From NCBI RefSeq assembly GCF_003330765.1, contig NZ_CP024902.1, positions 3,162,001-3,226,000 on the forward strand: 64,000 nucleotides of DNA, in the 5' to 3' direction. Under the pieces are notes generated by a model. It saw only the letters and a list, made by a program, of their open reading frames with translations. It ran no database searches and had not been told where the DNA came from. This document shows positions 1 to 64,000 of this stretch, piece by piece. This stretch comes from Burkholderia pyrrocinia (GTDB lineage Bacteria > Pseudomonadota > Gammaproteobacteria > Burkholderiales > Burkholderiaceae). The first letter of the stretch is position 1, and each line of letters begins with the position of its first letter. The translations under genes and the position numbers were made by a program.

Positions 1-542
1 ATGCCGGGCGCGACCGCGTTCACGGTGATGCCGCGCGACGCGAGCTCCAGCGACAGCGACTTCGTCGCGCCGATCAGCCCCGCCTTCGCGGCCGCGTAGT
101 TGACCTGCCCGCGATTGCCGGTCACGCCGGCCACCGACGCGATGTTGACGATCCGTCCGCGCCGCGTGCGGATCATCGGCAACAGCAGCGGCTGCGTGAC
201 GTTGAAAAAACCGTTGAGCGTCACGTCGATCACGCTGTGCCACTGCCGGCGCGACATGCCGGCCATCGGCGCGTCGTCGTGGATGCCCGCGTTGTTCACG
301 AGGATCTGCACCGGCACGTCGTCGGCGAGCGGCGCCAGCGCGGCGAGCGTCGCGTCGGCGTCGGTCACGTCGAACGCGATCGCGCGCGCGGTGCCGCCGG
401 CCGCGACGATCTGCTGCGCGACTGCCTCCGCCTGCGCGAGATGGCGGTTCGCATGCACCCACACTTCATGGCCGGCCTGCGCGAGCGCCGCGCAGATCGC
501 CTGCCCGAGTGCGCCGCTGCCGCCCGTCACGAGCGCCCGCAT
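1..542 (-). CDS. FabG-like 3-oxoacyl-ACP reductase (SDR), partial
   Basis: This short-chain dehydrogenase/reductase probably reduces a 3-ketoacyl-ACP intermediate with NADPH. The gene starts at 542 (ATG, with GGAG just upstream) and runs off the left edge, so about 180 N-terminal residues are visible. The N-terminus shows the nucleotide-binding motif TGGSGALG, then LVNNAG and the catalytic YAAAK after a serine-containing strand (VNIASVAG), which is the SDR catalytic order. It lies 110 bp downstream of an acyl carrier protein gene on the same strand. Ketosynthases and dehydratases lie opposite, which fits an ApeQ-type reductase of an aryl-polyene-like cluster rather than primary fatty-acid synthesis. 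That pathway assignment is inference from context; the SDR family call is firm. Confidence 0.85.
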   Translation of the reverse strand, partial: MRALVTGGSGALGQAICAALAQAGHEVWVHANRHLAQAEAVAQQIVAAGGTARAIAFDVTDADATLAALAPLADDVPVQILVNNAGIHDDAPMAGMSRRQWHSVIDVTLNGFFNVTQPLLLPMIRTRRGRIVNIASVAGVTGNRGQVNYAAAKAGLIGATKSLSLELASRGITVNAVAPG

Positions 543-652
543 CGAATTGCTCCGTTCATCGCGTTCCCCCTTGATCGACGCGGCAGCGAATCGTCTGCCG
601 ATCGCCGCCGCGTGCCGTCATCACCTGCGCGCCGCGACCTGGCGCGACGCCG

Positions 653-913
653 TCACTTCGTGCGATGCGCGGCGACGTAGGCAGCCAGTGCGCCGAGCGT
701 CGCAAAGATTTTCTGGTTATCCGGATTGTCCGAGCGCAGCTCGAAGCCGTATTTCTTCGAGATCAGCAGCGCGATTTCCAGAATGTCGATGGAGTCGAGC
801 CCGAACCCTTCGCCATACAGCGGGGTCTCGGCCGTCACTGTTTCGAGCGGGACGTCTTCGAGATTCAATTCGCCGATGATCAGCGTGGCGAGCTCTTGTT
901 CCAGTGCGTTCAT
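653..913 (-). CDS. Acyl carrier protein of polyene-type cluster
   Basis: This 86-residue acyl carrier protein would carry the growing chain on a phosphopantetheine arm. The attachment serine lies in GFGLDSIDILEIA, the canonical DS(I/L) helix of ACPs. The start is ATG at 913; an ATG at 916 gives a product one residue longer. It is transcribed leftward toward the FabG-like reductase and away from the rightward biosynthetic operon, so the cluster has a divergent control region between 914 and 1488. The sequence (start NALEQELATLI) is not that of the housekeeping AcpP, supporting a dedicated role. It resembles ApeE/ApeF carriers by position, which is inference. Confidence 0.88.
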   Translation of the reverse strand: MNALEQELATLIIGELNLEDVPLETVTAETPLYGEGFGLDSIDILEIALLISKKYGFELRSDNPDNQKIFATLGALAAYVAAHRTK

Positions 914-1488
914 CATGCGTGCGAGCAGGCGGCCCACGGCAGCAGGAGGCGCCCGGAAACGGCAACTGTCGTGCACGCGCGGCGGCGTGCAGATCTCCGT
1001 CCCTCCGGCGTCTGCCGGCTTCCCCGCCTGCGTTATTTGGGGATCGTTGGTAAAAGTTACGCGGATTCTAGACGATGGGTATCGGCCCGTATACCGCGAA
1101 TGGTTACAGACTGGCGAGCCGGCGCCGCGGCCCGTTTCGGCACGCGAATGCACGAGACGCTTGAGCCGCTTTGGATGGAAATGGACCGACCCCGCGAAAC
1201 CCTTCGTCCGGTGCCATACAATCGGTTACAAAACCCACTCGCGCCCGCCCCGAACACGCGGTGCCGGGGCCCTAAAATGGGCGTGCCCGACCACCGGCCC
1301 GGACACGCGTCCCGGCCGCCATTCATATGATGTTTGACGGCCCGACCACCGCGTCCGGCCACGATCCGCCCGATGTCTCCAGTCATGCCGCGCCCGTCCT
1401 TCCGCTCCGTTCCGGTTCGCCCGCCCGCCCGCTGCCGCTCGGCGGCCACCGGTGACGGGCGCCCGCGCCGCACGCACGGAGGCCGTCG
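914..1488. other. Divergent intergenic region of the polyene-type cluster
   Basis: This 575-bp stretch separates the leftward ACP from the rightward operon and should hold promoters for both. I see a possible -10 TACAAT at 1217-1222 for the rightward side and TAGAAT on the minus strand near 1067-1072, but neither has a convincing -35. A 42-codon open frame at 1327-1455 starts ATGATG and ends 34 bp before the next gene; it has no recognisable domain and I do not call it a gene. No terminator or clear operator is visible. Confidence 0.4.
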
Positions 1489-2142
1489 ATGAGCCGGCTG
1501 CTGCCGGTCGCGCGCGGCGTCGCTGCGGTCGGCGCCGTGGCGGCCTACCAGGCCGGCGCGCACTACGCGGTCGCGACGCCCGGCGCGCACGGCTTCGGCC
1601 TCGCGATGGCGCTCGTGCCGCCGCTGCTGCTCGCGCTCGGCGCGGCGCTGCGCTCGCCGCGGCGCGCAGCGTTCGTGCCGGCGTGGCTGCTGGTCGCCGC
1701 CGCGCTGTGGGCCGTGCGCGCGCCGCTCGCCCGGCATTTCGAATGGGGCCTGTATCTGGAACACGCGAGCTTCAACATCGCGATGGCGCTGCTGTTCGGC
1801 CGCACGCTCGCGGCAGGCAAGGTGCCGCTGTGCACGCGCTTCGCGACGATGATCCACGGCGCGCTCACGCCGGCCGTCGCGCGCTATACGCGGCAGATCA
1901 CGCTCGCGTGGGCGCTGTTCTTCGTCGCGATCGCCGCCGTGTCGACGCTGCTGTTCGCGACCGCGCCGATCGTCACGTGGTCGACGTTCGCGAACTACCT
2001 GTCGCTGCCGCTCGTCGCCGTGATGTTCGCCGCCGAGCATGCGTGCCGGCGCTTCGCGCTGCCGCACGAGTCGCGGTCGCGGATGGTCGACGCGGTGCGC
2101 GCGTATCGCGCGACAACGCACGCGTCGCAGGCCTCACGATGA
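1489..2142 (+). CDS. COG4648-type integral membrane protein
   Basis: A 217-residue, strongly hydrophobic protein with about five or six predicted membrane segments (for example VPPLLLALGAALR, FVPAWLLVAAALW, LAWALFFVAIAAV). It belongs to a family of uncharacterised membrane proteins found beside acyl carrier proteins and AMP-ligases in aryl-polyene and xanthomonadin-type clusters. A strong Shine-Dalgarno GGAGG precedes the ATG at 1489. It is the first gene of the rightward operon. A role in membrane handling of the lipid product is plausible, but no function can be read from the sequence. Confidence 0.75.
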   Translation: MSRLLPVARGVAAVGAVAAYQAGAHYAVATPGAHGFGLAMALVPPLLLALGAALRSPRRAAFVPAWLLVAAALWAVRAPLARHFEWGLYLEHASFNIAMALLFGRTLAAGKVPLCTRFATMIHGALTPAVARYTRQITLAWALFFVAIAAVSTLLFATAPIVTWSTFANYLSLPLVAVMFAAEHACRRFALPHESRSRMVDAVRAYRATTHASQASR

Positions 2143-2209
2143 ATTCACGGCCGGCGCGGCGCCGCAACGCGGCCGCGCCGGCCTTCGCCCCTGTCGTTTT
2201 TACCGATTT

Positions 2210-3949
2210 ATGCCGACTCACCCGCTGGTATTCCATTCCTCGCCGGACCAGACGATCGCCTGGCGCGACGGCGCGCCCGTCACCGTGCGCGCGTTCGTCG
2301 CCGACGTCGCGCGCGTGGCCGCCGCGCTGCCCGCCGGCGCTCACGTGTTCAACGTGTGCCGCGACCGCTACCGCTTCGCGGTCAGCCTGTGCGCGGCACT
2401 CGTCGCCGGCAGGATCAGCCTGCTGCCGTCGACGCACACACCGGAAATGGTGCGCCAGCTCGCGTCGTTCGCGCCCGACGCGTTCTGCCTGCACGACGCG
2501 CCCGACTGCGCGATCGACCTGCCGCGCTTCGCGTATCCCGATGCCGCACCCGGCGACCGCGCGGACGATGCGCCGTTCGCCGTGCCGCAGATCGATGCCG
2601 CGCGGATCATGGCCTACGTGTTCACGTCCGGCTCGACCGGCGCGCCGGTGCCGCACCGCAAGACCTGGGGCTTCCTGGTCGGCTGCGTGCGCGCGGCGGC
2701 CGACCGCCTCGGGCTGCTCGACGGCCGCGCGGCCACGCTGATCGGCACGGTGCCCGCGCAGCACATGTACGGCTTCGAGTCGACGGTGCTGCTCGCACTG
2801 ATCGGCGGCCTCGCGTTCAGCAACCGCCAGCCGTTCTACCCGGTCGACATTCGCGACGAACTCGACGCGATCCCGCAGCCGCGCGTGCTCGTCACGTCGC
2901 CGATCCACCTGCGCGCGCTGCTGTCGGCCGGCCATGCGCTGCCGCGCGCGGCGCTCGTGCTGTCGGCCACCGCACCGCTGTCGGAAAAGCTCGCGGGCGA
3001 AGCCGAGGCCGCGCTCGACGCACCGCTCGTCGAGATCTACGGCAGCACCGAGACCGGCCAGATCGCGACCCGCCGCACGTCGCAGGGCGCGACGTGGCAG
3101 CTGTTCCCGGGCATCCGGCTCGACGCGCGCGACGAACCGGCAAGCGACGATGGCGCGCCGACCGTGTGGGTGACGGGCGGACACGTCGAGGCACCCGTGC
3201 CGATGGGCGACGCGCTCGAACTGCTCGGCGACGGCCGGTTCCTGCTGCACGGCCGCAAGGCGGACCTCGTCAACATCGCCGGCAAACGTACGTCGCTCGC
3301 GTACCTGAACCATCAGCTCAATGCGATTCCGGATGTGGTCGACGGCGTGTTCTTCATGCCCGACGAAGCCGCGCCGGCGCATGCCGACACGGCGCTCGAA
3401 CCGGTCACGCGCCTCGTCGCGCTCGTCGTCGCGCCGACGCTCGCGGCCGCCGATCTGCAGCGCGCGCTGCGCGAGCGGATCGATCCCGCGTTCATGCCGC
3501 GCCCGCTCGTGTTCGTCGACGCGCTGCCGCGCAACGAAACGGGCAAGCTGCCGCGCGACGTGCTTGCCGCGCTCGTTGCACAACACGCGCGCGCCACGGC
3601 AGCGCCGCCCGTGCGCGACACGGCCGGCACGCCCGCGCTCGCGTTCACGATTCCCGCCGACCATCCGGCGCTGCCCGGCCACTTCCCCGGCCATCCGGTC
3701 GTGCCGGGCGTCGTGCTGCTCGATCACGCGATCCACGCGATCGGCACGGCGCTGAACCGCCCGCTGCACGCGTGGCGGCTCGGTTCCGCGAAATTCCTGA
3801 GCCCGGTCGCGCCCGGCGAACCGCTCGAACTCGCGCTCGACGCCGCGGCCAGCGGCGCGATCCGCTTCACGCTGCGCGCCGGGTCGCGCGATGTCGCGAC
3901 CGGCGTGCTGTCCGCGCCACCGGCCGCGCAGGATGGCGCGCAGCCATGA
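2210..3949 (+). CDS. AMP-ligase fused to hotdog dehydratase (ApeH-ApeI-like)
   Basis: A 579-residue two-domain protein. Residues 1 to about 465 form an adenylate-forming acyl/aryl-ACP ligase: P-loop TSGSTG at 139-144, YGSTETG, LHGRKADLVNIAGKR and a C-terminal NETGKL with the conserved lysine. Residues about 485-579 carry a FabA/FabZ-type hotdog fold with HFPGHPVVPG at 491-500. It would activate an acid starter, load it on the ACP and dehydrate a 3-hydroxyacyl intermediate. The ATG at 2210 has no good ribosome site; the frame is open further upstream but overlaps the preceding gene, so this start is the likeliest. The 3' end overlaps the next gene by 4 bp, indicating coupling. In many aryl-polyene clusters these are two separate genes (apeH, apeI). 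Confidence 0.85.
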   Translation: MPTHPLVFHSSPDQTIAWRDGAPVTVRAFVADVARVAAALPAGAHVFNVCRDRYRFAVSLCAALVAGRISLLPSTHTPEMVRQLASFAPDAFCLHDAPDCAIDLPRFAYPDAAPGDRADDAPFAVPQIDAARIMAYVFTSGSTGAPVPHRKTWGFLVGCVRAAADRLGLLDGRAATLIGTVPAQHMYGFESTVLLALIGGLAFSNRQPFYPVDIRDELDAIPQPRVLVTSPIHLRALLSAGHALPRAALVLSATAPLSEKLAGEAEAALDAPLVEIYGSTETGQIATRRTSQGATWQLFPGIRLDARDEPASDDGAPTVWVTGGHVEAPVPMGDALELLGDGRFLLHGRKADLVNIAGKRTSLAYLNHQLNAIPDVVDGVFFMPDEAAPAHADTALEPVTRLVALVVAPTLAAADLQRALRERIDPAFMPRPLVFVDALPRNETGKLPRDVLAALVAQHARATAAPPVRDTAGTPALAFTIPADHPALPGHFPGHPVVPGVVLLDHAIHAIGTALNRPLHAWRLGSAKFLSPVAPGEPLELALDAAASGAIRFTLRAGSRDVATGVLSAPPAAQDGAQP

Positions 3950-4929
3950 AGCGCACCGCGTGGGCCGAACGCCAGGAGCGCAGCAACGCGGGCTTGCTGC
4001 GCGTGATGACGTGGATCTCGCTGCACTTCGGCCGGCAGCGCGCACGCGTCGTGCTGCACCTGATCGCGACGTATTTCGTGCTGTTCTCGCCGGTCGCGTG
4101 CGCGGCGTCGCGCGACTACCTGCGCCGCGTGCTCGGCCGCCCCGCACGCTGGCGCGACGTGTACCGGCACGTGTTCACGTTCGCGGCGACGATCCACGAC
4201 CGCATCTACCTGATGAACGGGCGCTTCGACCTGTTCGACATCCGGCTGCACGGTGAAACGCTCGTCGACGATGCGCTCGCCGGCGGACGCGGCGCGTTCC
4301 TGATGGGCGCGCACCTCGGCAGCTTCGAGGTCGTGCGCGCGATCGGCCGCACGCACCCGGACCTGCGCGTCGTCGTCACGATGTACGAGAAGAACGCGCG
4401 CAAGATCAACGCGACGCTCGCCGCGGTGAATCCCGCCGCGATGCCGGAAGTGATTCCGCTCGGGCAGGTCGACTCGATGCTGAAGGTGCGCGAGCGCCTC
4501 GACGCGAACTGCATGATCGGCATGCTCGCCGACCGCACGCTGCTCGACGACGCGGCCGCGTCGCTGCGGCGGCTGCCGCTGCTCGGTACGCCGGCCGCGT
4601 TCCCGCTCGGGCCGCTTTACATGGCCGCGATGCTGCGGCGCCCGGTGATCTTCATGACGGGCCTCTATCGCGACGGCAACCGCTACGATGTGCACTTCGA
4701 GACGCTCGCCGACTTCTCCGACGTGCGGCGCGACGCGCGCGCGGCGGCCGTCGACGCGGCACTCGCGCGCTACGTCGCGCTACTCGACCAGTACTGCCGC
4801 GCGGCACCGTACAACTGGTTCAACTATTTCGATTTCTGGCAAGGCGGCGATGCCGCGGCCTCGGCCGCGCGCCGCGACGCTGCGCACGCCGGTGCCGACC
4901 TGCCCGCCACGAGGGATTCCGACGCATGA
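3946..4929 (+). CDS. LpxL/HtrB-family lipid acyltransferase
   Basis: A 327-residue lysophospholipid/lipid A-type acyltransferase. The catalytic HX4E motif is present as HLGSFE (His123, Glu128), with a hydrophobic N-terminal segment around residues 34-50 that probably anchors it at the inner membrane. The C-terminal YNWFNYFDFW is typical of LpxL-like enzymes. It overlaps the upstream fusion gene and the downstream LolA-like gene by 4 bp each. In this setting it probably transfers the polyene acyl chain onto a lipid or sugar-lipid acceptor; this substrate is inference. It is not the housekeeping lpxL, since it sits inside a biosynthetic operon. Confidence 0.82.
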   Translation: MKRTAWAERQERSNAGLLRVMTWISLHFGRQRARVVLHLIATYFVLFSPVACAASRDYLRRVLGRPARWRDVYRHVFTFAATIHDRIYLMNGRFDLFDIRLHGETLVDDALAGGRGAFLMGAHLGSFEVVRAIGRTHPDLRVVVTMYEKNARKINATLAAVNPAAMPEVIPLGQVDSMLKVRERLDANCMIGMLADRTLLDDAAASLRRLPLLGTPAAFPLGPLYMAAMLRRPVIFMTGLYRDGNRYDVHFETLADFSDVRRDARAAAVDAALARYVALLDQYCRAAPYNWFNYFDFWQGGDAAASAARRDAAHAGADLPATRDSDA

Positions 4930-5573
4930 CCACCGTTCGCCGCTGCCTGCCCCTGCCCGCGTTCCCGCTCGCGCTGCGTCGTGCCGTCCGCATGCTCGCC
5001 GCCACCGCCGCCGCGATCGCGCTGGCCGTGCCCGCGCAGGCGGCCGACACGGGTTCGGCCTGGAACCTCGACCGGCTGATGTCGACGCTCGCACAGCACA
5101 AGTCGGGACGCGCGACGTTCACCGAGACCAAGTACCTGTCGATCGCCACGCAGCCGGTCGAATCGTCCGGCGAACTCGTGTTCGTCGCGCCCGACCATCT
5201 CGAGAAGCACACGCTGAGCCCGAAGCCCGAACACCTCGTCGTCGACGGCGACATGCTCACCGTCGAGCGCAACAACCGCAAGTACACGCTCGCACTCGCG
5301 CGCTATCCGGAACTCGGCGCGTTCATCGACAGCATCCGCGCGACGCTCGCCGGCAATCGCTTCGCGCTCGAACAGGTCTACAAGGTCGCGCTCGCCGGGC
5401 GCGGCGACGACTGGACGCTGACGCTCACGCCGCTCGACTCGCGGATGCTGAAGGTCGTCAGCACGATCACGCTCGACGGCACGCGCGACGTGCTGCGCAG
5501 CGTCGCGATCCGGCAGGCCGACGGCGATCATTCGGTGATGCGCCTGCAACCCGTTCCGGCGAACCCGAACTGA
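4926..5573 (+). CDS. LolA-like outer-membrane lipoprotein carrier
   Basis: A 215-residue periplasmic protein with an N-terminal signal sequence (hydrophobic AATAAAIALAVPAQA near residues 27-41). The mature part matches the LolA/YhdW-type fold: an early AQHKSGRATFTETKYL segment and a late VVSTITLDGTRDVLRSV strand. LolA-related proteins (ApeM) occur in aryl-polyene clusters and may chaperone the hydrophobic product across the periplasm. It is coupled to its neighbours, overlapping 4 bp upstream and 1 bp with the MMPL gene downstream. The true lolA is expected elsewhere; this is a cluster paralogue. Confidence 0.8.
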   Translation: MTTVRRCLPLPAFPLALRRAVRMLAATAAAIALAVPAQAADTGSAWNLDRLMSTLAQHKSGRATFTETKYLSIATQPVESSGELVFVAPDHLEKHTLSPKPEHLVVDGDMLTVERNNRKYTLALARYPELGAFIDSIRATLAGNRFALEQVYKVALAGRGDDWTLTLTPLDSRMLKVVSTITLDGTRDVLRSVAIRQADGDHSVMRLQPVPANPN

Positions 5574-8035
5574 TGGACGAACGGATCCGGCCCTCGCCCG
5601 TCGCCCGCCGCCTGCACGCATTGCGGCAGCGCGCGGTGATCGTGTGGCTGCTCGCGCTCGTCGCGTGCGGCGTCGCGATCGGGCGCGCGCACTTCACGGC
5701 CGACCTGTCCGCATTCCTGCCGAGTTCGCCAAGCGCCGGGCAGCGCGTGCTCGTCGACCAGTTGCGCGACGGCATCGTGTCGCGGCTGATCCTCGTCGCG
5801 ATCGACGGCGGCGATGCGACCACGCGCGCCACGCTGTCGCGGCGCGTCGCCGGCGCGCTGCGCGCCGACCCGCAGTTCGCGGCGGTTCACAACGGCGAAG
5901 CCGCGAACGACGCGCGCGACCGGCAATTCATCTTCGATCACCGCTACCTGCTGAGCCCGGCGATCACGCCGCAGCGCTTCAGCGCCGACGGCCTGCACCA
6001 GGCGCTCGGCGACAGCCTCGACCTGCTGAGCTCGTCGGCCGGCCTCGTGGCCAAGGCGATGCTGCCGCGCGACCCGACCGGCGAAGTCGCCGCGCTCGTC
6101 GACCAGTTCGACAGCGCGGCGCAACCGGCAAGCCGCGACGGCGTGTGGGCGTCGCGCGACGGTACGCGTGCAGTACTCGTCGTGCAGACGACCGCCGCCG
6201 GCTCCGATACCGATGCGCAGGCACGCGCGATCGACACGGTGCGGCGCGCGTTCGCCGCCGCGAAGCAGGCCGTGCCAAACGCGACCGCAACCACGCTCGC
6301 GATGACCGGCCCCGGCGTGTTCTCGGTCGACATGCGCGACACGATCCGGCATGACGTCGAACGGCTGTCGACGGCGAGCGTCGTGCTGATCGTCGCGCTG
6401 CTGCTGACGCTATATCGCTCGCCGCGCACGCTCGCGCTCGGGTTGCTGCCGGTGCTGACGGGTGTCGCTGCGGGAATCGCGGCGGTCAGCGTCGCGTTCG
6501 GCACGGTCCACGGGCTGACGCTCGGCTTCGGCACGACGCTGATCGGCGAAGCCGTCGACTATTCGATCTACCTGTTCGTGCAATCGGCGCAGGCCGGCAC
6601 GCGCGGCGCGGTGCGCCCGGCCGACGCGACGCGCGCATGGCTCGCCGCGTACTGGCCGACGATCCGGCTCGGCGTGCTGACGTCCGTGTGCGGTTTCGCG
6701 TCGATGCTGTTCTCCGGATTCCCGGGCCTGGTGCAGCTCGGGCTGTATTCGATCGTCGGGCTGACGGCCGCCGCGCTCGTCACGCGCTTCGTGCTGCCGC
6801 ACCTGCGCGGCGAACATGTCGCGATCCGCGACGTGTCGCGCGTCGGCGCCGTGCTCGCGCGCGCGGCCGACGCCGCGCCGCGGCTGCGCTGGCCGCTCGC
6901 CGTGCTCGTGGTCGCCGCGGGCGCGACGCTCGTGCTGCATCGCGACGGCCTGTGGAGCCGCGAGCTCGCCGCGCTCAGCCCCGTGCCGGCACACGCGCAG
7001 GCGCTCGACGCGCGGCTGCGCGCCGATGTCGGCGCGCCCGACGTGCGCTACCTCGTCGTGATTGCCGCGCCGACCGAACAGGCCGCGCTCGAACGCGCGG
7101 AAAAGGTCGCCGCGCAGTTGCAACCGCTCGTCGACCGCGGCGCGCTCGCGGGTTTCGAAAGCCCCGTGCGCTACCTGCCGAGCGACGCCGCGCAGCGCGC
7201 GCGCCAGGCGAGCCTGCCGGATGCGGACGTACTTGCCGCACGGATGCGCGACGCCGTCGCGAACCAGCCGATCGCGGTGAAGCCCGACCTGTTCGCGCCG
7301 TTCATCGCCGACGTCGAGGCCGCGCGCCACGCGCCGCTGCTGGCGCGCGCGGACTTGCGCGGCACGTCGATGGCGCTCGCCGTCGATGCGCTGCTGACCG
7401 AACGCGCGGGCCGCTGGAGCGCGATGCTGCCGCTGCGCGCGCCGGACGCCGCGCGCACCGCGCAGCCGGCGCCGGGGCTCGACGCGACACCCGTTCGCGC
7501 GGCCGTCGCGCGCGCGGGCGTGCCCGATGCGCTGTTCGTCGACATGAAGGCCGAAGCCGACCGCCTGTACGTGAGCTACGTGCGCGAGGACATCCGGCTG
7601 TCGCTCGCGGGTTTTGCCGCGATCGCCGTGCTGCTGCTGATTGCACTGCGCTCGCCGCGCCGCGTCGTGCACGCGCTCGCGCCGCTCGTCGCGGCCGTGC
7701 TGGTCGTGGCGGCCGGCTTCGCGCTCGCCGGCGTGCAACTGACGATCCTGCACCTCGTCGGGATGCTGCTGATCGTCGCGGTCGGCTCGAACTATGCGCT
7801 GTTCTTCTGCAAGCGCGACGACGCGCAGTCCGTCACGCCGACCACGCTCGTGTCGCTGCTGATCGCGAACCTCGCGACGGTCGCCGGCTTCGGGCTGCTG
7901 GCGCTGTCGCGCGTGCCGCTGCTCGAAACCTTCGGGCTGACCGTCGGCCCCGGCGCGATGCTCGCGCTCGCGTTCGCGGCGATTCTCGCGCCGCGCGCCG
8001 CGGCGGATGAGCGTCGTCAAGGAAGCCCCGCATGA
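5573..8035 (+). CDS. MMPL/RND-type exporter
   Basis: An 820-residue membrane exporter of the COG4258/MMPL group. Two halves each contain a first membrane helix, a large periplasmic loop and a five-helix bundle (for example VVLIVALLLTLYRSP near residue 275 and FAAIAVLLLIALRSPRR in the second half). Proteins of this type (ApeN) accompany aryl-polyene genes and are thought to move the lipid product out of the inner membrane. The start ATG at 5573 overlaps the stop of the LolA-like gene, and the end overlaps the deacetylase gene by 4 bp. The paired LolA-like carrier and exporter suggest a dedicated export route. Confidence 0.83.
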   Translation: MDERIRPSPVARRLHALRQRAVIVWLLALVACGVAIGRAHFTADLSAFLPSSPSAGQRVLVDQLRDGIVSRLILVAIDGGDATTRATLSRRVAGALRADPQFAAVHNGEAANDARDRQFIFDHRYLLSPAITPQRFSADGLHQALGDSLDLLSSSAGLVAKAMLPRDPTGEVAALVDQFDSAAQPASRDGVWASRDGTRAVLVVQTTAAGSDTDAQARAIDTVRRAFAAAKQAVPNATATTLAMTGPGVFSVDMRDTIRHDVERLSTASVVLIVALLLTLYRSPRTLALGLLPVLTGVAAGIAAVSVAFGTVHGLTLGFGTTLIGEAVDYSIYLFVQSAQAGTRGAVRPADATRAWLAAYWPTIRLGVLTSVCGFASMLFSGFPGLVQLGLYSIVGLTAAALVTRFVLPHLRGEHVAIRDVSRVGAVLARAADAAPRLRWPLAVLVVAAGATLVLHRDGLWSRELAALSPVPAHAQALDARLRADVGAPDVRYLVVIAAPTEQAALERAEKVAAQLQPLVDRGALAGFESPVRYLPSDAAQRARQASLPDADVLAARMRDAVANQPIAVKPDLFAPFIADVEAARHAPLLARADLRGTSMALAVDALLTERAGRWSAMLPLRAPDAARTAQPAPGLDATPVRAAVARAGVPDALFVDMKAEADRLYVSYVREDIRLSLAGFAAIAVLLLIALRSPRRVVHALAPLVAAVLVVAAGFALAGVQLTILHLVGMLLIVAVGSNYALFFCKRDDAQSVTPTTLVSLLIANLATVAGFGLLALSRVPLLETFGLTVGPGAMLALAFAAILAPRAAADERRQGSPA

Positions 8036-8916
8036 ACGCGCCGTCGTCCAACCCACCGCGCCAGGCCGGCGATGCGCGCCGCTGGAAACCGACGCCGCTG
8101 ATCGCCGGCACGGCCGCGCTGCACGCGGGCGCGGCTGCCGCTGTCGTCGCGCAGCCGGCCGCGTGGCCGTGGGCGGTCGGCGGCGTGGTCGCCTCGCATC
8201 TCGCGCTGACCGCCGCCGGCCTGTGGCCGCGCAGCACGCTGCTCGGCCCGAACTGGACACGCCTGCCGGCCGGCGCCGGCCGCCGGATCGCACTGACGAT
8301 CGACGACGGCCCGGACCCGGACGTCACCCCACGCGTGCTCGACCTGCTCGCGCGCTACGACGCGCGTGCGACGTTCTTCTGCATCGGCGATCTTGCGCGC
8401 CGTCATCCGCAGTGGATCGAAGCGATCGTCGCGCACGGTCACGCGGTCGAGAACCACAGCCAGCGGCACCGGCACACGTTCTCGTTGTCGGGGCCCGCCG
8501 CGCTGCGCCGCGAAATCGCGGCTGCGCAGCGGACGCTGACCGAGATCGCCGGCACGCGCCCGCTGTTTTTCCGCGCGCCTGCCGGCCTGCGCAATCCGTT
8601 TCTCGAACCGGTGCTATGCGAACTCGGCCTGCAGCTCGCGAGCTGGACACGGCGCGGCTTCGACACGCACACACACGATGCCGCGACCGTCACGCGCCGC
8701 CTGCTGCACGGCCTCGAACCGCGTGACATCCTGCTCGTGCACGACGGCCACGCGGCGCGCGACGCGCGCGGCGAACCGGTCGTGCTCGACGTGTTGCGGG
8801 CCATGCTGCGCGCGGCCGCCGACGCGCAGTTGCACTGGACCACGTTGCGCGCGGCGCTCGCGCCCGAACCGCCCGGCGGGCCGGGCGGTTCGGCACCCCC
8901 GTTTGATAAAATCTGA
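8032..8916 (+). CDS. NodB-type polysaccharide deacetylase
   Basis: A 294-residue protein with one or two N-terminal membrane segments (residues about 22-63) followed by a NodB homology domain. The metal/catalytic motifs are visible: LTIDDGPDPD, the HAVENHSQRH pair of histidines and FFRAPAGLRNP. Family members remove N- or O-acetyl groups from sugars. It overlaps the exporter gene by 4 bp and so belongs to the operon. A deacetylase is not a standard aryl-polyene enzyme, so the final product may carry a sugar or amino-sugar head group; that is inference. Confidence 0.82.
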   Translation: MNAPSSNPPRQAGDARRWKPTPLIAGTAALHAGAAAAVVAQPAAWPWAVGGVVASHLALTAAGLWPRSTLLGPNWTRLPAGAGRRIALTIDDGPDPDVTPRVLDLLARYDARATFFCIGDLARRHPQWIEAIVAHGHAVENHSQRHRHTFSLSGPAALRREIAAAQRTLTEIAGTRPLFFRAPAGLRNPFLEPVLCELGLQLASWTRRGFDTHTHDAATVTRRLLHGLEPRDILLVHDGHAARDARGEPVVLDVLRAMLRAAADAQLHWTTLRAALAPEPPGGPGGSAPPFDKI

Positions 8917-8979
8917 CTGCGAACGGCGCGCCTGCCAGCCCTGCTGCGGCGCCCGTTCCGGCCACCGGATGCGACCCTC

Positions 8980-10191
8980 GTGAAACCACTCCTGCTCTCG
9001 CACTTCACCGCCACCAGCTGCATCGGCCGCGGCCTCGATGCGACCCTCGATGCGCTGCGCCACGCCCGCGGCGGGCTCGTGCCGTGCGACTTCGAGCGCG
9101 CGGATCTCGACACGTGGATCGGCGCGGTGGACGGCGTCGATGCGCAACCCGTGCGCGCGGACCTCGCCGACTTCGAATGCCGCAACAACCGCCTCGCGCA
9201 GCTCGGCCTCGCGCAGGACGGCTTCGACGCACACGTCGCGGCGGCGGTGGCGCGCTACGGCGCGGCGCGCGTCGGCGTATTCGTCGGCACCAGCACGGCC
9301 GGCATCCTCGAGACCGAACGCGCGTACCAGCGCCGCGATCCGGCGAGCGGCGCGCTGCCCGCCGACTTCCGCTATGCGCACACGCACAACCCGTATTCGC
9401 CGGCCGCGTTCGTGCGCGCGTATTTCGCGCTGCGCGGGCCGGCAATGGCGATCTCGTCTGCGTGTTCGTCCGGCGCGAAGGTGTTCGGCTCCGCGCGACG
9501 CATGATCGAGGCAGGGTTGATCGACGCGGCCGTCGTCAGCGGTGTCGATTCGCTGTGCCTGACGACGCTGTACGGCTTCAATTCGCTCGAACTGCTGTCG
9601 CGCCAGCCATGCCGGCCGTTCGATGTCGCGCGCGACGGCATCTCGATCGGCGAGGCCGCCGCGTTCGCGCTCGTCGAACGCGTGCCCGACCCGCCCGCCG
9701 CGCTCGACGGCAACGCGATCCTGCTGCTCGGCATCGGCGAATCGAGCGACGCGCATCACATGTCGTCGCCGCATCCGGAAGGGCTCGGCGCGCGCGTCGC
9801 GATCGAGCAGGCGCTCGCGTTCGCCGGCCTCGGCGTGAACGATATCGACTACGTGAACCTGCACGGCACCGCGACGCCGAGCAACGACGCGGCCGAAAGC
9901 CGCGCGGTCGGTGCGCTGCTCGCCAGCACGCCGTGCAGCTCGACGAAGGGCGCGACCGGTCACACGCTCGGCGCGGCGGGTGCGCTCGAAGCGGTCGTCG
10001 CCGCACTCGCGCTGCGCGAGCAATTCGTGCCGGCCGGCGTCAACACGACGCAACCCGACCCGGCCCTCGCCACCGACTACGTGCTCGCGAGCCGCGACGC
10101 GCGCGTGCGCGCCGTCCTCTCCAATTCGTTCGGCTTCGGCGGCACGAATTGCAGCCTGATCCTCGGCCGCGCCGACCACGCACGCCACTGA
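8980..10191 (+). CDS. 3-oxoacyl-ACP synthase (FabF-like ketosynthase)
   Basis: A 403-residue beta-ketoacyl synthase that would condense malonyl-ACP with the growing chain. The catalytic triad is complete: Cys162 in SSACSSG, His295 in NLHGTATPSND and His328 in KGATGHTLGA. The start is GTG at 8980; an ATG 11 bp upstream is out of frame and stops at once. The gap to the deacetylase is 63 bp and the next gene follows after 8 bp. It resembles the ApeO/ApeR ketosynthases of aryl-polyene clusters. The second gene downstream looks like a non-catalytic partner. Confidence 0.9.
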   Translation: MKPLLLSHFTATSCIGRGLDATLDALRHARGGLVPCDFERADLDTWIGAVDGVDAQPVRADLADFECRNNRLAQLGLAQDGFDAHVAAAVARYGAARVGVFVGTSTAGILETERAYQRRDPASGALPADFRYAHTHNPYSPAAFVRAYFALRGPAMAISSACSSGAKVFGSARRMIEAGLIDAAVVSGVDSLCLTTLYGFNSLELLSRQPCRPFDVARDGISIGEAAAFALVERVPDPPAALDGNAILLLGIGESSDAHHMSSPHPEGLGARVAIEQALAFAGLGVNDIDYVNLHGTATPSNDAAESRAVGALLASTPCSSTKGATGHTLGAAGALEAVVAALALREQFVPAGVNTTQPDPALATDYVLASRDARVRAVLSNSFGFGGTNCSLILGRADHARH

Positions 10192-10199
10192 GGCCCGCC

Positions 10200-11018
10200 A
10201 TGACGCTCACCGCCTTCATCGAAAGCATCGGCCTCGTCGGGCCGGGATTGAACGACTGGCCGCACGCGGCCGACGTACTTGCCGGCCGCGCACCCTATGC
10301 GCCCGCACGCACCGAGCTGCCGCCGCCGGCCGGCCTGCCGTCAGCCGAGCGGCGCCGCACGGGCCCGGTCGTGCGCGTCGCGCTCGCGGTCGGCCACGAA
10401 GCAGTGGCTGCAAGCGGACGCGACGCGGCCACGCTCGCGACCGTGTTCAGCGCGTCCGGCGGCGACGGCCAGAACTGCCACGCGATCTGCGAAACCCTTG
10501 CCGGCGACGATCGCCAGCTATCGCCGACGCGCTTCCACAACTCCGTGCACAACGCACCGGCCGGTTACTGGGGCATCGCGGCCCGCGCGATGGCGACGTC
10601 GAACGTGCTGTGCGCGCACGACGGCAGCTTTGCTGCGGGCCTGCTCGAGAGCCTGTGCCAGGTCGTGGTCGATCGCGTGCCGAGCCTGCTGATCGCGTAC
10701 GACACCGACTATCCGGAACCGCTGCGCACGGTGCGGCCGATCGGCGACGCATTCGGCGTCGCGCTCGTGCTCGCACCCGAAGCGAGCGCGCGCGCGCTTG
10801 CCCGCATCGACGTGCAGCTCACCGACGCGCCCGCCACCACACTCGCGAATGCCGATCTCGACGCACTGCGCTCCGGCAATCCGGCCGCGCGCGTGCTGCC
10901 GCTGCTCGACGCGCTCGCCGCGCGGCGTTCGACCCGCGTCGTGCTCGACTACCTGGCCGATACGCGCGTGCAGGTCGACGTCGCGATGGCCGATGTCGCC
11001 GCGGAGCATGCTCGATGA
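10200..11018 (+). CDS. Ketosynthase-like protein (N-terminal domain only)
   Basis: A 272-residue protein of the beta-ketoacyl synthase-like N-terminal family (PF13723 type). It has the start of a thiolase fold (MTLTAFIESIGLVGPGLNDWP) and FHNSVHNAPAGYW, a hallmark of this family, but lacks the second half with the two catalytic histidines. It may act as a chain-length or initiation partner of the full ketosynthase immediately upstream. It overlaps the dehydratase gene by 4 bp. Whether it has any activity alone cannot be judged from sequence. Confidence 0.75.
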   Translation: MTLTAFIESIGLVGPGLNDWPHAADVLAGRAPYAPARTELPPPAGLPSAERRRTGPVVRVALAVGHEAVAASGRDAATLATVFSASGGDGQNCHAICETLAGDDRQLSPTRFHNSVHNAPAGYWGIAARAMATSNVLCAHDGSFAAGLLESLCQVVVDRVPSLLIAYDTDYPEPLRTVRPIGDAFGVALVLAPEASARALARIDVQLTDAPATTLANADLDALRSGNPAARVLPLLDALAARRSTRVVLDYLADTRVQVDVAMADVAAEHAR

Positions 11019-11512
11019 AGATGACGCTTGCGCCGCCGCTCGAGCACGCATGGATCGCCGCGCATATTCCGCACGGCGGCGCGATGTGCGTGCTCGATAC
11101 GGTCGATGCGTGGGATGCCGCACGCATCAGTTGCACCGCGACGAGCCACCGCGACCCGCACAACCCGCTGCGCTCGCACGGCCGGCTCGCGTCGGTCTGC
11201 GGCATCGAATACGCGGCGCAGGCGATGGCCGTGCACGGCGCGCTGCTCGGCGCGCACGAAGATTGCCCGCGCGTCGGCTATCTCGCGAGCGTGCGCAATG
11301 TCGACGCGTTCGTCGATCGGCTCGACACGTTCGACCTGCCGCTCACCGTCGAAGCGGAACGCGTGAGCGGCGACGGCCGCTCGGTGCTGTACGGCTTCGC
11401 GCTGCGCTGCGGCGAGCGCGTGCTGCTGTCCGGCCGCGCCGCGGTGATGCTCGACGCAGCGTCGGCCGGCACGTTTCGCCCGGCGCCTGCCGGCAATACG
11501 AATCCTCGTTGA
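11015..11512 (+). CDS. ApeP-like 3-hydroxyacyl-ACP dehydratase
   Basis: A 165-residue hotdog-fold protein of the ApeP dehydratase family, with HIPHGGAMCVLDTV at residues 17-30 and a C-terminal GERVLLSGRAAVML strand. It would dehydrate 3-hydroxyacyl-ACP to the enoyl form during polyene extension. It overlaps the ketosynthase-like gene by 4 bp. The cluster therefore encodes two dehydratase domains, this one and the one fused to the ligase, which could act at different chain lengths. Confidence 0.8.
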   Translation: MKMTLAPPLEHAWIAAHIPHGGAMCVLDTVDAWDAARISCTATSHRDPHNPLRSHGRLASVCGIEYAAQAMAVHGALLGAHEDCPRVGYLASVRNVDAFVDRLDTFDLPLTVEAERVSGDGRSVLYGFALRCGERVLLSGRAAVMLDAASAGTFRPAPAGNTNPR

Positions 11513-11538
11513 AGAGGCTTACTCAAGGGAACCAGGTC

Positions 11539-11829
11539 GTGAAAATTCGTCAGTTCATTGGCACCACGCTCGTTCTGGCGCTGATCAGCCCGATCGCGCA
11601 CGCGGACATGTCGGAAGTGAAGCAGGACATCAAGCGCGATTCGAAGGAAGCCGCGCACAAGACCGGCGAGGCTGCACGCAGCTTCGGCCACGCGACCGCG
11701 AGCGCCGCGAAGACGGTCGGGCACGGGGTCGCACACGCGTCGCGCGAAGGCTGGGATGCCACCAAGCGCACGACGAAACGGGTCTTCCACAAGAACGACT
11801 CGGGCGGAAAGAGCGAAAAGAGCGATTGA
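11539..11829 (+). CDS. Small exported Lys/Ala-rich protein
   Basis: A 96-residue hypothetical protein starting at GTG 11539. A signal peptide is clear (FIGTTLVLALISPIAHA, cleavage near residue 23). The mature part is hydrophilic and alpha-helical, with repeated lysine-, alanine- and serine-containing segments such as KQDIKRDSKEAAHKTGEAA and ASAAKTVGHGVAHAS, and a charged tail. The composition resembles LEA/amphipathic-helix proteins. It follows the dehydratase by 26 bp and may be co-transcribed, but a link to the polyene pathway is unproved. No catalytic motif is visible. Confidence 0.65.
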   Translation: MKIRQFIGTTLVLALISPIAHADMSEVKQDIKRDSKEAAHKTGEAARSFGHATASAAKTVGHGVAHASREGWDATKRTTKRVFHKNDSGGKSEKSD

Positions 11830-11835
11830 GCACGC

Positions 11836-11871
11836 GCCTCGCGCGCATCACCGACTGCATGCGCGCGAGGC
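11836..11871. terminator. Strong stem-loop at end of the rightward operon
   Basis: A perfect 13-bp stem (11836-11848 with 11859-11871, GCCTCGCGCGCAT and its complement) around a 10-nt loop, starting seven bases after the last gene. There is no U-tract, so it may be a Rho-assisted terminator or an mRNA 3' protector. It lies between convergent genes and could serve both. Confidence 0.5.
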
Positions 11872-11911
11872 CTGACCGTTCATCAACCGTGACGCCGCGA
11901 TATCGCTGCCG

Positions 11912-12118
11912 TCACCGCGCACCGCGCATGCGGCGTGCCGGCCTCGCCGGCCCGCGCGCGATGCACTTGCCGTACGCGACAAGCCAGCAATCGCGATGAT
12001 CGAAGTTCCGCAGCCGCCGCGCGCGGCGCCGCTCGAGCCAGTAGAGCGCGATCGCCATCGCCAGCGCGACGGCCAGTGCCGAGCCGCCGATCGCGAGTCC
12101 CATCCAGGTGTCACCCAT
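11912..12118 (-). CDS. Small membrane protein, 68 aa
   Basis: A short hypothetical protein with one N-terminal membrane helix (LAIGGSALAVALAMAIALYW) followed by an arginine-rich cytoplasmic stretch and the tail of a positive-inside protein. The ATG at 12118 is preceded by GGAGAAGG, a strong ribosome site, which is why I accept it. It lies 109 bp downstream of phaB on the same strand and could be a late member of that transcript. No family is recognised. Confidence 0.5.
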   Translation of the reverse strand: MGDTWMGLAIGGSALAVALAMAIALYWLERRRARRLRNFDHRDCWLVAYGKCIARGPARPARRMRGAR

Positions 12119-12227
12119 GCCTTCTCCGGAATGCGAGGCCGAAGCGGCGCGCCTGCCGCCGCTCCGGCACTGGATACAGCGGAACGCGGCCCGACACGCG
12201 CGCGAACGCCGTCCGGGCCGCCACGCG

Positions 12228-12971
12228 TCAGTGCATGTGCTGGCCGCCGTTGATCGCGATGTTGGAGCCCGTCACGAAGCCGGCCTCCTCCGAGCACAGG
12301 TAAGCGACCAGCGCCGCGACTTCCTCGGGCTTGCCGAGCCTGCCCGCCGGAATCTGCGGGAGGATCTTCGTGTCGAGGATGTCCTGCGGGATCGCCGTCA
12401 CCATCTTCGTCGCGAGGTAGCCCGGCGACACCGTGTTCACCGTCACGCCCTTGCGCGCGATCTCGAGCGCGAGCGATTTCGTGAAGCCGTGCATGCCGGC
12501 CTTCGCGGCCGCGTAGTTGGTCTGGCCGACCGACCCCTTCGAGCCGTTCACCGACGAGATGTTGACGATCCGGCCCCAGCCGCGCTCGACCATGCTTTCG
12601 CAAACGGGCTTCGTCATGTTGAACACGGAATCGAGGTTCGTGCGGATCACGGCATCCCAGTTGACCTTGTCGAGCTTGCGCAACGTCATGTCGCGCGTGA
12701 TGCCCGCGTTGTTCACGAGAATGTCGACCGGGCCGACGTCCCGCACGATCTTCTCGATGCATTGCTGGCACGAATCGTGATCGGCCACGTCCACCGGGTA
12801 CGCATGGAACTCGCGGCCGGCCGCGTGCATCTCGGTCAGCCAGCGGTCCGCGCCGGTGTTGTTCGGCGAATACGTGACGACAACCCGGTGGCCCGCGTCG
12901 TTCAACCTGATGCTGACCGCTTCGCCGAGGCCGCCCATTCCACCTGTCACAACTGCAATTCGCTTAGTCAT
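12228..12971 (-). CDS. phaB: Acetoacetyl-CoA reductase PhaB
   Basis: This 247-residue SDR reduces acetoacetyl-CoA to (R)-3-hydroxybutyryl-CoA with NADPH, the second step of polyhydroxybutyrate synthesis. It shows VVTGGMGGLGEA for cofactor binding, NNAGITRDMTLRK (a PhaB hallmark), the serine in NISSVNGSKG and the catalytic YAAAKAGMHG. The length equals that of known PhaB proteins. ATG at 12971 gives the expected N-terminus MTKRIAVVTGG. It follows phaA on the same strand after 217 bp. Confidence 0.95.
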   Translation of the reverse strand: MTKRIAVVTGGMGGLGEAVSIRLNDAGHRVVVTYSPNNTGADRWLTEMHAAGREFHAYPVDVADHDSCQQCIEKIVRDVGPVDILVNNAGITRDMTLRKLDKVNWDAVIRTNLDSVFNMTKPVCESMVERGWGRIVNISSVNGSKGSVGQTNYAAAKAGMHGFTKSLALEIARKGVTVNTVSPGYLATKMVTAIPQDILDTKILPQIPAGRLGKPEEVAALVAYLCSEEAGFVTGSNIAINGGQHMH

Positions 12972-13188
12972 CCTATAAATTACCGACAAAAAAGTAATCG
13001 ATGAATGCGGGGCGACGGCATGGCACATGCTGCCGCCCCACCGCTTCGATGCGCAACCGCCCGCGTCGCGGGCACGGCACGCACCGGAACATCGCGCTTG
13101 TTGTTGACTGCTTGTCGTGCGCGAAAACCGCTTCGCCCGCATGCGCCGCTGGCCGGCGCCGCATGCGAGCCGTGTCGTCAACCCGGGC

Positions 13189-14370
13189 TCAGACGCGCTC
13201 GACCGCGAGCGCGACGCCCATCCCGCCGCCGATGCACAGCGACGCCAGACCGCGCTTCGCATCGCGCTTGGCCATCTCGTGCAGCAGCGTCACCAGGATC
13301 CGGCAGCCCGACGCGCCGATCGGGTGACCGATCGCAATCGCGCCGCCATTCACGTTCACCTTCGACGTGTCCCAGCCCATCTGCTTGTGCACCGCCAGCG
13401 CCTGCGCCGCGAACGCCTCGTTGATCTCCATCAGGTCCAGGTCGCCCGGCGTCCAGCCCGCGCGCTCCAGACACCGGCGCGACGCCGGCACCGGGCCCAT
13501 CCCCATCACGCTCGGATCCACGCCCGCATTCGCGTACGCCTTGATCCGCGCCAGCGGCGTCAGGCCCAGCGCCGCTGCCTTCTTCGCCGACATCACCAGC
13601 ACCGCCGCCGCGCCGTCGTTCAGCCCCGACGCGTTCGCCGCCGTCACCGTGCCGTCCTTCGAGAACGCCGGCTTCAGCCCCGCCAGCGCTTCCGCCGTCA
13701 CGCCGTGACGCACGAACTCGTCGGTCGCGAACTGCAGCGGCTCGCCCTTGCGTTGCGGGATCGACACCGGCACGATCTCGTCGTTGAAGCGCCCGGCCTT
13801 CTGCGCCGCTTCCGCCTTGTTCTGCGACAGCGCCGCGAACGCGTCCTGCTCGTCGCGCGTGATCCCGTATTCCTTCGCGACGTTCTCCGCCGTGATGCCC
13901 ATGTGGTACTGGTTGTACACGTCCCACAGGCCGTCGACGATCATCGTGTCGACCAGCTTCGCGTCACCCATCCGGAACCCGTCGCGCGAGCCCGGCAGCA
14001 CGTGCGGCGACGCGCTCATGTTTTCCTGGCCGCCCGCGATCACGATGTCCGCGTCGCCCGCGACGATCGCATTCGCCGCCAGCATCACGGCCTTCAGGCC
14101 CGAGCCGCACACCTTGTTGATCGTCATCCCCGGCACTGCCGCCGGCAACCCGGCCTTGATCAGCGATTGCCGCGCCGGGTTCTGCCCCGAGCCGGCCGTC
14201 AGCACCTGGCCCAGGATCACTTCGCTGACCTGATCGGGCTTCACGCCCGCACGTTCCAGCACCGCGCGGATCACCGTCGCGCCCAGCTCGGGCGCCGCAA
14301 TCTTCGCAAGCGAGCCGCCGAATTTGCCGACCGCGGTCCGCGCGGCCGATACGATCACTACATCCGTCAT
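13189..14370 (-). CDS. phaA: Acetyl-CoA acetyltransferase (beta-ketothiolase) PhaA
   Basis: This 393-residue thiolase condenses two acetyl-CoA to acetoacetyl-CoA, the first step of polyhydroxybutyrate synthesis. Key residues are visible: nucleophile Cys88 in NKVCGSG, the histidine in [11 protein letters not shown] and the second cysteine in LCIGGGMG. The start [15 protein letters not shown] at 14370 matches the family; an ATG 15 bases upstream is in frame but gives an atypical extension. It lies between the phasin gene and phaB, all on the minus strand. A PHA synthase gene is not in the window. Confidence 0.95.
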
Positions 14371-14648
14371 GTTCAGTTCCTGCATCGAAATCAGTTCGTC
14401 GTTCTGACGCCGGCACGAGCCGGCTGCAACTGGCGATGGCGCACCTCGGGCCATCCGGCGCGAGAGCGATCGCACGCCGCCGCGCCGCAAGCGCCCGGTT
14501 GCACCAGCACACCGGCATTGCCCGCCCATGCACCAGCGCCTTGCGGCAAACCGGAGGTGCGCCGGACACCGCGTGGCACACACGGCGTCCGGCGCCATCC
14601 GGCGCCGATCAATCGTGTCGCGCCTGCGCGCGACACGCGGTCACGTGG

Positions 14649-15233
14649 TTACGCGGCCGAATCGCGCGTGGCCGCTGCGTCCTTGCGCGCGGCGGCAGCC
14701 GTCTGCTTGGCGCCACGCGTTGCCGTTTCGCTGACCGCATCGAAGCCGCTCTGTGCGGCTTCGATCGCCTGCCCCGTTGCTGCACGCACGGAGTCGGCCG
14801 CGGCGGTCGCCGCGGACAGCGCCGAATTCAGAGCGGCCACGACAGGCGCCGAGCCGGCCGGCGCATGCTTCGACAGTTCGCCGAGCGCGTCCTTCAGGCG
14901 CTTGTCGTTCTGTTCGTATTGCGCCTGCGCGACCTTCGCCCATTCGGATTGCGTCGACACGGCGATGTCGAACAGATGGCGGCCGTACGACACGACCTTG
15001 CCGGTCGTTTCCTGCGGTGCGGCTACCTGCTGCGCGAAGCCCGCGGCCGGATTGCTGCTGTTAAATGCGTTCTTCAGCTTGTCCTCGTACTCTTCGAGCG
15101 CCGTCCGGGCCGCTTGCAGGTTGAGTTCGACGACAGCCTCGAAACCGTGGATCGCCGGACGGGCGATCGCAAACCACGCGGCGATTCCGGATTGATAATC
15201 GGCGGCGAGTTTTTCGGGGGCAAATACGGACAT
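14649..15233 (-). CDS. phaP: Phasin (PHA granule-associated protein)
   Basis: A 194-residue phasin that coats polyhydroxybutyrate granules. It has the phasin-family N-terminus (FAPEKLAADYQSGIAAWF) and long amphipathic helices, with an alanine-rich C-terminal third ending in KQTAAAARKDAAATRDSAA. There are no membrane segments or signal peptide. It is 278 bp upstream of phaA in the same direction. The long AT-rich region before it (15234-15697) would hold its promoter. Confidence 0.9.
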   Translation of the reverse strand: MSVFAPEKLAADYQSGIAAWFAIARPAIHGFEAVVELNLQAARTALEEYEDKLKNAFNSSNPAAGFAQQVAAPQETTGKVVSYGRHLFDIAVSTQSEWAKVAQAQYEQNDKRLKDALGELSKHAPAGSAPVVAALNSALSAATAAADSVRAATGQAIEAAQSGFDAVSETATRGAKQTAAAARKDAAATRDSAA

Positions 15234-15697
15234 CGGGCACGCTCCTGTTGGCAATGCGAGAGACGACGTAAAGAAAAATGGAAGCCAGATCAGCAACTGC
15301 TTCCTTATTGGCAACCCGTCACTTATTTGGATGCGGGAAGTTGAAGGAAGCCATTCTAGATCGACTTATTGTCAATTAAATGGCATTAATGATAGGTGCA
15401 AACCCTTATAACCCTATCAAGCGGCCGCCGAAGCCATGGCGCGCCGACATCGCAGAGAAAGCATCATAACACCCTGTCCCGAAACGCCTTTTACCTTTTT
15501 ACAGCATGGCGCACCATGACTTCGCGCAACATTTACCAGATCAACATTTACCAGCGCATTATTCCGGTTATTAGAAAACAAGGGAGCATTGAAAATGAAG
15601 GGGCCCCTTATGTAATCGTTTTTCCAGATTTATTCTGAAATCGTTTCCGGGATTATTAATGACAAAATCAATGATCGGATGAATTGCGGGTCGCAAT
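15234..15697. other. AT-rich intergenic region upstream of the phasin gene
   Basis: About 460 bp with no credible gene. It is much richer in A+T than its surroundings, especially 15330-15410 and 15470-15700. It contains a 13-bp direct repeat (15527-15539 and 15542-15554) and the palindrome AAGGGGCCCCTT at 15598-15609. The phasin gene leaves leftward, and the parA transcript converges and ends at 15698-15726. Control of phasin by a PhaR-type repressor is expected but I cannot assign its site. Confidence 0.45.
15527..15554. repeat. Tandem-like 13-bp direct repeat
   Basis: The sequence CAACATTTACCAG occurs at 15527-15539 and again at 15542-15554, a spacing of 15 bp start to start. It lies in the AT-rich phasin/parA intergenic region and could be a pair of binding sites. 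No protein can be assigned. Confidence 0.6.
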
Positions 15698-15726
15698 AAA
15701 AAAAAGCGGCCGCATGAAGCGGCCGC
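15698..15726 (-). terminator. Rho-independent terminator of parA
   Basis: Read on the minus strand, an 8-bp GCGGCCGC stem (15719-15726 with 15706-15713) with a 5-nt loop is followed by a run of eight T. It lies 24 bp beyond the parA stop codon. Confidence 0.85.
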
Positions 15727-15749
15727 GGTCGGCTCCGGCAGGCGCGAGA

Positions 15750-16514
15750 TCAGCCGGCCAGTTCGCGATGCAGTGCGCGAAACTCCTGCGCGAGCTTGTG
15801 CCCCGGCTCGAGGTGAATCACCGGCGTGGACTGCTGATGCGACTCGCGGATCTTCACCGACGCCGACAGCCTCGACGCCAGCACCGGCAGCCCTTCGTCG
15901 ACGAGTTCGTCGACCAGCCGTTGCGGCAGGCTCGCGCGCGGCTGGAACTGGTTGATGACGATCCCTTCCACCTCGAGCGCCGCGTTGTGGTCCTGCTGGA
16001 TTTCCTTCACGTTCTCGAGCAGCGTGTACAGCGCGCGGCGCGAGAAATCGTCGCAGTCGAACGGGATCAGGCAGCGCTCGACCGCGATCAGCGCCGAGCG
16101 CGTATAGAAGTTCAGCGCGGGCGGCGTGTCGATGTACACGGCGTCATAGGTGTCGAGCTCGTTCAGCGCGTCGCGCAGCTTGTAGATCTTGTAACGCGAT
16201 TCGAGCTTGCCGTGCAGCGTGTCGAGATCCGCGTGCGCGGGCATCACGTCGAGCCCGTCGAACGGGGTCGGATGGATGAACGACGCGACGTCGACCGGAC
16301 GGAAGTTGAAGGTCAGTGCGGTTTCGAAGAAACCGGCGACGCCCGGTTGCGCGTCGGCCGCGGCGTCGCCGAGCAGGTAGCGCGTGGAGTTCGCCTGCGC
16401 ATCGAGGTCGATGACGAGCGTGCGCAGCCCTTCGCTCGCGCTGATCGCCGCCAGGTTGCAGACGATCGTCGATTTGCCCACGCCGCCCTTCTGGTTGAAT
16501 ACGACCCGCCGCAT
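15750..16514 (-). CDS. ParA-family ATPase
   Basis: A 254-residue partition-type ATPase with the deviant Walker A motif KGGVGKST at residues 9-16, LVIDLDAQANST and the Walker B-like YIDTPPAL. ParA proteins move cargo over the nucleoid. No parB or parS site is next to it, so it is not the chromosomal segregation pair. Its neighbour upstream of the terminator is the phasin gene, so a role in distributing PHB granules is possible but inferred. ATG at 16514 is chosen because it opens directly with the MRRVVFNQKGG strand. Confidence 0.88.
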   Translation of the reverse strand: MRRVVFNQKGGVGKSTIVCNLAAISASEGLRTLVIDLDAQANSTRYLLGDAAADAQPGVAGFFETALTFNFRPVDVASFIHPTPFDGLDVMPAHADLDTLHGKLESRYKIYKLRDALNELDTYDAVYIDTPPALNFYTRSALIAVERCLIPFDCDDFSRRALYTLLENVKEIQQDHNAALEVEGIVINQFQPRASLPQRLVDELVDEGLPVLASRLSASVKIRESHQQSTPVIHLEPGHKLAQEFRALHRELAG

Positions 16515-16615
16515 TGTGTCCCCTCGATTGAAACGTCGAAAGAACCAGCTTAGCCGGTCAATCATGGCGACAGCATGACGCAGGTCGATTTGCACGCGAT
16601 TGTGCACGGCACGCG

Positions 16616-17239
16616 TCAGGTGCGCGACAGCGCCCCCGATACATACCGGTTGCCGGGCACGCTCCACCGCCACGGAAGATCCTTGCCGACGCGAATGCCG
16701 ATGCGCGGGCCGCCCGCCAGATCCGTGGGCGGCGCCATGCCGTCGTCCACGATCGCGAACCCTTCGCGCGCGCCAACCAGGTCCACGCCATCCTGGGCGC
16801 CGCCGATCCCCATCGCCTGGGTCAGCCGGGCCGGCCCCCGGCACAGGTCGCGATCGGGCGTCTGCGGCGGCCGTGCCGCGCGCATGTGTTCGAGCCCGTG
16901 CAGCGGTTCCAGCGCACGGATCAGCACGCCCGTTCCCGTGCCATCCGGGCCGCACACGCAGTTGCAGCACCAGTGCATGCCGTACGTGAAATAGACGTAC
17001 AGGTGCCCCGGCGGCCCGAACATCGTCGCATTGCGTGGCGTCTTGCCGCGATAGGTATGCGCCGCCGGATCGATCGCGCCGGCATAGGCCTCCACTTCGA
17101 CGATGCGGCCGGCCCTGCCGTCCGCTGCCGCGAGGATCTTGTTGAGCAGTTGCGGTGCCACCGTGGTGGCGGCACGATCGAAGAACGCGCGCGGCAGCGT
17201 TGCCCCCGGCCAGTGCGGCGCAGTGTCAGTTCGCGCCAT
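16616..17239 (-). CDS. 3-methyladenine DNA glycosylase (AAG/MPG family)
   Basis: A 207-residue glycosylase of the AAG/MPG family that excises alkylated and deaminated purines. Family segments are visible: LPRAFFDR, VEVEAYAG (containing the catalytic glutamate), AAHTYRGKTPRNATMF, YVYFTYGMHWCCNCV and DLCRGPARLTQAMGI. The length fits bacterial members. The start ATG at 17239 overlaps the end of the mug gene by 14 bp, so the two glycosylases are probably translated together. Confidence 0.93.
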   Translation of the reverse strand: MARTDTAPHWPGATLPRAFFDRAATTVAPQLLNKILAAADGRAGRIVEVEAYAGAIDPAAHTYRGKTPRNATMFGPPGHLYVYFTYGMHWCCNCVCGPDGTGTGVLIRALEPLHGLEHMRAARPPQTPDRDLCRGPARLTQAMGIGGAQDGVDLVGAREGFAIVDDGMAPPTDLAGGPRIGIRVGKDLPWRWSVPGNRYVSGALSRT

Positions 17240-17774
17240 CGGGCACCTCCCGTCGAAGGACGGAATCGGCCGCCACCACCAGATGAAGCTGACGATACGC
17301 GTCGACCAGATCGTCGAGACCGAACGCGCGATTTCTTCCGCTCGGATTGGGCAGGACCCAGACGGTCGCGCGCGCCAGACGAGCCGCTTGCCGTCCCCAT
17401 GCGATATCGCGCTGGCCGGACAACGCGGCGTACGCCGCCTTGCCCAGGAACGCGACGAAGCGCGGCGCGTGATGCGCGATCTTCTGCTCGAACCCGGTGG
17501 CGGCCGCCCCGAATTCCGCTTGCGAAAGCTGATCGGCACTCGCCGTCGGCCGGCTCACCACCGTCGTCAGCCCGCATCCGTAGCGAAGTATCGTGCGGTC
17601 GTCCTGCGGCGCGATTTCGTGCGGCGTAAAGCCCGCGAGGTGCAGCACGCGCCAGAAGCGGTTGTTGCGTCCCTCGAAATGATGCCCGGTCGCAGCCGCG
17701 GCCAGGCCAGGATTGATTCCGCAGAACAGCACGTCGAGATGCGCGGCGATGACATCGGGGAGTGCGTCAGCCAT
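17226..17774 (-). CDS. mug: G/U mismatch-specific uracil DNA glycosylase (Mug-like)
   Basis: A 182-residue Mug/TDG-family enzyme that removes uracil or ethenocytosine from mismatches. It has the family motif GINPGLAAAATGHHFEGRNN and the C-terminal VLPNPSGRNR. ATG at 17774 gives the normal length; an upstream in-frame start would add an arginine-rich, unlikely extension over the ssb terminator. It overlaps the downstream alkyl-purine glycosylase gene. Confidence 0.92.
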   Translation of the reverse strand: MADALPDVIAAHLDVLFCGINPGLAAAATGHHFEGRNNRFWRVLHLAGFTPHEIAPQDDRTILRYGCGLTTVVSRPTASADQLSQAEFGAAATGFEQKIAHHAPRFVAFLGKAAYAALSGQRDIAWGRQAARLARATVWVLPNPSGRNRAFGLDDLVDAYRQLHLVVAADSVLRREVPDGAN

Positions 17775-17803
17775 GTGCCGCCCGAACCGAAAAATGCGCA
17801 AAC

Positions 17804-17860
17804 GAAAAAAGACCCGAAGGCCCGGACCAGGCAACCGGCCTGGCGCGGACATTCGGGTCC
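17804..17860 (-). terminator. Rho-independent terminator of ssb
   Basis: On the minus strand an outer stem GACCCGAA/TTCGGGTC (17852-17859 with 17811-17818) encloses a second GC-rich stem and is followed by six T (17805-17810). It lies 29 bp past the ssb stop. Mug is downstream on the same strand, so read-through would be limited. Confidence 0.75.
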
Positions 17861-17888
17861 ATCCTGATACGGGGTGCCGACGCGATGC

Positions 17889-18446
17889 TCAGAACGGAAT
17901 ATCGTCGTCCATCTCGTCGAAGCCGCCGCCGGCCGGTGCGCTCGGCCGGCTCTGCGCGCCGCCGCCGGCACCACCAGCACCGCCACGCGCCGCGCCGCCG
18001 GCACGACCACCACCGCCGCCACCGCCGCGCTCCATCTGCTCGCCGCCGCCACCACCGTAGCCGCCGCCATAACCCCCTTCGTCACCGCTGCCACCGCCGC
18101 CGCCCGCACCGCCGCGGCCGCCGAGCATCTGCATCTGGTCTGCGACGATTTCGGTCGAGTAACGATCCTGGCCATCCTGGCCCTGCCACTTGCGGGTGCG
18201 GATCCGGCCTTCGATGTACACCGACGAACCCTTCTTCAAGTATTGGCTGACGATTTCCGCGAGACGACCGAAGAACGCGACGCGGTGCCACTCGGTCATT
18301 TCCTTGGAATCGCCGCTCGCCTTGTCTTTATAGCGGTCGGTCGTCGCGAGGCGGATGTTCGCAACCGCGTCGCCGCTCGGCAGGTAACGGACTTCAGGAT
18401 CGGCGCCGAGATTGCCGACGAGGATGACCTTGTTGACGGATGCCAT
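17889..18446 (-). CDS. ssb: Single-stranded DNA-binding protein
   Basis: This 185-residue SSB binds and protects single-stranded DNA in replication, recombination and repair. Residues 1 to about 112 form the OB fold ([47 protein letters not shown]). A long glycine-rich linker follows, and the C-terminal acidic tip is DDDIPF, which recruits partner proteins. The start at 18446 matches the family. It lies downstream of an MFS transporter gene on the same strand and close to uvrA, a pairing seen in many proteobacteria. Confidence 0.97.
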
Positions 18447-18548
18447 GTGTTTCTCCAATAAATTCGATGCCGGGCCGCCCGCGCGTGTCGTCGGAGCGGC
18501 CCGCCGGGCAAGCCGGCGAACGCCGCCGGTGCCTGCCCGAAAATAGGT

Positions 18549-19736
18549 TCAGGCCTTGCGCGGCGGCGCTTTCATGCTGGCCGCGATTATAAGCCACGCG
18601 GCAACGAGCCCAGAACACGTGAAGAACACCGTGTTCGCGCCGCCGTGCTTCAGCAGCCAGCCACCCACGATGCCGCCGAGCGCGAGCCCGATCGACTGCG
18701 TGGTGTTGTAGACGCCCGTGGCCGCACCCTTGCGCGAACCCGGCGCGAGCTTCGACACGAGCGACGGCTGCGACGCTTCCAGGATGTTGAACCCGAGGAA
18801 GTACACGAACAGGACCGCCGCCACAATCAGGATGGTATGCGGCGCGCTGCCCAGCAGCAATTGACCGATCAGGATAGCCAGAATGCCGCCGAGCAGCACC
18901 GGCTTCATCTTGCCCCTTTTTTCCGCGACGATGATCGCCGGGACCATCATCACGAACGCGAGCCCCATCACCGGCAGGTAGACCTTCCAGTGCGCGGCGA
19001 CCGGCAGCCCGCCTTCGACGAGCAGGCGCGGCACGACGAGGAACAGCGCCGTCTGCGTCGCGTGCAGCACCAGCACGCCGAAGTTCAGGCGCAGCAGTTC
19101 GACGTTGTGCAGCACCTCGGCGAACGGCGCGGGCACGTGCACGGGCTTCGCCGCGTCGGGCACGATCCACAGCACCACGCCGATCGCCAGGATCGACAGC
19201 ACGCCGACGATCGCGAACAGCCCGCTCATCCCGACCCAGTGGAACACGATCGGCGCGCCGACGATCGCGACCGCGAACGACACGCCGATCGACCCGCCGA
19301 CCATCGCCATCGCCTTCGTGCGGTTCTGCTCGGAGGTCAGGTCGGCGATGAACGCGAGCACCGCGGACGACACGGCGCCCATCCCCTGGATCACGCGGCC
19401 GACGATGATCCACGTGATGTCGTGCGCGAACGCGGCGACGAAGCTGCCGAGCGCGAAGATCACGAGGCCCGTGGCGATCACCGGCTTGCGGCCGAACTTG
19501 TCGGACGCCCAGCCGTAGAAAATGTAGAACAGCGACTGCGTGACGCCGTAGGCCCCGAGCGCGATGCCGACGAGCAGCACGTTGTCGCCGCCCGGGATGG
19601 TTTTCGCGTAGACCGAGAACACCGGCATGATCATGAACAGGCCGAGCATGCGCAGCGCGAAGATCGCCGCGAGCGACGTGGTCGCGCGCAGTTCGGGCGC
19701 GGTCATGCGGGAAGACGTGGCGGACGGATTGGACAT
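18549..19736 (-). CDS. MFS transporter
   Basis: A 395-residue major facilitator superfamily permease with twelve predicted membrane helices. The loop 2-3 motif is GWASDKFGRKPVI. After a polar N-terminus the first helix is ATTSLAAIFALRMLGLFMIM. Similar proteins are found between ssb and uvrA in Burkholderia relatives. The substrate cannot be deduced; it resembles drug/proton antiporters of the YajR type but shorter, without the C-terminal YAM domain. Confidence 0.9.
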   Translation of the reverse strand: MSNPSATSSRMTAPELRATTSLAAIFALRMLGLFMIMPVFSVYAKTIPGGDNVLLVGIALGAYGVTQSLFYIFYGWASDKFGRKPVIATGLVIFALGSFVAAFAHDITWIIVGRVIQGMGAVSSAVLAFIADLTSEQNRTKAMAMVGGSIGVSFAVAIVGAPIVFHWVGMSGLFAIVGVLSILAIGVVLWIVPDAAKPVHVPAPFAEVLHNVELLRLNFGVLVLHATQTALFLVVPRLLVEGGLPVAAHWKVYLPVMGLAFVMMVPAIIVAEKRGKMKPVLLGGILAILIGQLLLGSAPHTILIVAAVLFVYFLGFNILEASQPSLVSKLAPGSRKGAATGVYNTTQSIGLALGGIVGGWLLKHGGANTVFFTCSGLVAAWLIIAASMKAPPRKA

Positions 19737-20000
19737 CGGGAATGAATTTCGAATGATCGGAATGTCCGCCCGACACCGGGCGGCGGAAGATCAGGACCAG
19801 CGGCCCGGGAGGCCTGGCGGGCGACACGTCGGGGCAGGATGCAGGCGGCCTGCGGGCCGCCCGGAACCGCGCGACGCGACCGCTTTCCCCGGCGCAGGCG
19901 CCGCCTTGCTGCCACCTGCTGTAAAGGCTGGGGCCCCAAACGACGGTCTCGAAAAGCCGTTATAGTAGCAGGTTTGGTTCCCTCCATTTTCGCCAGGTTC

Positions 20001-22886
<2,886 letters not shown>

Positions 22887-23138
22887 CGCGCTTCCTGCCC
22901 TTCCTGCCCTTCCCGCGCGCGGCCGCCCGGCCGCGTGCGCCCGTCCGCGGTACACCGCCCGCCCCTTGTTTTCCCTCTGCGTTTACACCATGCGCCAAAC
23001 GGCCCGTTTGCGGCCCATAATGGCGGCTATACTTTACGGTCGTAAGGTTCGCCATCCGCACCAATCCGGTGCAGCGCCGGGCGACCCGCGCTCTGCCGCA
23101 CGCTGCGCGGCATGACACACGAACGACAGGAATCCACG

Positions 23139-24221
23139 ATGGAGAAGCAACCCGAGTCGCGCGACGCGCAGAACCGCGAGCCGCACCTGCGCAGCGTGCG
23201 GCTGACGAGCGACTTCAGCCTGCCGAATCTGTCGGCACTCGAGATCGGCAGCTATCTCTTCGCGATCATCATGATGTGGCTCGTCCTCGAGCTCAGGCTG
23301 CTCGGCGGGCTGCTGGCCGGCCTGCTCGTCTACCAGCTGATCCACACGATCGCGCCCGTGATCGAACGCCACACGACGAGCATGCGTGCGCGCTGGGTCG
23401 CCGTCGTGCTGCTGTCGATCGTGATCGTCGGCGGGCTCACGGGCCTGACGATCGGCATCATCGAGCATTTCGAGCGCACGGTGCCGAACCTGCAGAGCCT
23501 GCTCGACCAGCTGATGCAGATCGTCGAGCAAACCCGCGCGCGTACGCCGGCCTGGATCGCGAACCTGCTGCCCGTCGACGTCGAGCAGATGAAGACGAAG
23601 GCGGCCGTGCTGATGCACTCGCACATGGACCAGCTCCAGCAAAGCGGCAAGAGCGTCGCGCGCGGCTTCGGCCATGTGCTGTTCGGGATGATCATCGGCG
23701 CGATGATCGCGATCGGCGTCGAGCACGGCAAGGTGCGCCGGCCGCTGTCGACCGCGCTCGTCACTCGCGTGTCGCGCTTCGCCGATGCGTTCCGCCGGAT
23801 CGTGTTCGCGCAGATCAAGATTTCGGCGATCAACGCGACGTTCACGGGCATCTACCTGCTCGTCGCGCTGCCGATCTTCCACCAGCGGCTGCCGCTGTCG
23901 AAAACGCTCGTGCTCGTCACGTTCATCGTCGGCCTGCTGCCCGTGATCGGCAACCTGATCTCGAACACGCTGATCGTTGCCGTGTCGCTGTCGGTCAGCA
24001 TGGGCACCGCGATCGCGTCGCTCGCGTTCCTCGTGGTCATCCACAAGCTCGAATACTTCCTGAACGCGAAGATCATCGGCGGCCAGATCGAGTCGCGCGC
24101 GTGGGAGCTGCTGCTCGCGATGCTGATCATGGAGGCCGCGTTCGGGCTGCCGGGCGTGATCTCCGCGCCGATCTTCTATGCGTACCTGAAGCGCGAGCTG
24201 TACCTGCTGCGGCTGATCTGA
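23139..24221 (+). CDS. AI-2E family transporter (PerM/YdiK-type permease)
   Basis: A 360-residue polytopic membrane protein of the AI-2E/PerM family, with paired N-terminal helices (SALEIGSYLFAIIMMWLVLE), a central amphipathic domain and a C-terminal helix bundle ending in the family motif FGLPGVISAPIFYAYLK. I use ATG 23139 because AGGA lies eight bases upstream; an earlier in-frame ATG at 23112 lacks a site. Family members include sodium/proton antiporters and signal exporters, so the substrate is open. Confidence 0.88.
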   Translation: MEKQPESRDAQNREPHLRSVRLTSDFSLPNLSALEIGSYLFAIIMMWLVLELRLLGGLLAGLLVYQLIHTIAPVIERHTTSMRARWVAVVLLSIVIVGGLTGLTIGIIEHFERTVPNLQSLLDQLMQIVEQTRARTPAWIANLLPVDVEQMKTKAAVLMHSHMDQLQQSGKSVARGFGHVLFGMIIGAMIAIGVEHGKVRRPLSTALVTRVSRFADAFRRIVFAQIKISAINATFTGIYLLVALPIFHQRLPLSKTLVLVTFIVGLLPVIGNLISNTLIVAVSLSVSMGTAIASLAFLVVIHKLEYFLNAKIIGGQIESRAWELLLAMLIMEAAFGLPGVISAPIFYAYLKRELYLLRLI

Positions 24222-24242
24222 AGCCCGCGCATCCGGCTATAA

Positions 24243-24277
24243 AAAACGCCGCGCCCCGTAAAGGGCGCGGCGTTTTT
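24243..24277. terminator. Bidirectional Rho-independent terminator
   Basis: A 10-bp stem CGCCGCGCCC (24247-24256 with 24263-24272), six-base loop, flanked by A-run on the left and T-run on the right. It therefore terminates both the rightward permease gene and the leftward purU gene. Confidence 0.9.
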
Positions 24278-24349
24278 GTTTGTGCGGGGCCGGCCATCCG
24301 GCGGCCGGCGGCCGGCGCTCCGGGGGCCGGCCGTCCGGCGAATCGCGAA

Positions 24350-25234
24350 TCAGCGGAACACGACCGTCTTCGTCCCGTTCAGCACGATCCGGTGCTCGAC
24401 GTGCCACTTCACCGCACGCGCAAGCGTCACGCACTCGACGTCGCGGCCGATTGCGGTCAACTGGTCGGGCGTCATGCTGTGGTCGACGCGCTCGACTTCC
24501 TGCTCGATGATCGGGCCTTCGTCGAGATCGGTCGTCACGTAGTGCGCGGTCGCGCCGATCAGCTTCACGCCGCGGTCGAACGCCTGGTAGTAAGGCTTCG
24601 CGCCCTTGAAGCTCGGCAGGAACGAATGGTGGATGTTGATTGCGCGCCCGGCGAGTTGCTTGCACATGTTCGGCGACAGGATCTGCATGTAGCGCGCGAG
24701 CACGACGAGATCGGCCTGGTGCTCGTCGATCACTTCCAGCACGCGCGCTTCCTGCGCGGCCTTCGCGGCGTCGGACGAACCGCCGATCAGCGGGAAGTGA
24801 TGAAACGGGATGTTGTAGCTCGCGGCGAGCTGGTAGAACTCCTTGTGGTTCGACACGATCGCCGGAATCTCGATCGGCAGCTGGCCGGTGCGATAGCGGA
24901 ACAGCAGGTCGTTCAGGCAGTGACCGATCTTCGACACCATGATCACGACGCGCGGCTTCACGGCCGCGTCATGCATCTCCCAGCGCATCGAGAACTGCTC
25001 GGCGAGCGGTGCGAATTCCTTGCGAAGCGTGTCGAGCGCCGACGCGGCGTCCACCCCGCCGCCGTCCTGCTCGAAGTGCACGCGCATGAAGAATTCGCTG
25101 GTGTGGCTGTCGCCGAACTGCGCCGAATCGAGGATGTTGTTGCTGCGCTCGAACAGGAAGCCCGAGACCGCATGGACGATGCCGTGCCGGTCAGGGCACG
25201 ACAGTTTCAAGATAAAGCTGTGATCGGTCGGCAT
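24350..25234 (-). CDS. purU: Formyltetrahydrofolate deformylase
   Basis: A 294-residue PurU that hydrolyses 10-formyl-THF to THF and formate, balancing one-carbon pools and supplying formate to purine synthesis. Residues 1 to about 85 form an ACT domain (HSFILKLSCPDRHGIVHAVS). The rest is a formyltransferase-like domain with the catalytic asparagine/histidine region INIHHSFLPSFKGA and the aspartate in HYVTTDLDEGPII. The start at 25234 gives the expected N-terminus. The upstream Nudix gene is 74 bp away on the same strand. Confidence 0.97.
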   Translation of the reverse strand: MPTDHSFILKLSCPDRHGIVHAVSGFLFERSNNILDSAQFGDSHTSEFFMRVHFEQDGGGVDAASALDTLRKEFAPLAEQFSMRWEMHDAAVKPRVVIMVSKIGHCLNDLLFRYRTGQLPIEIPAIVSNHKEFYQLAASYNIPFHHFPLIGGSSDAAKAAQEARVLEVIDEHQADLVVLARYMQILSPNMCKQLAGRAINIHHSFLPSFKGAKPYYQAFDRGVKLIGATAHYVTTDLDEGPIIEQEVERVDHSMTPDQLTAIGRDVECVTLARAVKWHVEHRIVLNGTKTVVFR

Positions 25235-25308
25235 GACCGCTACTCCCTTCGTTTCCGTATTCGTCAAATTGCCCGTTCGCGCCGCCGGGCCGCAAATCGC
25301 GGCGCGCG

Positions 25309-26175
25309 TCACGCGGCCGGCGCGAACAGCGCGTCGATGCCCGCCGCGTCGGCCGCCGCGAGCCAGCGGTGGCGCAGCAGCGTGTCGAGCATCGCGAGGC
25401 TCGCGTCCATCGTCGCGCGGCCTTCGAGCAGCCAGCCGATCACCTCGGGCACGCCGGCCAGCAGGTGCTCGGCCACTTCGCCGTCCTGGTTGCGCGGCGC
25501 GAAATCGTGCGGCAGCGGCAGGTCGTACACGAAGATCAGTTCGGACTGCGTGCCTTCCGGCAGCGAGCACAGCACCTGCACCGCACGGCCCGCGATCGCG
25601 CGCGCCGCCAGTTCGGCCGGAATGCCGGCTTCTTCCCAGCATTCCTTCGCAAGCGTCTCGTGAACGTCCAGGCCCCAGCCGATGCCGCCCGCGACGACGT
25701 TGTCGAGCATGCCGGGATCGGTTGCCTTGGTCGCGCTGCGGCGACCGAGCCACATCTGCGGCACGGCAGCAGCGGACGGCCCACCCGGCGCAACCGCATA
25801 TTCTACGATGCCGTTCAGATGCACCGCATAAGTCTGCGTCCCGAAAAAGCGCGACGCAGCGCGCTCGATGTACGCGAGCGGCGGATCGTCGAAGCGGTTG
25901 CGAATCGCGTAGATCTCGTCGCGCCAGCCGGGAATCGCGCCTTCGGCCGCGAGCGCGCCGATCGCGCTCGCCAGCGCCATGCTGCGTGCATCGACCGAGT
26001 CGTAGCGCGCCGACAGCACCACGCGCTCGCCGGTAAGTTCGAACACGTCGGGCCAGCGGGCGAGCTTCGCGACGTCCTGGCGGCGCACCCAGCCCACCGC
26101 GTGGCCGGCGATCTCGAAACGCAGGTGCGCGGCCGGATCGAAGCGGTGCGCAGCCGCGATGCACGGAAACGTCAT
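25309..26175 (-). CDS. Nudix hydrolase with DUF4743-type N-terminus
   Basis: A 288-residue protein with an N-terminal DUF4743 domain (to about residue 115) and a C-terminal Nudix domain. The Nudix box is recognisable but divergent (GLDVHETLAKECWEEAGIP), retaining the KEXXEEXG core with lysine for arginine. Relatives act like thiamine pyrophosphate pyrophosphatase-type Nudix enzymes. It starts at 26175, five bp after the LysE-type gene ends, so the two are probably one transcript. Confidence 0.87.
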   Translation of the reverse strand: MTFPCIAAAHRFDPAAHLRFEIAGHAVGWVRRQDVAKLARWPDVFELTGERVVLSARYDSVDARSMALASAIGALAAEGAIPGWRDEIYAIRNRFDDPPLAYIERAASRFFGTQTYAVHLNGIVEYAVAPGGPSAAAVPQMWLGRRSATKATDPGMLDNVVAGGIGWGLDVHETLAKECWEEAGIPAELAARAIAGRAVQVLCSLPEGTQSELIFVYDLPLPHDFAPRNQDGEVAEHLLAGVPEVIGWLLEGRATMDASLAMLDTLLRHRWLAAADAAGIDALFAPAA

Positions 26176-26180
26176 CGCTG

Positions 26181-26795
26181 TCAGTCCTTCAGCGCGACGC
26201 GGATGCCGATCGCGATGAAGGTCGCGCCGGCAATCCGGTCGAGCCACACGCCGGCCTTCGGGCGGCGCTTCAGCCACGTGCCGATCGCGCCGGCGCCGAC
26301 GCCGAACAGCGAGAACACCACGGCCGTCTGCAGCATGAACAGCGCGCCGAGTTCGAACATCTGCAGCGTCACGCTCTGCACGCCATGCGGATCGACGAAC
26401 TGCGGCAGGAACACGACGAAGAACAGCGTGACCTTCGGGTTCATCAGGTTGCCGATCACACTCTGCCGGAAGATCGCGCCAAGCGGCTGCGGCGGGCGTT
26501 CGTGCGCATTCGCGAGGCCCTGGCTGCGCAGCGCCTTGATGCCGATCCACACGAGGTACGCGGCGCCCGCGAGCTTCAGGATCTCGAACGCGACCGGCGA
26601 CGAACGCAGCACGGCCGCGACGCCCAGCGCCGCGAGCGTCGTGTGGAACAGGATCCCGGCGGTGAAGCCGAGCGCGGCGACGAAGCCGGCCGCGCGGCCC
26701 TGCGAGATGCCGCGCGCGAGCACCTGCAGGTTGTCGGGACCCGGCGCGAACGTGATCGCGATCGACGTGGCGAGAAACAGCATGAAGTTGGGCAT
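26181..26795 (-). CDS. LysE-family amino-acid exporter
   Basis: A 204-residue membrane protein of the LysE/RhtB family with about six helices. The family signature near the N-terminus is visible as ITFAPGPDNLQVLARG, followed by GFVAALGFTAGILFHT. Members export amino acids or homoserine-like compounds; the substrate here is unknown. It sits between apt (26 bp upstream) and the Nudix gene (5 bp downstream), all leftward. Confidence 0.9.
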   Translation of the reverse strand: MPNFMLFLATSIAITFAPGPDNLQVLARGISQGRAAGFVAALGFTAGILFHTTLAALGVAAVLRSSPVAFEILKLAGAAYLVWIGIKALRSQGLANAHERPPQPLGAIFRQSVIGNLMNPKVTLFFVVFLPQFVDPHGVQSVTLQMFELGALFMLQTAVVFSLFGVGAGAIGTWLKRRPKAGVWLDRIAGATFIAIGIRVALKD

Positions 26796-26821
26796 CGTGA
26801 CCTCGTTGCGTAAGCCGGCGT

Positions 26822-27388
26822 TCAGTGGCCGGCGAATTCGGTGACGGTATAGACGGGCAGTCCCGCGTTGCGCAGCAGCGCCGAGCCGCCGAGATCGGGC
26901 AGGTCGATGATCGCTGCGCCTTCGACGACCACCGCGCCGAGCCGCTGCAGCAGGTTGCGCCCGGCCATCATCGTGCCGCCGGTCGCGATCAGGTCGTCCA
27001 TGATGATCACGCGGTCGCCGGGGCGGCACGCATCTTCGTGGATCTCGACCGTCGCGCTGCCGTATTCGAGGTCGTACGATTCCGAGCGCGTCTTGTACGG
27101 CAGCTTGCCGACCTTGCGGATCGGCACGAAGCCGACGCTCAGCTCGTACGCGACGATCGGCGCGATGATGAAGCCGCGCGCGTCGAGGCCCGCGACGTAG
27201 TCGAGCTTCGCATCGACATAGCGTTCGACGAACAGGTCGACGAGGATGCGCAGCGCCTTCGGGCTCTGCAGCAGCGTCGTGATGTCGCGGAACATCACGC
27301 CCGGCTGCGGCCAGTCGGGCACCGTGCGGATCTGGCTGTGGATGAAGGCGACCGGATCGAGCGGCGCGCCCGACGACGAATGCGGCAT
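26822..27388 (-). CDS. apt: Adenine phosphoribosyltransferase
   Basis: A 188-residue purine salvage enzyme that makes AMP from adenine and PRPP. It shows [13 protein letters not shown] near the N-terminus, GLDARGF and the PRPP-binding [14 protein letters not shown]. The start at 27388 is preceded by GGAGAG; the frame opens further upstream but without a ribosome site. It leads a leftward group with the LysE and Nudix genes, and purU further on also concerns purine supply. Confidence 0.96.
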
Positions 27389-27466
27389 GAAACTCTCCGA
27401 AAAAAACGGTGCGCGAAGATCGGGCACCGTTTCGAATAAATACGGGTCAGGTTATTGAATCGCGGC

Positions 27467-29473
27467 TCAAGCAGCCGCGGCCGGCGGATCGCGCCGATGG
27501 CGCGACAACCGCTCCTCCGCGAGCGCGAGCGCCTCGGGCAGCCCGCGCAGCACGACGATGTCGCTCGCGCGCAGCTTGGTCTGCGGATCGGGTTCGACGC
27601 CGCGGATGCCGTGCCGGCGAATCGCCGTGACCTCCAGCCCGAGCGCATACAGCCCGAGTTCCTCCAGCGAGCGCCCGACCGCGTCGGCGCGCGCATCGAC
27701 CGGCACCGATTGTAGCCGCACCTGCTCGTGGTCGTCGTCGTCCGCATCGTCCGCGCCGCGGAAATAGCCGCGCAGCAGGCTGTAGCGCTCGTCGCGCATC
27801 TCCTCGACGCGCCGCACGACCTTGCGCATCGGCACGCCGACCAGCACCAGCGTATGCGATGCGAGCATCAGGCTGCCCTCGACGATCTCCGGAATCACCT
27901 CGGTCGCGCCCGCCGCGAGCAGCTTCTCGAGATCGGCATCGTCGACGGTACGCACGATCGCGGGCAGCGTCGGCTCGAGCTCGTGCACGTGGTGCAGCAC
28001 GCGCAGCGCGGACGGCGTGTTCGCATAGGTGATCGCGACCGCCGCCGCGCGGTGGATACCGGCCGCGAGCAGCGACTCGCGCCGCGCCGCGTCGCCGAAC
28101 ACGACCGATTCGCCGGCCGTCGCGGCCGCGCTGACGCGATCGGGGTCGAGGTCCAGCGCGACATACGAAATGCCTTCCTGTTCGAGCATCCGCGCCAGGT
28201 TCTGGCCCGCGCGGCCGTAGCCGCAGATGATCACGTGGCCGCGCTGCTTGAGGCTCTGCGTCGCGATTCGCGTCATCTGCAGCGACTGCTGCATCCATTC
28301 GGTCGACGACAGCCGCATCACGATCCGGTCGGCGTTCTGGATCAGGAACGGCGCGGCGAGCATCGACAGCAGCATCGACGCGAGGATCGCCTGCAGCAGC
28401 GTCGAATCGACGAGATGCCGGTCGAGGATCAGGTTCAGCAGCACGAAGCCGAATTCGCCGGCCTGCGCGAGGCCGATGCCGGTGCGCATCGCGACGCCCG
28501 GCGTCGCGCCGAACAGCCGCGCGAGCCCCGTGATCATCGTGGCCTTGAACAGCACCTGGCCGACGAAGAAGCCGAGCACGAGGAGCGGATGCTCCCAGAT
28601 CACGCGCGGATCGAGCAGCATCCCCGTCGTCACGAAGAACAGGCCGAGCAGCACATCGCGGAACGGCTTGATGTCCTCTTCCACCTGATGGCGGAACGGC
28701 GTCTCGGAAATCAGCATCCCCGCGATGAACGCGCCGAGCGCGAGCGACAGGCCGAACTTGTCGGTGATGAACGCGGCGCCGAGCGTGACGAGCAGCAGGT
28801 TCAGCACGAACAGCTCCTGCGAGCGGCGCCGCGCGACGACGTTGAGCCAGCGCGTCATGAAGCGCTGCCCGACGATCAGCAGCAGCGACAGCGCGATCAC
28901 GATCTTGACGGCCGCGAAGCCCAGCGTGAGCGCGAGATCCTTCGACGATTCGGCGCCGAACGCGGCAATCACGATCAGCAGCGGCACGACCGCGAGATCC
29001 TGGAACAGCAGCACGCCGAAGATGTTGCGCCCGTGCTCGGTCTCGATCTCGAGCCGCTCGGCGAGCATCTTCGACACGATCGCCGTCGACGACATCGCGA
29101 GCGCGCCGCCGAGCGCGATGCTGCCCTGCCACGTGATGTGCACCCAGCGCTCGAACAGCGCGCCGAGCGCGAGCGCGAGCACGAGCGTCGCGACCACCTG
29201 CAGCAGCCCGAGCCCGAACACGAGCCGCTGCATCGACCTCAGCTTCGCAAGGGAGAATTCGAGGCCGATCGAGAACATCAGGAACACCACGCCGAATTCC
29301 GCGAGATGCTCGGCGCGTTCGAGATCCCCCGCGATCCCCAGCGCGTGCGGGCCGACCAGGATGCCGACGGTCAGGTAGCCAAGCATCGGCGGGAGGTTCA
29401 GCGAACGGAACACGACGACGCCCACCACCGAAGCCAGCAGCAGCATGAGCGTCATTTCGAGCGGGGAAATCAC
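27467..29473 (-). CDS. CPA2 monovalent cation:proton antiporter (KefB/YbaL type)
   Basis: A 668-residue antiporter. Residues 1 to about 385 are a Na+/H+ exchanger domain of 12-13 helices. Then comes an RCK/TrkA-N Rossmann domain (HVIICGYGRAGQNLARML), and a TrkA-C domain closes the protein. It probably exchanges K+ or Na+ for protons under nucleotide control. I chose GTG 29473, with GAGGA ten bases upstream; an ATG at 29503 would add ten residues. It is divergent from kdsD. Confidence 0.9.
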   Translation of the reverse strand: MISPLEMTLMLLLASVVGVVVFRSLNLPPMLGYLTVGILVGPHALGIAGDLERAEHLAEFGVVFLMFSIGLEFSLAKLRSMQRLVFGLGLLQVVATLVLALALGALFERWVHITWQGSIALGGALAMSSTAIVSKMLAERLEIETEHGRNIFGVLLFQDLAVVPLLIVIAAFGAESSKDLALTLGFAAVKIVIALSLLLIVGQRFMTRWLNVVARRRSQELFVLNLLLVTLGAAFITDKFGLSLALGAFIAGMLISETPFRHQVEEDIKPFRDVLLGLFFVTTGMLLDPRVIWEHPLLVLGFFVGQVLFKATMITGLARLFGATPGVAMRTGIGLAQAGEFGFVLLNLILDRHLVDSTLLQAILASMLLSMLAAPFLIQNADRIVMRLSSTEWMQQSLQMTRIATQSLKQRGHVIICGYGRAGQNLARMLEQEGISYVALDLDPDRVSAAATAGESVVFGDAARRESLLAAGIHRAAAVAITYANTPSALRVLHHVHELEPTLPAIVRTVDDADLEKLLAAGATEVIPEIVEGSLMLASHTLVLVGVPMRKVVRRVEEMRDERYSLLRGYFRGADDADDDDHEQVRLQSVPVDARADAVGRSLEELGLYALGLEVTAIRRHGIRGVEPDPQTKLRASDIVVLRGLPEALALAEERLSRHRRDPPAAAA

Positions 29474-29540
29474 GGGCAAAGCGTCCTCGTTCGTCGGGGC
29501 CACGGCAATGCGGGCGCGGGTGGTGGCGGTGGACGGGCGG

Positions 29541-29558
29541 CATCGGACAAGTCCGATG
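29541..29558. promoter_or_regulatory. 18-bp perfect palindrome in the kdsD/antiporter divergent region
   Basis: CATCGGACAAGTCCGATG is a perfect 8-bp inverted repeat around AA. It lies between the antiporter start and the kdsD -10 element, where an operator would be expected. No regulator can be named. Confidence 0.4.
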
Positions 29559-29586
29559 GCCCGGCGCGGCGAACAAACGCCTTTGC

Positions 29587-29592
29587 TATACT
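29587..29592 (+). promoter_or_regulatory. -10 element of kdsD, start at or near the ATG
   Basis: TATACT lies six bases before the kdsD ATG, so transcription would begin at about 29599, the A of the start codon. No Shine-Dalgarno sequence is present. The -35 is weak. This suggests a leaderless kdsD mRNA. Confidence 0.45.
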
Positions 29593-29598
29593 CCGCGC

Positions 29599-30582
29599 AT
29601 GATAGCGAAAATCAATGATGACCGGGCGCTCGCGCTCGCCCGCGACGTGCTCGACATCGAGGCGGACGCCGTGCGCGCGCTGCGCGACCAGCTCGACGGC
29701 GGCTTCGTCGAGGCCGTCGCGCTGCTGCTCGGCTGCCGTGGCCGCGTGGTGGTATCCGGCATCGGCAAATCGGGGCATATCGCCCGCAAGATCGCGGCAA
29801 CGCTCGCGAGCACCGGCACGCCGGCCTTCTTCGTCCATCCTGCCGAGGCCAGCCACGGCGACCTCGGCATGGTCACGTCGGACGACGTCTTCATCGGCAT
29901 CTCCTATTCCGGCGAGTCCGAAGAACTCGTCGCGATCCTGCCGCTCGTCAAGCGGATCGGCGCGAAGCTGATCGCGATCACGGGCCGGCCCGGATCGAGC
30001 CTCGCCACGCTGGCCGACGTGAACCTGAACGCCGCGGTTTCGAAAGAAGCGTGCCCGCTGAACCTCGCGCCCACCGCGAGCACGACCGCCGCGCTCGCGC
30101 TCGGCGACGCGCTCGCCGTCGCCGTGCTCGACGCGCGCGGCTTCGGTTCGGAAGATTTCGCGCGCTCGCACCCGGGCGGCGCGCTCGGCCGGCGCCTGCT
30201 CACCTACGTGCGCGACGTGATGCGCTCGGGCGACGCCGTCCCGTCCGTCGGGCTCGACGCGACGCTGTCGGACGCGCTGTTCCAGATCACCGCGAAGCGC
30301 CTGGGCATGACGGCCGTGGTCGACGGCGACGGCAAGGTCGCGGGCATCTTCACGGACGGCGACCTGCGCCGCGTGCTCGCGCGCGACGGCGACTTCCGCA
30401 CGCTGCCGATCACCGACGTGATGACGCGCGACCCGCGCACGATCGCGCCGGATCACCTGGCGGTCGAGGCCGTGGAACTGATGGAGCGCTACCGGATCAA
30501 CCAGATGCTGGTCGTCGATGCCGACGGCGCGCTGATCGGCGCGCTGAACATGCACGACCTGTTTTCGAAGAAGGTGATCTGA
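29599..30582 (+). CDS. kdsD: D-arabinose 5-phosphate isomerase
   Basis: A 327-residue KpsF/GutQ-family enzyme that converts ribulose 5-phosphate to arabinose 5-phosphate, the first step of Kdo synthesis for lipopolysaccharide. Residues about 40-175 form a SIS sugar-isomerase domain (VVVSGIGKSGHIARKIAATLAS is its first helix region), followed by two CBS domains (SVGLDATLSDAL and MTRDPRTIAPDHLAVEA). Its last bases overlap the kdsC start by one nucleotide. It opens a Kdo-Lpt operon. Confidence 0.96.
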   Translation: MIAKINDDRALALARDVLDIEADAVRALRDQLDGGFVEAVALLLGCRGRVVVSGIGKSGHIARKIAATLASTGTPAFFVHPAEASHGDLGMVTSDDVFIGISYSGESEELVAILPLVKRIGAKLIAITGRPGSSLATLADVNLNAAVSKEACPLNLAPTASTTAALALGDALAVAVLDARGFGSEDFARSHPGGALGRRLLTYVRDVMRSGDAVPSVGLDATLSDALFQITAKRLGMTAVVDGDGKVAGIFTDGDLRRVLARDGDFRTLPITDVMTRDPRTIAPDHLAVEAVELMERYRINQMLVVDADGALIGALNMHDLFSKKVI

Positions 30583-31118
30583 TGAGCGCAGCGCTGACTG
30601 CGGCCGAACGCGCCAGCCGCGTGAAGCTGATGATTTTCGACGTCGACGGCGTACTGACCGACGGCGGCCTGCTGTTTACCGCGGCCGGCGACGCGATGAA
30701 GTCGTTCAATTCACTCGACGGCCACGGCGTGAAGCTGCTCGGCGAGGCCGGCATCGCGACCGCGATCATCACGGGCCGCCGCTCGGAAATCGTCGCGGCG
30801 CGCGCGAAGGAAATGAAGATCGCGCACCTGTTCCAGGGCGTCGAGAACAAGCTCGCCGTGTTCGCCGACCTGATCGCGTCGCTCGGCCTCACCGCCGACG
30901 CGTGCGGCTACATGGGCGACGACTGGCCCGACCTGCCCGTGATGCTGCGCTGCGGCTTCGCGACCGCGCCCGCGAACGCGCACCCCGAGGTAATCGCCCG
31001 CGCGCACTGGGTGGCCGAGGGCCGCGGCGGCCACGGCGCCGTGCGCGAAGCCTGCGACGCGATCCTGCGCGCGCAGCACCGCTACGACGCGCTGCTCGCG
31101 GCCGCCTGCGGAGCCTGA
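30582..31118 (+). CDS. kdsC: 3-deoxy-manno-octulosonate-8-phosphatase
   Basis: A 178-residue HAD-family phosphatase that dephosphorylates Kdo-8-phosphate. The nucleophile motif is FDVDGVLTDGG, with ITGRRSEIV and the metal-binding GYMGDDWPDLPVM further on. It has no cap domain, as usual for KdsC tetramers. It is coupled to kdsD by a one-base overlap and followed by lptC after 3 bp. Confidence 0.96.
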   Translation: MSAALTAAERASRVKLMIFDVDGVLTDGGLLFTAAGDAMKSFNSLDGHGVKLLGEAGIATAIITGRRSEIVAARAKEMKIAHLFQGVENKLAVFADLIASLGLTADACGYMGDDWPDLPVMLRCGFATAPANAHPEVIARAHWVAEGRGGHGAVREACDAILRAQHRYDALLAAACGA

Positions 31119-31121
31119 CGG

Positions 31122-31736
31122 ATGAATACGCATTTCCGCTGGACCCAGTTGCTGCCGCTCGCCGCGGTCGCCGCGCTCGCGGGCATCACGTGGTGGCTGC
31201 TGCAGGCGACGCTGCCGCCGCCCGGCGAGGGCATCGTGCAGCCGAAGCGCCATACGCCCGACTATTTCGCGGACAACTTCTCGGTCACCGAACTCGACCA
31301 GTCCGGCACGACCCAGTACCGGCTGACGGCCGCGAAGCTGATCCATTACGAAGACACCGACAACAGCGACCTGGCCGATCCGGCCATGCGCGCATTCCAG
31401 CCCGGCAAGCCGGTCGTGACGACCACCTCGAAGCGCGGCACCGTCAACGGCGACGTGTCGATCGTCGATTTGTACGACGACGCGCGCATCCTGCGCGCGG
31501 CCGGCGGCGGCGATCCGCAGATGCAGGCCGATTCCCAGCATTTCCGGATCTTCGTCAATGACGATGTGATCCAGACCGAAAAGCCGGTTAAACTTCAGCG
31601 CGGCCTGTCCCTCGTCAACGCGACCGACGGCATGAAGTACAACAACGTCACCCGGGTCATCGAGCTTTACGGCAACGTGCGCGGCACGATCGCCGCGGCG
31701 GACACGTCCGGCGGCTCGAAAGGTCAACCCAAGTGA
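31122..31736 (+). CDS. lptC: LPS export ABC transporter periplasmic protein LptC
   Basis: A 204-residue bitopic protein of the lipopolysaccharide transport bridge. A single N-terminal membrane helix (LLPLAAVAALAGITWWLLQ) is followed by a periplasmic beta-jellyroll that accepts LPS from the LptBFG complex. The motif DYFADNFSVTELDQSG is typical. It lies 3 bp after kdsC and overlaps the lptA start by 4 bp. Confidence 0.93.
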   Translation: MNTHFRWTQLLPLAAVAALAGITWWLLQATLPPPGEGIVQPKRHTPDYFADNFSVTELDQSGTTQYRLTAAKLIHYEDTDNSDLADPAMRAFQPGKPVVTTTSKRGTVNGDVSIVDLYDDARILRAAGGGDPQMQADSQHFRIFVNDDVIQTEKPVKLQRGLSLVNATDGMKYNNVTRVIELYGNVRGTIAAADTSGGSKGQPK

Positions 31737-32422
31737 CGCTTCCCTCACGTGATTGCATGAACGAACCGTTCCCTCGACAGAATTCCGGCGGCGCTGCGCG
31801 CGCCGTCCGCGCCGCGCTCGCCGCGACGCTCGTGGCGCTCCCGTTGATCGGGCTGACGCCGCTCGCCCATGCCGAGAAGGCCGACCAGAGCAAGCCGATC
31901 AACGTCGAGGCCGACAACCTGACCTATGACGACCTGAAGCAGGTCACGGTCGCGACCGGCAACGTCGTGATCACGAAGGGCACGATCATCATCAAGGGCG
32001 ATCGCGTCGAAGTGCGCCAGGACCCGGAAGGCTATCAGTACGCGACCTCGTTCGGCAGCGGCAAGAAACACGCGACGTTCCGCCAGAAGCGCGAAGGCCT
32101 CGACGAATACATCGACGGCGACGCCGAGCGCATCGACTACGACGGCAAGCAGGACCTGACCACACTGACCACCGCCGCGACCGTGCGCCGCCTGCAGGGC
32201 ACGTCGACGATCGCCGATACCGTGCACGGCAGCGTGGTCACGTACGACGGCCAGCGCGACTTCTACACCGCGAAGGGCGGCAAGGACGTCGCGGCGCCGG
32301 GCAACCCGAACGGCCGCGTGCGCGCGATGCTGTCGCCGAAGAACGGCGGCCCCGCTCCGCTGAACGGCGGCCCGGCGAAACTGTCGCCGTCGACCACCAT
32401 CCAGGGAGCGCCGGGCCAATGA
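31733..32422 (+). CDS. lptA: LPS transport periplasmic protein LptA
   Basis: The 229-residue periplasmic bridge protein carries LPS from LptC to the outer membrane. A signal peptide ends in TPLAHA before [20 protein letters not shown], the OstA-like jellyroll start. The start is GTG 31733, which overlaps the lptC stop and has AAAGG upstream; ATG 31757 is an alternative that is eight residues shorter. The C-terminus is a proline/glycine-rich tail. It overlaps lptB by 4 bp. Confidence 0.93.
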
Positions 32423-33195
32423 ACGCGCTACCGAACCGCCAGCCGGCCGGCACCACGAGCTCGCTCGTCGTCCGCAACCTGAAGAAGCGCTATGGCTCGC
32501 GCACGGTCGTCAAGGACGTGTCGCTCGACGTGAAGAGCGGCGAAGTTGTCGGCCTGCTCGGCCCGAACGGCGCCGGCAAGACGACGTCGTTCTACATGAT
32601 CGTCGGCCTCGTGCCGCTCGACGCGGGCGAGATCTCGCTGAACGGCAGTTCGATCAGCCTGCTGCCGATCCACAAGCGCGCGTCGCTCGGCCTGTCGTAC
32701 CTGCCGCAGGAAGCGTCCGTGTTCCGCAAGCTGACCGTCGAGGAAAACATCCGCGCGGTGCTCGAGCTGCAATACGGCGAAGACGGCAAGCGGCTGTCGA
32801 AGGATGGCATCTCGTCGCGCACCGAAGCGCTGCTCGACGAGTTGCAGATCGGCCACCTGCGCGAGAATCCCGCGTTGTCGCTGTCGGGCGGCGAACGACG
32901 CCGTGTCGAGATCGCGCGCGCGCTCGCGACCAACCCGAACTTCATCCTGCTCGACGAACCGTTCGCCGGCGTCGACCCGATCGCGGTGCTCGAGATTCAG
33001 AAGATCGTCAAGTTCCTGAAACAGCGCAACATCGGCGTGCTGATTACCGATCACAACGTCCGCGAAACGCTCGGCATCTGCGACCACGCCTACATCATCA
33101 GCGACGGCTCGGTGCTCGCCGCCGGCGCGCCCAGCGAAATCATCGAAAACGAAAGCGTGCGCCGCGTGTACCTCGGCGAACACTTCCGCATGTAA
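32419..33195 (+). CDS. lptB: LPS export ABC transporter ATP-binding protein LptB
   Basis: The 258-residue ATPase powers LPS extraction with LptFG. It has Walker [11 protein letters not shown], the signature [15 protein letters not shown], Walker [14 protein letters not shown] and the H-loop in LITDHNVRE. It overlaps lptA by 4 bp. A 161-bp gap separates it from rpoN, as in many proteobacteria where lptB-rpoN-hpf-ptsN order is conserved. Confidence 0.97.
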
Positions 33196-33356
33196 CTTCC
33201 TCCTCGTGGCTGGCTGCACCCCGCCCGGCATGGCCGCGCGGGGCCCGTGCCCCGCTTCGCGGCCATGCCCGCGACCGGGCGGCGCGCCGCGCGTAATCGC
33301 GGATGGCTCAACGCGCCTGGGTCGTGGCACACTGCCGGTATGACTCCCTCCTTGCC

Positions 33357-34862
33357 ATGAAAGCCAGCCTTCAACTTCGCCTGTCGCAACATCTGGCGCT
33401 GACACCCCAGCTACAGCAGTCGATCCGGCTCCTGCAGTTGTCGACGCTCGAATTGCAGCAGGAAGTCGCGATGGCCGTTGCGCAGAACCCGCTGCTCGAG
33501 AACGACGACGAATGGATCGCGAGCCCGCTGCGCGTCGGGTCGGACGGATCGCTGATCGCGCAGACGCCTCCCGCGCAGAACACCGAGCCGGCCGCGGGGA
33601 ACGGCAGCAGCCAGTCGGGCGACCGCGCGGAGCGCGACGAGCCGGCCGGCGCGGACGAATACGACGGTTACTCGTCCGGCGACGGCAACGACGGCCCGCA
33701 ATGGAATCTCGACGAATTCGGCCGCTCGAGCGGCGCGTCCGACGACGACGATCTCCCGCCGCTGCAGGTGCAGGAAGCCGCGACGTCGCTGCGCGACCAC
33801 CTGTCCGCGCAGTTGCGCGTCACGCAGGCCGGCCCGCGCGATCGCGCGCTCGTGATGTTCCTGATCGAATCGCTCGACGACGACGGCTACCTGACCGCCA
33901 CGCTCGACGAAGTGCTCGCCGACCTGCCGCCCGAGCTGGAGATCGACTGCGACGAACTGAACGCGGCGCTCGCGCTGCTGCACAGCTTCGACCCGGCCGG
34001 GGTCGGCGCCCGCTCGGCATCCGAATGCCTGAAGCTGCAGTTGCTGCGCCTCGATCCGTCCCCGACGCGCACGCTCGCGCTCGAGATCGTGTTGCAGCAC
34101 CTCGAACTGCTCGCCGCACGCGATTTCACGCGGTTGCGCAAGCACCTGAAGGCGAACGACGACGCGCTACGCGACGCGCATGCGCTGATCCGCTCGCTGG
34201 AGCCGTTCCCCGGCGCCGCGTACGGCAAGGCCGAGGCCGACTACGTCGTGCCCGACATCATGGTGAAGAAAGTCGGCCAGGGATGGCTCGCGGAACTCAA
34301 TCCGGAGGTCATGCCGCGCCTGCGGATCAACAGCCTCTACGCGAACATCCTGCGCAACAGCCGCGGCGATCCGTCGGCCGGTTCGCTGAAGCAGCAGCTC
34401 CAGGAAGCACGCTGGCTGATCAAAAACATCCAGCAACGTTTCGACACGATCCTGCGTGTCGCGCAGGCTATTGTCGAGCGTCAGAAGAATTTCTTTGCGC
34501 ATGGCGAAATTGCCATGCGCCCCTTGGTTTTGCGGGAAATAGCTGATACGCTGGGCCTACACGAGTCGACTGTCAGCCGTGTGACAACCGGGAAGTACAT
34601 GCTGACCCCGTTCGGGACGCTTGAATTTAAGTACTTCTTCGGATCACACGTTTCGACCGACACCGGTGGCGCCGCCTCGTCGACCGCCATCCGAGCCCTC
34701 ATCAAGCAACTGATAGGAGCTGAAGACCCAAAATCGCCACTTTCGGATAGCCGCATTGCCGAGCTGCTGGCAGAACAGGGTTTCGTGGTCGCGCGCCGCA
34801 CGGTTGCCAAATATCGCGAAGCCCTCAAGATCCCGGCAGTCAATCTGCGTAAGTCTCTTTAG
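33357..34862 (+). CDS. rpoN: RNA polymerase sigma-54 factor
   Basis: A 501-residue sigma-54. Region I is glutamine- and leucine-rich ([20 protein letters not shown]), region II is acidic, and the C-terminus has the core-binding domain, HTH and the RpoN box [10 protein letters not shown] at 479-488. It directs nitrogen and other enhancer-dependent promoters. ATG 33357 gives the standard [19 protein letters not shown] start. The last 380 bp are distinctly less GC-rich than the rest of the gene. Confidence 0.97.
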
Positions 34863-35020
34863 GCCTGCTGCCTGCCCGGCGGCAGGCGTGTTCCGGCCAC
34901 CGCGCACACGGGGAACAAGCCGGGCGACCTGTCTGCGATACGCCGCCTCGTGCGGCACGGGCAAGTCGACTGGAGCGCCGCCTCGATGCGGCCGGGTGGT
35001 CACTCGCTTGGAGAAGCACT

Positions 35021-35380
35021 ATGAACCTGAAGATCAGTGGACATCATCTCGAAGTCACGCCTGCAATTCGCGAATACGTGATCACCAAGCTGGACCGGGT
35101 GCTACGGCATAGCGATCAGGTGATCGATGGCACTGTGATCCTCTCGGTCGACAATCACAAGGAAAAGGACAAGCAGCAGCGCGCGGAAATCAACCTGCAC
35201 CTGAAGGGCAAGGATATCTTCGTCGAAAGCGCAAACGGCAACCTGTACGCGGCGATCGATCTGCTGATCGACAAGCTGGATCGCCAGGTCGTCAAGCACA
35301 TGGAGCGCCTGCAAACGCACGCGCACGACCCGATCAAGCTTCAACCGTCGATCGACCAGATCGAACTGCCGCCGCAGTAA
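35021..35380 (+). CDS. hpf: Ribosome hibernation-promoting factor
   Basis: A 119-residue HPF/RaiA-family protein that binds the 30S subunit in stationary phase and promotes ribosome dimerisation. It starts [20 protein letters not shown], the conserved first strand and helix, and lacks the long C-terminal domain, so it is the short form. TTGGAGAAG precedes the ATG. It lies 158 bp after rpoN and is followed by a strong terminator. Confidence 0.95.
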
Positions 35381-35401
35381 CGGTCACCGCAGCACGCACG
35401 C

Positions 35402-35427
35402 CGCCCGGTTCGCCGGGCGTTTTTTTT
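35402..35427 (+). terminator. Rho-independent terminator after hpf
   Basis: CGCCCGG (35402-35408), TTCG loop, CCGGGCG (35413-35419) and eight T. It separates the rpoN-hpf transcript from ptsN. Confidence 0.93.
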
Positions 35428-35488
35428 GCGACTCCGCGCAGTGGTGCGACCGGTCCGTCCATGCTGCGCCACGCACGCGGCTGTGCTC

Positions 35489-35494
35489 TATAAT
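35489..35494 (+). promoter_or_regulatory. -10 element of the ptsN promoter
   Basis: A perfect TATAAT follows the hpf terminator and precedes ptsN by 140 bp. The matching -35 (around 35466-35471) is poor. The long leader to 35633 has no clear structure. Confidence 0.5.
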
Positions 35495-35633
35495 GTTCCG
35501 GTTATCGCCGGGGGGGCATTGGGTACGGTAGCTGCCTTGCAGGTTGCCGATGCCATACGCCTTGATATCGCCGAACATGGAAAATCAGTCTGCCGCCGCA
35601 AGGAGACCCCAGGCCGCCCAATCGCCTGCCAAC

Positions 35634-36089
35634 ATGAATCGCCTAGCCAAAATCCTGCCCATAGAGAACGTCGTCATCGACCTCTCAGTCACCAGCAAGA
35701 AACGCGTCTTCGAACAAGCCGGGCTGATGTTCGAGAATCAGAACGGCGTCGCCCGCAGCACCGTCACGGACAACCTGTTCGCGCGCGAGCGCCTCGGCTC
35801 GACCGGGCTCGGCGAAGGCGTCGCGATTCCGCACGGGCGCATCAAGGGTCTCAAGCACCCGCTCGCCGCGTTCGTCCGGCTCGCCGACGCGATCCCGTTC
35901 GAAGCGCCCGACGGCCAGCCGGTCGGCCTCCTGATTTTCCTGCTCGTCCCCGAGCAAGCCACCCAGCAGCACCTCGAGATCCTGTCGGAAATCGCGCAAT
36001 TGCTGTCCGACCGCGACGCGCGCGAGCGTCTGCACAACGAAACGGATATCGCCGAGTTGCATCGCCTGCTCACTCAGTGGCAACCTTGA
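35634..36089 (+). CDS. ptsN: PTS IIA-like nitrogen-regulatory protein
   Basis: A 151-residue EIIA-Ntr, the phosphoacceptor at the end of the PTS-Ntr chain that tunes potassium and nitrogen responses. The phosphorylated histidine is in the motif GEGVAIPHGRIKG. I place the start at ATG 35634 (MNRLAKILPIENVVIDL), the family N-terminus. In-frame ATGs at 35544 and 35577 would add a proline/alanine-rich extension of unknown value; none has a well-placed ribosome site. It precedes hprK and rapZ. Confidence 0.93.
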   Translation: MNRLAKILPIENVVIDLSVTSKKRVFEQAGLMFENQNGVARSTVTDNLFARERLGSTGLGEGVAIPHGRIKGLKHPLAAFVRLADAIPFEAPDGQPVGLLIFLLVPEQATQQHLEILSEIAQLLSDRDARERLHNETDIAELHRLLTQWQP

Positions 36090-36218
36090 GTTGATCCGGG
36101 CGGAATATTTTCCCGTACGAGGCGGCACGCGGCGCCGTCCAGGGCCGCCCGGCGCCGGCCCGGCATGGCGACGTCCGTCGCCGCGCGCATGCACCGGCCC
36201 ATTGGAGTGACGAGAGTC

Positions 36219-37187
36219 ATGGATACGTCCAGCATCAACGCCCAGAGCATCTTCGACGACAACGCGGCCACGCTGAAACTGAGCTGGCTGACGGGGCATG
36301 AAGGCTGGGAACGCGGCTTTTCGGCCGACACGGTCGGCAACGCAACGTCGAGCGCCGACCTCGTCGGCCACCTGAACCTGATCCACCCGAACCGGATCCA
36401 GGTGCTGGGCGAAGCCGAAATCGACTACTACCAGCGGCAGACCGACGAAGACCGCTCGCGCCACATGGCCGAGCTGATCGCGCTCGAACCGCCGTTCCTC
36501 GTCGTCGCCGGCGGCGCCGCGGCGCCGCCCGAACTTGTGCTGCGCTGCACGCGCTCGTCGACCCCGCTGTTCACGACGCCGATGTCGGCCGCCGCGGTGA
36601 TCGACAGCCTGCGGCTCTACATGTCGCGCATCCTCGCGCCGCGCGCGACGCTGCACGGCGTGTTCCTCGACATCCTCGGGATGGGTGTGCTGCTGACCGG
36701 CGATTCGGGCCTCGGCAAGAGCGAACTCGGCCTCGAACTGATCAGCCGCGGCCACGGCCTCGTCGCCGACGACGCGGTCGATTTCGTCCGTCTTGGCCCC
36801 GATTTCGTCGAAGGACGCTGCCCGCCGCTGCTGCAGAACCTGCTCGAAGTGCGCGGCCTCGGCCTGCTCGACATCAAGACGATCTTCGGCGAAACCGCCG
36901 TGCGGCGGAAAATGAAGCTGAAGCTGATCGTCCAGCTCGTGCGGCGCCCGGACGGCGAATTCCAGCGCCTGCCGCTCGAAAGCCAGACCGTCGACGTGCT
37001 CGGTTTGCCGATCAGCAAGGTCACGATCCAGGTCGCCGCCGGCCGCAACCTGGCGGTGCTCGTCGAGGCAGCCGTCCGGAACACGATCCTGCAGTTGCGC
37101 GGAATCGACACTTTGCGCGATTTCATGGATCGGCAACGACTCGCGATGCAAGATCCCGACAGTCAGTTCCCCGGCAAGCTGGTATAA
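36219..37187 (+). CDS. hprK: HPr kinase/phosphorylase
   Basis: A 322-residue HprK that phosphorylates and dephosphorylates HPr on serine. The C-terminal domain holds the P-loop [10 protein letters not shown] and the family signature [17 protein letters not shown]. In beta-proteobacteria it acts within the PTS-Ntr system rather than sugar uptake. ATG 36219 follows TTGGAGTGA. It is between ptsN and rapZ. Confidence 0.96.
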
Positions 37188-37262
37188 CCCGCACGCGCCG
37201 GCCGCGCAACGCCGACGCGTCGAGCCGGTGCTATGATGAAACGTCAGGATTCTCTGCTTCCC

Positions 37263-38171
37263 ATGCGCATCGTCCTTATCACCGGCATCTCCGGCTCAGG
37301 CAAATCCGTCGCGCTGAACGCGCTCGAAGACGCAGGCTATTACTGCGTCGACAACTTGCCGCCGCACGTGCTCCCCGAACTCGCCCGCTACCTCGCCCAG
37401 GACGGCCAGCGCCGGCTCGCGGTCGCGATCGACGCACGCTCGAGCGCATCGCTCGACGAAATGCCCGGCCTGATCCGCGATCTGTCGCGCGAGCACGACG
37501 TGCGCGTACTGTTCCTCAACGCGAGCACCCAGGCGCTGATCCAGCGCTTCTCCGAAACGCGCCGTCGCCATCCGCTGTCCGGTTCGCTGTCGCACGATGC
37601 GAACGTCGGCCTGCTGTCGTCGCTCGAGGAAGCGATCGAGCGCGAACGCGACCTCGTCGCGCCGCTCGCCGAATTCGGCCACCAGATCGACACGAGCACG
37701 CTGCGCGCGAACGTGCTGCGCACGTGGGTCAAGCGCCTCATCGAGCAGAAGGACAACGCCCTGATGCTGATGTTCGAGTCGTTCGGCTTCAAGCGCGGCG
37801 TGCCGCTCGACGCCGACCTGATGTTCGACGTACGCGCGCTGCCGAATCCGTACTACGACCACGAGTTGCGCCCGCTCACCGGGCTCGACCAGCCGGTCAT
37901 CGCCTTTCTCGACGCACTGCCGATCGTCCACCAGATGATCGACGACATCCATGCGTTCCTGATGAAATGGCTGCCGCACTTCCGCGATGACAACCGCAGC
38001 TACCTGACCGTCGCCATCGGCTGCACGGGCGGCCAGCATCGCTCGGTGTTCATCGCGGAAACGCTCGCCGCGCGCCTTGCGCACGAGGCGAACGTGATCG
38101 TGCGGCATCGTGACGCGCCAGTGGATGTCGACGCGTCGTCGCGGCTCGTCTCCGAGGTCGACCGACCCTAG
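37263..38171 (+). CDS. rapZ: RNase adapter protein RapZ
   Basis: A 302-residue RapZ (YvcJ family), an ATP/GTP-binding adapter that in enterobacteria directs RNase E to the GlmZ small RNA. It has Walker [12 protein letters not shown] at the N-terminus, CVDNLPP, and the C-terminal [18 protein letters not shown] 37263 gives [13 protein letters not shown]; an upstream ATG at 37233 is in frame but adds ten residues not usual for the family. It follows hprK by 75 bp. Confidence 0.95.
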
Positions 38172-38197
38172 CGACACCGCCCCTTCGTTAGCGCGCC

Positions 38198-38833
38198 ATG
38201 TCCTCCCTATCGACCAGCCTGATCGACCTGCCGCTGTTTCCGCTGCACACGGTGCTGTTTCCGGGCGGCCTGCTCCCGCTCAAGGTGTTCGAGGCGCGCT
38301 ATCTCGACATGTCACGCGCATGCCTGCGCGACGACGTACCGTTTGGCGTGTGCCTGCTGAAGAGCGGGCCCGAAGTCGCACAGGACGGCGCCGTGTCGGT
38401 GCCCGAAACCATCGGCTGCATGGCGCGCATCACCGAGTGCGATACCGGTGAATTCGGGATGCTGTATCTGCAGGCGGTCGGCACGCAGCGTTTCGAGCTG
38501 CTGTCGTATCGCGTCGAAGGCAACGGGCTGCTGGTCGGCATCGCGGAACCGCTGCCCGACGACATCCCGCTCGAAGGCGAGCAGTCGCTCGCGCAGTTCG
38601 GCTCGTGCGCCGAGGTGCTCGAGCGCATCATCGACGCGCTGAAGAAATCCGAACCGGGCAAGCTGCCGTTCGGCGAACCGTTCCATCTCGACGATCCGAG
38701 CTGGGTGTCGAACCGCCTGTCGGAACTGCTGCCGCTCGACCTGCGCGCGCGGCAAAAGCTGATGGAGTTTCCGGACGTCGGCGCGCGCATCGACGCCGTG
38801 CACCACGTGCTCGGCCGGCACGGCTGGCTGTAA
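38198..38833 (+). CDS. LON substrate-binding domain protein
   Basis: A 211-residue stand-alone LON N-terminal (substrate-binding) domain without AAA or protease modules. The opening LIDLPLFPLHTVLFPGGLLPLKVFE resembles the family start, and CLRDDVPFGVCLLKSG follows. Such proteins may recruit or bind substrates; no enzymatic role is known. It lies 26 bp after rapZ and could share its transcript. The 136-bp stretch beyond it before mutY is GC-rich and empty. Confidence 0.88.
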   Translation: MSSLSTSLIDLPLFPLHTVLFPGGLLPLKVFEARYLDMSRACLRDDVPFGVCLLKSGPEVAQDGAVSVPETIGCMARITECDTGEFGMLYLQAVGTQRFELLSYRVEGNGLLVGIAEPLPDDIPLEGEQSLAQFGSCAEVLERIIDALKKSEPGKLPFGEPFHLDDPSWVSNRLSELLPLDLRARQKLMEFPDVGARIDAVHHVLGRHGWL

Positions 38834-38969
38834 GCGCCCGCGGATCTGTCGCTTCGCGCCAGCCCACCGAGGGGGCATCCCCAAAGGGGACTTCCTTCGG
38901 GGCGAAAAACTTCTGGCGGCCCGACGTTTTCTTGAGCACGCGGCCCACGCCGCGCCCTTCGCCTTTTCG

Positions 38970-40076
38970 TTACAGCAACGGCCCGCTCAGCGCATCGAGC
39001 AGTTTGCGCACAGGCGCCGGCACGCCGTACGCATCGAGCCTGCTCAGCGGTACCCATGCGGTGTCCGCGTCGCGCGCGTGCGAAGGCAAGCCGCCACCGT
39101 CCGCCATGTCGCTCAGCCGCGGCTCGATCTCGAGCCGGAAATGCGTGAACGTGTGCGTGAACGGCGCGAGCGACACCGGGCCGCCGCCGCCGAAGCCGCG
39201 CGCGAGTTCCGCGAGCGCGGCATCGCCGTCCGCTTGCGGCAAGCTCCACAGGCCGCCCCAGATTCCGGCCGGCGGCCGCCGCTCCAGCAGCACGGCGTCG
39301 CCGTCCCGCAGCACGAGCATCCAGGTCTTGCGCGTCGGCACCGCCTTCTTCGGTCGCGCGGCCGGCAGTTCGCGCTGGCGGCCCGTCGATTGCGCGACGC
39401 AGTCGCCCGCGAACGGGCAGCGCACGCAATCGGGCTTGCCGCGCACGCACAGCGTCGCGCCGAGATCCATCAGGCCCTGCGTATAGGCGCTCACGTCGGC
39501 CGCGTTCGCGGCGTCGGGCAGCAGCGATTCGGCGAGCGCCCACATGTCGTTCTCGACGCGCTTCTCGCCCGGAAAGCCCTCGACGCCGAATACCCGCGCG
39601 AGCACGCGTTTCACGTTGCCGTCGAGGATCGTCGCGCGCGCGCCGTACGCGAACGACGCGATCGCCGCGGCCGTCGAGCGGCCGATGCCCGGCAGTTCGG
39701 CCAGTGCGTCGGGCGTCGACGGAAAGGCACCGCCGTGCTCGGCGACGACGACCTGCGCGCAGCGGTGCAGGTTGCGCGCACGCGAGTAGTAGCCGAGCCC
39801 CGCCCACAGCGCCATCACGTCGTCGATCGGTGCGGCCGCGAGCGCGGCGACGTCGGGGTAGCGTTCGAGAAAGCGCGTGTAATACGGGACGACGGTCGAC
39901 ACCTGCGTCTGTTGCAGCATGATTTCCGACAACCAGATCCGGTACGGATCGCGGGTGTTCTGCCATGGCAGGTCGTGGCGGCCGTGCTCGCGCTGCCAGG
40001 CGATCAGGCGCGTGGCGAACATGCGGTGCAGCGGCGTGACAGGGAACGGAGCGGGAGCGGTGCGGGGCGGCTTCAA
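38970..40076 (-). CDS. mutY: A/G-specific adenine DNA glycosylase
   Basis: A 368-residue MutY that removes adenine mispaired with 8-oxoguanine. It contains the EIMLQQTQVSTVV helix, the HhH LPGIGRSTAAAIASFAY followed by the catalytic aspartate in ILDGNV, and the iron-sulfur cluster C-x6-C-x2-C-x5-C (CVRGKPDCVRCPFAGDC). The C-terminal third is a Nudix-like 8-oxoG recognition domain. The start appears to be TTG at 40076. MutM, which excises 8-oxoG itself, is encoded just upstream on the same strand. Confidence 0.95.
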   Translation of the reverse strand: MKPPRTAPAPFPVTPLHRMFATRLIAWQREHGRHDLPWQNTRDPYRIWLSEIMLQQTQVSTVVPYYTRFLERYPDVAALAAAPIDDVMALWAGLGYYSRARNLHRCAQVVVAEHGGAFPSTPDALAELPGIGRSTAAAIASFAYGARATILDGNVKRVLARVFGVEGFPGEKRVENDMWALAESLLPDAANAADVSAYTQGLMDLGATLCVRGKPDCVRCPFAGDCVAQSTGRQRELPAARPKKAVPTRKTWMLVLRDGDAVLLERRPPAGIWGGLWSLPQADGDAALAELARGFGGGGPVSLAPFTHTFTHFRLEIEPRLSDMADGGGLPSHARDADTAWVPLSRLDAYGVPAPVRKLLDALSGPLL

Positions 40077-40100
40077 GTTATCTAATCGCGGAAAAAGGTT

Positions 40101-40928
40101 TCAACGCTGGCAGGTCGGGCAGAAATAGGTCGACCGCTGGCCCTGCACGATCTGGCGGATCGGCGTGGCGCATACGCGGCAAGGCTGGCCCGCGCGATCG
40201 TAGACGAAGCAGTCGAGCTGGAAATAGCCGCTTTCGCCGTTGCTGCCGACAAAATCTCGCAAGGTGCTGCCGCCGCGCTCGATCGCGTCGGCGAGCGTCG
40301 CGCGCACCGCGTCGGCCAGCCGCTCGTAGCGCGGCAGCGAGACCTTGCCGGCGGCCGTCGTCGGCCGGATGCCGGCGCGGAACAGGCTCTCCGACGCATA
40401 GATGTTGCCGACGCCAACGACCATGTCGCCCGCGAGCAGCGCCTGCTTGACCGACACCGTGCGGCCGCGCGTGCGCGCGTGCAGCAGCGCGCCGGTGAAC
40501 GCCGGCGAGAACGGCTCGACGCCGAGGCTCGCGAGGAGCGGGTGCGCATGCACGTCGCCCGCTTCGCGCGGGTGCCACAGCACGGCGCCGAAGCGGCGCG
40601 GATCGCGGAACCGCAGCACGAATTCGTCGAAGATCCAGTCGATGTGGTCGTGCTTCGCGGCGACGGGCACGCCGGCCGCGGGCAGCACGCGCAGCGTGCC
40701 CGTCATGCCGAGATGGACGATGAACCAGCCCGCGTCGACCTCGAACAGCAGGTACTTGCCGCGACGCTCGACGGCGAGCACCTCGCGCGCGCGCAATTGC
40801 TCGGCGAGCCCCGCCGGCACGGGCCAGCGCAGCATCGCGGTACGGACGTCGACACGCTCGACGCGGCGGCCCGCGACAAAGGGCTCGATGCCCCGGCGCG
40901 TGACTTCGACTTCTGGCAACTCTGGCAT
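40101..40928 (-). CDS. mutM: Formamidopyrimidine-DNA glycosylase
   Basis: A 275-residue Fpg that excises 8-oxoguanine and related lesions. The N-terminus MPELPEVE supplies the catalytic proline and glutamate, and the C-terminal zinc finger is CRVCATPI...CPTCQ. ATG 40928 is fixed by the N-terminal proline requirement. Only 18 bp separate this start from the large composite palindrome at 40947, so the promoter must lie inside that element. mutY follows 24 bp downstream, making a small GO-repair operon. Confidence 0.97.
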
Positions 40929-40946
40929 GTTTTGCGGGTCTGAGAC

Positions 40947-41232
40947 TAGGGTCTGTTTACATCTGGAACGCACATGCGTTGCCACGAGAACGGCCGCTCG
41001 CGAGGCGCGCGACGCCGCGAATACTGACGTATTCGCAAGGAGCGCAACGCGGCGAGCGGTCGTTCTCGTGGCAACCCCAAATTAAAAAATTCATGTCACG
41101 GGAATGCCCGAAATCGCCCGTATGGCGGCGTCGCTCGTCGCTTGTTTGGCTCGCCAAACGGCGCTCGTCGCTTCTTGCCATACGGGCGATTTCGGGCATT
41201 CGCATGTGCGTTCCAGATGTAAACAGACCCTA
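40947..41232. repeat. Composite palindromic element, MITE-like
   Basis: A 286-bp non-coding element bounded by perfect 32-bp inverted repeats (40947-40978 and 41201-41232, beginning TAGGGTCTGTTTAC). Inside are two large hairpins. Arm A pairs 40978-41001 with 41052-41075 (24 bp, one G.T) and contains a smaller hairpin GCGAATAC/GTATTCGC at 41017-41036. Arm B pairs 41102-41126 with 41177-41201 (25 bp, perfect) and contains GTTTGGC/GCCAAAC at 41144-41159. An AT-rich linker (41076-41101) joins them. The ends could carry a TA target duplication. No transposase gene is present. Confidence 0.85.
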
Positions 41233-41264
41233 TCACGATCGTGCGTGTATTGTAGCGAGCGCGT

Positions 41265-41270
41265 TACAAT
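41265..41270 (+). promoter_or_regulatory. Possible -10 element of the TPR gene
   Basis: TACAAT lies 26 bp before the ATG and just outside the composite palindrome. The -35 would fall at about 41242-41247 and is weak, so this is tentative. Confidence 0.35.
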
Positions 41271-41295
41271 CGGTTGAAACATCGAACGGATTTCC

Positions 41296-43119
41296 ATGAC
41301 CCTGCCCTCGAAGCTGCTTCAGAAGCGCCCCGCCGCCGTGCGCGGCGTCCGCGCCTTCCCGGTCCGTCGTGCACTCGGCGCCGCGCTGTTTGCCGCCTGG
41401 ACCCTCACCGCCTTCCCGGCTCACGCGCAGGATCCGGCATCGGACGACGCGGAGTCGCAGGGCGCGTTCGAGCATGTGATGCCGGACGAGCAGAGGAATC
41501 TCCCCGGCGTCCCGCTGACGAGCCAGGTCGTTTATCAAGTGCTTGCCGCCGAGGTCGCGCTCCAGCGCAACCAGCCCGCGCCGGCCTACCAGACCTACCT
41601 CGCGCTCGCCCGCGACACGCGCGATCCGCGCATGGCGCAGCGCGCGACCGAGATCGCGCTCGGCGCGCAGAGCCCGGCCGACGCGCTGTCCGCCGCCAAT
41701 CTGTGGCGCCAGTACGCACCGGATTCGAACCGGGCGTCGCAGGTCGACGCGGCGCTGCTGGTGCTCGCCGGCAAGCCGGCCGACGCGCAGCCGATGCTCG
41801 CGCGCGAGCTGGCCCGGGCGACCGGCGAGACGCGCGGCCCGGCAATCCTCGCGCTGCAGGCACTGCTCGTGCGCGGCTCCGACCGCGTCGGCGGCCTCGC
41901 GGTGCTGAAGGACATGCTGAAGAACGACATGAACCGGCCCGAGGCACAGCTCGCGATCGCGCGGCAACAGCTCGCGGTCGACGACAAGGCCGGCGCCGCG
42001 CAGTCGCTGAAGCAGGCGCTGCAGCTCCGCCCCGACTACCTGCCGGCGGCCCTGATGCTGTCGCAGATGGGGCCGGCGGAACGCGCGGCGGGCATCGCGT
42101 CGTTCGAGAAGTATGTTCAGCAGAATCCGAAGTCGCGCGACGCGCGGCTGGCGCTGTCGCAGCTCTATCTCGCCGACGATCGCCTCGACGATGCGCAGAA
42201 GCAGTTCGAGACGATGCGCAAGCTCGACTCGAAGGATCCGACGCCGCTGATGGCGCTCGCGCTGATCAGGATCCAGCAGAAGAAGCTCGACGAAGCGACC
42301 GCCTACCTGAAGCAGTACGTGCAGCTCGGCGACAAACAGCCGAACCTCGACGTCGGCCAGGGCTACATCTACCTCGCGCAGATCGCGATCGACCAGAACA
42401 ACGACGCGCAGGCGTCGCAATGGCTCGACAAGGTCGACCAGACGAGCCAGCACTACCTCCCCGCGCAGATCACGCGTGCACAGCTGCTGCAGAAACAGGG
42501 CAAGACCGACGAGGCACGCAAGGTGCTCGACGACCTGCCCATCACGGATCCGCGCGACGCGGCCGTGGTCGCGCGCACCGACGCATCGATCCTGTTCACC
42601 GCGAAGCGCTATCCGGAAGCCGAGGCACGGCTCGGGCAGGCGGTCCAGGATTTCCCCGACGATCCCGACCTGCGCTACGACTACGCGATGGCGGCCGAAA
42701 AGACCGGCCACTACACGACGATGGAAAAGCAGCTGCGCGAGCTGATCCGCACGCAGCCCGACAACCCGCAGGCGTACAACGCACTCGGCTATTCGCTCGC
42801 CGACCGCAACCAGCGCCTGCCCGAGGCCAGCAAGCTGATCGACCAGGCGATGACGCTCGCGCCGAACGATGCCTACATCATGGACAGCCTCGGCTGGGTG
42901 AAGTACCGGATGGGCGATACGACAGGCGCGGCGACGGTCCTGCGGCGCGCGTACGAACTACAGCCGAACGCCGAGATCGGCGCGCATCTCGGCGAAGTGC
43001 TGTGGAAGAGCGGCGCGCAGGACGACGCGCGTTCCGCGTGGCGTGCCGCGCAGAAGCTCGAGCCCGACAACGACACGCTCGTGCAGACGCTGAAACGCCT
43101 CCAAGTCAACGGCCTCTGA
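41296..43119 (+). CDS. Exported tetratricopeptide-repeat protein
   Basis: A 607-residue TPR protein. A signal peptide is likely (ALGAALFAAWTLTAFPAHA). The rest consists of TPR-type helical repeats through most of its length, clear in the C-terminal half (PDNPQAYNALGYSLADRNQRL, PNDAYIMDSLGWVKYRMGD). Similar proteins are encoded just before lolB in beta-proteobacteria and may assist outer-membrane assembly. It overlaps lolB by one base. No catalytic motif is visible. Confidence 0.9.
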   Translation: MTLPSKLLQKRPAAVRGVRAFPVRRALGAALFAAWTLTAFPAHAQDPASDDAESQGAFEHVMPDEQRNLPGVPLTSQVVYQVLAAEVALQRNQPAPAYQTYLALARDTRDPRMAQRATEIALGAQSPADALSAANLWRQYAPDSNRASQVDAALLVLAGKPADAQPMLARELARATGETRGPAILALQALLVRGSDRVGGLAVLKDMLKNDMNRPEAQLAIARQQLAVDDKAGAAQSLKQALQLRPDYLPAALMLSQMGPAERAAGIASFEKYVQQNPKSRDARLALSQLYLADDRLDDAQKQFETMRKLDSKDPTPLMALALIRIQQKKLDEATAYLKQYVQLGDKQPNLDVGQGYIYLAQIAIDQNNDAQASQWLDKVDQTSQHYLPAQITRAQLLQKQGKTDEARKVLDDLPITDPRDAAVVARTDASILFTAKRYPEAEARLGQAVQDFPDDPDLRYDYAMAAEKTGHYTTMEKQLRELIRTQPDNPQAYNALGYSLADRNQRLPEASKLIDQAMTLAPNDAYIMDSLGWVKYRMGDTTGAATVLRRAYELQPNAEIGAHLGEVLWKSGAQDDARSAWRAAQKLEPDNDTLVQTLKRLQVNGL

Positions 43120-43739
43120 TGCAGATGTTCCCGATGCTTTCCCTGTCCTCCCGCGCGCAGCGCACGCTGGCCACGGCCGGCGCGGCGCTCGCGCTCGCCG
43201 GCTGCGCGAGCACGCCGCCGTCGGTCAGCGCGCCGACAGGCGCGCCGCTGCAGACCGCCGCGACGCACGCTTACCATGGCCGCTTCGCGGTGCAGTACGA
43301 CGATCGTCTCGGCAAGCAGCAGAACGTGTACGGCAACTTCGACTGGCAGGAGCACGGCAACGACGTGTCGCTCGAACTGCGCAGCCCGCTCGGCCAGACG
43401 CTCGCGGTCGTGAAATCGACGCCGCGCGCGGCGTCGCTCGAGTTGCCGAACCGTCCGACGCAATATGCGACGGACGTCGGCGACCTGATGCAGAAAACGC
43501 TCGGCTTCGAACTGCCGCTCGCGGGCCTGCGCTACTGGCTGCTGCCGACGCCCGCGCCCGCGACGCACGCGGAGACGGTGCGCGATCCGGCCGACGGCAC
43601 GCGCGTCAAGCAGATCCGCCAGGACGGCTGGACGATCGACTACCTCGCCTACGCTGATGCCCCGGCCACGGGCGTCAAACGCGTCAACCTCGTGCGCGCG
43701 ACGCCGCCGCTCGACATCAAGCTCGTGCTCGATCAGTGA
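43119..43739 (+). CDS. lolB: Outer-membrane lipoprotein LolB
   Basis: A 206-residue lipoprotein that receives lipoproteins from LolA and inserts them in the outer membrane. The lipobox is LALAGC around residue 28-29, followed by a serine/proline spacer and a LolA-like beta fold (HGRFAVQYDDRLGKQQNVYGNF). The start ATG overlaps the TPR gene stop. ispE follows after 27 bp, the conserved lolB-ispE-prs order. Confidence 0.92.
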   Translation: MQMFPMLSLSSRAQRTLATAGAALALAGCASTPPSVSAPTGAPLQTAATHAYHGRFAVQYDDRLGKQQNVYGNFDWQEHGNDVSLELRSPLGQTLAVVKSTPRAASLELPNRPTQYATDVGDLMQKTLGFELPLAGLRYWLLPTPAPATHAETVRDPADGTRVKQIRQDGWTIDYLAYADAPATGVKRVNLVRATPPLDIKLVLDQ

Positions 43740-43766
43740 ACACGTGCGCCTAGCTCCGACATACGC

Positions 43767-44648
43767 ATGACCGATTCGACTCGCTCGCTGCGCAACTGCC
43801 TTGCGCCCGCGAAACTCAACCTGTTCCTGCACATCACCGGCCGCCGCCCGAACGGCTATCACGATCTGCAGAGCGTATTCCAGCTGCTGAACTGGGGCGA
43901 CACGCTGCACTTCACGCTGCGCGACGACGGCCGCGTCGCGCGCGTCACCGACGTGCCCGGCGTGCCCGAGGAAAGCGATCTCGTCGTGCGCGCGGCCAAC
44001 CTGCTGAAAGCACACACCGGCACCGCGTCCGGCGTCGACATCGAGATCGACAAGTGTCTGCCGATGGGGGCCGGCCTCGGCGGCGGCAGCTCCGACGCGG
44101 CGACGACGCTGCTCGCGCTGAACCGCCTGTGGCAACTCGACCTGCCGCGCGCGGCGCTCCAGTCGCTCGCGGTAAAACTCGGCGCAGACGTTCCGTTTTT
44201 TATTTTTGGAAAAAATGCGTTCGCAGAGGGTATCGGAGAGGAATTAGCTGAGGTAGAATTGCCGACTCGCTGGTTCCTGGTTGTGACGCCACGCGTTCAT
44301 GTCCCGACCGCTGAAATATTTTCAGATGAGTTGTTGACAAGAAATTCGAAGCCCGTCACAATTGCTGACTTTCTTGCACAGCAAAACAGCGATGCGGGAT
44401 GGCCAGACAGCTTCGGCCGGAACGATATGCAGCAAGTTGTGACAAGTAAGTACGCGGAAGTTGCGCAGGTGGTCAAATGGTTGTATGATGTGACCCCCGC
44501 GAGGATGACCGGCTCCGGAGCAAGCGTGTTTGCGGCGTTCCGCAACAAACACGAGGCAGAAGCGGCGAAAGCCAGGCTGCCCGCCGGTTGGAACGGTGCA
44601 GTTGCCGAGAGCCTGAACGAGCATCCGCTCTTCGCTTTCGCGTCATGA
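43767..44648 (+). CDS. ispE: 4-(cytidine 5'-diphospho)-2-C-methyl-D-erythritol kinase
   Basis: A 293-residue GHMP kinase that phosphorylates CDP-methylerythritol in the MEP isoprenoid pathway. The ATP-binding motif is [17 protein letters not shown], with [20 protein letters not shown] at the N-terminus and the glycine-rich [10 protein letters not shown] near the end. The 3' half, from about 44195, has an abrupt fall in GC and includes promoter-like hexamers facing the downstream tRNA and prs genes. Confidence 0.96.
44334..44362 (+). promoter_or_regulatory. Sigma-70-like promoter inside ispE
   Basis: TTGACA (44334-44339), 17-bp spacer, CACAAT (44357-44362). It faces the tRNA-Gln and prs genes. 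In E. coli a prs promoter is known to lie in the upstream ispE gene. Confidence 0.5.
44461..44489 (+). promoter_or_regulatory. Second sigma-70-like promoter inside ispE
   Basis: TTGCGC (44461-44466), 17-bp spacer, TATGAT (44484-44489), 215 bp before tRNA-Gln. It is likely a source of tRNA and prs transcripts. Confidence 0.45.
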
Positions 44649-44703
44649 AGTTTTACTTTGCCGGACGGCCTACACAAGTCCGGTGGAGTTATCAGTTAAG
44701 TGT

Positions 44704-44780
44704 AGGGGAGTCGCCAAGTTGGTCAAGGCACCGGATTTTGATTCCGGCATGCGAGGGTTCGAGTCCTTCCTCCCCTGCCA
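44704..44780 (+). tRNA. tRNA-Gln (TTG anticodon)
   Basis: A 77-nt tRNA with a 7-bp acceptor stem AGGGGAG/CTCCCCT, anticodon stem CCGGA/TCCGG around loop TTTTGAT (anticodon TTG), a T arm GAGGG-TTCGAGT-CCTTC and an encoded terminal CCA. It lies 55 bp after ispE and 44 bp before prs and may be processed from their common transcript. Confidence 0.97.
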
Positions 44781-44824
44781 AATATTTTCCCGCATTTCCC
44801 GCCCAAGCCTGAAGCAGGTGCACG

Positions 44825-45781
44825 ATGAGCAGCCATGACGGCCTGATGGTTTTTACTGGCAACGCGAATCCCGCGCTCGCCCAGGAAGTCGTCAACATTC
44901 TTGGAATCCCCCTCGGCAAAGCGATGGTCAGCCGTTTCTCCGACGGCGAGATCCAGGTCGAGATCCAGGAAAACGTGCGTGGCAAGGACGTCTTCGTCCT
45001 GCAATCCACGTGCGCGCCGACGAACGACAACCTGATGGAACTGATGATCATGGTCGATGCGCTCAAGCGCGCATCCGCCGGCCGGATCACTGCTGCCATC
45101 CCCTACTTCGGCTACGCCCGCCAGGACCGCCGCCCGCGTTCGGCGCGGGTCGCGATCTCGGCGAAGGTCGTCGCGAACATGCTGGAAATCGCCGGCGTCG
45201 AGCGGATCATCACGATGGATCTGCACGCCGACCAGATTCAGGGCTTCTTCGACATCCCGGTCGACAACATCTACGCAACGCCGATCCTGCTGGGCGACCT
45301 GCGCAAGCAGAACTACTCGGATCTGCTCGTCGTGTCGCCGGACGTCGGCGGCGTGGTGCGTGCCCGGGCACTTGCGAAGCAGCTCAACTGCGATCTCGCG
45401 ATCATCGACAAGCGTCGTCCGAAGGCGAACATCGCCGAAGTGATGAACATCATCGGTGAAGTCGAAGGCCGCACCTGCGTGATCATGGACGACATGGTCG
45501 ATACGGCCGGCACGCTCTGCAAGGCCGCGCAAGTGCTGAAGGACCGCGGTGCGAAGCAGGTGTTCGCCTATGCGACGCACCCCGTGCTGTCGGGCGGCGC
45601 CGCAGATCGCATCGCCGCATCGGCGCTCGACGAGCTGGTCGTCACCGATACGATCCCGCTGTCGGCCGAATCGCTGGCATGCTCGAAGGTCCGCTCGCTG
45701 ACGAGCGCGAGCCTGCTGGCCGAGACGTTCTCGCGGATCCGTCGCGGCGACTCGGTGATGTCGCTGTTCGCGGAATCCTGA
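44825..45781 (+). CDS. prs: Ribose-phosphate pyrophosphokinase
   Basis: A 318-residue PRPP synthetase, class I, that supplies PRPP for nucleotides, histidine and tryptophan. It has the flexible-loop/ATP region [14 protein letters not shown] and the PRPP-binding [15 protein letters not shown]. It follows tRNA-Gln closely and ends at a strong terminator. Apt (27 kb) and the YbiB-like protein in this window are PRPP-related. Confidence 0.97.
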
Positions 45782-45812
45782 TCGCGAATCGACACGACAA
45801 AGTATTCGCAGA

Positions 45813-45839
45813 AAGCGAAGCGGCAACGCTTCGCTTTTT
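45813..45839 (+). terminator. Rho-independent terminator after prs
   Basis: AAGCGAAGCG and CGCTTCGCTT form a perfect 10-bp stem around GCAA, followed by a T-run. It lies 31 bp after the stop. Confidence 0.93.
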
Positions 45840-45942
45840 GCACAATCGGACGGGATAGACGAAACCCCGGCCGTTTCATCGGGGGCCGCCGTTTGACGGC
45901 CCCGTTTTACTGCCTGGTCGCGGGCAGCCATTGGAGAATCAC

Positions 45943-46548
45943 ATGAAAGTCGTCGCTTTCGAGCGCCAACAGCAAGGTACGGGTGCGAGCCGCCGCCTGC
46001 GCAATTCGGGTAAGACCACGGGTATCGTCTACGGTGGCGAAGCTGCCCCGCAAAAGGTCGAACTCGATCACAACGCCCTGTGGCACGCCCTGAAGAAGGA
46101 AGCCTTCCACTCGTCGATCCTCGAGCTCGAAGTGGCCGGCCAGACGCAACAGGTTCTGCTGCGCGACGTGCAATACCACCCGTTCAAGCAACTGGTGCTG
46201 CACGTGGACTTCCAGCGCGTTGACGCGAAGAAGAAGCTGCACACGAAGGTGCCGCTGCACTTCCTGAACGCTGAAGTCAGCCCGGCCGTGAAGCTGTCGA
46301 GCGCGATCGTTTCGCACGTCGCGACCGAAGTCGAAGTCGAGTGCCTGCCGGCCGACCTGCCGGAATTCCTCGAAGTCGATCTGTCGAAGCTCGAAGCCGG
46401 TCAGTCGATCCACGTGAAGGACATCGCACTGCCGAAGGGCGTTGCGCTGATCGCGCACATCGACGTGGAAAACCCGGTCGTCGCGTCAGCAACGATCCCG
46501 GCTGGCGCCGTGTCGGACGCTGCAGAAGGCGAAACGCCGGCTGCCTAA
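45943..46548 (+). CDS. rplY: Ribosomal protein L25 (CTC form)
   Basis: A 201-residue L25/CTC protein that binds 5S rRNA. The N-terminal L25 domain ([30 protein letters not shown]) is followed by the C-terminal TL5-type beta domain and an alanine-rich tail. TTGGAGAATCAC precedes the ATG. It sits between prs and pth, each with its own terminator before it. Confidence 0.97.
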
Positions 46549-46596
46549 GCGGCTGCCCACGCGCCCAATCGATCCGTTTCACGAAACGGTCGACGC

Positions 46597-46627
46597 AACC
46601 CGCCGCGGCTTGCCCGGCGGGTTTTTC
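46597..46627 (+). terminator. Rho-independent terminator after rplY
   Basis: AACCCGCCG (46597-46605) pairs with CGGCGGGTT (46615-46623) and runs into a T tract, 49 bp after the stop. Confidence 0.88.
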
Positions 46628-46668
46628 TTTTTCTGCGCCCAGGCGGCCCGCGCCGCCTTCGAAACGTC

Positions 46669-47268
46669 ATGATCAAACTGATCGTCGGCCTCGGCAATCC
46701 CGGGGCGGAATACACCGCGACGCGCCACAATGCCGGCTTCTGGCTGATCGACCAGCTCGCCCGCGAAGCAGGCGCGACGCTGCGCGACGAGCGCCGCTTC
46801 CACGGCTTCTACGCGAAAGCGCGCCTGCACGGCGAGGAAGTCCACCTGCTCGAACCGCAGACCTACATGAACCGCTCCGGCCAGTCGGTCGTCGCGCTCG
46901 CGCAATTCTTCAAGATCCTGCCTGACCAGATCCTCGTCGCGCACGACGAGCTCGACCTGCCGCCCGGCACCGTGAAGCTGAAGCTCGGCGGCGGCAGTGG
47001 CGGCCACAACGGCCTCAAGGACATCTCCGCGCACCTGTCGTCGCAGCACTACTGGCGGCTGCGGATCGGCATCGGCCATCCGCGCGACCTGATTCCGGAA
47101 AGCGCGCGCGCCGGCGCGAAGCCCGATGTCGCGAACTTCGTGCTGAAGCCGCCGCGTCGCGAGGAACAGGAGGTGATCGACGCGTCGATCGAACGCGCGC
47201 TCGCCGTGATGCCGATGGTCGTCAAGGGCGAACTCGACCGCGCGACGATGCAATTGCATCGCAACTGA
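46669..47268 (+). CDS. pth: Peptidyl-tRNA hydrolase
   Basis: A 199-residue enzyme that recycles tRNA from peptidyl-tRNA. It starts [23 protein letters not shown], with the catalytic histidine in RHNAGFWL, and has [14 protein letters not shown] and [12 protein letters not shown]. It is in the conserved place after rplY. No good Shine-Dalgarno is seen; the rplY terminator lies just upstream. Confidence 0.97.
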
Positions 47269-47386
47269 CCGCGCATCGCACCGGCACGGTGCAACGGACC
47301 GTCCGGCCTCGCCGGGCGGCACCGCCCTTCCCACGGTAACGCGCACATGCGGTAATCTGGTCGTTTTGCCCGACAGGAGCCAAGCG

Positions 47387-48454
47387 GTGAGCCGTTACTG
47401 GAGCGATGTCGTTCAGCAACTCGTGCCTTACGTGCCGGGCGAGCAGCCCGCGCTCGCGCACCCCGTCAAGCTGAACACCAACGAGAATCCCTATCCGCCG
47501 TCACCGCGCGTCGTCGCGGCGATCGCACGCGAACTCGGCGAGACCGGCGACACGCTGCGCCGCTATCCCGACCCGGTCGCGCGCGCCCTGCGCGAGACGG
47601 TCGCGGCCCATCACCGCATCAGGCCCGAGCAGGTATTCGCCGGCAACGGCTCCGACGAGGTGCTCGCGCACGCGTTCCAGGCGCTGCTCAAGCACGACCG
47701 GCCGCTGCGCTTTCCCGACATCACGTACAGCTTCTATCCGACCTATGCGCGCCTGTACGGCGTGGAGACCACGGTCGTGCCGCTCGCGGACGACTTCTCG
47801 ATCCGCGTCGACGACTATCTCGACGACGCCGGCGGCGTGCTGTTTCCGAACCCGAATGCGCCGACCGGGCGCGCGCTGCCGCTCGCCGACGTCGAGCAGA
47901 TTGCGGCCGCGAATCCGTCGTCGGTCGTCGTGATCGACGAGGCATACGTCGATTTCGGTGCCCAGTCCGCGATTACGCTGATCGACCGCCATCCGAACCT
48001 GCTCGTCGTGCACACGACGTCGAAGGCGCGCTCGCTCGCCGGCATGCGCGTCGGCTTCGCGTTCGGCGATGCGGCGCTGATCGACGCGCTGAACCGCGTG
48101 AAGGACAGCTTCAACTCCTATCCGCTCGACCGGCTCGCGCAGGTCGCCGCGCAGGCCGCGTACGAGGACACCGACTATTTCGGCGCGACCTGCCGGCGCG
48201 TGATCGACAGCCGGACGCGGCTCACGCACGCGCTCGACGCGCTCGGCTTCGACGTCGTGCCGTCGGCCGCGAATTTCGTGTTCGCGCGCCATCCGGCGCA
48301 CGATGCGGGCGCGATTGCGGCAAAGCTGAAGGAACGGGAAATTTTCGTGCGGCACTTCCGGCTGCCGCGGATCGACCAGCACCTGCGCATCACCGTCGGC
48401 ACCGACGCCGAATGCGATGCGCTCGTCACGGCGCTGCGCGAGCTGCTTGGCTGA
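47387..48454 (+). CDS. hisC: Histidinol-phosphate aminotransferase
   Basis: A 355-residue PLP-dependent class I/II aminotransferase. It has [21 protein letters not shown] and the PLP lysine in [16 protein letters not shown] use GTG 47387, with AGGAG eight bases upstream; a TTG at 47366 is in frame but lies before the ribosome site. It is not within the main his operon, so it may be one of several HisC-type paralogues, or act in aromatic amino-acid transamination. Confidence 0.9.
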
Positions 48455-48532
48455 ACCGGAACCGGCGCCGGGCGGCGCCGCTCGGGAATCGTGATGCGCG
48501 CGCCGCCTGGCTGGCGCGTGCGTCACGACATG

Positions 48533-48814
<282 letters not shown>

Positions 48815-48858
48815 TCAGGCCGGCGGCCGGCTTCGCAACGAAACCGGCCAGCGCCGCG

Positions 48859-49467
<609 letters not shown>

Positions 49468-50082
49468 TTATTCATCATTTTCGCGCCGCAGCAAATGATA
49501 GTGAACCGCACCGGCCTTGCCGTGCTTCACGACCTGCCAGCCCGCGAGCGCGTCGTGCGCGGCCGGGTCGAGTTCCGCCCCCGTCTCGACGTACAGCGCG
49601 CCGCCTGCCGCGACGAGCGGCGCCGCCAGCGCGATCGCGCGCTCGAGCACGGCCGTATCGCCGAACGGCGGATCGAGAAACACGACGTCGAACGCGCCCG
49701 GCGAGAGCCCGGCTGCGAGCCGCAGCGCGTCGGCCTCCGCGACCTCGACCGAGCGAGCGCCAAGCTTGTCCTTGATCGCGCGCAGTTGCTGCGCAGCGCG
49801 CGGATGGCGCTCGACCATCACGACGCTCGCCGCGCCGCGCGACGCGGCTTCGAAGCCCAGCGCGCCGGTGCCCGCGAACAGGTCGAGGCAGCGCCGGCGT
49901 TCGAGATCCTGGCCGAGCCAGTTGAACAGCGTCTCGCGCACGCGATCGGGCGTCGGCCGCAGGCCGTCGAGATCGAGCACCGCGAGCGGCGTGCGTTTCC
50001 AGTCGCCGCCGATGATGCGGATCGTGTGCGGCTTGCCGCGGCCGGGAGTGGCCGCCGGGCGGCCGGAAGAGGAACGGGACAT
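49468..50082 (-). CDS. rsmD: 16S rRNA (guanine(966)-N(2))-methyltransferase
   Basis: A 204-residue SAM-dependent methyltransferase acting on small-subunit rRNA. It has RIIGGDWKRTPL, RPTPDRVRETLFNWL, the SAM motif DLFAGTGALGFEAASRG and the catalytic DPPF in FLDPPFGD. The start at 50082 gives a short basic N-terminal tail. It is divergent from ftsY with 217 bp between, the usual arrangement. Confidence 0.95.
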   Translation of the reverse strand: MSRSSSGRPAATPGRGKPHTIRIIGGDWKRTPLAVLDLDGLRPTPDRVRETLFNWLGQDLERRRCLDLFAGTGALGFEAASRGAASVVMVERHPRAAQQLRAIKDKLGARSVEVAEADALRLAAGLSPGAFDVVFLDPPFGDTAVLERAIALAAPLVAAGGALYVETGAELDPAAHDALAGWQVVKHGKAGAVHYHLLRRENDE

Positions 50083-50299
50083 ACGGAATATCGACAACGG
50101 AGGGACCGGGCGCGCGCAGGGGCGCACCGCCAAACAGGCGCACGTTACCACAGCGGCGGCGCACACTGACGCGAGCGCCACGCCGCACTGATAAAATGCA
50201 CGGTTTCGGCCGCCATGCGCCGCGCCCGCGCGAATGCAGAACGGCCCCTCCGGCGCCCCGCCCCTGGGCGGCGGCCCGCCCTCTTCCCGACGTCAGACC

Positions 50300-51454
50300 A
50301 TGTTCAGCTTCTTCAAACGATTCAAGAAAACGCAGGAGCCCGATCCGGCGGAATCGCAATCGGCCGACGCGTCGCAGCCGGACGCGTTGTCCGATGCGCC
50401 CGCGGTCGAGGCACCGCCCGCGGTCGAAGTACCGCAGGCCCCCGCACAACCGGCCGCGCCGACCGTCGTGATGACGGTCACGCCCACCAACGACGGCCGC
50501 GACGAAGTCGTCGAGACGGTCGAAATCGTCCCGCCGCCGATGCAGGACGCATCCGCGAAGAAATCGTGGCTCGCGCGCCTGAAAACGGGGCTCTCCAAGA
50601 CGGGCTCGAGCATCACCGGCGTATTCGTCAACACGAAGATCGACGAGGATCTGTACGAGGAGCTCGAAACCGCGCTGCTGATGTCCGACGCGGGCGTCGA
50701 CGCGACCGAGTACCTGCTCGGCGCGCTGCGCGAAAAAGTGCGCACGGGCCGGCTGACCGACCCGCAGCAGGTGAAGGATGCGCTGCACGACCTGCTCGTC
50801 GAACTGCTGAAGCCGCTCGAGAAATCGCTGATGCTCGGCCGCGCGCAGCCGCTCGTGATGATGATCACCGGCGTGAACGGCGCGGGCAAGACGACCAGCA
50901 TCGGCAAGCTCGCGAAGCATCTGCAAAGCTTCGACCAGTCGGTGCTGCTGGCCGCGGGCGATACGTTCCGCGCAGCCGCGCGCGAACAGCTGGCGATCTG
51001 GGGCGAGCGCAACAACGTGACGGTCGTGCAGCAGGAAAGCGGCGATCCGGCCGCGGTGATCTTCGACGCGGTCAGCGCCGCGCGCGCGCGCAAGATCGAC
51101 GTGATGATGGCCGACACGGCCGGCCGCCTGCCGACGCAGCTCCACCTGATGGAAGAGCTGAGGAAGGTAAAGCGCGTGATCTCGAAGGCGCACGACGGCG
51201 CGCCGCACGAAGTGCTGCTGGTGATCGACGCGAACACCGGCCAGAACGCGCTCACGCAGGTGAAGGCATTCGACGACTCGCTCGGCCTCACGGGCCTCAT
51301 CGTCACGAAGCTCGACGGCACCGCGAAGGGCGGGATTCTCGCCGCGATCGCGCGGCAACGCCCGGTGCCCGTCTACTTCATCGGCGTCGGCGAGAAGGTC
51401 GAGGACCTGCAGCCGTTCAGCGCCGAGGAATTCGCGGACGCACTGCTCGGCTGA
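50300..51454 (+). CDS. ftsY: Signal recognition particle receptor FtsY
   Basis: A 384-residue SRP receptor GTPase. Residues 1 to about 95 form an acidic, alanine/proline-rich A domain after the basic MFSFFKRFKKT. The NG domain carries G1 [26 protein letters not shown]3 DTAGRLPTQ and G4 TKLDGTAKGG. It receives ribosomes for co-translational membrane insertion. I use ATG 50300; an upstream in-frame ATG at 50234 adds a glycine/proline-rich extension unlike the family. Confidence 0.97.
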   Translation: MFSFFKRFKKTQEPDPAESQSADASQPDALSDAPAVEAPPAVEVPQAPAQPAAPTVVMTVTPTNDGRDEVVETVEIVPPPMQDASAKKSWLARLKTGLSKTGSSITGVFVNTKIDEDLYEELETALLMSDAGVDATEYLLGALREKVRTGRLTDPQQVKDALHDLLVELLKPLEKSLMLGRAQPLVMMITGVNGAGKTTSIGKLAKHLQSFDQSVLLAAGDTFRAAAREQLAIWGERNNVTVVQQESGDPAAVIFDAVSAARARKIDVMMADTAGRLPTQLHLMEELRKVKRVISKAHDGAPHEVLLVIDANTGQNALTQVKAFDDSLGLTGLIVTKLDGTAKGGILAAIARQRPVPVYFIGVGEKVEDLQPFSAEEFADALLG

Positions 51455-51476
51455 ACGCCGCCGGCACGCATCGCAC

Positions 51477-51500
51477 AGGGCGCCTTCGGGCGCCCTTTTT
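51477..51500 (+). terminator. Rho-independent terminator of ftsY
   Basis: AGGGCGCC, TTCG tetraloop, GGCGCCCT and a T-run, 22 bp after the stop codon. Confidence 0.92.
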
Positions 51501-51528
51501 CATGCGCGCCCGGCCGGGCGCGCCGCAC

Positions 51529-52173
51529 TCACTCGGCGTCGGGCTGCGCGCCGGGCTCGGCCGCCTTGAAGGCGTCGAGCGTCGCTGCGTGGTCGACGAT
51601 CCGCTGGATCGTCGGATAGCGCGTCGTGTCGATCGAGAAGCGGTTCGCGTTGAACACCTGCGGCACGAGGCACACGTCGGCGAGCGTCGGCGTGTCGCCG
51701 AAGCACAGCTTGCCGGTGCGCGGATCGCTCGCGAGACGCGTCTCGAGCGATTCGAAGCCCGCCTCGATCCAGTGCCGGTACCACGCGTTCTTCGCCTCCT
51801 CGGGCACCTGCAGCGTGTGCTTCAGGTACTTCAGCACGCGCAGGTTGTTGAGCGGATGGATTTCGCACGCGATCTGCAGCGCGACCGCGCGCACATACGC
51901 GCGATCGACCGGCTGCTTCGGCAGCAGCGCGGGCTCGGGATGGGTTTCCTCGAGATATTCGATGATCGCGAGCGACTGCTGCAGGGTCGCATCGCCGTCG
52001 GTCAGCGTCGGCACGACCGCATCCGGATTCAGCGCGCGGTATTCGTCTTTCAGTTGCTCGCCGCCGTTGCGCAGCATGTGCACGGGGACATAGTCGAACG
52101 GCAACTGCTTCAGGTTCAGGGCGATCCGCACGCGGTACGACGCGGAACTGCGGAAATAGCTGTAGAGCTTCAT
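51529..52173 (-). CDS. maiA: Maleylacetoacetate isomerase (zeta-class GST)
   Basis: A 214-residue glutathione S-transferase of the zeta class that isomerises maleylacetoacetate in tyrosine/homogentisate breakdown. The glutathione-site motif is SSASYRVRIALNLK (SSxSxxVR), with LNPDAVVPTL and a helical C-terminal domain (LADVCLVPQVFNANRF). It stands alone here without hmgA or fahA, so it may serve another ring-cleavage route. It converges on the ftsY terminator. Confidence 0.88.
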   Translation of the reverse strand: MKLYSYFRSSASYRVRIALNLKQLPFDYVPVHMLRNGGEQLKDEYRALNPDAVVPTLTDGDATLQQSLAIIEYLEETHPEPALLPKQPVDRAYVRAVALQIACEIHPLNNLRVLKYLKHTLQVPEEAKNAWYRHWIEAGFESLETRLASDPRTGKLCFGDTPTLADVCLVPQVFNANRFSIDTTRYPTIQRIVDHAATLDAFKAAEPGAQPDAE

Positions 52174-52364
52174 GGGTGTCTCTCGTGATCGTATTCGGCC
52201 GGCAACGGCACCGGCGCGGTGCAGCCGGCGCGCACCGCCGTGAATCAGAGTGTAGCGCGGCGCGATGTGCGGCAGCGCTTGCACCGGCCGCGCCCGTGCG
52301 ATACTCGGGGCATTCCTCACCGCTCACCGCGCGACCCGATGCCGGCCGCCCGCCCCACGCCCCG

Positions 52365-53339
52365 ATGACCGCTTCCCACGATCCCGCAGCCGTTCCGTTC
52401 CCTTGCGCCCGCTTCATCAAGGAAATCGGCCGTGGCCCGCACGGCGCGCGCGCGCTGTCCGCCGAGGACACGTTCGAACTCTATCGCGCGATGCTCGACG
52501 CGCGCGTGTCGGACGTCGAACTCGGCGCGATCCTGATCGCCTATCGGCTGAAGGGCGAAACCGCCGACGAACTGGCCGCGATGCTTGCCGCCGCGCAGGC
52601 GTCGTTCGAGCCCGTGCACGTGCAGGACGCCGCATTCCGTCCCGTGTCGATCCCGAGCTACAACGGCGCGCGCAAGCAACCGAACCTCGTGCCGCTGCTC
52701 GCGCTGCTGCTCGCTCGCGAAGGCGTGCCGGTGCTCGTGCACGGCGTAGAGCGCGATCCGGGCCGCGTGACGAGCGCGGAGATCTTCTCGGCGCTGTCGC
52801 TCGCGCCGTCGACGTCGCACGATGCGATCGAGGACACGCTCGCCGAGCGCCGCGTCGCGTTCGCGCCGATCGAAGCGCTGGCGCCGCGCATCGCGCATCT
52901 GCTGTCGATGCGCAGCGTGCTCGGCGTGCGCAACTCGACGCACACGCTCGTGAAGATCCTGCAGCCGTTCGCGCCGGCCGGCCTGCGGCTCGTCAACTAC
53001 ACGCATCCGCCGTACCGGGACAGCCTCGCGCAGTTGTTCCGCGACCATCCGGACGCCGCGCCTGGCGGCGCGCTGCTCGCGCGCGGCACCGAAGGCGAGG
53101 CCGTCGCCGACACGCGGCGCCAGGTGCAGGTCGACTGGCTGCACGACGGCGTGTGCGACACGCTGATCGAGGCCGAACGCTCATCGACCGATACGCCGCC
53201 CGTCACACTGCCCGAATCGCGCGATGCGGCGACCACGGCTGCGTGGACGGACGCCGTGTTGCGCGGCGAGGTGCCGGTGCCCGACACGGTCGCGCGGCAG
53301 GTCGGAACGATCGTGCAGATCGCCCGCATCGCGCGCTGA
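52365..53339 (+). CDS. ybiB: YbiB-type anthranilate phosphoribosyltransferase-like protein
   Basis: A 324-residue TrpD2/YbiB-family protein. It has the phosphoribosyltransferase family III fold (CARFIKEIGRGPHGARALS and PSYNGARKQPNLVPLLALLLA) but its glycine-rich PRPP loop differs from TrpD, fitting YbiB proteins, which bind nucleic acid rather than make tryptophan. I use ATG 52365. It is divergent from maiA and ends 36 bp before the leuA leader promoter. Confidence 0.85.
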   Translation: MTASHDPAAVPFPCARFIKEIGRGPHGARALSAEDTFELYRAMLDARVSDVELGAILIAYRLKGETADELAAMLAAAQASFEPVHVQDAAFRPVSIPSYNGARKQPNLVPLLALLLAREGVPVLVHGVERDPGRVTSAEIFSALSLAPSTSHDAIEDTLAERRVAFAPIEALAPRIAHLLSMRSVLGVRNSTHTLVKILQPFAPAGLRLVNYTHPPYRDSLAQLFRDHPDAAPGGALLARGTEGEAVADTRRQVQVDWLHDGVCDTLIEAERSSTDTPPVTLPESRDAATTAAWTDAVLRGEVPVPDTVARQVGTIVQIARIAR

Positions 53340-53375
53340 CGGCGCAGCGGCGGCCCGCCCCCGCGCCACGACCAT

Positions 53376-53405
53376 TTGACACGCGCCCGCATCCTGGCAT
53401 AGAGT
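53376..53405 (+). promoter_or_regulatory. Promoter of the leuA leader
   Basis: Perfect -35 TTGACA (53376-53381), 18-bp spacer and -10 TAGAGT (53400-53405). Transcription would begin at about 53411-53413, at the leader-peptide ATG. Confidence 0.6.
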
Positions 53406-53412
53406 TGCCGTC

Positions 53413-53487
53413 ATGCGTTCCTTTCCGAACACCCTCCGAATTACCTCCGGCCGCCTAGCGCGGCCGCTATCGCTACGACTAGCCTAA
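53413..53487 (+). CDS. leuL: leuA leader peptide
   Basis: A 24-residue open frame starting ATG 53413 and ending TAA 53487. It begins [13 protein letters not shown] and its last ten residues contain four leucines all encoded by CTA (53455, 53467, 53473, 53479). CTA is very rare in this GC-rich DNA. This is the pattern of an amino-acid-sensing leader peptide: ribosomes would stall here when leucyl-tRNA is short. It lies just after a good promoter and 232 bp before leuA. It has no Shine-Dalgarno and may be translated from a nearly leaderless transcript. Confidence 0.7.
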
Positions 53488-53519
53488 GGCTGTCGTAGCG
53501 CCGTGTGCTGTCCGCACGG
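53472..53519 (+). promoter_or_regulatory. Attenuator-type hairpins after the leuA leader codons
   Basis: GCTACGAC (53472-53479) and AGCC (53481-53484) pair with GGCT (53488-53491) and GTCGTAGC (53492-53499): a 12-bp hairpin with one bulge, built over the last CTA codons and the stop. A second hairpin CCGTGTG/CGCACGG follows at 53501-53519. A T-run occurs only at 53557-53561, so a classic terminator is not obvious. Confidence 0.6.
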
Positions 53520-53719
53520 TCCCTCCCAGCAGTTCCTCGCAGTACCCCTCTCGCAGTTTTTACAACCCGAAGTCGTCAGCATTCGTCCGTCTATCCGTCG
53601 GTCGATTCGCGAAGATCATCCGCATCCGCAGCGCGATCGCGCGCCACGGTGCGAGGCAGCGCCAACCGTCGCCCATGCCGCCCGTCTTCGCTCACGACTT
53701 GAGACCCGAGGTCCAGAAG

Positions 53720-55375
53720 ATGAAGCGCAATCCGCAAGACAAGTACCGTCCGTTCGAGCCCGTCCGCATCAACGGCCGCCGCTGGCCGACCCGCACCATC
53801 GAGCGCGCGCCCGTCTGGATGAGCACCGACCTGCGCGACGGCAACCAGTCGCTGATCGAGCCGATGAGCATCGAGCAGAAGCTCGAGTTCTTCGAGATGC
53901 TGGTCGCGATCGGTTTCAAGGAGATCGAAGTCGGTTTTCCGTCGGCGTCGCAAACCGACTTCGATTTCGTCCGCAAGCTGATCGACGACAAGCGCATCCC
54001 CGACGACGTGACGATCGAGGTGCTCGTGCAGTCGCGCGAAGACCTGATCACACGCACGTTCGACGCGCTCGACGGCGTGCCGCGCGCGATCGTGCACCTG
54101 TACAACGCGGTCTGCCCGTCGTTCCGCCGCATCGTGTTCGGGATGTCGAAGAACGACGTGAAGGCGCTCGCGGTCGACGGCACGCGCATCGTCAAGGAGC
54201 ACGCCGCCGCGCGCCCCGACACGCACTGGACCTTCCAGTACTCGCCGGAAACCTTCAGCATGACCGAGCTGACTTTCGCGCGCGAGATCTGCGACGCGGT
54301 CGCGCAGACCTGGCGGCCGACCCGCGACCACAAGATGATCGTCAACCTGCCGGCCACCGTCGAAGCCGCGAGCCCGAACGTGTTCGCCGACCAGATCGAA
54401 TGGATGGACCGCAACCTCGCGTATCGCGACAGCATCGTGCTGTCCGTGCATCCGCACAACGATCGCGGCACCGCGGTCGCGGCGGCCGAACTCGCGCTGC
54501 TCGCGGGCGCCGACCGCATCGAGGGCTGCCTGTTCGGCAACGGCGAGCGCACGGGCAACGTCGATCTCGTCACGCTCGCGCTGAACCTCTACACGCAGGG
54601 CATCGACCCGGGCCTCGATTTCTCCGACATCGACGCGGTGCGCCGCGTCGTCGAACGCTGCAACCAGATTCCCGTGCATCCGCGCCATCCTTACGCGGGC
54701 GACCTCGTGTTCACCGCGTTTTCGGGCTCGCACCAGGACGCGATCCGCAAGGGCTTCGCGCAGCAGCGCCCCGACGCGATCTGGGAGGTGCCGTACCTGC
54801 CGATCGACCCGGCCGACCTCGGCCGCAGCTATGACGCGGTGATCCGCGTGAACAGCCAGTCCGGCAAGGGCGGCGCGACGTTCCTGCTCGAACGCGGGAT
54901 GGGCTTCACGCCGACGCGCCGCGTGCAGATCGAATTCAGCCACGCGGTGCAGACGCTCGCCGACGCGTCCGGCGAGGAAGTGACGGGCGACGCGATCTGT
55001 GCGCTGTTCGCCCGCGAATTCTTCGAGACCGACGGCCCGGCTGCGCGCCATGGCAGCGGCGCGCGCTGGCAGAATCGCGAGATCGCGGCGGCGCCCGCGG
55101 CCGACGCGGCCGACGCGGCGCCCGAGGACGCCGTGCGGCGTTTGGCCGCGGCATTCGCGGCGGCGGCCGGCACCGCGATCGACGTCGCGTCGTGCGAACA
55201 CGCGCGCACGACGGACGGCCGGATCGCGGTATCGGTCGGCTGCCGGGTCGGCGATGCGCCGCTGCGACATGGTGTCGGCCTGCACGCCGATGCGGCCGGC
55301 GCCGCGCTCGACGCGGTCGTCAGCGCGATCAACCGCTCGGCGTGGCACTGCACGGACCGACGCGCGGCGGCCTGA
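53720..55375 (+). CDS. leuA: 2-isopropylmalate synthase (LeuA2 type)
   Basis: A 551-residue enzyme of leucine synthesis condensing acetyl-CoA and 2-oxoisovalerate. The N-terminal HMGL-like barrel has [20 protein letters not shown] with the metal-binding aspartate and [15 protein letters not shown] linker and a C-terminal regulatory LeuA dimer domain follow, the latter rich in alanine. The size and the opening ([19 protein letters not shown]) mark the yeast-like LeuA2 class. ATG 53720 has GAGG upstream. Transcription probably passes through the leader peptide at 53413-53487. Confidence 0.95.
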
Positions 55376-55460
55376 CTCCCAGGCCTGGATTCAGGGTTCA
55401 AACGTCAGCGAGCGGGGCGTGACCGCCCGTGCGCCGCGCGATCCGCGCCGCACGAGGCAG

Positions 55461-55484
55461 CAAAAAGCGGCCCGGAAGGCCGCT
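55461..55484 (-). terminator. Rho-independent terminator on the minus strand
   Basis: Read leftward, AGCGGCC (55478-55484 with 55466-55472) is followed by T5 (55462-55466). It serves the NTF2-like gene; on the plus strand there is no T-run, so leuA may end elsewhere. Confidence 0.8.
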
Positions 55485-55518
55485 TCGGTCGGGACATGAA
55501 AAGGAGCGCCACGCGCGC

Positions 55519-55902
55519 TCATGTCTCGGTCGCGCACCGCGTCGCCTGCCATGCGAGCAGGCACCAGCGGCCCTGCTCCCGGGTGTGGACTGACGTATAG
55601 GCAATCGGGAAGACCAGACCGCCGTTGTTCGCTTCCATCTCGATCAACGCGCGCCCGGTGACGACGCAGGTTTCGTCGCCGACGGGCAGCACGTCCTGCG
55701 ACTGGATTTCGATCTGGCGATAGCGGCGGCGGCCGGCGACGATGGCGTCGATGAACTGCTGCTTGGTTTCACGTTTGCCGTTGGTGTGCACGAAGAACAC
55801 GTTGCCCGACAGCAACGCGTCGAGCGCCTCGCCGTCCCCGTCCACCATCGCCCGGAACCGATCGCGCTCGAGCGCGCGGATCGCATCGATCACCTTCGCC
55901 AT
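55519..55902 (-). CDS. NTF2-like (DUF4440/SnoaL-type) protein
   Basis: A 127-residue single-domain protein with the NTF2-like cone fold pattern: N-terminal helix (AIRALERDRFRAMVDGDGEALDALLS), then strands containing NVFFVHTNGKRETKQQFIDAI and a C-terminal RWCLLAWQATR. Such proteins may be small-molecule isomerases, hydrolases or binding modules. The start at 55902 has GAGGAGTCAGG upstream. No ligand residues can be assigned. Confidence 0.8.
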   Translation of the reverse strand: MAKVIDAIRALERDRFRAMVDGDGEALDALLSGNVFFVHTNGKRETKQQFIDAIVAGRRRYRQIEIQSQDVLPVGDETCVVTGRALIEMEANNGGLVFPIAYTSVHTREQGRWCLLAWQATRCATET

Positions 55903-55947
55903 CGCCTGACTCCTCGGCAACGCACACGCCGTGCGCCGGCGTGCGGA

Positions 55948-56517
55948 TCAGAAGTTGTACTGCACGTAGAACTGGTGGAAATTTATACCAGGATTCGGCT
56001 CTTTGATACCCGCGTTAGACACATGTTGAAAACGGTAACCGACCTGATACTGTTGCCGTTCTCCGAACTGTGCGCCAACGCCGACGACATCCGCGAACTG
56101 GAACGACGTCCCCAGCGAAAGATGGTCGGAGATCGTCGGGGAAGTCAGGAACCGGATGCCTGCGCCGGCCTCGATGAACGGGCGCACCTGGCCCGCGCTC
56201 TTGATGAAGCGAAACATCGGCGTCGCGCCGATCTCGCCGAGACTGCCGTGAACATTGCCGCCCGTGTGCCAGTAGCCGACGTGGCCTTCCATCACGAACG
56301 CGAAGTGCCAGCCGCCGATTTCCCACCAGTTCCAGCCCGGATCCCACACCACGCCGAGATCGGCCTTGTCGATCCCGTGACGATCCGAAAATCCGCCGCC
56401 CGCCTGGATCCCCCATCGATCCGCGAATGCCGCACCCGATCCGCCCAGAAGAGACGCCGCCAGCATCGCATGCAGCGCAAGCCGGCTGCGGGGCCGGCGA
56501 TTCTTCTTATCGTTCAT
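55948..56517 (-). CDS. pagL: Lipid A 3-O-deacylase PagL
   Basis: A 189-residue outer-membrane enzyme that removes the 3-O acyl chain of lipid A. A signal peptide ends AAFA (near residue 32), followed by beta-barrel strands and a terminal aromatic residue (QFYVQYNF). The active-site His and Ser are His165 and Ser167 in FQHVSNAG. The triad acid of Pseudomonas PagL, expected at Ser+12, appears as Asn179 here. Start at 56517. It precedes the NTF2-like gene by 45 bp and is divergent from rpoH. Confidence 0.85.
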   Translation of the reverse strand: MNDKKNRRPRSRLALHAMLAASLLGGSGAAFADRWGIQAGGGFSDRHGIDKADLGVVWDPGWNWWEIGGWHFAFVMEGHVGYWHTGGNVHGSLGEIGATPMFRFIKSAGQVRPFIEAGAGIRFLTSPTISDHLSLGTSFQFADVVGVGAQFGERQQYQVGYRFQHVSNAGIKEPNPGINFHQFYVQYNF

Positions 56518-56725
56518 CTGACACTCCAACTTTGTGGGTTGAATGGGGCCTGCCGCGACAGCCGGGCCCGAGCGAACTGAATGGTATGGTAAAGGACTTT
56601 TCTGATCGGCATCGCGAAGCGAAATGGCTTGCTTCCAAATCGACAAAAATCGAAATCGTCTACTGATTCCCATCAGAAACAACGGTTTACGGAACTTCGC
56701 TTCGCCGCCTTGGTCGCAGATTAGA

Positions 56726-56749
56726 CTATCGACTCGAGAAGTTCGATAG
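56726..56749. promoter_or_regulatory. Inverted repeat upstream of the CIRCE element
   Basis: CTATCGA (56726-56732) and TCGATAG (56743-56749) form a 7-bp inverted repeat with 10-bp spacing. It could be an additional operator for rpoH or pagL. Confidence 0.35.
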
Positions 56750-56789
56750 AAAACCCGGGAACTCCGATGCCCACGCCCGCTCTAAGGAA

Positions 56790-56816
56790 TTAGCACTCAG
56801 TTTGCGGGAGTGCTAA
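56790..56816. promoter_or_regulatory. CIRCE operator (HrcA site) upstream of rpoH
   Basis: A perfect CIRCE: TTAGCACTC, nine bases, GAGTGCTAA. HrcA represses heat-shock genes through this site. Its placement over a promoter-like -10, 63 bp before rpoH, indicates HrcA control of sigma-32 expression. Confidence 0.95.
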
Positions 56817-56878
56817 GATTGCCCACGAAATCTCATCCGAGACCGGGGGCTTGTCCCTGATTCCAAAGGAGTTTTTTA

Positions 56879-57814
<936 letters not shown>

Positions 57815-57841
57815 ATCCTGACGATTTAGAGCGCCTCATCG

Positions 57842-57873
57842 AAAACCGCTGCCCACCGGCAGCGGTTTTTTTT
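57842..57873 (+). terminator. Rho-independent terminator of rpoH
   Basis: A 12-bp stem (AAAACCGCTGCC with GGCAGCGGTTTT) around CACC, followed by T, 28 bp beyond the stop. Confidence 0.95.
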
Positions 57874-57983
57874 CGTCTGTCCTTTTCGCCTGCTTTTCAC
57901 CCGCTTCTTCGTTCGTTTCTGCGCCGATTAATCGACCCGATTCATCAGGTATTACGCGGTTTGCGGTCCCCTTCCGCATAACC

Positions 57984-57997
57984 TTGATCTGCCTCAA
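57984..57997 (+). promoter_or_regulatory. FNR/ANR-like box upstream of cydP
   Basis: TTGATCTGCCTCAA matches the FNR/ANR palindrome TTGAT-N4-ATCAA with one mismatch. It lies 186 bp before the cyd operon and about 82 bp before a possible start site after TAAAAT at 58063-58068. Confidence 0.55.
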
Positions 57998-58169
57998 GTT
58001 TTGGCCCGCGTTTCGCGACGGTCTGCCGCAGCGCAGCACTCGGCATCGGAAAGCCGTCCTTTTAAAATTCGCATGTCAGCCGCAAAAGGATTAAAACAGC
58101 TTAACGGCCGTCATAAATCCGACGTAAAGTCGCCCCAAAACCGACCTAAATCGATTCAGGATAATCGCC

Positions 58170-58183
58170 TTGATCTCGATCAA
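58170..58183 (+). promoter_or_regulatory. Perfect FNR/ANR box on the cydP start codon
   Basis: TTGATCTCGATCAA is a perfect TTGAT-N4-ATCAA palindrome. It begins with the TTG used as cydP start, so regulator binding and translation start share sequence. Confidence 0.7.
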
Positions 58184-58451
58184 TAAAGAGCCTGCGCCGC
58201 CGCCTCCCCCGCGGCCAGCCGGCACGATCGGCTGGCGCGCGCGCATCGCCGCGTGGGCACGCGGACCGACCCTCGCCCGCGACATCACCCTGGTGCTGAT
58301 CGTCAAGCTGATCCTCCTGATGTCGCTCAAATACGCATTCTTTAATCATCCGCAGGCCGAGCACATGTCGCTGCCGCCTGCCGCCGTCGCCGAGAAGCTG
58401 CTCTCGGTGCCGGCGCCTGCATCTACCGAGGGAGACCACCATGATAAGTAG
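58170..58451 (+). CDS. cydP: Small cytochrome bd subunit CydP
   Basis: A 93-residue single-helix membrane protein: a proline-rich N-terminus, then the helix DITLVLIVKLILLMSLKYAFF and the motif FNHPQAEHMSLP. Members precede cydAB in many proteobacteria and are putative bd oxidase small subunits. TTG 58170 is the first start in frame, with AGGA eleven bases upstream; other in-frame starts lie inside the helix. It overlaps cydA by 11 bp. The start codon coincides with an FNR/ANR box, so its translation start needs confirmation. Confidence 0.75.
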   Translation: MISINKEPAPPPPPRPAGTIGWRARIAAWARGPTLARDITLVLIVKLILLMSLKYAFFNHPQAEHMSLPPAAVAEKLLSVPAPASTEGDHHDK

Positions 58452-60021
58452 TGAAGTCGTCGATCTGTCACGTCTGCAGTTCGGCATCACGGCGCTCTAC
58501 CACTTCCTGTTCGTTCCATTGACGCTCGGCCTGTCCTGGCTGCTCGTCATCATGGAAGCCGTCTACGTGATGACCGGCAAGCAGGTCTACAAGGACATGA
58601 CCCAGTTCTGGGGCAAGCTGTTCGGGATCAACTTCGCGATGGGCGTGACGACCGGCATCACGCTCGAATTCCAGTTCGGCACCAACTGGTCGTACTACTC
58701 GCACTATGTCGGCGACATCTTCGGCGTGCCGCTCGCGGTCGAAGGCCTGATGGCGTTCTTCCTCGAATCGACGTTCGTCGGCCTGTTCTTCTTCGGCTGG
58801 AACCGCCTGTCGAAGGTCAAGCACCTGATGGTCACGTTCCTCGTCGCGCTCGGCTCGAACCTGTCCGCGCTGTGGATCCTCGTCGCGAACGGCTGGATGA
58901 ACAACCCGGTCGGCGCCGAGTTCAACTACCAGACGATGCGCATGGAGATGACGAGCCTGTTCGACGTGCTGTTCAACCCGGTCGCCCAGGTGAAGTTCGT
59001 GCACACGGTGTCGGCCGGCTACGTGTCGGCCGCGATGTTCGTGCTCGGCGTGTCGTCGTGGTACCTGCTGAAGAAGCGCGACGTCGACTTCGCGCTGCGT
59101 TCGTTCGCGGTCGCGGCCGGCTTCGGCCTCGCGGCGACGCTCTGCGTGATCGTGCTCGGCGACGAATCGGGCTATACGACCGGCGAAGTGCAGAAGATGA
59201 AGCTCGCCGCGATCGAATCCGAATGGGAAACGCAGCCGGCGCCCGCGTCGTTCACGCTGATCGGCATTCCGAACCAGGAAGAACAGCGCACCGACTACGC
59301 GATCAAGATCCCGTATGCGCTCGGCCTGATCGCGACGCGCTCGATCGACGAACCGGTGATCGGCCTGCGCGATCTCGCCAAGCACAGCGAGGAGCACATC
59401 CAGAGCGGGATGGTCGCGTACGGCGCGCTGCAGAAGATCAAGGAAGGCGACACGAGCGCCGCGACGCGCGAACTGTTCGACCAGCACAAGCAGTATCTCG
59501 GCTACGGGCTGATGCTCAAGCAGTTCACGCCGAACGTGGTCGATGCGACGCCCGAGCAGATCAAGGCCGCCGCGAAGAAGACGATCCCGCCGGTCGCGCC
59601 CGTGTTCTTCTCGTTCCGGATCATGGTGTTCCTCGGCCTCCTGTTCGTTGCGACGTTCATTGCCGCGTTCTGGTTCTGCGCGCGCCGCGAACTGCTGCAG
59701 GACAATCGCCGCTGGTTCCTGCGCTACGCGGTGTGGGCGATCCCGCTGCCGTGGATCGCGATCGAATTCGGCTGGATCGTCGCCGAGCTCGGCCGCCAGC
59801 CGTGGACGATCGCGGGCGTGCTGCCGACGCACCTGTCCGCGTCGAGCCTGACGCCGACCGACCTGTACCTGAGTCTCGCGGGCTTCATCCTGTTCTATAC
59901 CGTGCTGTTCGTCATCGAGATCAAGCTGATGTTCAAGTACGCGCGCCTCGGCCCGTCGTCGCTGCATACCGGCCGCTATCACCACGAACTCGCGGCCGCC
60001 AGCGAGAGCGCCCCGGCCTGA
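58441..60021 (+). CDS. cydA: Cytochrome bd ubiquinol oxidase subunit I
   Basis: A 526-residue subunit that binds hemes b558, b595 and d and oxidises quinol. It begins with [22 protein letters not shown], which contains a heme-ligand histidine, and includes the long periplasmic Q-loop between about residues 245 and 340, so it is E. coli-like bd rather than the short CioA type. [13 protein letters not shown] is conserved near the end. It overlaps cydP and precedes cydB by 31 bp. Confidence 0.97.
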
Positions 60022-60052
60022 GCACGCACCCGAAACGGAACAAGGAATCGCT

Positions 60053-61189
60053 ATGGACTATGCAACTCTCAAGCTGATCTGGTGGCTGCTCGTCGGCGTG
60101 CTGCTGATCGGCTTCGCCGTCACCGACGGCTTCGACATGGGCGCGACCGCGCTGCTGCCGTTCCTCGGCAAGACCGACGACGAGCGCCGCATCATCGTCA
60201 ATACCGTCGGCGCGACATGGGAAGGCAACCAGGTGTGGCTGATCACGGCCGGCGGCGCGATGTTCGCCGCCTGGCCGCTCGTCTACGCGGCGTCGTTCTC
60301 GGGCTTCTACTTCGCGATGCTGCTCGTGCTGTTCGCGCTGTTCTTCCGGCCGGTGGGCTTCGACTACCGCAGCAAGCGGCCTGACCCGCGCTGGCGCGCG
60401 GGCTGGGACTGGGGCCTGTTCGTCGGCGGCTTCGTGCCAGCGCTCGTGTTCGGCGTCGCGTTCGGCAACCTGCTGCAAGGCGTGCCGTTCAAGTTCGACA
60501 GCGACCTGCGCGTGACCTACTACGGCAGCTTCTGGGCGCTGCTGAACCCGTTCGCGCTGCTGTGCGGGCTCGTCAGCCTCACGATGCTCGTCGCGCACGG
60601 CGCCGCGTTCATCAAGATGAAGACCGACGGCGTGATCGCACGCCGTGCATCGATCGCGCTGCGCGTGTCGGCGTTCCTCGCGGTCGCGCTGTTCGTGCTG
60701 GCCGGCGTGCTGATCGCGTCGACTATCGGCGGCTTCCACATCACGAGCGCCGCGGCGACCGACACGGTCGCGAACCCGCTGCTCAAGGACGTCGCCGCCG
60801 GCTCGGGCCTGTGGCTCGCGAACTACAGCGAATATCCGTGGACGATCGCGGCGCCCGTCCTCGGGATCGCGGGCGGCCTGCTCGCACTGCTGCTCGCCGG
60901 CTCGAAGCAGGAGAAGACGGCGTTCTTCTGCACGGGCCTGATGATCGTCGGCGTGATCCTGACCGCGGGCTTCTCGATGTTCCCGTTCATCATGCCGTCG
61001 TCGCTCGACCCTCGCAGCAGCCTGACCGTGTGGGATTCGACATCGAGCCAGAAGACGCTGCAGGTGATGCTGTTCGCGGTGATCGTGTTCCTGCCGATCA
61101 TCCTGATCTACACGAGCTGGGTGTATCGCGTGATGCGCGGCAAGGTCACGCGCCAGTCGCTCGAAGAGAACAAGCACTCGATGTATTGA
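60053..61189 (+). CDS. cydB: Cytochrome bd ubiquinol oxidase subunit II
   Basis: A 378-residue polytopic subunit with about eight or nine helices. It begins [17 protein letters not shown] and has [21 protein letters not shown] and [12 protein letters not shown], both CydB hallmarks. It supports heme and quinol reactions in the oxidase. An AACAAGGAA site precedes the ATG at 60053. cydX follows after 54 bp. Confidence 0.97.
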
Positions 61190-61243
61190 ACCGGGCCGGG
61201 GCGCGCAGGCGCCCCCGTCCACCGTTTCGCAAGGAGTCGGATC

Positions 61244-61360
61244 ATGTGGTATTTCAGCTGGATTCTCGGTATCGGCGTCGCGCTGTCGTTCGGCATCGTC
61301 AATGTGATGTGGCTCGAAGCGCGGCAGAAGACGCAGGAAGCGCGCGTGCGCCACGACTGA
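61244..61360 (+). CDS. cydX: Cytochrome bd subunit CydX
   Basis: A 38-residue single-helix subunit starting MWYFSWILGIGVALSFGIVN, the conserved CydX/YbgT N-terminus, with VMWLEARQ after the helix. CydX stabilises the di-heme site. A perfect AAGGAG lies eight bases before the ATG. A terminator follows, so it ends the cyd operon. Confidence 0.95.
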   Translation: MWYFSWILGIGVALSFGIVNVMWLEARQKTQEARVRHD

Positions 61361-61396
61361 CGCGCGCGGCCGATCACGCCGCCGCCGTCCGGAAAG

Positions 61397-61424
61397 AACC
61401 TCGCTTCGCGCGAGGTTTTTTTTC
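61397..61424 (+). terminator. Rho-independent terminator of the cyd operon
   Basis: AACCTCGC (61397-61404) pairs with GCGAGGTT (61410-61417), followed by T. It lies 36 bp after cydX. Confidence 0.92.
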
Positions 61425-61927
61425 GCCCCGGCCGGCCGGACAGGCCCGGCGCGCCGATGCCAATTTAGCGCCAGATTGATACCACTTGAATACCAATAAA
61501 AGGTTTCATAAGATCTTTGGACACGGCCGCTGACAGGCCGAATCCATCTGGGTGGGGGAGACATGCGAATCCCGTATGTGGCGCGCGCCTGCGCGCCGTA
61601 TCGCTGTCCGTGTGCGGCGGCGGCCGGTTGCCGTGCGGCGGCGCCCGACGTCGCCATCGCGCGAGGCCGGCCGAACGCAATCGGCTACGACCGCCTCGTC
61701 GCGGCGGTTGCCGCGCGCCGCCGATGAGCACGCGTACGCCACCACGCCGATCCGATCGGCACGCGTGCCCGCCTCCCGATCCGTAACGCACGCCCCGCGT
61801 GCCGAATGCGCGCGGTGCGGCCGCATCGCCCCGTGCGCGGGTATCTCCTGCAGCTCCGTTGAAAGCCCCGATCGCAGCGACGTCACCCCACGACGCCGCT
61901 ACGCCTCCCTTTTTTTCAGGAGTTCGA
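61425..61927. other. Intergenic region before the GH20 gene
   Basis: About 500 bp without a credible gene. The first part (61460-61520) is AT-richer and contains the direct repeat at 61479-61495. The rest is GC-rich, with no conserved frame and no RNA gene recognised. A strong CAGGAG ribosome site lies at its end. Confidence 0.45.
61479..61495. promoter_or_regulatory. Two ATACCA hexamers one helical turn apart
   Basis: ATACCA at 61479-61484 and 61490-61495 with five bases between. On the minus strand this reads TGGTAT-N5-TGGTAT, reminiscent of GntR-family amino-sugar operators. Regulator identity is inferred. Confidence 0.4.
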
Positions 61928-64000
61928 ATGAAACACGCCTTGCCATCCCTCTTTGCCTCCCTGCTGATCGCGGCGCTGTCGCCGGCCGCGATCGGCGCGC
62001 AGCCGGCATCGACCGCCGCTGCCGCGACCACCGGCACCGTACCATCGGCCGCGCAACCGGCCAATCTCGCGGCGCTGCTGTCGAACGGCCTCGCATTGCG
62101 CGTCGCCGTCGACAACAACCACGCGGCCGCAGCCGGCGTGCCGTGCGCCGATCTCGGCGCCGATGGCGCGGCCTGCGCGACAGGCCGCCTGATCCTGCAG
62201 AACCGCGGCCACCAGGTGATCGCCGACGGCGGCTGGAAGCTCTACCTGCACAGCATCCGCCGCCTGCTGCGGATCGACCGCCCGGGCTTCGCGCTGCGGC
62301 AGCTCACGGGCGACCTGTACGAACTGACGCCGCAGCCGGGCTCGGTGCGGCTTGCGCCCGGCGAGCGCATCGAACTGCCGTTCGTCGCCGAATACTGGCT
62401 GCGGCGCTACAGCGACGTGATTCCGCGCCCGTATGTCGTCGTCGACGGCGCGCCGCCGGCCGTGCTCCGCTACAACGACACCGACGACGAGCTTCGCTAC
62501 GTCGAATCGCTGCCGGCCGACGCGCAGAACAACTCGACCGGCAATGCGCCGCCCGTGGCCGCACGGCCCGACGCGAGCCGCGCGCTGCCGAGCGTGAAGC
62601 GCGAACAGCCGCTGCCCGGCACGCTCGACCTGCGCGGTGTCGAACTCGCGCTGGCGGACCTGCCGGACACGCAGGTCGCGGCGCTGCGCGAGCGCGCGAC
62701 GACACTCGGGCTCGACGGCGCGCGCGTGCCGGTCCGCGGCGCCGTCGCGCCGCGCCGGCTGCCGGCCGACATCGCGACGCCGGGCGGCTACCGGCTCGCG
62801 ATCGGGCCGCGCGGCGTGCTCATCGAAGGCTATGATCGCGCGGGCCTCTATTACGGCGTGCAGACGCTCTTCTCGCTCGCGCCGGCCGGCGGCGGCCCGA
62901 TCCCGGCGATGCTGGTCGAGGATGCGCCGCGCTTCACGCATCGCGGGATGCACGTCGATCTCGCGCGCAACTTCAAGCACCCGGCGACGCTGCGCCGCCT
63001 GATCGACCAGATGAGCGCGTACAAGCTCAACCGCCTGCACCTGCATCTGTCCGACGACGAGGGCTGGCGCATCGAGATTCCCGGCCTGCCCGAGCTGACC
63101 GCGATCGGAGGACGCCGCTGCCACGACCCGAGCGAGACGCGCTGCCTGCTGCCGCAGCTCGGCTCCGGCCCCGACAACCGCTCGGGCGGCGGCTACCTGA
63201 CGCGCGACGACTATGTGGCGCTGGTGCGCTACGCGGCCGCGCATTTCGTCGAGATCATCCCCGAGATCGACATGCCCGCGCACGCACGCGCGGCCGTCGT
63301 GACGATGGAGGCGCGCTACCGCCGGCTCCATGCGGCCGGCCGCGAACAGGAAGCGAACGCGTACCGGCTGCTCGATCCGCAGGACACATCGAACCTGCTG
63401 ACGGTGCAGTTCTACGACCGGCGCAGCGACCTGAACCCGTGCGTGCCGGGCGCGCTCAATTTCGCGTCGAAGGTGATCCGCGAGATCGCGGCGATGCATG
63501 CGGACGCGCAGGCGCCGCTGCACATCTGGCACTACGGCGGCGACGAGGCGAAGAACATCCTGCTCGGCGCGGGCTTCCAGCCGCTGAACGGCACCGACCC
63601 GAACAAGGGCCGCATCGATCTCGCCGCGCAGGACAAGCCGTGGGCGCGTTCGCCCGCGTGCACGGCGCTGCTCCAGCGCGGCGAGATCAAGTCGATCGAC
63701 GAGCTGCCGACGCGTTTCGCGAAACAGGTGAGCGCAGCGGTCAACGCGAACGGAATCGACACGATGGCCGCATGGCAGGACGGCATCAAGCATGCGAACG
63801 GGCCGCAGGACTTCAGCACGCGCCACGTGATGGTGTCGCTGTGGGACACGATCTTCTGGGGCGCGTCGGACAGCGCGCGCGACCTGAGCGGCAAGGGCTA
63901 CCTGACGGTGCTGGCGCTGCCCGACTACCTGTACTTCGACTTCCCGTACACGCTCAACCCGCGCGAGCGCGGCTACTACTGGGGCTCGCAGGCAACCGAC
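61928..64000 (+). CDS. GH20 beta-N-acetylhexosaminidase (chitobiase), partial
   Basis: A secreted glycoside hydrolase; 691 residues are visible and the gene runs past the right edge. A signal peptide (LPSLFASLLIAALSPAAIGA) comes first, then an N-terminal CHB_HEX-like domain (residues about 50-190), the GH20b segment and the catalytic barrel with THRGMHVDLARNF, LHLHLSDDEGWRIEI and the catalytic Asp539-Glu540 pair in HYGGDE. It releases GlcNAc from chitobiose or peptidoglycan/chitin fragments. CAGGAG precedes the ATG. Control by the TGGTAT repeat upstream is a possibility. Confidence 0.93.
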   Translation, partial: MKHALPSLFASLLIAALSPAAIGAQPASTAAAATTGTVPSAAQPANLAALLSNGLALRVAVDNNHAAAAGVPCADLGADGAACATGRLILQNRGHQVIADGGWKLYLHSIRRLLRIDRPGFALRQLTGDLYELTPQPGSVRLAPGERIELPFVAEYWLRRYSDVIPRPYVVVDGAPPAVLRYNDTDDELRYVESLPADAQNNSTGNAPPVAARPDASRALPSVKREQPLPGTLDLRGVELALADLPDTQVAALRERATTLGLDGARVPVRGAVAPRRLPADIATPGGYRLAIGPRGVLIEGYDRAGLYYGVQTLFSLAPAGGGPIPAMLVEDAPRFTHRGMHVDLARNFKHPATLRRLIDQMSAYKLNRLHLHLSDDEGWRIEIPGLPELTAIGGRRCHDPSETRCLLPQLGSGPDNRSGGGYLTRDDYVALVRYAAAHFVEIIPEIDMPAHARAAVVTMEARYRRLHAAGREQEANAYRLLDPQDTSNLLTVQFYDRRSDLNPCVPGALNFASKVIREIAAMHADAQAPLHIWHYGGDEAKNILLGAGFQPLNGTDPNKGRIDLAAQDKPWARSPACTALLQRGEIKSIDELPTRFAKQVSAAVNANGIDTMAAWQDGIKHANGPQDFSTRHVMVSLWDTIFWGASDSARDLSGKGYLTVLALPDYLYFDFPYTLNPRERGYYWGSQATD

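What the first reader, a model, noticed from the sequence alone, without database searches (positions are those of the whole stretch)
40947..41232. 286-bp three-armed composite palindrome (MITE-like) on the mutM promoter
Perfect 32-bp terminal inverted repeats enclose two separate large hairpins (24 and 25 bp), each with its own nested hairpin, joined by an AT-rich linker: a cloverleaf when single-stranded. The ends could be flanked by TA duplications, as in IS630/mariner or some IS5-type elements. It sits 18 bp from the mutM start and 63 bp from the TPR gene, so it must supply or displace their promoters. No coding capacity is seen. It could be a non-autonomous transposon, a target for a RAYT-like enzyme, or a structured regulatory RNA.
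Basis: partly seen in the sequence, partly recalled or inferred. Interest (0 to 1): 0.75.

Follow-up and report, generated by a model that had tools for sequence, protein, structure and literature searches.

The report
Directional Y-shaped mini-transposon in Burkholderia operons
This stretch is one copy of a widespread non-coding hitch-hiking transposon of Burkholderia that folds into a Y and lands at gene ends and starts; one of its two sister families mostly sits the same way round relative to transcription, which hints that its RNA matters to the genes around it.

Summary
In detail: a perfect 32-bp terminal inverted repeat encloses two nested hairpins (RNA fold -202.5 kcal/mol, z -21). It is mobile DNA: five near-full copies in its own genome, matches in 61 of 65 Burkholderia genomes. 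An IS5-family insertion sequence of about 830 bp in other Burkholderia has the same ends. TA lies on both sides at 59 of 86 sites. So it is a MITE with IS5/IS427-type ends. (1) Where both neighbour genes point the same way, hairpin 2 is transcribed first at 44 sites, hairpin 1 first at 8 (p 4e-7); a sister family of the same plan shows 21 against 27. (2) Stems change on both sides together (257 double changes against 37 in shuffles), while the hairpin-2 apex stays alike between the families (48 of 51 bases, its stem 27 of 50; one pair compared). At mutM the conserved promoter-like block lies outside the element, so the element should lengthen the mutM leader, not replace its promoter. That its RNA acts on neighbours is inferred, not shown; directional insertion is the main rival.

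The parts
40949..41230 (-). Family-A MITE, GGG...CCC, between two TA; minus strand is the strand that mutM transcription would read (hairpin 2 first)
40947..40948 (.). TA, left copy of the presumed target duplication
   Evidence: 59 of 86 sites have TA on both sides
41231..41232 (.). TA, right copy of the presumed target duplication
40949..40978 (+). left terminal inverted repeat
   Evidence: outer 15 bases equal the right end of the IS5-family IS in L120
41201..41230 (-). right terminal inverted repeat
40978..41075 (.). hairpin 1, with apical hairpin at 41017-41036
41076..41101 (.). AT-rich linker between the hairpins, the least conserved part
41102..41201 (.). hairpin 2; its apex (about 41127-41178) is the part most alike between families A and B
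40101..40928 (-). mutM (formamidopyrimidine-DNA glycosylase); start codon 40926-40928, 18 nt from the left TA
41247..41273 (.). conserved block with two facing -10-like hexamers (ATTGTA, TACAAT), probable mutM/TPR promoter region, outside the element
   Evidence: at most 1 mismatch in 32 of 32 relatives; reading as promoter is inference, the consensus scan found none

Best explanation
A copy of a non-autonomous IS5-type MITE. A transposase supplied in trans by an IS with the same ends put it into a YTAR site and TA was duplicated (ends, target and empty sites shown; movement inferred). Such sites include stop codons: TA plus the first G of the element remakes TAG, so insertion between genes of an operon spares the upstream protein (seen at one junction read in relatives). 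Once in place it lies in mRNA, between genes or in a 5' leader; here between the probable mutM promoter and the mutM start codon. Family A is found mostly with hairpin 2 first in the transcript (shown as a count). The cause is inferred: in that orientation the folded RNA is tolerated by, or helps, expression of the downstream gene, while the reverse orientation harms it and is lost. My odds: IS5-type MITE 0.93; orientation bias real 0.9; RNA- or transcription-level selection after insertion as its cause 0.5.
For: Copies in 61 of 65 genomes; 9 filled and 23 empty relatives at this site; IS5-family IS with the same ends; TA both sides at 59 of 86 sites; coxA-upstream site filled in one genome and continuous in 36, flagellar-gene site filled in 2 and continuous in 62 of 65; tandem orientation 44:8 against 21:27 in sister family B; 40 of 40 downstream genes scanned, of 62 listed, have Pfam domains in the called direction; annotated example in Paraburkholderia sprentiae; covariation above shuffles and slides; hairpin-2 apex kept between families.
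Against: No expression data. No intact partner IS in this genome. Within single sites stems also decay: 88 pair columns with mismatches and 58 with G-U against 70 double changes, so no strong proof of selection on the fold after insertion. The bias is as strong at sites seen in one genome as at shared sites, which fits directional insertion as well. The 8 exceptions are not younger. Downstream genes form no regulon. Openness of reading frames does not explain the orientation: both strands are about equally open.
Confidence: 0.68

Rival explanations
1. Passive MITE with directional insertion: the transposase complex or the state of the target (transcription, stop-codon context, replication) fixes the orientation at insertion, and the RNA does nothing.
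For: Same skew at unshared sites (31:4) and shared sites (14:3) before one orientation was corrected; target YTAR is near-palindromic but its surroundings, such as ribosome sites, are not.
Against: Family B uses the same kind of target (CTA..TAG, TTA..TAA) in operons without skew, 21:27. Needs a family-A-specific transposase property that nothing here shows.
Confidence: 0.3
2. A fixed structured RNA or riboregulator of mutM, not mobile.
For: Strong fold and covariation.
Against: Absent from 23 of 32 relatives at this site, many unrelated sites, transposon ends and TA target, no Rfam match near a gathering score.
Confidence: 0.02
3. REP/RAYT-type palindrome moved by a tyrosine transposase.
For: Palindromic, between genes, many copies; one Y1_Tnp gene in the genome.
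Against: The 3.3-kb stretch with that gene holds no such end or core. IS5 ends and TA target instead. The GTAG tag of REPs (PMC3733652, passages) is not at the ends.
Confidence: 0.02
4. A protein-coding palindrome such as those of Rickettsia: an ORF of about 86 codons runs through the element.
For: Longest ORF of 80 codons or more in 68 of 74 copies in the favoured direction; commonest length keeps frame (34 of 67 sites are 285 nt).
Against: The other strand is as open (69 of 74); lengths 284, 286 and 287 shift the frame at 26 of 67 sites.
Confidence: 0.04

Closest known systems
IS5-family IS of L120/L121 (about 830 bp; IS427-like, label recalled)
   Same: Outer 15 bases of its right end identical, left end 14 of 15; CTAG surroundings
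   Different: Carries a transposase in two frames; interior unrelated; absent from this genome
MITEPsy1 of Pseudomonas syringae (PMC3189936, passages seen)
   Same: Small IS5-like element without genes, inserts at CTAG or YTAA
   Different: 100 nt with 18-nt repeats and a 4-nt duplication there; no two-hairpin interior or orientation bias in the passages seen
ERIC (IRU/RU-1) of enterobacteria (PMC3049150, PMC2229807, passages seen)
   Same: MITE-like palindrome in operons whose effect on transcripts depends on orientation
   Different: Other sequence and hosts; effect shown by experiment there, only a genomic bias here
Correia/NEMIS of Neisseria (passages)
   Same: MITE co-transcribed with neighbours, folded RNA
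   Different: 155 or 107 bp and RNase III processing reported there; not tested here
RUP, BOX and SPRITE of pneumococcus (PMC3049150, passages)
   Same: Dispersed folded repeats, RUP ends like those of an IS
   Different: Reported enriched between convergent genes; family A has 7 convergent and 24 divergent sites

Membership tests
IS5-type MITE | terminal inverted repeats shared with an IS5-family IS | tested here: met
   L120, L121
IS5-type MITE | short target duplication, TA | tested here: met
   59 of 86 sites; empty site
IS5-type MITE | dispersed copies, no transposase gene | tested here: met
IS5-type MITE | moved in trans by the IS transposase | not testable with these tools
   needs a mobilisation assay
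IS630/mariner MITE | ends shared with an IS630-family IS | not tested
   no IS630 search was made; the partner found is IS5-family
REP/RAYT system | repeats flank a RAYT gene | tested here: not met
Rfam RNA families | match above a gathering score | tested here: not met
   3 matches with E up to 1, all far below gathering
ERIC-like (works like) | orientation-dependent effect on co-transcribed genes | not testable with these tools
   only the genomic orientation bias was counted

The most novel reading that the evidence does not exclude
A superfamily of mobile RNA elements of Burkholderiaceae in which transposon ends and stems are exchangeable, always rebuilt as matched pairs, while a hairpin apex of about 53 nt is kept because a host factor reads it; one family has become a directional cis-acting part of operons and leaders, kept only when hairpin 2 is transcribed first.
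Probability: 0.22. Interest if true: 0.85.

Novelty: new variant of a known kind. Interest (0 to 1): 0.57.

Why it matters
Bacterial MITEs are mostly treated as passive. Here two sister families with the same plan and target differ in one measurable way, orientation to transcription, a natural controlled comparison for asking whether mobile palindromes become working parts of operons. Their stems also offer a large data set on how long palindromes keep both arms matched.

Tried and rejected
RAYT as mover. Terminator or promoter as cause of the orientation: one search found no sigma-70-like site and one weak terminator-like site, on the plus strand (the disfavoured direction), against 0.6 expected by chance; not enough to explain the bias, not excluded either. 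Openness to translation: rejected. A common regulon: none seen among 40 genes. Phages: no match. Rfam. Coding element. IS630 and family-B partner IS: not searched.

Literature: ten searches. No listed title or abstract start described this family in Burkholderia; the library lacks most subscription papers and ISfinder was not at hand, so this is weak evidence of novelty. Four papers were opened, passages only: PMC3189936, PMC3733652, PMC3049150, PMC2229807.

Four independent insertions at the mutM site: the tree of 33 rows needs 4 changes. All filled alleles with both ends seen share one altered junction and no empty allele seen has a TA there, so one insertion plus exchange of alleles between species is preferred; not proven.

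Corrected on the way: family-B orientation was wrong for 19 of 89 copies, redone by BLAST strand. L069 was mis-oriented and flipped; it is still mis-oriented in alignment A1 and was left out of the all-copy count and. The first A-B comparison used a wrongly turned B copy and is replaced. Rows dropped: L040 and L070 (ends not found), one B locus of 90, L308 and L310; 72 of 74 references went into A1 (L322 and L331 left out for ragged ends); copies outside 280-290 nt were not aligned. Copies with like flanks count as one site, represented by one copy. Gene starts come from a simple caller that can place them too far upstream (in L068 by 18 nt against the annotation); strands are safer than distances.

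Full report
What is there. Positions 40949-41230 read GGGTCTG...CAGACCC between two TA dinucleotides. The ends form a perfect 32-bp inverted repeat with TA included; inside lie two nested hairpins and an AT-rich linker. The stretch folds as RNA to -202.5 kcal/mol (z -21) and as DNA with z -19.

Copies. The own genome (8.0 Mb, three contigs) has five near-full copies, 87-100% identical, the window's own included, and further matches at 72-75%. The latter belong to a second family, B, with ends AGGGCCTGTTCCCGCTAATAACGGGC and the same two-hairpin plan. Matches to the family-A query occur in 61 of 65 Burkholderia genomes, and in 67 of 299 genomes drawn from the family, in 9 of 25 genera; matches to a family-B query in 57 of 65. 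The two queries partly catch each other's family. Three B-type ends in the own genome sit in palindromes of only some 30-40 bases (L072, L073, L074). A small hairpin around CCCCTTGGGGG is nested in 20 of 148 A and 5 of 89 B copies.

Who could move it. I looked for these ends in 36 loci (30 best PF13340 hits, 5 PF01609, 1 Y1_Tnp). Two, L120 and L121, are ISs of about 830 bp with ends CTAGGGTCTGTTYACATTC; one end of L121 has 2 mismatches. Their frames match NCBIfam transpos_IS5_3 and Pfam DUF4096 / DDE_Tnp_1. DNA matches to L120's IS occur in 24 of 65 genomes, mostly partial, none in the own genome.

Target. Of 86 family-A sites 59 have TA on both sides, CTA..TAG 26 and TTA..TAA 15 times; of 69 B sites, 36. 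Upstream of a cytochrome oxidase subunit I gene (the gene before it I take for coxB, not tested) G006 is filled, while 36 genomes show one unbroken match. In the 30 of them that were read, none has a comparable insert; most have a stop codon at the junction, followed by the ribosome site. In the filled allele TA plus the element's G gives TAG. Before a flagellar rod or hook gene, G033 and G061 are filled, 62 genomes have one long match and one a partial match. Of 44 favoured tandem sites 16 have the upstream stop exactly at the edge.

The mutM site. Of 32 Burkholderia relatives 9 are filled (one seen only at its right end) and 23 empty. The block 41247-41273 is kept in all 32 with at most 1 mismatch. 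If it is the promoter, the element adds about 280 nt to the mutM leader. The tree of the neighbouring DNA needs 4 changes.

Orientation. Neighbour genes were called per flank by codon usage. Family A: 148 copies, 86 sites. After a BLAST-strand check: '--' 44, '++' 8, divergent 24, convergent 7, undecided 3; binomial p 4e-7. With both genes within 150 nt the count was 38:5. In the favoured case the transcript reads hairpin 2, linker, hairpin 1, next gene. In the own genome all five copies have the hairpin-1 side towards a gene that reads away from it, three of three tandem ones included. Family B, same caller: 69 sites, '--' 21, '++' 27, divergent 12, convergent 8, undecided 1; p 0.47; Fisher A against B 2.2e-5. 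In divergent sites the hairpin-1 side is nearer to a start in 17 of 24 (p 0.06), in B 8 of 12: no clear difference. All 40 downstream genes scanned, of 62 listed, have a Pfam match; kinds are mixed. A PGAP-annotated case in Paraburkholderia sprentiae agrees; a Caballeronia copy (L069) is among the 8 exceptions.

Structure and evolution. On 72 family-A copies 99.1% of cells pair; 56 of 94 pairs have changes on both sides; 257 such cells against 36.6 in shuffles and 9-29 when slid. Shuffles do not remove relatedness. Between copies, double Watson-Crick changes outnumber G-U and mismatches (225, 28, 57; 43 more are one-sided changes at pairs whose commonest form is G-U), but within the same insertion site the order is 70 double, 58 G-U, 88 mismatched pair columns over 23 site groups. 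I read this as arms kept matched in the spreading lineages, by need for pairing or by arm-to-arm copying, with decay after insertion. Between one A and one B copy the hairpin-2 apex agrees in 48 of 51 bases, its stem 27 of 50, hairpin-1 apex 50 of 63, its outer stem 27 of 38, ends 39 of 62, linker 10 of 21. Of 20 further loci, chosen because part of the query matched, 16 hold an apex match of 39-51 of 53 bases, several with other stems and ends.

Conclusion. The MITE reading is well supported. The orientation skew is a solid count in this sample, with a sister family as control. Its cause, selection on RNA or directional insertion, is open. The best known parallel in effect is ERIC (PMC3049150, PMC2229807; passages seen); it is not a member of that family on any evidence here.

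Noticed in passing
38877-38894 (-): A lone copy, 2 mismatches, of the small palindrome GAAGTCCCCTTGGGGGAC that is nested in some MITE copies; it lies between two convergent ORFs.
   Followed up: partly
L435 (G092, 1.7-Mb genome of another genus): Element with other ends and stem but 46 of 53 bases of the hairpin-2 apex.
   Followed up: partly
L072, L073, L074 (own genome): Palindromes of about 30-40 bases made of little more than family-B ends.
   Followed up: no
L118 (own genome C1:379383): A single RAYT-like Y1_Tnp gene, 237 codons, with no repeats of this kind around it, between an outer-membrane-like ORF and a glutamate-synthase-like ORF (names by eye).
   Followed up: no
L027, L031, L032, L043, L049 (mutM site): Shortened versions of the element (252 and 162-164 nt) with inner parts of the hairpins lost, at the same place.
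   Followed up: partly
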